From IMG/VR virus record IMGVR_UViG_3300017764_000156, positions 1 through 20,314 of that record: DNA of 20,314 bases. One strand, given 5' to 3'. A program made the position numbers and the translations under genes. This document shows positions 1 through 20,314 of the stretch, in pieces. The notes under the pieces were generated by a model. That model ran no database searches. It was not told the origin of the DNA and saw nothing but the letters and a program-made list of their open reading frames with translations. Position 1 is the stretch's first letter. Each line of letters opens with the position of its first letter. Origin of the DNA: a virus.

Positions 1-94
1 GAAAGAGGGAGGGGAGATGCCCGCCCCCCAATGCATTAAATCTCCCCGAAAGCATTTATTTAAAGTGGTTTAATATAAAACAGCAGGTGAGAGG
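1..94. other. left-end noncoding region
   Basis: The first 30 bases are a low-complexity purine run followed by a C-rich run; the rest is AT-rich (positions 50-80) and leads into the HNH gene. An AT-rich TAATAT sits at 71-76 but no -35 box is found at a proper distance, so I do not call a promoter. In HK97-like phages with an HNH nuclease beside the terminase this is where a cos site would lie. The outermost bases may be read-end noise, because the other end of the contig carries sequencing adapter. Confidence 0.4.
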
Positions 95-355
95 GTGTTT
101 TTTAGCGTAATGTCTGGTTATTCGTACAAATACCGCCGTGCCCGTGAGGTACTCCTTTTAGGTAACCCTATTTGTGCGTATTGTAAGGTTAAGCGTGCTG
201 ATACCGCTGACCATGTACCGCCGTTGTCGGCGTTTCCTGCACCGGAATTGTGGCAAGGTGATTTGGTTGCTTGTTGTAAGGGGTGCAATAGTCGAATGGG
301 TGCTAAGATCGTGAACGATAAACGCAGAAAGCATAAAAGGTCTAGGGAATGGTAA
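95..355 (+). CDS. HNH endonuclease, packaging-associated
   Basis: A small 86-residue protein with the layout of an HNH/McrA-like nuclease: CxxC at residues 27-30, the catalytic DH at 39-40 (in ADHVPP), and a second zinc knuckle with the distal Asn at 60-65 (CCKGCN), followed by a basic tail. In HK97-type phages such a protein encoded beside the terminase genes acts with the large terminase in cutting the genome ends (established for HK97 gp74). The position at the left end of the packaging module fits this. The start is uncertain: GTG at 95 has a close GGTGAG upstream, while ATG at 110 gives 81 residues but its nearest purine run is far away. The stop overlaps the next start (ATGGTAA). Confidence 0.85.
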   Translation: MFFSVMSGYSYKYRRAREVLLLGNPICAYCKVKRADTADHVPPLSAFPAPELWQGDLVACCKGCNSRMGAKIVNDKRRKHKRSREW

Positions 356-600
356 AGATACCGCAGGCACGACATAGAGAAGCCGCCGAAATAGTACTGG
401 CGACAGTACCGCAGGCAAACGCCAGTTTGTGCGTAGCGTTACGAGCTATAGCTGACGCGTGGGACAATGTAGAAAACGGCAACTACGACCCGAAACTTAT
501 CACAGGATTATCGGTGCAGTTGTTTAAGTGTCTAGACAGGTTAGGCATAGAAGCCGATCATGATGTTTGGGAAGACTTAAGCAGAGAGCTAACGCGCTGA
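349..600 (+). CDS. candidate terminase small subunit
   Basis: An 83-residue, largely helical protein with no motif I can name. It overlaps the HNH gene by 7 bases and lies in the place where HK97-like phages usually carry the small terminase subunit, which binds the packaging start site and hands DNA to the large subunit. Its C-terminal half (residues 52-83, with LITGLSVQLFKCLDRLGI then an acidic-Arg end) could be an oligomerisation segment. The N-terminal third is a predicted helix rich in Ala and Gln. The role is assigned from position only; the family's usual helix-turn-helix was not clearly visible. It could equally be an unrelated small protein. Confidence 0.4.
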   Translation: MVKIPQARHREAAEIVLATVPQANASLCVALRAIADAWDNVENGNYDPKLITGLSVQLFKCLDRLGIEADHDVWEDLSRELTR

Positions 601-746
601 TGTCGTATAAGTGTGAGATGTGCGATAATTGGGCTACACGCTGGGCGTTATGCGATCATTGCTACGCGTACATGAATCACCCTAGTTATCAGGCAACGTT
701 AAAAGAATATCTAGGCTACGAAAATGAACAAAATAATACACAGTGA
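600..746 (+). CDS. small zinc-ribbon protein
   Basis: A 48-residue protein with two CxxC pairs: C5-x2-C8 near the N-terminus and C18-x2-C21, the typical spacing of a mini zinc ribbon. It starts in a TGATG overlap with the previous stop and runs 23 bases into the downstream methyltransferase gene, whose start lies inside it. The zinc knuckle suggests nucleic-acid or protein binding. It sits between the candidate small terminase and the methyltransferases; no specific function can be given. The four well-spaced cysteines and the coupled start are the reasons to call it real. Confidence 0.6.
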   Translation: MSYKCEMCDNWATRWALCDHCYAYMNHPSYQATLKEYLGYENEQNNTQ

Positions 747-1500
747 ATGTGTTACATATATGCAACAAGAAATATGTGCAGAAACAATAGATTTAACAGT
801 AACAAGCCCACCATATGACGACATGCGAAGCTATGAAGGCTACACATTTAATTATGAACAAATAGCAAACGAATTGTACAGGGTCACAAAAACGGGTGGT
901 GTAGTCGTATGGGTAGTAGGCGACAAAATAAAAAATGGCAGAACTTTAACAAGTTATCGACAAGCACTGTATTTCCAAAAAATAGGTTTTGTTGTGCATG
1001 ATGTAATGATTTATCACAAAAGCAACACACCATTTATGCGAAGTAACGCATACACAAACGCATACGAATACATGTTTATTTTTAGCAAAGGCAAACCGAA
1101 AACTTTTAACCCATTACAAGTAGAAACCAAACAATCAGGGTTTCGCAAAAATGGCGCATTGTACAATAAAGGCGCGGATGGTAAAAACAGAAAAAGGGAC
1201 ATTGTTTACAATGAAAGGAAAACAAAAACTAACATATGGACGTATGCAACAGGTCTACACGGCACGACATCAGACAGATACGCTTTTGGGCATCCTGCAA
1301 TGTTTCCAGAAAAATTAGCCGAAGATCATATTTTAAGCTGGTCAAATCCTACAGAACTAGTCATGGACCCTATGTGCGGTTCAGGTACTACATTAAAAAT
1401 GGCACAGAAACATAACCGCCAATATATAGGTATTGACATGTCAAAAAAATATGTAGAAATAGCAAAAAAACGTATTGCACAAGAAGTCTTGCCATTATGA
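724..1500 (+). CDS. DNA methyltransferase, beta group (N4-cytosine or N6-adenine)
   Basis: A 258-residue amino-methyltransferase using S-adenosylmethionine. The catalytic motif IV is TSPPY at residues 27-31 and the AdoMet-binding motif I is DPMCGSGT at 215-222. Motif IV coming before motif I is the beta-group order, and SPPY rather than DPPY is more usual for N4-cytosine enzymes, although N6-adenine enzymes with SPPY exist. The region between (about 40-205) should hold the target recognition part. It likely protects phage DNA from host restriction or marks it for another step. The gene is clearly AT-richer than its neighbours (sampled lines are 28-37% GC, against about 48% in the large terminase), which suggests recent acquisition. 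It overlaps the next methyltransferase by 4 bases (ATGA). Confidence 0.9.
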   Translation: MNKIIHSECVTYMQQEICAETIDLTVTSPPYDDMRSYEGYTFNYEQIANELYRVTKTGGVVVWVVGDKIKNGRTLTSYRQALYFQKIGFVVHDVMIYHKSNTPFMRSNAYTNAYEYMFIFSKGKPKTFNPLQVETKQSGFRKNGALYNKGADGKNRKRDIVYNERKTKTNIWTYATGLHGTTSDRYAFGHPAMFPEKLAEDHILSWSNPTELVMDPMCGSGTTLKMAQKHNRQYIGIDMSKKYVEIAKKRIAQEVLPL

Positions 1501-1505
1501 AACCG
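1477..1505 (+). repeat. gene-junction repeat, copy 1
   Basis: The sequence at the end of the first methyltransferase and start of the second (GCACAAGAAGT, 9 variable bases, ATGAAACCG) matches 24 of 29 bases of the junction between the second methyltransferase and the large terminase, with identical spacing. Confidence 0.7.
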
Positions 1506-2135
1506 TATTACCAAGACGACCACGCGACGATATATAACGCTGATGCTAGGGAACTAGTACCGCAGTTAGAGTTTGATGTTGTAGTAACCGACCCACCTTA
1601 CGGTATGAGCGTAGTTAATAAAAATAACAAAATCAGTAACGTAACCGGAACAAATAAACCAAAAGAATACAAGCCGGTCATAGGTGACGACAAACCACTA
1701 GACCCAACATGGCTAGCGCAATTTGGAAAACGTCAAATAATCTTTGGCGTATCACATTTTGTAAACATACCGCACGCAGGCAGGCTACTAGTATGGGATA
1801 AAGAAGTAACTAATGGCATTTTTGCAGAAGTAGAAGTTGCATGGGATTCTAAAAAAGGACCATCAAAAATAATTAAACATCAACAACAGGGCTACTACTG
1901 CAATCTAGGCGACATAGGCAGACACCACCCTACACAGAAACCGCTATCGGTTATGTTGTGGATTCTTGACAACTGCACAGAACCAGAACAAACAATAATT
2001 GACCCTTATATGGGGTCAGGCACTACGCTACGCGCCGCTAAAGATTTAAACCGCAAAAGCATAGGCATAGAAATCGATGAGCAATACTGCGAAATAGCGG
2101 CACGCAGACTAGCACAAGAAGTACTACTACTATGA
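1497..2135 (+). CDS. DNA adenine-type methyltransferase, beta group
   Basis: A 212-residue methyltransferase with catalytic DPPYG at residues 32-36, HPTQKP at 144-149 and AdoMet-binding DPYMGSGT at 169-176. DPPY with HPTQKP is characteristic of N6-adenine beta-group enzymes, which are common in phages. It is short for the family, with a compact target recognition region (about 40-140). It is the second of a tandem pair: its C-terminus (AQEVLLL) nearly repeats that of the upstream enzyme (AQEVLPL), and both this gene and the large terminase begin with MKP. It overlaps the terminase start by 4 bases (ATGA). No cognate nuclease gene is adjacent, so it is probably a solitary protective enzyme. 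Confidence 0.9.
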   Translation: MKPYYQDDHATIYNADARELVPQLEFDVVVTDPPYGMSVVNKNNKISNVTGTNKPKEYKPVIGDDKPLDPTWLAQFGKRQIIFGVSHFVNIPHAGRLLVWDKEVTNGIFAEVEVAWDSKKGPSKIIKHQQQGYYCNLGDIGRHHPTQKPLSVMLWILDNCTEPEQTIIDPYMGSGTTLRAAKDLNRKSIGIEIDEQYCEIAARRLAQEVLLL

Positions 2136-2140
2136 AACCG
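2112..2140 (+). repeat. gene-junction repeat, copy 2
   Basis: Second copy of the junction found at 1477-1505. GCACAAGAAGT lies at 2112-2122 and ATGAAACCG at 2132-2140, here bridging the second methyltransferase and the large terminase gene. The two copies bracket the second methyltransferase exactly. Confidence 0.7.
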
Positions 2141-3508
2141 GCACGTTGGGCGACTGAACGCAACCAAGACCGACTAACACACGGCGCACAATTAGCCAAA
2201 GTAGCCGAACAATTAGGATTCGAGTTATTCGAGTGGCAACGACAAGTAGCTGACGTAGCGCTAGAACTAGACGCCGAAGGCAACTACCATTACCGCACAG
2301 TAGGCGTAACCGTAGGCAGACAAAACGGTAAAACAGCGTTAGCCGCTATACGCGCCGCACTAGAACTACTCAAGCCCGGCACCGTCACAATTTACACAGC
2401 ACAGGACCGAAATTTAGCTAGATTGCGCTTTGATGAGCATGTAGAATTATTAATGGGTACACCGTTCGCGAAACGTGTTAAGCGTTATGTGCGCGCTAAC
2501 GGGCAAGAAGCGCTTTACATGAACAACGGTTCACAGTACAGGATTGTTACGCCGTCAGCGCAGGGCGGTAGGGGTTTAACCGTAGATTGTGCAATAATTG
2601 ATGAGGCTCTTACGCATGATTTAAGGCTTGTTGCCAGTTTACAGCCGACTATGGCAACGAAAAAAAGCGCACAAATGTGGCTAACCAGTAACGCAGGCGG
2701 ACCATATTCGACGATGCTATCGCACTACCGCAAGCTAGGGCATGCCGGTAATCCTTCGTTGTGTTGGCTTGAATGGGCGGCGGCTGAAGACTGCGACATA
2801 TACGATGAGGACGTCTGGTACGAAGCAATCCCCACACTAGGCGAAGACAAAGGCGTAACAATAGAAGCCGTACGCGAAGCAGTACAAACAACAGAACCGC
2901 TTATCTTTATGTCAGAATGGCTAAACATTTGGCACAGCCTGAAAAGCCAGACAGTTATTGACCCTGAACAATGGGCGGCACTACAACGCGACGACATACA
3001 AATAGGTAGTTACATGGTGTTTGGTGTAGATGTAAGCCCAGACAGGGACAGGGCAAGCATCGGGGCGGCGGGTCTTAATGGCGCATACACCGCACTAGAA
3101 GTTATTGAGTCAGAAAACCGTATCGGTTGGCTAAAGGACCGAATACTACAACTGCATCAGAAATGGCGTATGCCGTTTGTTATAGACTCAGGCGCCGCCG
3201 CTAGTAGTTTGATAGGTGAGCTTGAAGCAGAAGGCGTGCATATAGTCCCTATAAATATGCGCCAGTACGGGCAGGCATGCGGTAGCTTCTACGACGCCGT
3301 ACAGGACGGCACTATCTCACACATGGGCGACATACGCCTACAGCACGCAATCGAAGGCGCAACGAAACGCAAACTAGGCGAACAATGGGCATGGTCACGC
3401 AAAACCGCCGACAACGTAGACATAACACCACTAGTAGCCTGCACCATTGCCCGATACGCATTAACAAACAACCTAGCCAACCCCACACCAAAGGTTGCTA
3501 TACACTAA
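2132..3508 (+). CDS. terL: terminase large subunit (ATPase and nuclease)
   Basis: The 458-residue packaging motor. The N-terminal ATPase has Walker A GRQNGKT at residues 62-68, Walker B CAIIDEA at 153-159 and the coupling motif TSNAG at 185-189. The C-terminal RNase H-like nuclease shows the three expected acidic positions: D300 (VFGVDVS), D352 (VIDSG) and D430 (NVDITPL). The enzyme pumps DNA through the portal and cuts the concatemer, here presumably with the HNH protein. Length and motif order fit the family, close to the actinophage/HK97 type. It starts in an ATGA overlap with the upstream methyltransferase. It is separated from its probable small subunit by about 1.5 kb of methyltransferase genes, which is unusual. 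Confidence 0.95.
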   Translation: MKPARWATERNQDRLTHGAQLAKVAEQLGFELFEWQRQVADVALELDAEGNYHYRTVGVTVGRQNGKTALAAIRAALELLKPGTVTIYTAQDRNLARLRFDEHVELLMGTPFAKRVKRYVRANGQEALYMNNGSQYRIVTPSAQGGRGLTVDCAIIDEALTHDLRLVASLQPTMATKKSAQMWLTSNAGGPYSTMLSHYRKLGHAGNPSLCWLEWAAAEDCDIYDEDVWYEAIPTLGEDKGVTIEAVREAVQTTEPLIFMSEWLNIWHSLKSQTVIDPEQWAALQRDDIQIGSYMVFGVDVSPDRDRASIGAAGLNGAYTALEVIESENRIGWLKDRILQLHQKWRMPFVIDSGAAASSLIGELEAEGVHIVPINMRQYGQACGSFYDAVQDGTISHMGDIRLQHAIEGATKRKLGEQWAWSRKTADNVDITPLVACTIARYALTNNLANPTPKVAIH

Positions 3509-3527
3509 ACATAGGACAAAATATAGT

Positions 3528-3683
3528 ATGATAGAAAAAAAATACCTAGCGTTATCGCTGGAACTAATAGGCGTAACATCAATATGTTTCGCTATATACC
3601 TGATTTGGAACCTAGCCGCCTGCTTAATTGCTAGTGGCATAGTAGCTGTACTGATAGGGGCGGCATTGGAAAACAGTAAATGA
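3528..3683 (+). CDS. small two-helix membrane protein
   Basis: A 51-residue protein with a short charged N-terminus (MIEKKY) and two hydrophobic stretches, roughly residues 7-26 and 28-46, ending in ENSK. The ATG at 3528 is preferred over an in-frame TTG at 3495, which would overlap the terminase gene and add 11 mostly polar residues. It starts 20 bases after the terminase stop and overlaps the portal start (ATGA). Small membrane proteins between terminase and portal occur in other phages without an agreed function. A link between head assembly and the membrane is conceivable but not shown. Confidence 0.6.
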   Translation: MIEKKYLALSLELIGVTSICFAIYLIWNLAACLIASGIVAVLIGAALENSK

Positions 3684-4792
3684 TTATTAACAGCTTACTA
3701 GGACGGCAAACACGCAGTACGCAAATAACCCTGCCGGACCGTTACCTACCACCACAAAGCCTAACAGGCGGGCTAAACGTTACGGAAGGCACAACGTTAT
3801 CAATACCGGTAGCGTACCGTTGTGTGCAACTCATAAGCGACAGCATAGGTAGCCTGCCTTTTGATGCTTACAGGGACGATCAGCGCTTAGACCCAACACC
3901 GGCAATACTACGACAACCTGACCCCAACTTTACCCGTATCGAAACAATAGCAAGCGCCGTTAGTTGTCTAGTTATGCGCGGCAACGCCTACTTCTTACTA
4001 GGCAACACCGATCGAAACAACTTTTACCAAACCGCTGTTCTGTTATCCCCTGACGCTGTAACGGTCCAGATGCTCAACGATGGTCAAATCATCTATAAGG
4101 TGAACAGAAACACGTATGATGCATCACAAATATTGCATATAAGGGGCGGGGTCATATCCGCAGGCAATATTATGGGCGCTGGACCGTTACAACTGCAACG
4201 CAGAACACTAGGTTTAAGCCTTGCAGGTGACGAATCAGCTAGCGAAATGCACGTTAACGGCAGTATCCCTAGCGGTGTTATTAATAGCCCAAGTGAATTA
4301 TCGCAGGACGAAGCAAAAGAACTAAAGAGCGCGTTTCTACAGGCGCACGGGGGACGGCAGAAAAGCCCAGCGGTATTGAGTGGCGGTCTAAGCTACCAGC
4401 CGCTGAGCTTCTCCCCTGACGACCTACAACTACTAGAAAGTAGACGCTACAGCGCAGAACAGCTATGTACCGTGTTTGGGGTGTACCCGCATATGGTAGG
4501 CGTCAGCACTGACGGCAACAGCAAAACCTACAGCAACGTAACACAAGATAACCGCTCATTTGTCACCTACACACTACGCGGTTATATGTCACGCATAGAA
4601 CAAGCATTTAGCCGACTACTACCACGCGGACAAGTAGCACTATTCGATACTGACGACTTCCAACGCGCAGACCGCAGGGAACGATTTGAAGCCCATAAAA
4701 TAGCATTAGATAGTGGCTTCTTGTCAGTAGACGAAGTACGACGTATAGAAGATTTACCGCAAGAAGAAACGATTGTTGAGGTGACAGAATGA
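3680..4792 (+). CDS. portal protein, HK97 family
   Basis: A 370-residue portal protein, somewhat short for the family. The typical N-terminal signature is present: a Ser/Pro start of the core (LSIPVAYRCVQLISDSIGSLPF, about residues 40-62), then a conserved helical and beta region with MRGNAYFLL near residue 97. Twelve copies form the ring through which DNA enters and leaves the head and to which the connector and tail attach. The C-terminal part (RRERFEAHKIALDSGFLSVDEVRRIEDLP) is the usual end of this family. It is coupled to the membrane protein upstream and to the protease downstream by ATGA overlaps. Confidence 0.93.
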   Translation: MIINSLLGRQTRSTQITLPDRYLPPQSLTGGLNVTEGTTLSIPVAYRCVQLISDSIGSLPFDAYRDDQRLDPTPAILRQPDPNFTRIETIASAVSCLVMRGNAYFLLGNTDRNNFYQTAVLLSPDAVTVQMLNDGQIIYKVNRNTYDASQILHIRGGVISAGNIMGAGPLQLQRRTLGLSLAGDESASEMHVNGSIPSGVINSPSELSQDEAKELKSAFLQAHGGRQKSPAVLSGGLSYQPLSFSPDDLQLLESRRYSAEQLCTVFGVYPHMVGVSTDGNSKTYSNVTQDNRSFVTYTLRGYMSRIEQAFSRLLPRGQVALFDTDDFQRADRRERFEAHKIALDSGFLSVDEVRRIEDLPQEETIVEVTE

Positions 4793-5343
4793 GCGAACTA
4801 GAAACACGAACAATAGAATTTAGTGACCTAGAAACACGCAACGACAACGACGGGCATCACATCGTAGGAATCGTCGTTCCGTGGCAAAGTCGCTACGACA
4901 CTGGGCGCTACGTTGAAACACTGTCAAGCGGCGTATTTGACAAAAGCATCAAAGAACGAGGAAACCGGATACCGCTACTAGAACAACACGACACACAACG
5001 GCACCCTATAGGCATGAGTGTTAGCTGGAAAAAAACCGCAACAGGGCTAATAGCCGATTTTAAGCTAGCAGGGACCGCTAGAGGCGAAGAAGCACGCACA
5101 CTAGCAGAAGAAGGCATGGTTACCGGCTTATCAGTTGGCTTTATACCGGTACGCAACAAAACAACGCAAGTAGACGGCAGACAGCATGTGCAACGCTTAG
5201 AAGCGAAGCTGGATCATGTAGGGCTAGTCACGCAACCGGCGTACCAAGAAGCGCAAGTACTATCGACTAGGGCATACGACCCTGACGACGAAGAACTAGT
5301 ACCACGACTAGCACGCTGGCGACATCTTTTAACTAATCCTTAA
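4789..5343 (+). CDS. prohead maturation protease, HK97 type
   Basis: A 184-residue serine protease of the phage prohead family (U35-like). The likely catalytic His is H67 in LEQHDTQRHPIG and the nucleophile S115 in GLSVGF. The third position lies in LDHVGLVTQPAY (about 141-152), where D142/H143 stand in the place of the EVSLV motif of HK97. The DHV form is, from memory, common in actinophages. It cleaves the N-terminal scaffold domain from the major capsid protein inside the prohead, and the capsid gene downstream has such a domain. It is normally directly followed by the capsid gene; here about 550 bases with an independent cassette intervene. Confidence 0.9.
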   Translation: MSELETRTIEFSDLETRNDNDGHHIVGIVVPWQSRYDTGRYVETLSSGVFDKSIKERGNRIPLLEQHDTQRHPIGMSVSWKKTATGLIADFKLAGTARGEEARTLAEEGMVTGLSVGFIPVRNKTTQVDGRQHVQRLEAKLDHVGLVTQPAYQEAQVLSTRAYDPDDEELVPRLARWRHLLTNP

Positions 5344-5368
5344 AAACTTTTTTTATTTTTTTATTTAA

Positions 5369-5404
5369 GCAGGTCAGCGCGTTTTGTCTTTTTTTCTGAC
5401 CAGC
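5369..5404 (+). terminator. stem-loop after the protease gene, possible terminator
   Basis: GGTCAG (5372-5377) pairs with CTGACC (5396-5401), extended by a GC/GC pair beyond an A-A mismatch. The 18-base loop is T-rich and a T-run also precedes the stem, but only four T follow it, so efficiency as a Rho-independent terminator is doubtful. It lies between the portal-protease operon and the next promoter. Confidence 0.4.
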
Positions 5405-5432
5405 ACTTTTACCCATTACTAAAAAACACAAT

Positions 5433-5460
5433 TTGATTTTGGTGTTGAATGTGCTACAAT
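5433..5460 (+). promoter_or_regulatory. sigma70-type promoter of the small cassette gene
   Basis: TTGATT at 5433-5438 and TACAAT at 5455-5460 are spaced by 16 bases. The spacer contains TGGTGTTGAATGTG (5440-5453), which recurs identically beside the -10 box of the early promoter at 16410-16423. A second TGGTGTTGA lies at 5460-5468, across the expected transcription start. The duplicated TGGTGTTGA may be a binding site for a regulator. Confidence 0.65.
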
Positions 5461-5485
5461 GGTGTTGAAACAGAAAGGAGAAAAC

Positions 5486-5716
5486 ATGGTAACAATCAAA
5501 GCTAGTGATTTAGAAAATGGCGATGTTGTAAAAATTTGTGATAACATATTTTATGCTAACAACGTTCATTTCACTTATGGCGATTATGTGCAGTTTGAGC
5601 GCATAGAAAATTGTGAACGATATCCATATCGACTGCGTACAGATGAGACAGTAAATATTATCGAGCGTAGCGGTAGCGGCACAATCGGCATAACTGAGCA
5701 AACTAAGTGGTACTAA
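5486..5716 (+). CDS. unknown small protein in a moron-like cassette
   Basis: A 76-residue protein of unknown function. The ATG at 5486 is chosen because AGAAAGGAG lies 5 bases upstream; the in-frame ATG at 5459 is inside the promoter -10 box. The pattern (KASDLENGDVVKI at residues 5-17, YGDYVQFE, then YRLRTDETVNIIERSG) alternates hydrophobic and charged residues as in a small SH3-like or KOW-like beta barrel. Similar 'ASDLxxGD' proteins occur in actinophages, but this is a weak resemblance. It has its own promoter upstream and an intrinsic terminator downstream, so it is a separate transcription unit between protease and capsid genes. Its composition looks AT-richer than its neighbours, which suggests acquisition. 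Confidence 0.75.
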   Translation: MVTIKASDLENGDVVKICDNIFYANNVHFTYGDYVQFERIENCERYPYRLRTDETVNIIERSGSGTIGITEQTKWY

Positions 5717-5729
5717 ACAAATAATAGAG

Positions 5730-5764
5730 TAGCCCTTACTACGGTAGGGGCTATTTCTATTTTT
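5730..5764 (+). terminator. intrinsic terminator after the cassette gene
   Basis: TAGCCCTTAC (5730-5739) pairs with GTAGGGGCTA (5744-5753) over a TACG tetraloop, with one G-U pair, and is followed by TTTCTATTTTT (5754-5764). This is a textbook Rho-independent terminator 13 bases after the stop codon. Confidence 0.85.
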
Positions 5765-5773
5765 AACAAATCC

Positions 5774-5802
5774 TTGAACTAACACAATCCGTAGGTTACA
5801 AT
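5774..5802 (+). promoter_or_regulatory. promoter for the major capsid gene
   Basis: TTGAAC (5774-5779) and TACAAT (5797-5802) are spaced by exactly 17 bases, directly after the cassette terminator, giving a leader of about 90 bases before the capsid ATG. The -10 region is part of an imperfect inverted repeat: GGTTACAA at 5794-5801 against TTGTAATCC at 5834-5842. That could be an operator or an mRNA leader structure. The capsid ribosome binding site is TTGGAG at 5885-5890. Confidence 0.6.
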
Positions 5803-5896
5803 CAGGCTTATATCCGCGCCGTATGCTACGCCGTTGTAATCCAACACCTAGCAAACACCCAGATAACATAATCACAACAATTTATTTGGAGAAATA

Positions 5897-7246
5897 ATGA
5901 AATTACTTGACCAACTGGTTGAGGAACGCGCAGAGATCAGCACCGCACAAGAAGGCTTAGTAAACCGTGTCGCTGACGAAGAACGCGACCTCACAGAAAC
6001 AGAAGACGCCAGTCTTAAAGACTTGGCAACAAGAGCGTCCGAGCTGGACGTCCGTATCCAAGAATTAAGGGACGTACAAACCGCTAACTTGGAAGCCGCT
6101 AAGCTTCGCGCTGAAGTAGCCGCTACTGATGACAGCGAAACACGGGCAGTAGGCAACGTAGTTGTTACAAACGAACCCCTAACCTACTCAGAGCACAACC
6201 GTAGCGTTAGTTTCTTTAGTGACCTTTACAACATGCAATACAACAATGACATCGAAGCCAGCGACCGTATTAGGCGACACAGGCAAGAAATGGACATTGA
6301 ACACAGGGACGGAACAACCGCAAACTACGCCGGTCTTGTCGTTCCATCTTTTCTCACAAATCTCGCCGCTGAGCTTTCGAGAGCAGGTCGACCATTTGCT
6401 GACCAATGCACAAGCCTACCGCTACCCGATGACGGCATGACAATAAACATTAGTCGTGTAACCACCGGCAGTTCTGCCGCCGCTCAAGCCGCCGAAAATA
6501 ACGCAGTATCAGAAACAGATATTGACGACACCCTACTTACCGTAGACGTTCGCACTATCGCTTCTGGTCAGCAAATATCAAGGCAAGCCATTGATCGTGG
6601 CACCGGCATAGATACACTTATCGCCGCTGACATGATGGGCGCAGTAGCAACAGTGCTAGAAGACCAAGTACTTAACGGTTCAGGGTCATCAGGCAACTTG
6701 CTTGGACTATCAAACATTAGTGGCATTAACAGTGTCACCTATACTGACGGGTCACCTACAGGCGCTGAACTCTACAAAAAAATTGTAGACGGCATACAAC
6801 AAATAAACAGCAACCGTTTTGCAGGCGCTGATCTTTTGGTAATGCACCCACGAAGATTAGCTTTCTTACAAAGTGAGACAGATTCTAGCGGACGCCCCCT
6901 TGTTGTACCCAGCCAGCAGGTTCCTACCAATTCTATGGGTGTAGGACCAGTTGCAGGTTACGGCGTCACAGGCGCAAGCGTTGCAGGTCTGCCAGTAGTA
7001 ACATCAGGCAAGATATCAACTGCGGCAGGTGCAGGCGGCAACGAAGACGTAATCTTCATTGTTCGACGCGCAGACATGCTCCTATTTGAAGACAACACAC
7101 AACCAGTAATGGTGCGAATGGACCAAACAGCAGGCTTAAACCTCACGGTTACGCTTGTTGCATACCAGTACGCATGCTTTATTGGTGGGCGCTACCCAGC
7201 ATCAATTAGTATGCTGTCAGGCACCGGATTGGTAAATCCATTCTAA
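5897..7246 (+). CDS. major capsid protein, HK97 fold
   Basis: A 449-residue major capsid protein. Residues 1 to about 85 are a charged coiled-coil region (LDQLVEERAEI..., repeated E/L/A heptads), the scaffold or delta domain expected to be cut off by the prohead protease. The rest is the HK97-type shell domain: LVVPSFLTNLAAEL about residue 147, then the long spine, RQAIDRG near 230, LLVMHPRRLAFLQS near 315, and the C-terminal strand rich in GRYPASI. It forms the icosahedral shell. It has its own promoter and a good ribosome binding site, GGAG at 5887-5890, suited to the highest expression in the operon. Confidence 0.95.
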   Translation: MKLLDQLVEERAEISTAQEGLVNRVADEERDLTETEDASLKDLATRASELDVRIQELRDVQTANLEAAKLRAEVAATDDSETRAVGNVVVTNEPLTYSEHNRSVSFFSDLYNMQYNNDIEASDRIRRHRQEMDIEHRDGTTANYAGLVVPSFLTNLAAELSRAGRPFADQCTSLPLPDDGMTINISRVTTGSSAAAQAAENNAVSETDIDDTLLTVDVRTIASGQQISRQAIDRGTGIDTLIAADMMGAVATVLEDQVLNGSGSSGNLLGLSNISGINSVTYTDGSPTGAELYKKIVDGIQQINSNRFAGADLLVMHPRRLAFLQSETDSSGRPLVVPSQQVPTNSMGVGPVAGYGVTGASVAGLPVVTSGKISTAAGAGGNEDVIFIVRRADMLLFEDNTQPVMVRMDQTAGLNLTVTLVAYQYACFIGGRYPASISMLSGTGLVNPF

Positions 7247-7262
7247 ATTGAGTCTTGAGGGG

Positions 7263-7283
7263 CGGCACTGGTAGCCGGTGCCG
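7263..7283 (+). terminator. strong hairpin downstream of the capsid gene
   Basis: CGGCACTGG (7263-7271) pairs with CCGGTGCCG (7275-7283), nine pairs with one G-U, closing a 3-base TAG loop. No T-run follows (TCTCTCACCTCTC), so it may be a weak terminator that lowers downstream expression or a 3' stabilising structure for the capsid mRNA. Confidence 0.6.
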
Positions 7284-7309
7284 TCTCTCACCTCTCAGAA
7301 AGGGACACA

Positions 7310-7417
7310 ATGTCAAAATCATTATGGGAAAAACAAGCACCTAGCCGAGTAAACAAACCTAAGAAGGAAACAGCTAAAAAGGCACCTGCTAAAAAGGCAC
7401 CTGCTAAGAAGAAGTAG
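7310..7417 (+). CDS. short Lys/Ala/Pro-rich basic protein
   Basis: A 35-residue protein whose second half is a tandem of AKKAP units ending in KKK, like the tails of histone H1. A good ribosome binding site (AGAAAGGG, 7298-7305) precedes the ATG, and the stop lies 3 bases before the next start. The repeat is also visible in the DNA (GCTAAAAAGGCACCT twice). Short KKAPAKK-rich proteins just after the capsid gene are known from actinophages without a settled role; binding to packaged DNA or to the head surface would be plausible. Confidence 0.65.
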   Translation: MSKSLWEKQAPSRVNKPKKETAKKAPAKKAPAKKK

Positions 7418-7420
7418 GCT

Positions 7421-8014
7421 ATGCCCAATTACACAACGCAAGCCTTAGTTAAAACCTATCTTGGCATACCTTCAGGCACCACGTCAGAAGATACAGCGAT
7501 AGATAACGCCATACTTGCCGCAGAAGGTGAGATTAATCAGCTCACTGGGCGCACATTCGTAGTACCTAGTAGCGCTACCGCTAAAACGTATGTAGCCTAT
7601 GACGACTACACCGTATACGTTGACGATATTGCTAAAACTGATTCATTAGTTGTTAAGGAAGACACAAACCTAGACGGCACCTACGATACAACGCTGACAA
7701 TCACTACAGATTACGTTCTAGACGGCAACACAGCGCCATACAGGGTAATTAGGCGTGTTGACGGTGACTCATTCACTAGGGGACGTTACGGGCGCCCTAC
7801 GTTGCAGGTAACAGCGTTCTATGGTTATGCGATGACTGTACCTGATCAGGTTAAGCAATGCGCGCTAGTCATAGCCGCTAGGCTATATCAGCGTCGTAGC
7901 AGTCCGTTAGGCTTTCAGGCTGGTAGCGTAGATGTCGGCTTCGTTCGTATATCGAGGACGGACCCAGAAGTGATAGCGTTACTACGAGGGTTGAAACTAC
8001 CGGCGGCGGCATAG
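7421..8014 (+). CDS. head-tail connector (adaptor) protein, gp6-like
   Basis: A 197-residue protein in the adaptor position after the capsid gene. The N-terminus (ALVKTYLGIP...DTAIDNAILAAEGEINQLTGRTF) is the characteristic helical start of gp6/gp15-like connector proteins, which are built from an alpha-helical bundle. A beta-rich insertion (about 55-115) and a final helical part with QVKQCALVIAARLYQRRSSPLG (about 143-165) follow. Twelve copies would sit under the portal and join it to the tail. It starts 3 bases after the basic peptide. Confidence 0.8.
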   Translation: MPNYTTQALVKTYLGIPSGTTSEDTAIDNAILAAEGEINQLTGRTFVVPSSATAKTYVAYDDYTVYVDDIAKTDSLVVKEDTNLDGTYDTTLTITTDYVLDGNTAPYRVIRRVDGDSFTRGRYGRPTLQVTAFYGYAMTVPDQVKQCALVIAARLYQRRSSPLGFQAGSVDVGFVRISRTDPEVIALLRGLKLPAAA

Positions 8015-8016
8015 TC

Positions 8017-8430
8017 GTGGATTACGACAACATTAGGGCAGGCATTAAAACACGGTTAGAAGCCGTCAGCAGTCCGCAAGCATTTGTAAGTTGTTATGAC
8101 TACGTTCCAGACTTTCTTACACCACCATGCGCTATAGTCGTGCCCAGTAACAATGCGATTACGTTCCATGAAGCAATGGGTACAGTAGCCGCTGGGCTAG
8201 CAACGTGCCGGTTTGATATTGTGGTAGCGGCGCAACGTTTCGAGAGTACAGCAAATCAGGAACTGCTTAACGATTATCTTGTGACGGTGCCAACAGCATT
8301 AGAAGCCGATCAGACACTAGGTAGCGAAGCGAAAAGCGTTACAGTTACGAATGCACGCAACTATGGACCCATAACCTTTGCGGATGCGGTATTCTTAGGC
8401 GTACAGTTAGATTTGGAGGTACTCGCATGA
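8017..8430 (+). CDS. probable tail terminator or neck protein
   Basis: A 137-residue protein starting at GTG 8017, two bases after the adaptor stop. The pattern (IRAGIKTRLEAV, then YDYVPDFLTPPCAIVVPSN, residues 27-45, then a mixed alpha/beta body ending in LGVQLDLEVLA) resembles the neck/tail-terminator proteins of actinophages, which have 'YDYVPDxxxPPAAxV' near residue 30. Such a protein caps the tail tube at the head side. No separate head-closure protein was recognised, so this gene could carry that role instead. It overlaps the next gene by 4 bases (ATGA). Confidence 0.65.
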   Translation: MDYDNIRAGIKTRLEAVSSPQAFVSCYDYVPDFLTPPCAIVVPSNNAITFHEAMGTVAAGLATCRFDIVVAAQRFESTANQELLNDYLVTVPTALEADQTLGSEAKSVTVTNARNYGPITFADAVFLGVQLDLEVLA

Positions 8431-8579
8431 GTAAATACGAAGTGACATCTGATAACCTTAGTGGTCACGAAAAAGGCGACAGCGTAACAGATAAGCAGTT
8501 AGCAGGCGCAAACATAGAAGCCCTAATACTGGGCGGACATTTGAAAGAAACAAACCCTACAACAAAAAAGGATAAGTAA
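8427..8579 (+). CDS. small neck-region protein
   Basis: A 50-residue protein with a Lys/Tyr start (MSKYEVTSDNLSGHEKGDSVT), a middle Leu/Ala/Ile/Gly stretch (QLAGANIEALILGGHLKE) and a basic tail. This 'xYxVTS...GDxVT...LVxGGxLxE' pattern is common in short phage proteins placed between connector and tail tube genes. Function unknown. It is coupled upstream (ATGA) and ends 3 bases before the tail tube gene. Confidence 0.65.
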   Translation: MSKYEVTSDNLSGHEKGDSVTDKQLAGANIEALILGGHLKETNPTTKKDK

Positions 8580-8582
8580 ACA

Positions 8583-8990
8583 ATGGCAGAATTTATGCTA
8601 AACGACGCAAGCGTTACCATTAATAGCGTTGATCTAAGCAGTTACGTTACCAGCGTGACGTTGTCGCAAAGCGCCGACAGTTTAGAAACAACCGCTATGG
8701 GTGACAGCGCGCGCACATTTATAGGCGGATTGACAAACGGCACTATTGATATAGATTTCAATGCTGATTTTGCGGCGTCAAAGACAGAAGCAACCATTTA
8801 CCCATTAATAGGCACAGTAACGACAGTAGTAGTTAAACCTGCAAGCGGTAGCGTCTCGGCGACCAACCCGTCTTTTACCTGCAGTTGTGTAGTGACTGAA
8901 TGGGACTCAATTAATGGTTCAATTGGTGAATTAGCTACGCATTCAATATCTTGGCAACTGGCGGCGGCGCCCGTAAAGGCAACGAGCTAG
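8583..8990 (+). CDS. major tail (tube) protein
   Basis: A 135-residue, almost all-beta protein: DASVTINSVDLSSYVTSVTLSQ at the N-terminus, TTAMGDSARTFIGGLTNGTIDIDF in the middle (residues 37-60), and a final strand HSISWQLAA. The phrase 'ETTAMGD..R.F..GL..G..' is typical of small tail tube proteins in siphoviruses. Hexamers stack to form the tail tube, to the length set by the tape measure protein. It is shorter than many family members (usually 150-250) and lacks a C-terminal Ig-like domain. Confidence 0.85.
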   Translation: MAEFMLNDASVTINSVDLSSYVTSVTLSQSADSLETTAMGDSARTFIGGLTNGTIDIDFNADFAASKTEATIYPLIGTVTTVVVKPASGSVSATNPSFTCSCVVTEWDSINGSIGELATHSISWQLAAAPVKATS

Positions 8991-8994
8991 TACG

Positions 8995-9303
8995 ATGCTA
9001 GGGTCAGACATCAGGCTACAAATTACGCCAAGCGGTGACAGCGACGCGTATACAGTGTCAATAAGCCTAAAGACAGCAATAGCATTCGAACGCGAATTTA
9101 AGACAACACTAGCTGGGGCTTTCAGTAACGACCCAAGCATCGAGCATATATGCTGGCTTGCATGGACCGCTACACGCGAAAGCGGCAGGGTAGTTAAGTT
9201 GTTTGATGAGTGGGTAAGCACCGAAATAGCAGATATAACGCTAGTGGAGAGTGAACCCGATTTTTTAACAAGCGAGCCACAGCATATACAATCGCTCGGT
9301 TAG
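8995..9303 (+). CDS. tail assembly chaperone (gpG-like, zero frame)
   Basis: A 102-residue protein encoded between tail tube and tape measure genes, the expected place for the gpG-like chaperone that keeps the tape measure protein soluble. It has a beta-rich start (LQITPSGDSDAYTVSISLKTAIAFEREF) and a helical middle with WLAWTATRES. Its reading frame ends at TAG 9301-9303, but a slippery heptamer at 9261-9267 lets a fraction of ribosomes continue in the -1 frame to make a longer form. Confidence 0.85.
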   Translation: MLGSDIRLQITPSGDSDAYTVSISLKTAIAFEREFKTTLAGAFSNDPSIEHICWLAWTATRESGRVVKLFDEWVSTEIADITLVESEPDFLTSEPQHIQSLG

Positions 9304-9428
9304 CGCTCATCACCAGACAACCTTATACACAGCTTTTAGAATGCGATCCGTACGAGTTACGAGCGTTGACAATGGCGCACAACGACATACAAAAAGAGAG
9401 AGAACGAGCAAGTAAGCGAAACAGGTAA
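8995..9428 (+). CDS. frameshifted tail assembly chaperone (gpGT-like fusion)
   Basis: A programmed -1 shift at 9261-9267 joins the first 91 codons of the chaperone gene to a 53-codon extension in the -1 frame (9267-9425, stop TAA 9426-9428), giving about 144 residues. The extension reads LALITRQPYTQLLECDPYELRAL and ends in a strongly basic, charged tail; 'LLECDPYE.RAL' is typical of the T domain in actinophage chaperones. No start codon with a ribosome binding site serves this extension, which supports expression by frameshifting only. The G-to-GT frameshift is conserved across long-tailed phages (established). Confidence 0.85.
9261..9267 (+). promoter_or_regulatory. -1 ribosomal slippery heptamer T_TTT_TTA
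   Basis: In the zero frame the codons are GAT TTT TTA, so 9261-9267 is a canonical X_XXY_YYZ heptamer. Five bases downstream, CGAGC (9273-9277) can pair with GCTCG (9294-9298), a possible stimulatory stem with a 16-base loop. Confidence 0.85.
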
Positions 9429-9429
9429 C

Positions 9430-9804
9430 ATGGCACAAAGTATCAAAGCGACAGGCGTCAAAGAATTACGCAGAGAGCTACGCCGCATGGGGAACGACCT
9501 AGAAGACCTAAAAGCCTTAAATCTTGACGTTGCTACGCTTGTAAGTGACCGTGCTAAAGACATAGTGCCACGACGCACAGGCAATCTAGCTGATACGATA
9601 CGCCCAGCAGGAACTAAAACCGCAGGTAGGGTGCGGGCAGGGTTTAAACGGGTACCGTATGCAGGCGTCATACACTTTGGATTCCCAGCAAGAGGTATAC
9701 AGCCGCAACCGTTTCTATATGATGCGTTAGACCAGCGCAGGGGCGAAGTATTCAACGCCTATTTTAAGGGTGTCAAGAAAATACAGCGTAAGGCAGGCTT
9801 ATAA
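9430..9804 (+). CDS. HK97 gp10-like tail completion or connector protein
   Basis: A 124-residue protein with the typical gp10-family pattern: a charged helical N-terminus (GVKELRRELRRMGNDLEDL), then VPRRTGNLADTIRP (residues 46-59), VPYAGVIHFG near 75 and the C-terminal QPFLYDAL (about 93-100). The family is a neck/tail completion protein and in most phages is encoded between the adaptor and the tail tube genes. Here it lies after the chaperones and directly before the tape measure gene, one base after the frameshift product's stop. It stops 0 bases before the tape measure ATG. Confidence 0.85.
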   Translation: MAQSIKATGVKELRRELRRMGNDLEDLKALNLDVATLVSDRAKDIVPRRTGNLADTIRPAGTKTAGRVRAGFKRVPYAGVIHFGFPARGIQPQPFLYDALDQRRGEVFNAYFKGVKKIQRKAGL

Positions 9805-11535
9805 ATGGCGAAAAAAACCAGCATCATTAACGTAGTTGTTGCCGGTGATAGCAAACCGTTACGCAAAGCGTTAGGTAAAGCCACACAATCACTGGGCAAC
9901 GTCACAAAGCAGATAGGTAAATTTAGTGTTGCCGCTGGTGCCGCATTTGCAGGTTTGGGCGCTAAAAGCATAGGTTTAGCAGTTGATTTTGAAGAATCAC
10001 TATCTAAGGCAAATCAGATATTCGGTAGCGCCGCAAAGGGTATTGAGGACGCCGCGAAAAGTGCCGCTACAGAAGTAGGGCTGTCACGCGCAGAGTTTCT
10101 AGAAGCGTCGTCATCGTTTGGTGTGTTTGGTAAAGCCGCCGGTTTGACAGGCGACGAACTAAGCGGCTTCGCTAGCGACCTAGTTACATTGTCTGCTGAC
10201 GTTGCTAGCTTTAATAATCTACGACCAGAACAAGCACTGGAGAAACTTAACGCTGGGCTTAGGGGTAGTGTAGAACCGTTGCAATCTATTGGCGTGTTAA
10301 TGAATGCCGCCGCTGTCGAAACAGAAGCCCTCAACATGGGATTAATAGAGCAGGGTGAGGAATTAAGCGAAGGTCAGAAGATACTTGCACGCCATAGCCT
10401 TATTATGCAACAACTGGGAGAGCAGGGCGCTACAGGCGATTTTAAGCGCACTAGTGAAGGTTTGGCGAACACGCAACGAATACTGCACGCTAGGTTAAAG
10501 GATTTGGGTATTACGTTGGGGCAGGTGTTGTTGCCTATTGCTGAGAAAATGGCGGACGTTACTGGCAGGCTTATAACTAAATTTGAGGGTTGGTCACCAA
10601 AAATACAGGACGTATTTAACAAAGTTAAAGAATTACTGATACCAGTTAAAGACCTAGCAGTAGAGTTTCTACCGAAGATAGCAAGCACAATTAAGGAAAT
10701 AGTAGGCGAAACGGTTATACCAGCGTTAGTAGCCGGTTTTAACAAAATAAAAGACGTCATAAATGACGACGTTATACCAGCAATGCAGAATCTATTCGAC
10801 ATGGCGCAAACAGAAATACCGAAGGCTTTTGACACAGTTGTACAACACATAAAAGACAACAAATTTGAATACACAGCGTTAGCCGGTGCAATAGGTGGCG
10901 CAACAACAGCATACGCACTTTTTAAAGCCGCAATGATAGCAACAGCATGGTACACAACAGTTCAAGTAGCGTTAGGCTCTTTGCAAGCTTCGCTTATGCT
11001 TGCAGTAGTACCCATGGCGGCTATAGCAGGTGCAGTAGGCGCAATAGTAGGCGCTATAGCGTTACTTGTAGCAACGTCACCAGAAGCACGCGAAAAACTA
11101 GGGCAAATATTTGACTTCTTAGTTGAGGACACAAAAGAATTTATAAAAACGGTAGAAAAAGCAATCAATTTTATTAAACGCCTAATTGAACTATCTAAAC
11201 AAGTTGTAGGTCCGGTGCTAACAGGTGGCGGCGAAATAGGCGAAACAGCTAGAAAATCATTTGCAGAAACGCCAGTAGGCAAAGTATTAGCACCATTTAT
11301 ACCAAACTTGGCTAGTGGTGGCATTGTTACGCGTCCTACTTTAGCTATGATCGGCGAAGGCGGTGAACCGGAAGCAGTTATCCCCTTATCAAAAATGGGC
11401 GGTATGGGCACTATGAACATAACTGTTAACATGCCTGCTGGTGCTGACGGCAACGACGTCGTACAAGCCCTAGAAGACTACGTAAGGCGCAACGGAAGCA
11501 TACCGCTAGCAGTAAACAACCTTGTAAGAAAATGA
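9805..11535 (+). CDS. tail tape measure protein
   Basis: A 576-residue protein that sets tail length and passes through the tail tube during DNA ejection. The N-terminal region (residues 30-240) has the usual 'DFEESLSKANQIFG..AA' and 'AALEK.NAGLRGSVEPLQSIGVLMN' segments; hydrophobic stretches lie at about 351-378 and 388-420, the second broken (SLMLAVVPMAAIAGAVGAIVGAIALLVA in part). The C-terminus has LASGGIVTRPTLAMIGEGG and PEAVIPLSK, a very common ending. At about 0.15 nm per residue the tail would be roughly 85 nm. No peptidase or lysozyme domain was seen. It overlaps the next gene by 4 bases. Confidence 0.93.
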   Translation: MAKKTSIINVVVAGDSKPLRKALGKATQSLGNVTKQIGKFSVAAGAAFAGLGAKSIGLAVDFEESLSKANQIFGSAAKGIEDAAKSAATEVGLSRAEFLEASSSFGVFGKAAGLTGDELSGFASDLVTLSADVASFNNLRPEQALEKLNAGLRGSVEPLQSIGVLMNAAAVETEALNMGLIEQGEELSEGQKILARHSLIMQQLGEQGATGDFKRTSEGLANTQRILHARLKDLGITLGQVLLPIAEKMADVTGRLITKFEGWSPKIQDVFNKVKELLIPVKDLAVEFLPKIASTIKEIVGETVIPALVAGFNKIKDVINDDVIPAMQNLFDMAQTEIPKAFDTVVQHIKDNKFEYTALAGAIGGATTAYALFKAAMIATAWYTTVQVALGSLQASLMLAVVPMAAIAGAVGAIVGAIALLVATSPEAREKLGQIFDFLVEDTKEFIKTVEKAINFIKRLIELSKQVVGPVLTGGGEIGETARKSFAETPVGKVLAPFIPNLASGGIVTRPTLAMIGEGGEPEAVIPLSKMGGMGTMNITVNMPAGADGNDVVQALEDYVRRNGSIPLAVNNLVRK

Positions 11536-12875
11536 CCGTTACAAGCACATGGCAGGTCGAGTTTCTAGACGCTAGCACAACAACAGACCTAACAAGCAAC
11601 GTATTAGGGTTTAGCATTCATCAGAACGTGCAAATAGGGCGTTTTGCTACGTTTGGCGGTTACATGCACCTAGACAACACCGGCAACATTTTTACACCGT
11701 CAGGCGGCGGCACATATCAGGCGTTTACATGGTTTAACAAAATAGTACGTATAACATGCGACATTAACGACGGGTCTACGACTAGCACCGCTGACGTTGC
11801 TTACATGGTCGTTACTGACATGGATTTTAAGGACGACGGCAACTACGCAACAGTCATGCTAACACTAGCCGACTGCTACACATATGCTGGGCGTGACGCA
11901 GTAACAGCAATAGACACAAGCGCCGCATACGGTGAATTAGACGCAGTAGCACAAGACATTGTCAACGGTAATGCAACAGGCGTAGACGCCGTGCCTTTTC
12001 CCAAATTTGGTGCAACAAACGCAACAGTAGCCGCCTTTTCTAAGCTAAATAATGTAGACCCTGCCGAAACAGCAACGTACCCAATAGGTTACAGCGGCAT
12101 AATACAAGAATTTGAGGACGGAACAGCACGCGACTACATAAGCAACCAAGTACTACCCAGTGGTCCTGCTGTAGCGTTTCCGACAACCGCAACATATGAC
12201 AGTAGTACAGCGAAATGGACGCTAAACGCCGCCTACATAAACCGTTTACTCACAAAAGAAACAGTCAGCAGTACAGATCACTTTAAAACGTTTGACATGA
12301 CAGGTGACAAAACCGCCGACAAGTTCCCACTAAAAAACGTTAGCACCCAGTACAACACCGTCGACACCGTGAATCAGGCACAGATACAAGCACAACTACC
12401 GGCAAGCGGTAGCGGCGCCACATTTGTTAATGACACAACAAGCCAAGACACACAAGGCATAAGAAGCGTGACATACAACAAAGTAATACCAGTAGTGTTT
12501 GGCGGTGCCACAGACACCGAAAAATCATTCATAGGCAACTTCTGGGTTAAGCGCTTCCCAACCGTACACTTCACAGCGCAAACAGCAACATTGAGTATGT
12601 CTGCAATAGATCAACAAATAGACAGCAGTAGCAGACAAAACTACGCAGACTTCCTAAGCGTACAAACATGCTTATTTAGTCACGCAAAAATCACGTTTAC
12701 CGCTACCGGCGCTAGTTCAGAAAAAACCTATCAAAGCGTTATAACTGGGCGCATGATACACGTTAGCCCCAACGACACAACCATAACGTTACGACTAGCA
12801 ACAGCAGACGACAATCAGTCGCTCAAGTTAGACGATACGAATATAGGACTTTTAGGTTCTAATAGGCTAGGGTAG
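11532..12875 (+). CDS. tail tip / minor tail protein
   Basis: A 447-residue, mainly beta protein that directly follows the tape measure gene, where distal tail and hub proteins are encoded. The N-terminal part (about 1-120; IHQNVQIGRFATFGGYMHLDN, VVTDMDFKDDGNYATVMLTLAD) has the alternating pattern of a tail hub domain, and Ser/Thr/Asn-rich stretches follow. It probably helps form the tail tip that closes the tube and holds the receptor-binding protein. It is shorter than the usual set of one distal tail and one large hub protein, so it may combine both roles. No enzymatic motif is visible. Confidence 0.7.
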   Translation: MTVTSTWQVEFLDASTTTDLTSNVLGFSIHQNVQIGRFATFGGYMHLDNTGNIFTPSGGGTYQAFTWFNKIVRITCDINDGSTTSTADVAYMVVTDMDFKDDGNYATVMLTLADCYTYAGRDAVTAIDTSAAYGELDAVAQDIVNGNATGVDAVPFPKFGATNATVAAFSKLNNVDPAETATYPIGYSGIIQEFEDGTARDYISNQVLPSGPAVAFPTTATYDSSTAKWTLNAAYINRLLTKETVSSTDHFKTFDMTGDKTADKFPLKNVSTQYNTVDTVNQAQIQAQLPASGSGATFVNDTTSQDTQGIRSVTYNKVIPVVFGGATDTEKSFIGNFWVKRFPTVHFTAQTATLSMSAIDQQIDSSSRQNYADFLSVQTCLFSHAKITFTATGASSEKTYQSVITGRMIHVSPNDTTITLRLATADDNQSLKLDDTNIGLLGSNRLG

Positions 12876-12879
12876 ACGC

Positions 12880-13356
12880 ATGACTAATCCGTTTGACTTT
12901 GTTTCAGGAAATGTGATTACAGCCGCACAGCTAAACGCTATAGCTGATTTTGAATCATGGACTCCAAGCTGGACAAATTTAACGGTAAATAGTGCAACAG
13001 TGCAGGCACAATACGCTCAAATAAACGAGCTAGTTTTTTGGCAATTAGAATTTACTGGCGCTAGTGACACAGTGTATTCGACTTCTGGACCGTTTCAGTT
13101 TACATTGCCTGTCAATTCAGTTAGTGATTTACAGTATCCGCCAATGGGCACGGGATGGTTACGACCAGATAAAAGCGGCACGTTATTTTTTGGGCAGGTA
13201 GTTGGGATCAGTAGCACTACTGCAGGTATATATTGCCAAGCCGCTAACGCAACTTTTTCTTTTGCACACATAACTAAAAGTAATGCACCGGATAACTGGC
13301 TAACATCAGGCAATCTAGCAGATATGCAATTAAGCGGTTGGTATAAAGTAGCATGA
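12880..13356 (+). CDS. candidate receptor-binding / tail fibre protein
   Basis: A 158-residue protein whose start (NPFDFVSGNVITAAQLNAIADFESWTP) is the usual N-terminal anchor of phage minor tail and fibre proteins ('F..G.VLTA.QLN.I....SWTPS'). The rest is a compact beta-rich domain with many Ser, Thr and aromatic residues (WTNLTVNSATVQAQYAQ..., ends in LSGWYKVA). It starts 4 bases after the tail tip gene and overlaps the next gene by 4 bases. It is the best candidate for host recognition in this genome. No known carbohydrate-binding fold was recognised. Confidence 0.65.
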   Translation: MTNPFDFVSGNVITAAQLNAIADFESWTPSWTNLTVNSATVQAQYAQINELVFWQLEFTGASDTVYSTSGPFQFTLPVNSVSDLQYPPMGTGWLRPDKSGTLFFGQVVGISSTTAGIYCQAANATFSFAHITKSNAPDNWLTSGNLADMQLSGWYKVA

Positions 13357-13592
13357 ACGTAACACTAGGCAATGGGCGAATAAACGAAGAAATAAACGAC
13401 GCAACACGCATCAGCGATATGCGAGACGAGCGTAACAGCTTACTAGCACAATCAGATTGGACACAAAGCGCCGACAGTCCACTAAGCGACAGCAAAAAAC
13501 AAGAATGGGCTAATTATCGGCAAGCATTAAGAGACTTCCCAGCTTCATGGACACCAGCAGACACCGCTAACTTGCCTGATCAGCCGTCATGA
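13353..13592 (+). CDS. tail fibre assembly chaperone-like protein
   Basis: A 79-residue protein with RDERNSLLAQSDWTQSADSPLS and WANYRQALRDFP (residues about 24-45 and 52-63). 'R..RD.LLA.SDWTQ..D.PL....K..WA.YRQALRD.P' is the signature of the phage tail assembly chaperone family (APC type), which helps fold or attach receptor-binding proteins. Its location directly after the candidate receptor-binding gene, with a 4-base overlap, fits. It overlaps the endolysin start by 4 bases. Confidence 0.75.
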   Translation: MNVTLGNGRINEEINDATRISDMRDERNSLLAQSDWTQSADSPLSDSKKQEWANYRQALRDFPASWTPADTANLPDQPS

Positions 13593-14323
13593 GTAGCATA
13601 ATATCCCGTGCAGGCTGGGGCAGTCGAGGACCTAAAAGCCGATTCACTAACCTCAACAAGAAACGTGTTGTAGGCATTGCCATACATCATTCAGGCGTAA
13701 AAAACGGTCCTAAAGGGGTTACAGCAGTCAAAGCATTTGAACGGCATCACATGGACGCAAACGGGTGGAACGCCATAGCATACAACTGGCTAATAGACGA
13801 AGAAGGCGTCATCTATGAAGGTCGAGGCGCTGGTGTCGTATCAGCCGCTACACGCCCATACAACAGTAGAACAGAAAGTATTTGCTACACCGGAGACGGC
13901 ACAAAACCAATACCAGCAAAAACTTTAGTTTCATTTGTATGGCTAGTAGCAGACATACAGAAACGATACAGCAACAAACTATGGTTAAAAGGGCATCAAG
14001 AACTAGCCAGTACTAGTTGCCCTGAAAAATACATGATGGAATGGGTAAGGCAACACCGAACAGGCAACAAAATTGTACAACCTACAAGCAAGCCAGCGCC
14101 CAAGAAGCCAGCAAAAACAACACGGCTAGTAAAGCAGGGCAGTAGGGGCGCTCATGTTAAAATGATGCAAACACAACTAAACAAAAAAGGCTTTAAGCTG
14201 GAAGTTGACGGCATAGCCGGTCCGCAAACTATAGGCGCATTAAAGAAATACCAATTGAAAGCTGGGCTTGTAGTTGACGGGTTATGCGGCAAAAACACAT
14301 GGAGGACATTATATGCAGATTGA
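13589..14323 (+). CDS. endolysin: N-acetylmuramoyl-L-alanine amidase with peptidoglycan-binding domain
   Basis: A 244-residue two-domain enzyme. The N-terminal PGRP/amidase_2 domain (about 1-160) has the zinc ligands His33/34 (AIHHSG), His136 (KGHQEL) and Cys144 (TSCPEKY), with NAIAYNWLI as the conserved middle. A short Lys/Pro/Ala linker (about 164-178) follows. The C-terminal domain (about 180-242) is a peptidoglycan_binding_1 repeat (VKQGSRGAHVKMMQTQLNKK, then LEVDGIAGPQTIGALKKYQ). It cuts the bond between muramic acid and the stem peptide during lysis. There is no signal peptide, so release depends on a holin, and a holin gene follows directly. Confidence 0.93.
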   Translation: MSSIISRAGWGSRGPKSRFTNLNKKRVVGIAIHHSGVKNGPKGVTAVKAFERHHMDANGWNAIAYNWLIDEEGVIYEGRGAGVVSAATRPYNSRTESICYTGDGTKPIPAKTLVSFVWLVADIQKRYSNKLWLKGHQELASTSCPEKYMMEWVRQHRTGNKIVQPTSKPAPKKPAKTTRLVKQGSRGAHVKMMQTQLNKKGFKLEVDGIAGPQTIGALKKYQLKAGLVVDGLCGKNTWRTLYAD

Positions 14324-14570
14324 CGTAAAAGATTTACTAGAAAGAGTTATTAGTACGTTTGTACAAGCGACAGCAGGCATGATAGGCGTAGACCAAATCG
14401 TAGATATGGGCGTTAGCGAATGGAAACTAATCTTAGGCGCTGGCGGCGCCGCTGTACTCAGCATGCTTAAAGGCTATTTTGCGGCACGCTTTACAGGCAA
14501 TGACACCTGCTCACTAGTACGGGACAAAACGACTTCTTTATCGGCTACTATCAGCGGTGACGAGGGCTAA
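14313..14570 (+). CDS. holin
   Basis: An 85-residue protein starting at ATG 14313, chosen because GGAGG (14301-14305) lies 7 bases upstream. The N-terminal part is amphipathic (QIDVKDLLERVISTFVQATAGMIG), and the main hydrophobic segment is at about 33-55 (WKLILGAGGAAVLSMLKGYFAARF). A C-terminal polar end follows with NDTCSLV. This 'GAAVLSxLKG...ARF.G....SLV' pattern is typical of holins of actinophages (r1t-like group). It overlaps the endolysin gene by 11 bases, completing an endolysin-holin pair that lets the amidase reach the cell wall at a set time. Confidence 0.85.
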   Translation: MQIDVKDLLERVISTFVQATAGMIGVDQIVDMGVSEWKLILGAGGAAVLSMLKGYFAARFTGNDTCSLVRDKTTSLSATISGDEG

Positions 14571-15963
14571 ACCCTTTTACATACTGGCACGCTGTGGCTT
14601 AGTTGCTACATTGTTGCTTGCATGGGTGGCACCTGCGCAAGCCAACACAGCAACCTGCAACACAAACGAAAACGGGTTACTAGTCTGCAACATAGACGTA
14701 ACTGACGGCGACGGCGTAGACCTAACCTTTACAATACAGATTGAAACAACCGTAACGTTCACGACACACACAAGCCTTACCTGCCCAACACATGACACAA
14801 ACAGCGTGTACGCTGACCCATACATATATATTTTTGATGATCAAGACAACGTTATAGCAGAGGACGACGACAGCGCCCCTTTTAATGACGGCGTAGACAA
14901 CTTTTGCTGGGACAGCTATATACAGGCAACGCTACAAGCAGGCGACTACCGACTAAACGCAAACGTATACGAAAATTATTACGGTGTCTACACACTTGAC
15001 GTTGAAGGCGTCGCATTACAGGAAGAACAACCGGAACCAGAGCCAACACCAGAGCCAACACCTACACCTGAACCAACACCTACACCTGAACCAACACCTG
15101 AACCGCCGGAGCCTACACCAACACCTGTACCGCCAACGCCAATGCCAACACCAGTGCCGCCAACGCCAACACCAATACCACCTACGCCACAACCTACGCC
15201 GTTACCGCCTGCCCCTACACCAGTGCCGACACCAGAACCGCCGCTAGTATTTAATCCTTTCCCAGATGATTTTGTGCCACCTGATCCTGAACTAACACCT
15301 GATCTAGTCGTCGATACAATTGCTGACTTAACGCCGGAACCATTGCCAGAAATTGTTCAGCTACCAGACGACGAATATGTAGACGATAACGACGTGCAAC
15401 GCTTTGACAGACTAGACGACCTAATAGAAATAGACATAAACCCAACAGAACCCATAGAAGAAATAGAAGAAACGACATTAGAAGAAACCATAGAAGAAGA
15501 CTATGACATTTTAGAAATGTTTACAGAAGAAGAACTAGAAGAACTACAACAAGAAGAAATAGAAATACTAGAAGAACTACTAGACGACCCAGACATAGAC
15601 GCAGAAATAGTAGAAGACCTAGAAGAACTCTTTGATGAAGAAGAAATAACAGCAGAAGAAATAATAGAACTAACAGAAAACCAAGACTACGAAGAATTAC
15701 CAACAGAAGCACGCCAACAAATCGTACAAGCAGTACAAGAAGCACCAGTAGAAATAAGGCAAACGTTTGAAGCGCAAGTAAACGTGTTTAGTAGTGACGA
15801 TTACGCTAATTATGTCGCTGTAGGATCACGCATTGACACAGAAGACCGTAAAACAGTTATAGCAGTTACCGCCGCCGCTACCGCCATATCTAGTAGTATA
15901 AGAACAACGGCTACCGTATCATCTGGACCAGCAACACCAACAGGGAGAATGCGACGTGGTTAA
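14557..15963 (+). CDS. exported protein with PPC-like domain, Pro-rich stalk and acidic region
   Basis: A 468-residue protein starting at GTG 14557. Residues 1-29 form a clear signal peptide (two basic residues, hydrophobic core, AQA-N cut site). Residues about 50-152 look like a bacterial pre-peptidase C-terminal (PPC) beta domain (YIYIFDDQDNVIAEDDDS, then DSYIQATLQAGDYRL), with possible disulfides among C34, C44, C76 and C117. Residues 157-230 are a Pro/Glu/Thr stalk (PEPTPTP repeats). Residues 290-385 are extremely acidic and probably helical. The end (408-448) is VNVFSSDDYANYVAVGSR plus a moderately hydrophobic RKTVIAVTAAATAIS, then a basic tail. The plan fits a protein that crosses the cell wall. 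Role unknown: envelope fusion or spanin-like lysis, superinfection block, or virion surface. Confidence 0.75.
   Translation: MTRAKPFYILARCGLVATLLLAWVAPAQANTATCNTNENGLLVCNIDVTDGDGVDLTFTIQIETTVTFTTHTSLTCPTHDTNSVYADPYIYIFDDQDNVIAEDDDSAPFNDGVDNFCWDSYIQATLQAGDYRLNANVYENYYGVYTLDVEGVALQEEQPEPEPTPEPTPTPEPTPTPEPTPEPPEPTPTPVPPTPMPTPVPPTPTPIPPTPQPTPLPPAPTPVPTPEPPLVFNPFPDDFVPPDPELTPDLVVDTIADLTPEPLPEIVQLPDDEYVDDNDVQRFDRLDDLIEIDINPTEPIEEIEETTLEETIEEDYDILEMFTEEELEELQQEEIEILEELLDDPDIDAEIVEDLEELFDEEEITAEEIIELTENQDYEELPTEARQQIVQAVQEAPVEIRQTFEAQVNVFSSDDYANYVAVGSRIDTEDRKTVIAVTAAATAISSSIRTTATVSSGPATPTGRMRRG
15055..15102 (+). repeat. tandem 18-base repeat in the Pro-rich stalk
   Basis: CCAACACCTACACCTGAA occurs at 15055-15072 and 15073-15090, with a partial third copy at 15091-15102. 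It encodes PTPTPE units and can expand or shrink by slippage. Confidence 0.75.
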
Positions 15964-16153
15964 ACGACTAGCCAAAGAACTACTATATTTAGCCTTCACA
16001 CTGGCAGGTGTCGGCTTGGTACTTATCACACTCACCGATCAAGTACTGCTATGGGCTATCTACATAAGCGCCATAAGCCTAGTAATGCACCTAGCAGGCG
16101 TGGCCATCGACTACAGAGAGGACAACAACAATGACACTACAAGTAGCACTTAA
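15956..16153 (+). CDS. small two-helix membrane protein, possible holin or antiholin
   Basis: A 65-residue protein starting at GTG 15956, with AGGGAGA (15942-15948) 7 bases upstream. It has a basic N-terminus (VKRLAKE), two hydrophobic segments (about 9-28 and 31-52) and an acidic/Asn-rich tail (IDYREDNNNDTTSST). It overlaps the exported protein gene by 8 bases and the next membrane protein gene by 23 bases. Short proteins with two helices beside a holin often act as antiholins or second holins; only position and topology support this. Confidence 0.6.
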   Translation: MVKRLAKELLYLAFTLAGVGLVLITLTDQVLLWAIYISAISLVMHLAGVAIDYREDNNNDTTSST

Positions 16154-16382
16154 CACATTAATACGCGTAATATGTGTATTTGGTTATCAGGCAATGGCAG
16201 TAATCGGCGGCGCTAGCCTCATATCGTCAGACATTAGCCCAGCTACGGCGGCTTTGCTTGCGGGTATTAGCGCTGTGGCGCAAGTTTTGCAGAAGTTGGC
16301 GGCGGCTTTTATGGACGACGGCAAGCTAGATATGGACGAGATTAACGCCGCTTTTGCAGGAACAACAAAAACAGAAAACTAA
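16131..16382 (+). CDS. second holin-like membrane protein with EF-hand-like tail
   Basis: An 83-residue protein with two hydrophobic segments (about 8-32 and 36-58). The soluble C-terminus has DDGKLDMDEINAAF at 62-75, which resembles half of an EF-hand loop; 'DGKxxxDEI.AAF' is a recurring ending of phage holins, from memory. A ribosome binding site (GAGAGGA, 16116-16122) lies 8 bases before the ATG. It is the last gene before the early promoter, and the third membrane protein in the lysis region. A holin role is likely but shared among three candidates. Confidence 0.65.
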   Translation: MTLQVALNTLIRVICVFGYQAMAVIGGASLISSDISPATAALLAGISAVAQVLQKLAAAFMDDGKLDMDEINAAFAGTTKTEN

Positions 16383-16395
16383 ACATTTCTTAGTT

Positions 16396-16431
16396 TGGTG
16401 TTGACATAATGGTGTTGAATGTGTTTATAAT
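16396..16431 (+). promoter_or_regulatory. early promoter with duplicated TGGTGTTGA element
   Basis: Consensus TTGACA (16401-16406) and TATAAT (16426-16431) are spaced by 19 bases, slightly long. TGGTGTTGA occurs at 16396-16404 and 16410-16418, the first overlapping the -35 box. The block TGGTGTTGAATGTG (16410-16423), just before the -10, is identical to 5440-5453 before the cassette gene. It drives the early module from 16471. Confidence 0.8.
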
Positions 16432-16456
16432 ATATTCAGCGCCGATATACGGTGCT

Positions 16457-16468
16457 AGAAAGGCTACA
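16457..16468 (+). promoter_or_regulatory. AGAAAGGCTACA translation leader, copy 1
   Basis: This 12-base block contains the ribosome binding site and precedes the first early gene. It recurs identically at 16645 and 18428. Confidence 0.7.
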
Positions 16469-16470
16469 CA

Positions 16471-16644
16471 ATGAAAGCAAAAGCAGATGCAAAGATACGA
16501 ATGACGCTAACAGGCGCAGAAGTAAACGTGCTAGAACACATACTACAAAACCAAGAAATGTTTGATCTAAACGCACCATTACCAATGGCATTGCTAGGCA
16601 AGCTACAAATTAAACAACTAAAGAATCTATCAGAACATCAATAA
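16471..16644 (+). CDS. early protein of unknown function 1
   Basis: A 57-residue protein, first gene of the early operon. It is helical, with a basic start (MKAKADAKIRMTLTGAEVNVLEHIL) and a Leu/Lys-rich end (LLGKLQIKQLKNLSEHQ). No motif was recognised. The start is fixed by AGAAAGG 7 bases upstream, and the stop is directly followed by another AGAAAGGCTACA leader. First genes of early operons often act on the host; nothing more can be read from the sequence. Confidence 0.7.
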   Translation: MKAKADAKIRMTLTGAEVNVLEHILQNQEMFDLNAPLPMALLGKLQIKQLKNLSEHQ

Positions 16645-16656
16645 AGAAAGGCTACA
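16645..16656 (+). promoter_or_regulatory. AGAAAGGCTACA translation leader, copy 2
   Basis: Identical to 16457-16468 and located immediately after the previous stop codon, with AGAAAGG 7 bases before the next ATG. Confidence 0.7.
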
Positions 16657-16658
16657 GA

Positions 16659-16826
16659 ATGGATTACAAAATCATTAGGGTAACGCTAGACATAGCAGTA
16701 CCCGACTATGGCGGCAAGTACGACCCGTGCGGCATGGACTACATAGACGTACACAGTGACGCGCAAAGTTTAGGTTTTACTGAACAAAAAATGATATTAG
16801 TCGAAAAGCCAGACAGTGACAGCTAA
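16659..16826 (+). CDS. early protein of unknown function 2
   Basis: A 55-residue acidic protein (MDYKIIRVTLDIAVPDYGG..., middle MDYIDVHSDAQSLGF, end LVEKPDSDS). Alternating strands suggest a small beta fold. It was not recognised. Its strong ribosome binding site (AGAAAGG at 16645-16651) and tight packing between two other early genes support expression. The end overlaps the next gene by 11 bases. Confidence 0.65.
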   Translation: MDYKIIRVTLDIAVPDYGGKYDPCGMDYIDVHSDAQSLGFTEQKMILVEKPDSDS

Positions 16827-17157
16827 AGACATTATCTACATTAAGTTACTGCCAGTGCATGACGAACCAACTAGACGTTTACTTATCTGTCAGATAGGCG
16901 GACAAGAACAAGTATGCGAAATAAGCATAGTAGACGCTAACCCAGTCGAAGTAGCGTTAACAAAACTAAACCTAGGCGCACACACAAACGACCATTTAAT
17001 AAACGTAATAGCAACATGGTTAAACGACAAAGTACGGCAGGAACTTATTGACTATTTAGAAGCAGTTGTAGCGCCTAACCGGCATTTACGACCTATTTAT
17101 AACACTATTGAATTAATGCAGAAACAATATAAAGCAGAATTTGGAGACGAAACATGA
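16816..17157 (+). CDS. early protein of unknown function 3
   Basis: A 113-residue protein starting at GTG 16816, inside the previous gene, so translation is probably coupled. The first half is beta-like (IIYIKLLPVHDEPTRRLLICQIGG) and the second half helical (LINVIATWLNDKVRQELIDYLEAVVAPNRH is seen in part). It ends in an ATGA overlap with the winged-helix gene. No family was recognised. Confidence 0.65.
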   Translation: MTAKDIIYIKLLPVHDEPTRRLLICQIGGQEQVCEISIVDANPVEVALTKLNLGAHTNDHLINVIATWLNDKVRQELIDYLEAVVAPNRHLRPIYNTIELMQKQYKAEFGDET

Positions 17158-17522
17158 ACCAACCTACATTATGGGGCGAGATAGGCGGCAAAACCGGCAA
17201 CGATCACCCACAAACAAGTTACGAAGCTGGGCGCAAAGTACGAGCAGGCACACAAAAACACCAAATACTACGCCTACTGTATGCACACAGTGACGGCATG
17301 ACAGCCTATGAGATGCGGCGCAGAATATTAAATGGAGCTGGTGAACCGATTAGCACTAACCAGATAGCAACACGGCTACTAGAATTACGAGAAGATAGCA
17401 TGGTCGAATTTGCACGCGACAACATAACAGGGCTGATACTTGAGCGGGAAACAACACCGAACAACACGGGACAAGTACAGAAGCTAACACGCTGGGGTTA
17501 TCAAAATGCTATCGGTGGGTAG
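17154..17522 (+). CDS. winged-helix DNA-binding protein
   Basis: A 122-residue protein. After a short start (LWGEIGGKTGNDHPQTSYEAGRKV) comes a typical winged helix-turn-helix: helix 1 TQKHQILRLLYAHSDG (33-48), helix 2 TAYEMRRRIL (50-59), recognition helix ISTNQIATRLLELRE (66-80) and a wing ending near FARDNITG. The 'SxEAA..v...T.K.QIL..L...G.MTa.Em' layout is common in actinophage early regions and resembles host MarR-type regulators. Its 17-base overlap with the C5 methyltransferase gene suggests joint expression; it might control that gene or the early promoter. Confidence 0.75.
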   Translation: MNQPTLWGEIGGKTGNDHPQTSYEAGRKVRAGTQKHQILRLLYAHSDGMTAYEMRRRILNGAGEPISTNQIATRLLELREDSMVEFARDNITGLILERETTPNNTGQVQKLTRWGYQNAIGG

Positions 17523-18318
17523 TTTATGCACCGGTTACGGTGGTTTAGAAATGGGTTTACAAGCCGTATACGGTGATATTGGTCTACGTTTTGTGTCTGA
17601 TATTGACGATGACGCAAGCACATTGTTAGCGCATCACCACCCGAACGTACTTAATTTAGGTGATTTAACAGTTGTTGATTGGGCAGACATTGAACCGGTA
17701 GACGTGTTATGCGCTGGCTATCCATGCCAACCATTTAGTACAGCAGGCAAAAGAAAGGGTTTAGAAGATGAAAGAGCCATATTTGAATACATTGCGGACG
17801 CCATTAGCGTTTTACGACCCAGAAACGTGTTGCTGGAGAATGTCGCAGGACACCTTACTCTTGGCGGCACCGCCGTTATTGCAACGCTTACCAAATTGGG
17901 GTATGGCGCAAAATGGGGCATTGTTCGAGCTTCCGACACCGGAGCACCTCACCAACGCAAAAGATTATTTATTTGGGCTTATGTTGGCGACACCAAGAAG
18001 CGCCATGCAGGAAACACGCAACAACAACTTATGGCTACGCCCATTAAATCAACCGCAGAATTTAGAAAACCAATTAGCACGTTTGCACGCTGGGCTAGCA
18101 TTGTCGGAAGACAAGCACCAGAATACGCAACAAATGACAATACAGTAAGTCCAATGTTCGTTGAATGGCTTATGGGTTTACCTGAAGGCTACGTCACTGA
18201 TATAGGTCTATCAAGAAGCGCTCAACTGAAGATATTAGGTAACGGCGTTGTACCACAACAAGCGGCGTTAGCGTTGCACTTACTGGCAGAAGGGGGCTAC
18301 TATGCCAAGACAGCTTAA
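17506..18318 (+). CDS. C5 cytosine DNA methyltransferase
   Basis: A compact 270-residue C5-methyltransferase. Motif I is SLCTGYGGLEMGL (6-18), motif IV GYPCQPFS with catalytic Cys74 (71-78), motif VI ENV (111-113), motif VIII HQRKRLF (149-155), then a short target recognition region (about 156-215) and motifs IX-X (RSAQLKILGNGVVPQQA, 237-253). It transfers methyl groups from AdoMet to C5 of cytosine, probably to protect against restriction. It is short for the family because the recognition region is reduced. Codons 88-215 overlap a second open frame (17768-18148). No adjacent nuclease gene. It overlaps the genes before and after by 17 bases. Confidence 0.95.
   Translation: MLSVGSLCTGYGGLEMGLQAVYGDIGLRFVSDIDDDASTLLAHHHPNVLNLGDLTVVDWADIEPVDVLCAGYPCQPFSTAGKRKGLEDERAIFEYIADAISVLRPRNVLLENVAGHLTLGGTAVIATLTKLGYGAKWGIVRASDTGAPHQRKRLFIWAYVGDTKKRHAGNTQQQLMATPIKSTAEFRKPISTFARWASIVGRQAPEYATNDNTVSPMFVEWLMGLPEGYVTDIGLSRSAQLKILGNGVVPQQAALALHLLAEGGYYAKTA
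17768..18148 (+). CDS. overlapping +1-frame gene inside the C5 methyltransferase
   Basis: A 126-codon frame lying entirely within the methyltransferase gene, shifted by +1. Reasons to think it real: AGAAAGGG (17752-17759) lies 9 bases before its ATG, the same ribosome binding site used by three other early genes. The protein has the layout of a stand-alone phage family often found near C5-methyltransferases: FYDPETCCWRMSQDTL (15-30), LPNWGMAQNGALFELPTPE (41-59), LATPRSA (73-79), and LENQLARL (99-106). Trp/Pro/Met-rich segments like these are not what random out-of-frame reading usually gives. Family resemblance is from memory and not verified. Against it: part of the ribosome binding site is forced by the conserved GKRKG of the methyltransferase, and open frames of this length arise by chance in the window. 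Confidence 0.5.
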   Translation: MKEPYLNTLRTPLAFYDPETCCWRMSQDTLLLAAPPLLQRLPNWGMAQNGALFELPTPEHLTNAKDYLFGLMLATPRSAMQETRNNNLWLRPLNQPQNLENQLARLHAGLALSEDKHQNTQQMTIQ

Positions 18319-18445
18319 ACCGTGCGGTACTATCGGTGCCGCTCGACGTCATCAGCGCAATAATGAACCGTTATGCGCTAAGTGCCGTGCCGTTTGGTCA
18401 CAGCATCAACATAAAATGTATATACAAAGAAAGGCTACAAATTAA
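18302..18445 (+). CDS. small actinophage-type cysteine protein
   Basis: A 47-residue protein with LKPCGTIGAARRHQRNNEPLCAKC (C8, C25, C28) and a helical tail. The 'PCGT.aAy.RH.R..E..C..C' pattern recurs in actinobacteria and their phages (from memory) and suggests a small metal-binding, possibly DNA-binding, domain. It supports an actinobacterial host. It starts 17 bases before the methyltransferase stop, and its own stop overlaps the next ATG (TAATG). Its 3' end contains the AGAAAGGCTACA leader of the next gene, read here as QRKAT. Confidence 0.7.
   Translation: MPRQLKPCGTIGAARRHQRNNEPLCAKCRAVWSQHQHKMYIQRKATN
18428..18439 (+). promoter_or_regulatory. AGAAAGGCTACA translation leader, copy 3
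   Basis: Identical to the blocks at 16457 and 16645; here it lies within the 3' end of the small cysteine protein gene, 10 bases before the annealing-protein ATG. Confidence 0.7.
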
Positions 18446-18861
18446 TGGCTACACAATTACAAGCATTGGCGAAGCGAGTACCGCCAGCATGGATACAAAC
18501 TAAAGGCAGTTTTAACGCCCGTTATGTGTCTCATGCGAACATAACGCAAATGATACTGGCGACACTTGGACCTACTAGCCAGCGTGTTGAACAAATTATT
18601 TACAACGGTGACACCATAACCGGCGTACTACTCACAATGACGTTCAAAATTGATGATGTAACAGTAGAAATAACAGAGTGTGGTGATTGTGAACGCCCAG
18701 ACTCGGACAACAACGCACGCAACCTTCAAACATCGATTAGTGGTGCATATAAGCGTTGCGCTATGCGTGTAGGTAAAGCGTTGCAATTGTGGTGTGATGA
18801 CGACGAACAATACATACTAGACAGAGTGCTAAACGAGAGAGAAGAGCAAGACATTGTTTAA
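18445..18861 (+). CDS. Rad52-like single-strand annealing protein
   Basis: A 138-residue protein resembling the small Rad52/Sak-type annealing proteins of actinophages. Visible features are YVSHANITQMILATLGP (27-43), a beta hairpin TGVLLTMTFKIDDVTVEITECGD (59-81), and the helix AYKRCAMRVGKALQLW (101-116), which parallels the 'DAfKRAavr.Gig..L' core of the family. Such proteins pair complementary single strands in phage recombination and replication. It is shorter than most family members (usually about 200), with a C-terminal acidic tail. The family match is from memory and moderate. Confidence 0.6.
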   Translation: MATQLQALAKRVPPAWIQTKGSFNARYVSHANITQMILATLGPTSQRVEQIIYNGDTITGVLLTMTFKIDDVTVEITECGDCERPDSDNNARNLQTSISGAYKRCAMRVGKALQLWCDDDEQYILDRVLNEREEQDIV

Positions 18862-18868
18862 GATATAC

Positions 18869-19006
18869 ATGTGCCTTATTTGGGTGCTGTCATACATTGC
18901 CGCTGTGACGCATTTAAGCATGGCAGGCTTCTTACTACTTAACGGCTTTGTAATGACGTGTGTAGGCTTCTACGGTTGGGATACGGTGCAACATGACACA
19001 AAATGA
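18869..19006 (+). CDS. small membrane protein, early region
   Basis: A 45-residue protein with two hydrophobic stretches (about 1-14 and 15-36; MCLIWVLSYIAAVTHLSMAG, then FLLLNGFVMTCVGFYGW) and a polar end (DTVQHDTK). An upstream in-frame TTG at 18854 would add 5 residues. No clear ribosome binding site is visible, but it fills the gap between two early genes and overlaps the next start by 14 bases. Function unknown. Confidence 0.5.
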   Translation: MCLIWVLSYIAAVTHLSMAGFLLLNGFVMTCVGFYGWDTVQHDTK

Positions 19007-19502
19007 GTTAAGACACACCCTGCCACCGTTTGCGATGATTCCTAGGTGGATAATACAACACCAAAACCTTACAAGTGGCGCCGTTAGGGTTTACGCGTGT
19101 TTGGCTGATATGGCTAACCGTGACAAAAACTACGCGTTTCCTAGCCACAAAACGATTGCTGTCAAAAGCAATATGAGCGTATCGAGTGTACGCAGGCACA
19201 TAGACGAACTCGTAAATGTAGGCGCTTTATATGTGAAAGAACGGTATAAGGAAGACGGGGAAGGGCAAACCAGCAATATTTATTTTGTAAAATTCAAACA
19301 ATCCACAACTGGGGATAAGCCTATGGAAAACAACACTGAGGGTGTCACAAAGAACGACCCCATACTCACGGATGAACAGGGGGGGTACTCACCAGTGGAC
19401 AACAAAGAAGAACCTATTAACAATAACCTATATATAAAGGGTGATGACGTAAAAGAACACCTAGCTAATGCAAGAAAGATGTTGAAACATGACAGCTTCT
19501 AA
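18993..19502 (+). CDS. winged-helix protein, replication-initiator-like
   Basis: A 169-residue protein whose N-terminal half is a clear winged helix: RWIIQHQNLTSGAVRVYACLADMAN (18-42), FPSHKTIAVKSNMSVSSVRRHIDELVNVGAL (49-79, recognition helix about 62-76) and a wing with NIYFVKF. 'AFPSh.tIA...n.S..tVrrhi..L...G.L' is the wHTH_36 pattern seen in phage replication initiators and RepA-like regulators. The C-terminal half is polar and low in order. It is the only candidate for an origin-binding protein here. A regulator role is the alternative. Confidence 0.75.
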   Translation: MTQNELRHTLPPFAMIPRWIIQHQNLTSGAVRVYACLADMANRDKNYAFPSHKTIAVKSNMSVSSVRRHIDELVNVGALYVKERYKEDGEGQTSNIYFVKFKQSTTGDKPMENNTEGVTKNDPILTDEQGGYSPVDNKEEPINNNLYIKGDDVKEHLANARKMLKHDSF

Positions 19503-19650
19503 CGATGAAATACTAAACGGTGAACACAACGGCGAATACTGGCTGATGTGCAAAAAATGTGGTGATAGTTACAAAATGTCAAAACATGATTACATGATGT
19601 ATAGGGATGTGCGCTGGCGTTGTAAAGCTTGCATCTACATGTGGCTATGA
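19489..19650 (+). CDS. zinc-ribbon protein, early region
   Basis: A 53-residue protein with two CxxC knuckles: C21-x2-C24 (MCKKCGDSYKMS) and C45-x2-C48 (WRCKACIYMW), spaced as in a zinc ribbon. It overlaps the winged-helix gene by 14 bases and the final gene by 4 (ATGA). Such ribbons bind nucleic acids or stabilise protein contacts; target unknown. It is not clearly related to the zinc-ribbon peptide at 600. Confidence 0.65.
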   Translation: MTASNDEILNGEHNGEYWLMCKKCGDSYKMSKHDYMMYRDVRWRCKACIYMWL

Positions 19651-20225
19651 CACTACTAGTTGCCTGCTGTCTACTATTCACACCGCAACCAGCTAACAAC
19701 TACATTGACTGGGCGGCAATTGAGCAATACACACTATACGACTACGAATACAGTTACGGCGAACAATCAGGCATGGTAGGCATGTTACAACACTGGTTAA
19801 ACATAGAAATAGACAACATCTATGGACAACAAACACACCGAGCGCACCGACAAGAAGCCATGCAAAAGGGCAAACAACTACCGTTATATGATATTAATGT
19901 TGCAGATAGGGACTTCGGCGCACAAGTCGAGCAATGGCGCCCACTAGTAACAGAAGCAATACAACACTTCGGCGGACCAGTTAGCGACGTGCCACGCTTC
20001 CTGCGAATAATGCAATGCGAAAGCAACGGTGACTCAGACGCGTACAACGCACAAAGCGGCGCTTCAGGTCTTATGCAACACTTACACCCGCCATATTGGG
20101 AAGCACGCGCACGATCAGCAGGCTACTCTAACGCATCACCCTTTAATGCTGAAGCAAACATTTACGCCAGCGCTTACATCATCTACCACAGTCCTAACAG
20201 TTGGCAACACTGGGTTTGCACCTAG
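19647..20225 (+). CDS. exported transglycosylase-like protein with peptidoglycan-binding region
   Basis: A 192-residue protein starting at ATG 19647 (ATGA overlap; an in-frame TTG at 19629 is less likely). Residues 1-16 are a short hydrophobic export signal (MTLLVACCLLF) without a basic residue. Residues about 38-70 look like a peptidoglycan_binding_1 repeat (GMLQHWLNIEIDNIYGQQTHRAHR). Residues about 112-190 are a lytic transglycosylase / Rpf-like domain, with catalytic Glu125 in IMQCESNGDSDAYN and ASGLMQ at 139-144. C124 and C191 could form a disulfide as in Rpf proteins. It would cleave glycan strands of the cell wall. It sits at the end of the early operon, far from the lysis genes. Confidence 0.75.
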   Translation: MTLLVACCLLFTPQPANNYIDWAAIEQYTLYDYEYSYGEQSGMVGMLQHWLNIEIDNIYGQQTHRAHRQEAMQKGKQLPLYDINVADRDFGAQVEQWRPLVTEAIQHFGGPVSDVPRFLRIMQCESNGDSDAYNAQSGASGLMQHLHPPYWEARARSAGYSNASPFNAEANIYASAYIIYHSPNSWQHWVCT

Positions 20226-20303
20226 ATACCTACACGGAGACACTATGCAGTTTTTTTTCAAACACTACCCCCCCTACACCCCGCCCCCCATCCTTCCCTC
20301 TCC
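20226..20303. other. right-end low-complexity region
   Basis: A T-run (20251-20258) and a long C-rich stretch follow the last stop. A possible start (ATG 20245 after GGAG) opens into Pro-rich low-complexity sequence and is not called. Parts resemble a degraded Illumina adapter (ACACT ... CCCTACAC ... CG), so this stretch is probably in large part sequencing noise. Confidence 0.5.
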
Positions 20304-20314
20304 AGATCGGAAGA
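20304..20314 (+). other. Illumina adapter residue
   Basis: AGATCGGAAGA equals the first 11 bases of the standard Illumina read-through adapter (AGATCGGAAGAGC). These bases are not part of the genome. Confidence 0.95.

Follow-up and report, generated by a model that had tools for sequence, protein, structure and literature searches.

An open reading frame (ORF) of 126 codons, read in the +1 frame wholly inside a C5-cytosine methyltransferase (MTase) gene, is almost certainly a real and conserved overlapping coding gene, as far as sequence evolution can tell. We consider it probable that the two frames together encode a two-subunit C5-MTase, whose overprinted specificity subunit (beta) would act in trans with the catalytic chain (alpha). 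The window, i.e. the whole stretch of DNA that was analysed, is a virus record of 20,314 bases; its features relevant here are the following.

17506..18318, plus strand: C5-cytosine MTase, catalytic chain (alpha), frame 0, 270 aa (Pfam PF00145, TIGR00675, M.HhaI alignment)
17752..17759, plus strand: ribosome-binding-site-like AGAAAGGG, 8 bases before the +1 ATG (sequence; SD-like motif at homologous sites)
17768..18148, plus strand: overprinted +1 ORF, 126 aa, proposed small/specificity subunit (beta) (ORF list, PHROG_1008, stop, start and synonymous-site tests)
17768..17983, plus strand: N-terminal part of beta (DPxTxxWRMSQ, LPNWGMxxNG, ELPTPE), sharing its DNA with MTase motifs VI-VIII (synonymous constraint)
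17984..18085, plus strand: C-terminal module of beta, LATPRSAMQETRNNNLWLRPLNQPQNLENQLARL, 34 residues, recurring in distant MTases, with +1 as the selected frame (codon-position mismatch)
18145..18192, plus strand: motif IX-like VSPMFVEWLMGLPEGY, in the MTase frame (in the +1 frame in layouts B and C) (motif patterns, M.HhaI alignment)
18226..18264, plus strand: motif X LKILGNGVVPQQA, in the MTase frame (motif patterns, M.HhaI alignment)

The catalytic chain

Alpha (17506-18318) matches Pfam PF00145 (E=4e-37) and is also matched by TIGR00675; the PCQ at 17722 and the ENV at 17836 place it among the C5-MTases. Motifs I-VIII, IX and X are all in frame 0, motif VI (ENV) occupying 17836-17844 and motif VIII (GAPHQRKRLF) 17941-17970. 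Residues 51-162 of alpha align with residues 58-174 of M.HhaI; a second domain, which covers motif IX, aligns residues 214-249 with 274-307 of HhaI at -2.3 bits, so that the identity of motif IX is weakly backed by this alignment. In M.HhaI the target-recognition domain sits within the interval between motifs VIII and IX. This interval is of about 100 residues in M.HhaI versus about 52 in alpha, i.e. about half of it is missing. Judged by this alignment, alpha is without a standard target-recognition domain between VIII and IX and does not correspond to a canonical single-chain C5-MTase.

Two more MTase-like ORFs are present in the window, at 724-1500 and 1497-2135 (motifs TSPPYDDMR and DPPYGM), which seems to bring the DNA methyltransferases of this phage contig to three.

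The +1 product, its homologues and three layouts

The first-pass annotation had proposed that a 126-codon +1 frame is nested in the MTase across motifs VI and VIII, and its coordinates and frame are right: the ORF starts with the ATG at 17768, its stop ends at 18148, and it lies wholly within the MTase ORF, of which it covers codons 88-214, i.e. motifs VI and VIII, ending just before motif IX. The peptide segments quoted at that stage (LPNWGMAQNG, ELPTPE, LATPRSA and others) are present in the product and kept in its homologues, and the correspondence drawn between ADADR in one frame and LPTPTA in the other is correct. All the computational checks proposed beforehand for a genuine overprinted gene came out in its favour, beginning with the search for homologues of the product, which were found in PHROG_1008 (profile match P0001, E=4e-5; relatives down to 1e-40) and among IMG/VR relatives. 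No Pfam or NCBIfam model matches the +1 product.

Related loci distribute motifs IX and X between the two frames in three ways, the classes being assigned by motif patterns and a hand-made list. In layout A (the window, L001-L005, L007-L011 and many L04x-L07x) frame 0 carries motifs I-VIII, IX and X, and the +1 frame the LPTP part only. In layout B (phiBT1 L035, L006, L078 and L082) frame 0 stops after motif VIII, and the +1 frame carries LPTP, IX and X. Layout C, found in many viral loci and in those from bacteria, has I-VIII and X in frame 0, and in the +1 frame LPTP together with motif IX (LNPxFVEWLMGxPxGWT). PHROG_1008, a family of C-half DNA methyltransferases, matches the +1 products of all three layouts and extends over the +1 product as well as the C-terminus of the MTase.

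Avoidance of stops in the +1 frame

Synonymous-codon shuffles of the MTase gene (n=20,000), which keep the protein and the codon usage, give 7.1 stops expected in the +1 frame of the window, where there are none; not one of the 20,000 shuffles reached 0 (P<5e-5), and the +2 control frame has 7 stops for 7.9 expected. The frame also stays open in relatives: over 107 related loci—non-identical, and gathered largely using the MTase frame as query—the +1 frame holds 2 stops versus 489 expected, and the +2 control 989 versus 1027, a count that tests ORF length, since the +1 ORF itself set the far end of the stretch. In 53 genome loci with the ENV located, there are 0 stops in +1 versus 174 expected, and 449 in +2 versus 453. 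The dcm gene of E. coli, a conventional C5-MTase, shows no +1 depletion (3 stops versus 4.9 expected).

With fixed bins around ENV, the ratio of +1 stops in the layout A-like loci is 1.38, 1.04 and 1.43 upstream, and 0.12, 0, 0 and 0 from 25 codons before ENV onward. As the +1 ATG of the window lies 23 codons before ENV, the onset of stop avoidance coincides with the start codon.

Start signals of the +1 frame

For the +1 ATG to exist, the Asp codon of the MTase DER motif has to be GAT; among loci that have this motif, GAT and GAC occur there 32:10, versus 312:442 elsewhere in the same genes (p=1.7e-5). Of the 51 loci with the ATG, 47 have an SD-like motif upstream, compared with 32 of the 55 lacking the ATG (p=5e-5), and ATG plus SD within the allowed interval are found at 20 of the 39 layout A-like loci for 1.6 expected. 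Thus the start codon and the ribosome-binding site of the +1 frame are conserved in relatives, through both the GAT bias and the excess of ATG with SD.

This mechanism of starting is not general, since the layout C loci, from bacterial genomes, show no excess over chance of an SD+ATG start for beta (3 versus 2.0 expected). About 19 layout C loci carry (A/G/T)TGAATGAG, in which a +1 ATG comes four bases after the MTase start; it is possible, on the sequence, that this tandem start serves both frames. Tandem starts of the form ATGAATGAG, or with TTG or GTG first, are seen at the MTase N-terminus in L025, L027, L038, L133, L143 and others, and the two frames, starting four bases apart, possibly share one ribosome-binding site there. 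In the viral loci L083, L084 and L105 no +1 ATG, GTG or TTG occurs from 45 codons before to 5 after ENV.

Synonymous constraint and the frame under selection

Thirty-two layout A-like genes were aligned by codon, and mismatch was scored at four-fold sites where the amino acid is shared. Synonymous variation in the MTase frame drops across the overlap, as the first reading had predicted for a real gene: mismatch is 0.69 before the overlap, 0.50 over motifs VI-VIII and 0.70 after; by column it is 0.51 inside versus 0.69 outside (p=4e-10), and for the N-terminal part of beta (17768-17983) the Mann-Whitney test gives p=2e-9. The segment of lowest mismatch, sought without preset boundaries, runs in the window from SVLRPRN to KKRHAG, inside the +1 ORF. 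Over motifs VI-VIII both frames are constrained, the MTase frame keeping its normal pattern with less third-position change; downstream the roles reverse, and in the module +1 is the selected frame. Similarity over motif VI alone was discounted as evidence, because it is partly due to the conservation of frame 0.

The reversal is read from the modules themselves. In the family of the window's module (13 loci), mismatch at the three +1 codon positions is 0.36/0.25/0.61; for all modules, taken by rising identity, it is 0.39/0.32/0.58, 0.27/0.20/0.54 and 0.10/0.07/0.35, the latter for modules 80-100% identical. This is the pattern that a protein encoded in +1 leaves. Modules are common to MTases with cores less than 45% identical (57 pairs), and that of the window is shared across layouts A, B and C. 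L006, of layout B, has a module 56% identical to the window's in a +1 ORF running on into motifs IX-X, and its MTase frame is interrupted by stops in the module region, so that frame-0 conservation cannot explain this module. L012, L014 and L015 have near-identical MTases differing mainly in the module region, and the number of modules varies from 0 to 6. Searches of open-licence papers on LPTP and VEWLMG returned nothing relevant.

In Gordonia phage Hans (L125, 1036-1917) a LAGLIDADG ORF interrupts the same MTase gene immediately ahead of the LPTP ORF, and additional LPTP modules switch back and forth between two frames.

Distribution and annotation

Genome contigs were scanned with an alignment of layout C beta, giving at least 80 loci; the record titles of those listed span more than 15 phyla and include one archaeal MAG, the host assignment being tentative since several of these loci come from MAGs. 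Among the matches listed, each of the 80 beta ORFs overlaps an MTase core, and the offset is exactly +1 every time. The belief, voiced in the first-pass annotation, that such proteins usually stand alone near C5-MTases is contradicted by this count, and also by the annotated phage 'DNA methylase' matches examined, which turn out to be the MTase gene read in +1. The suggestion that the LPTP family arose by overprinting fits the evidence as one possible direction of origin.

Gene callers usually report only one of the two frames. In most phage records the MTase frame alone is annotated; in Streptomyces phage Vash two genes called 'DNA methylase' overlap; and on the P. aeruginosa plasmid NZ_CP124656 (L123, 1458-2144) only the +1 product is annotated, as the hypothetical protein WP_232060884, the overlapping MTase frame not being called.

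Discussion

We propose that alpha provides the catalytic domain (motifs I-VIII and X) and motif IX, without a target-recognition domain, and that beta would be made from a further ribosome start, at 17768, served by a binding site of its own. The N-terminal part of beta, overprinted on motifs VI-VIII, probably docks onto alpha; the LPTP module, placed where single-chain enzymes have their recognition domain, might contact DNA and supply its recognition in trans. Modules are exchanged by recombination, their number varying from 0 to 6, so that specificity could change while the catalytic part stays; the phage might use the enzyme to evade host restriction. That beta is a subunit of the MTase is likely; that it is the target-recognition subunit is suggested by its position, its modularity and the gap in alpha. 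The argument leans on these three because structure prediction was uninformative: AlphaFold2 models of beta alone, from the window and from a layout C locus, are poor (pLDDT 62 and 58), and a Foldseek search with the low-confidence beta model gave no match. Poor models may be expected if the chain folds on a partner.

Searched against PDB sequences, the A6 profile gives only a weak match, from its positions 6-25 to PDB 7pvp (E=4e-4), which relates the DPxTxxW hairpin to SAKe6BC; this likeness is possibly convergent.

It could be argued that the +1 product, though real and overprinted, is no subunit of the MTase, but for instance an anti-restriction protein, an inhibitor or a regulator linked to the gene. 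Its low-confidence fold without structural match would agree with this, as would the lack of any Pfam or NCBIfam model. However, in layouts B and C the +1 chain carries motif IX, and in B also X, so that it is needed to complete an MTase; PHROG_1008 spans the +1 product together with the MTase C-terminus; and the linkage is kept in 80 of 80 genome loci among the matches listed. We therefore regard a protein foreign to the enzyme as improbable.

Ribosomal frameshifting from the MTase frame could also read the +1 frame, making a fused alternative C-terminus and no separate subunit. The many layout C loci without an SD-ATG start (3 versus 2.0 expected), and the few viral loci without a start codon near the site (e.g. 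L083, L084, L105), speak for such a mechanism; the tandem start of about 19 layout C loci, which could serve both frames, speaks against it. Besides, the window and its layout A relatives open the +1 frame with a conserved ATG and binding site, stop avoidance begins exactly at this ATG, and, as the N-terminal part of beta is read from the DNA of motifs VI-VIII, a shift placed before it would strip these motifs from the fused chain. Frameshifting is thus quite unlikely overall, and for the window we reject it on account of the conserved +1 start.

The view that conserved MTase motifs and codon usage by themselves produce the open frame and its apparent homology, with nothing translated, draws on the part of the similarity over motif VI that follows from frame-0 conservation. 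The way the sequences have evolved already refutes this reading, and we give it very little credit: the stop counts are conditioned on the MTase protein sequence, synonymous sites are constrained across the overlap, the modules vary in the manner of +1 codons, L006 keeps its module where the MTase frame has stops, and E. coli dcm has no +1 depletion. A constraint on DNA or RNA (a structure, a recombination site) hardly deserves belief, even if the recurrent modules look like recombination cassettes, since the constraint tracks +1 codon positions and stops are absent from +1 but normal in +2.

Returning to a two-subunit enzyme, the known precedents are M.EcoHK31I and M.AquI. In M.EcoHK31I (YGGCCR) two polypeptides form one C5-MTase, and the beta ORF reportedly lies within alpha, in a different frame. 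The window resembles it in having its second ORF wholly inside the large-chain gene, in +1 and selected for coding; it differs in that its motif IX is in alpha (frame 0) and its beta consists of the N-terminal part and one LPTP module only. The published split, with motifs I-VIII and X on the larger polypeptide and IX on the smaller (PMC3404938), is exactly layout C, and is seen in layout C relatives, not in the window. The predicted recognition domain of M.EcoHK31I was moreover described in the large subunit (PMC3404938), which is the opposite of the assignment to beta proposed here. M.AquI is split between motifs VIII and IX, its small chain carrying IX-X (PMC3404938), as in layout B (phiBT1 L035, L006); unlike it, alpha of the window keeps IX and X, and beta lies wholly inside alpha. 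In the open-licence literature we found no earlier report of layout A or of a clade-wide overlap. PHROG_1008 'DNA methyltransferase' is a family label, and the library is silent on members overprinted on another MTase chain.

The multispecific C5-MTases of Bacillus phages (SPR, phi3T, H2) carry serial recognition domains between motifs VIII and IX. The LPTP modules are likewise short exchangeable units between VIII and IX, exchanged between distant MTases; but those of SPR, phi3T and H2 belong to one chain and one frame, whereas here they are mostly on an overlapping +1 chain. Mycobacterium phage ShiLan (match H3) has an MTase of the same enzyme group as that of the window. The methylase of this cluster F1 phage is described with an out-of-frame HNH insertion (PMC11855218), an inserted homing endonuclease as opposed to the overprinted subunit here; in the passages of PMC11855218 covered here, a +1 overlap is not mentioned.

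On balance we incline, by a little, to a wider interpretation: these loci would form a widespread branch of C5-MTases that encodes catalytic and modular, recombining recognition chains on one DNA in two frames, motifs IX and X having moved between frames (A, B, C), and in which specificity would evolve by shuffling of LPTP modules in the overprinted frame, the catalytic frame there merely staying open. In bacteria, it is rare for a long same-strand overlap between two functional proteins to be established; the present one is kept in related genes of phages and bacteria across many phyla, its frames divide selection between them, and it offers a directly testable case of overprinting. If the interpretation is true, LPTP proteins listed as 'hypothetical' and phage methylases listed as 'inactive' are in many cases the halves of one enzyme, which would explain why annotators call one frame or the other, and the modules make up a natural library of swappable recognition units.

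Elsewhere in the window, an ORF of 468 aa (14557-15963) with PEPTPTPEPT-type repeats and an acidic tail lies just downstream of a lysin-like ORF (13589-14323).
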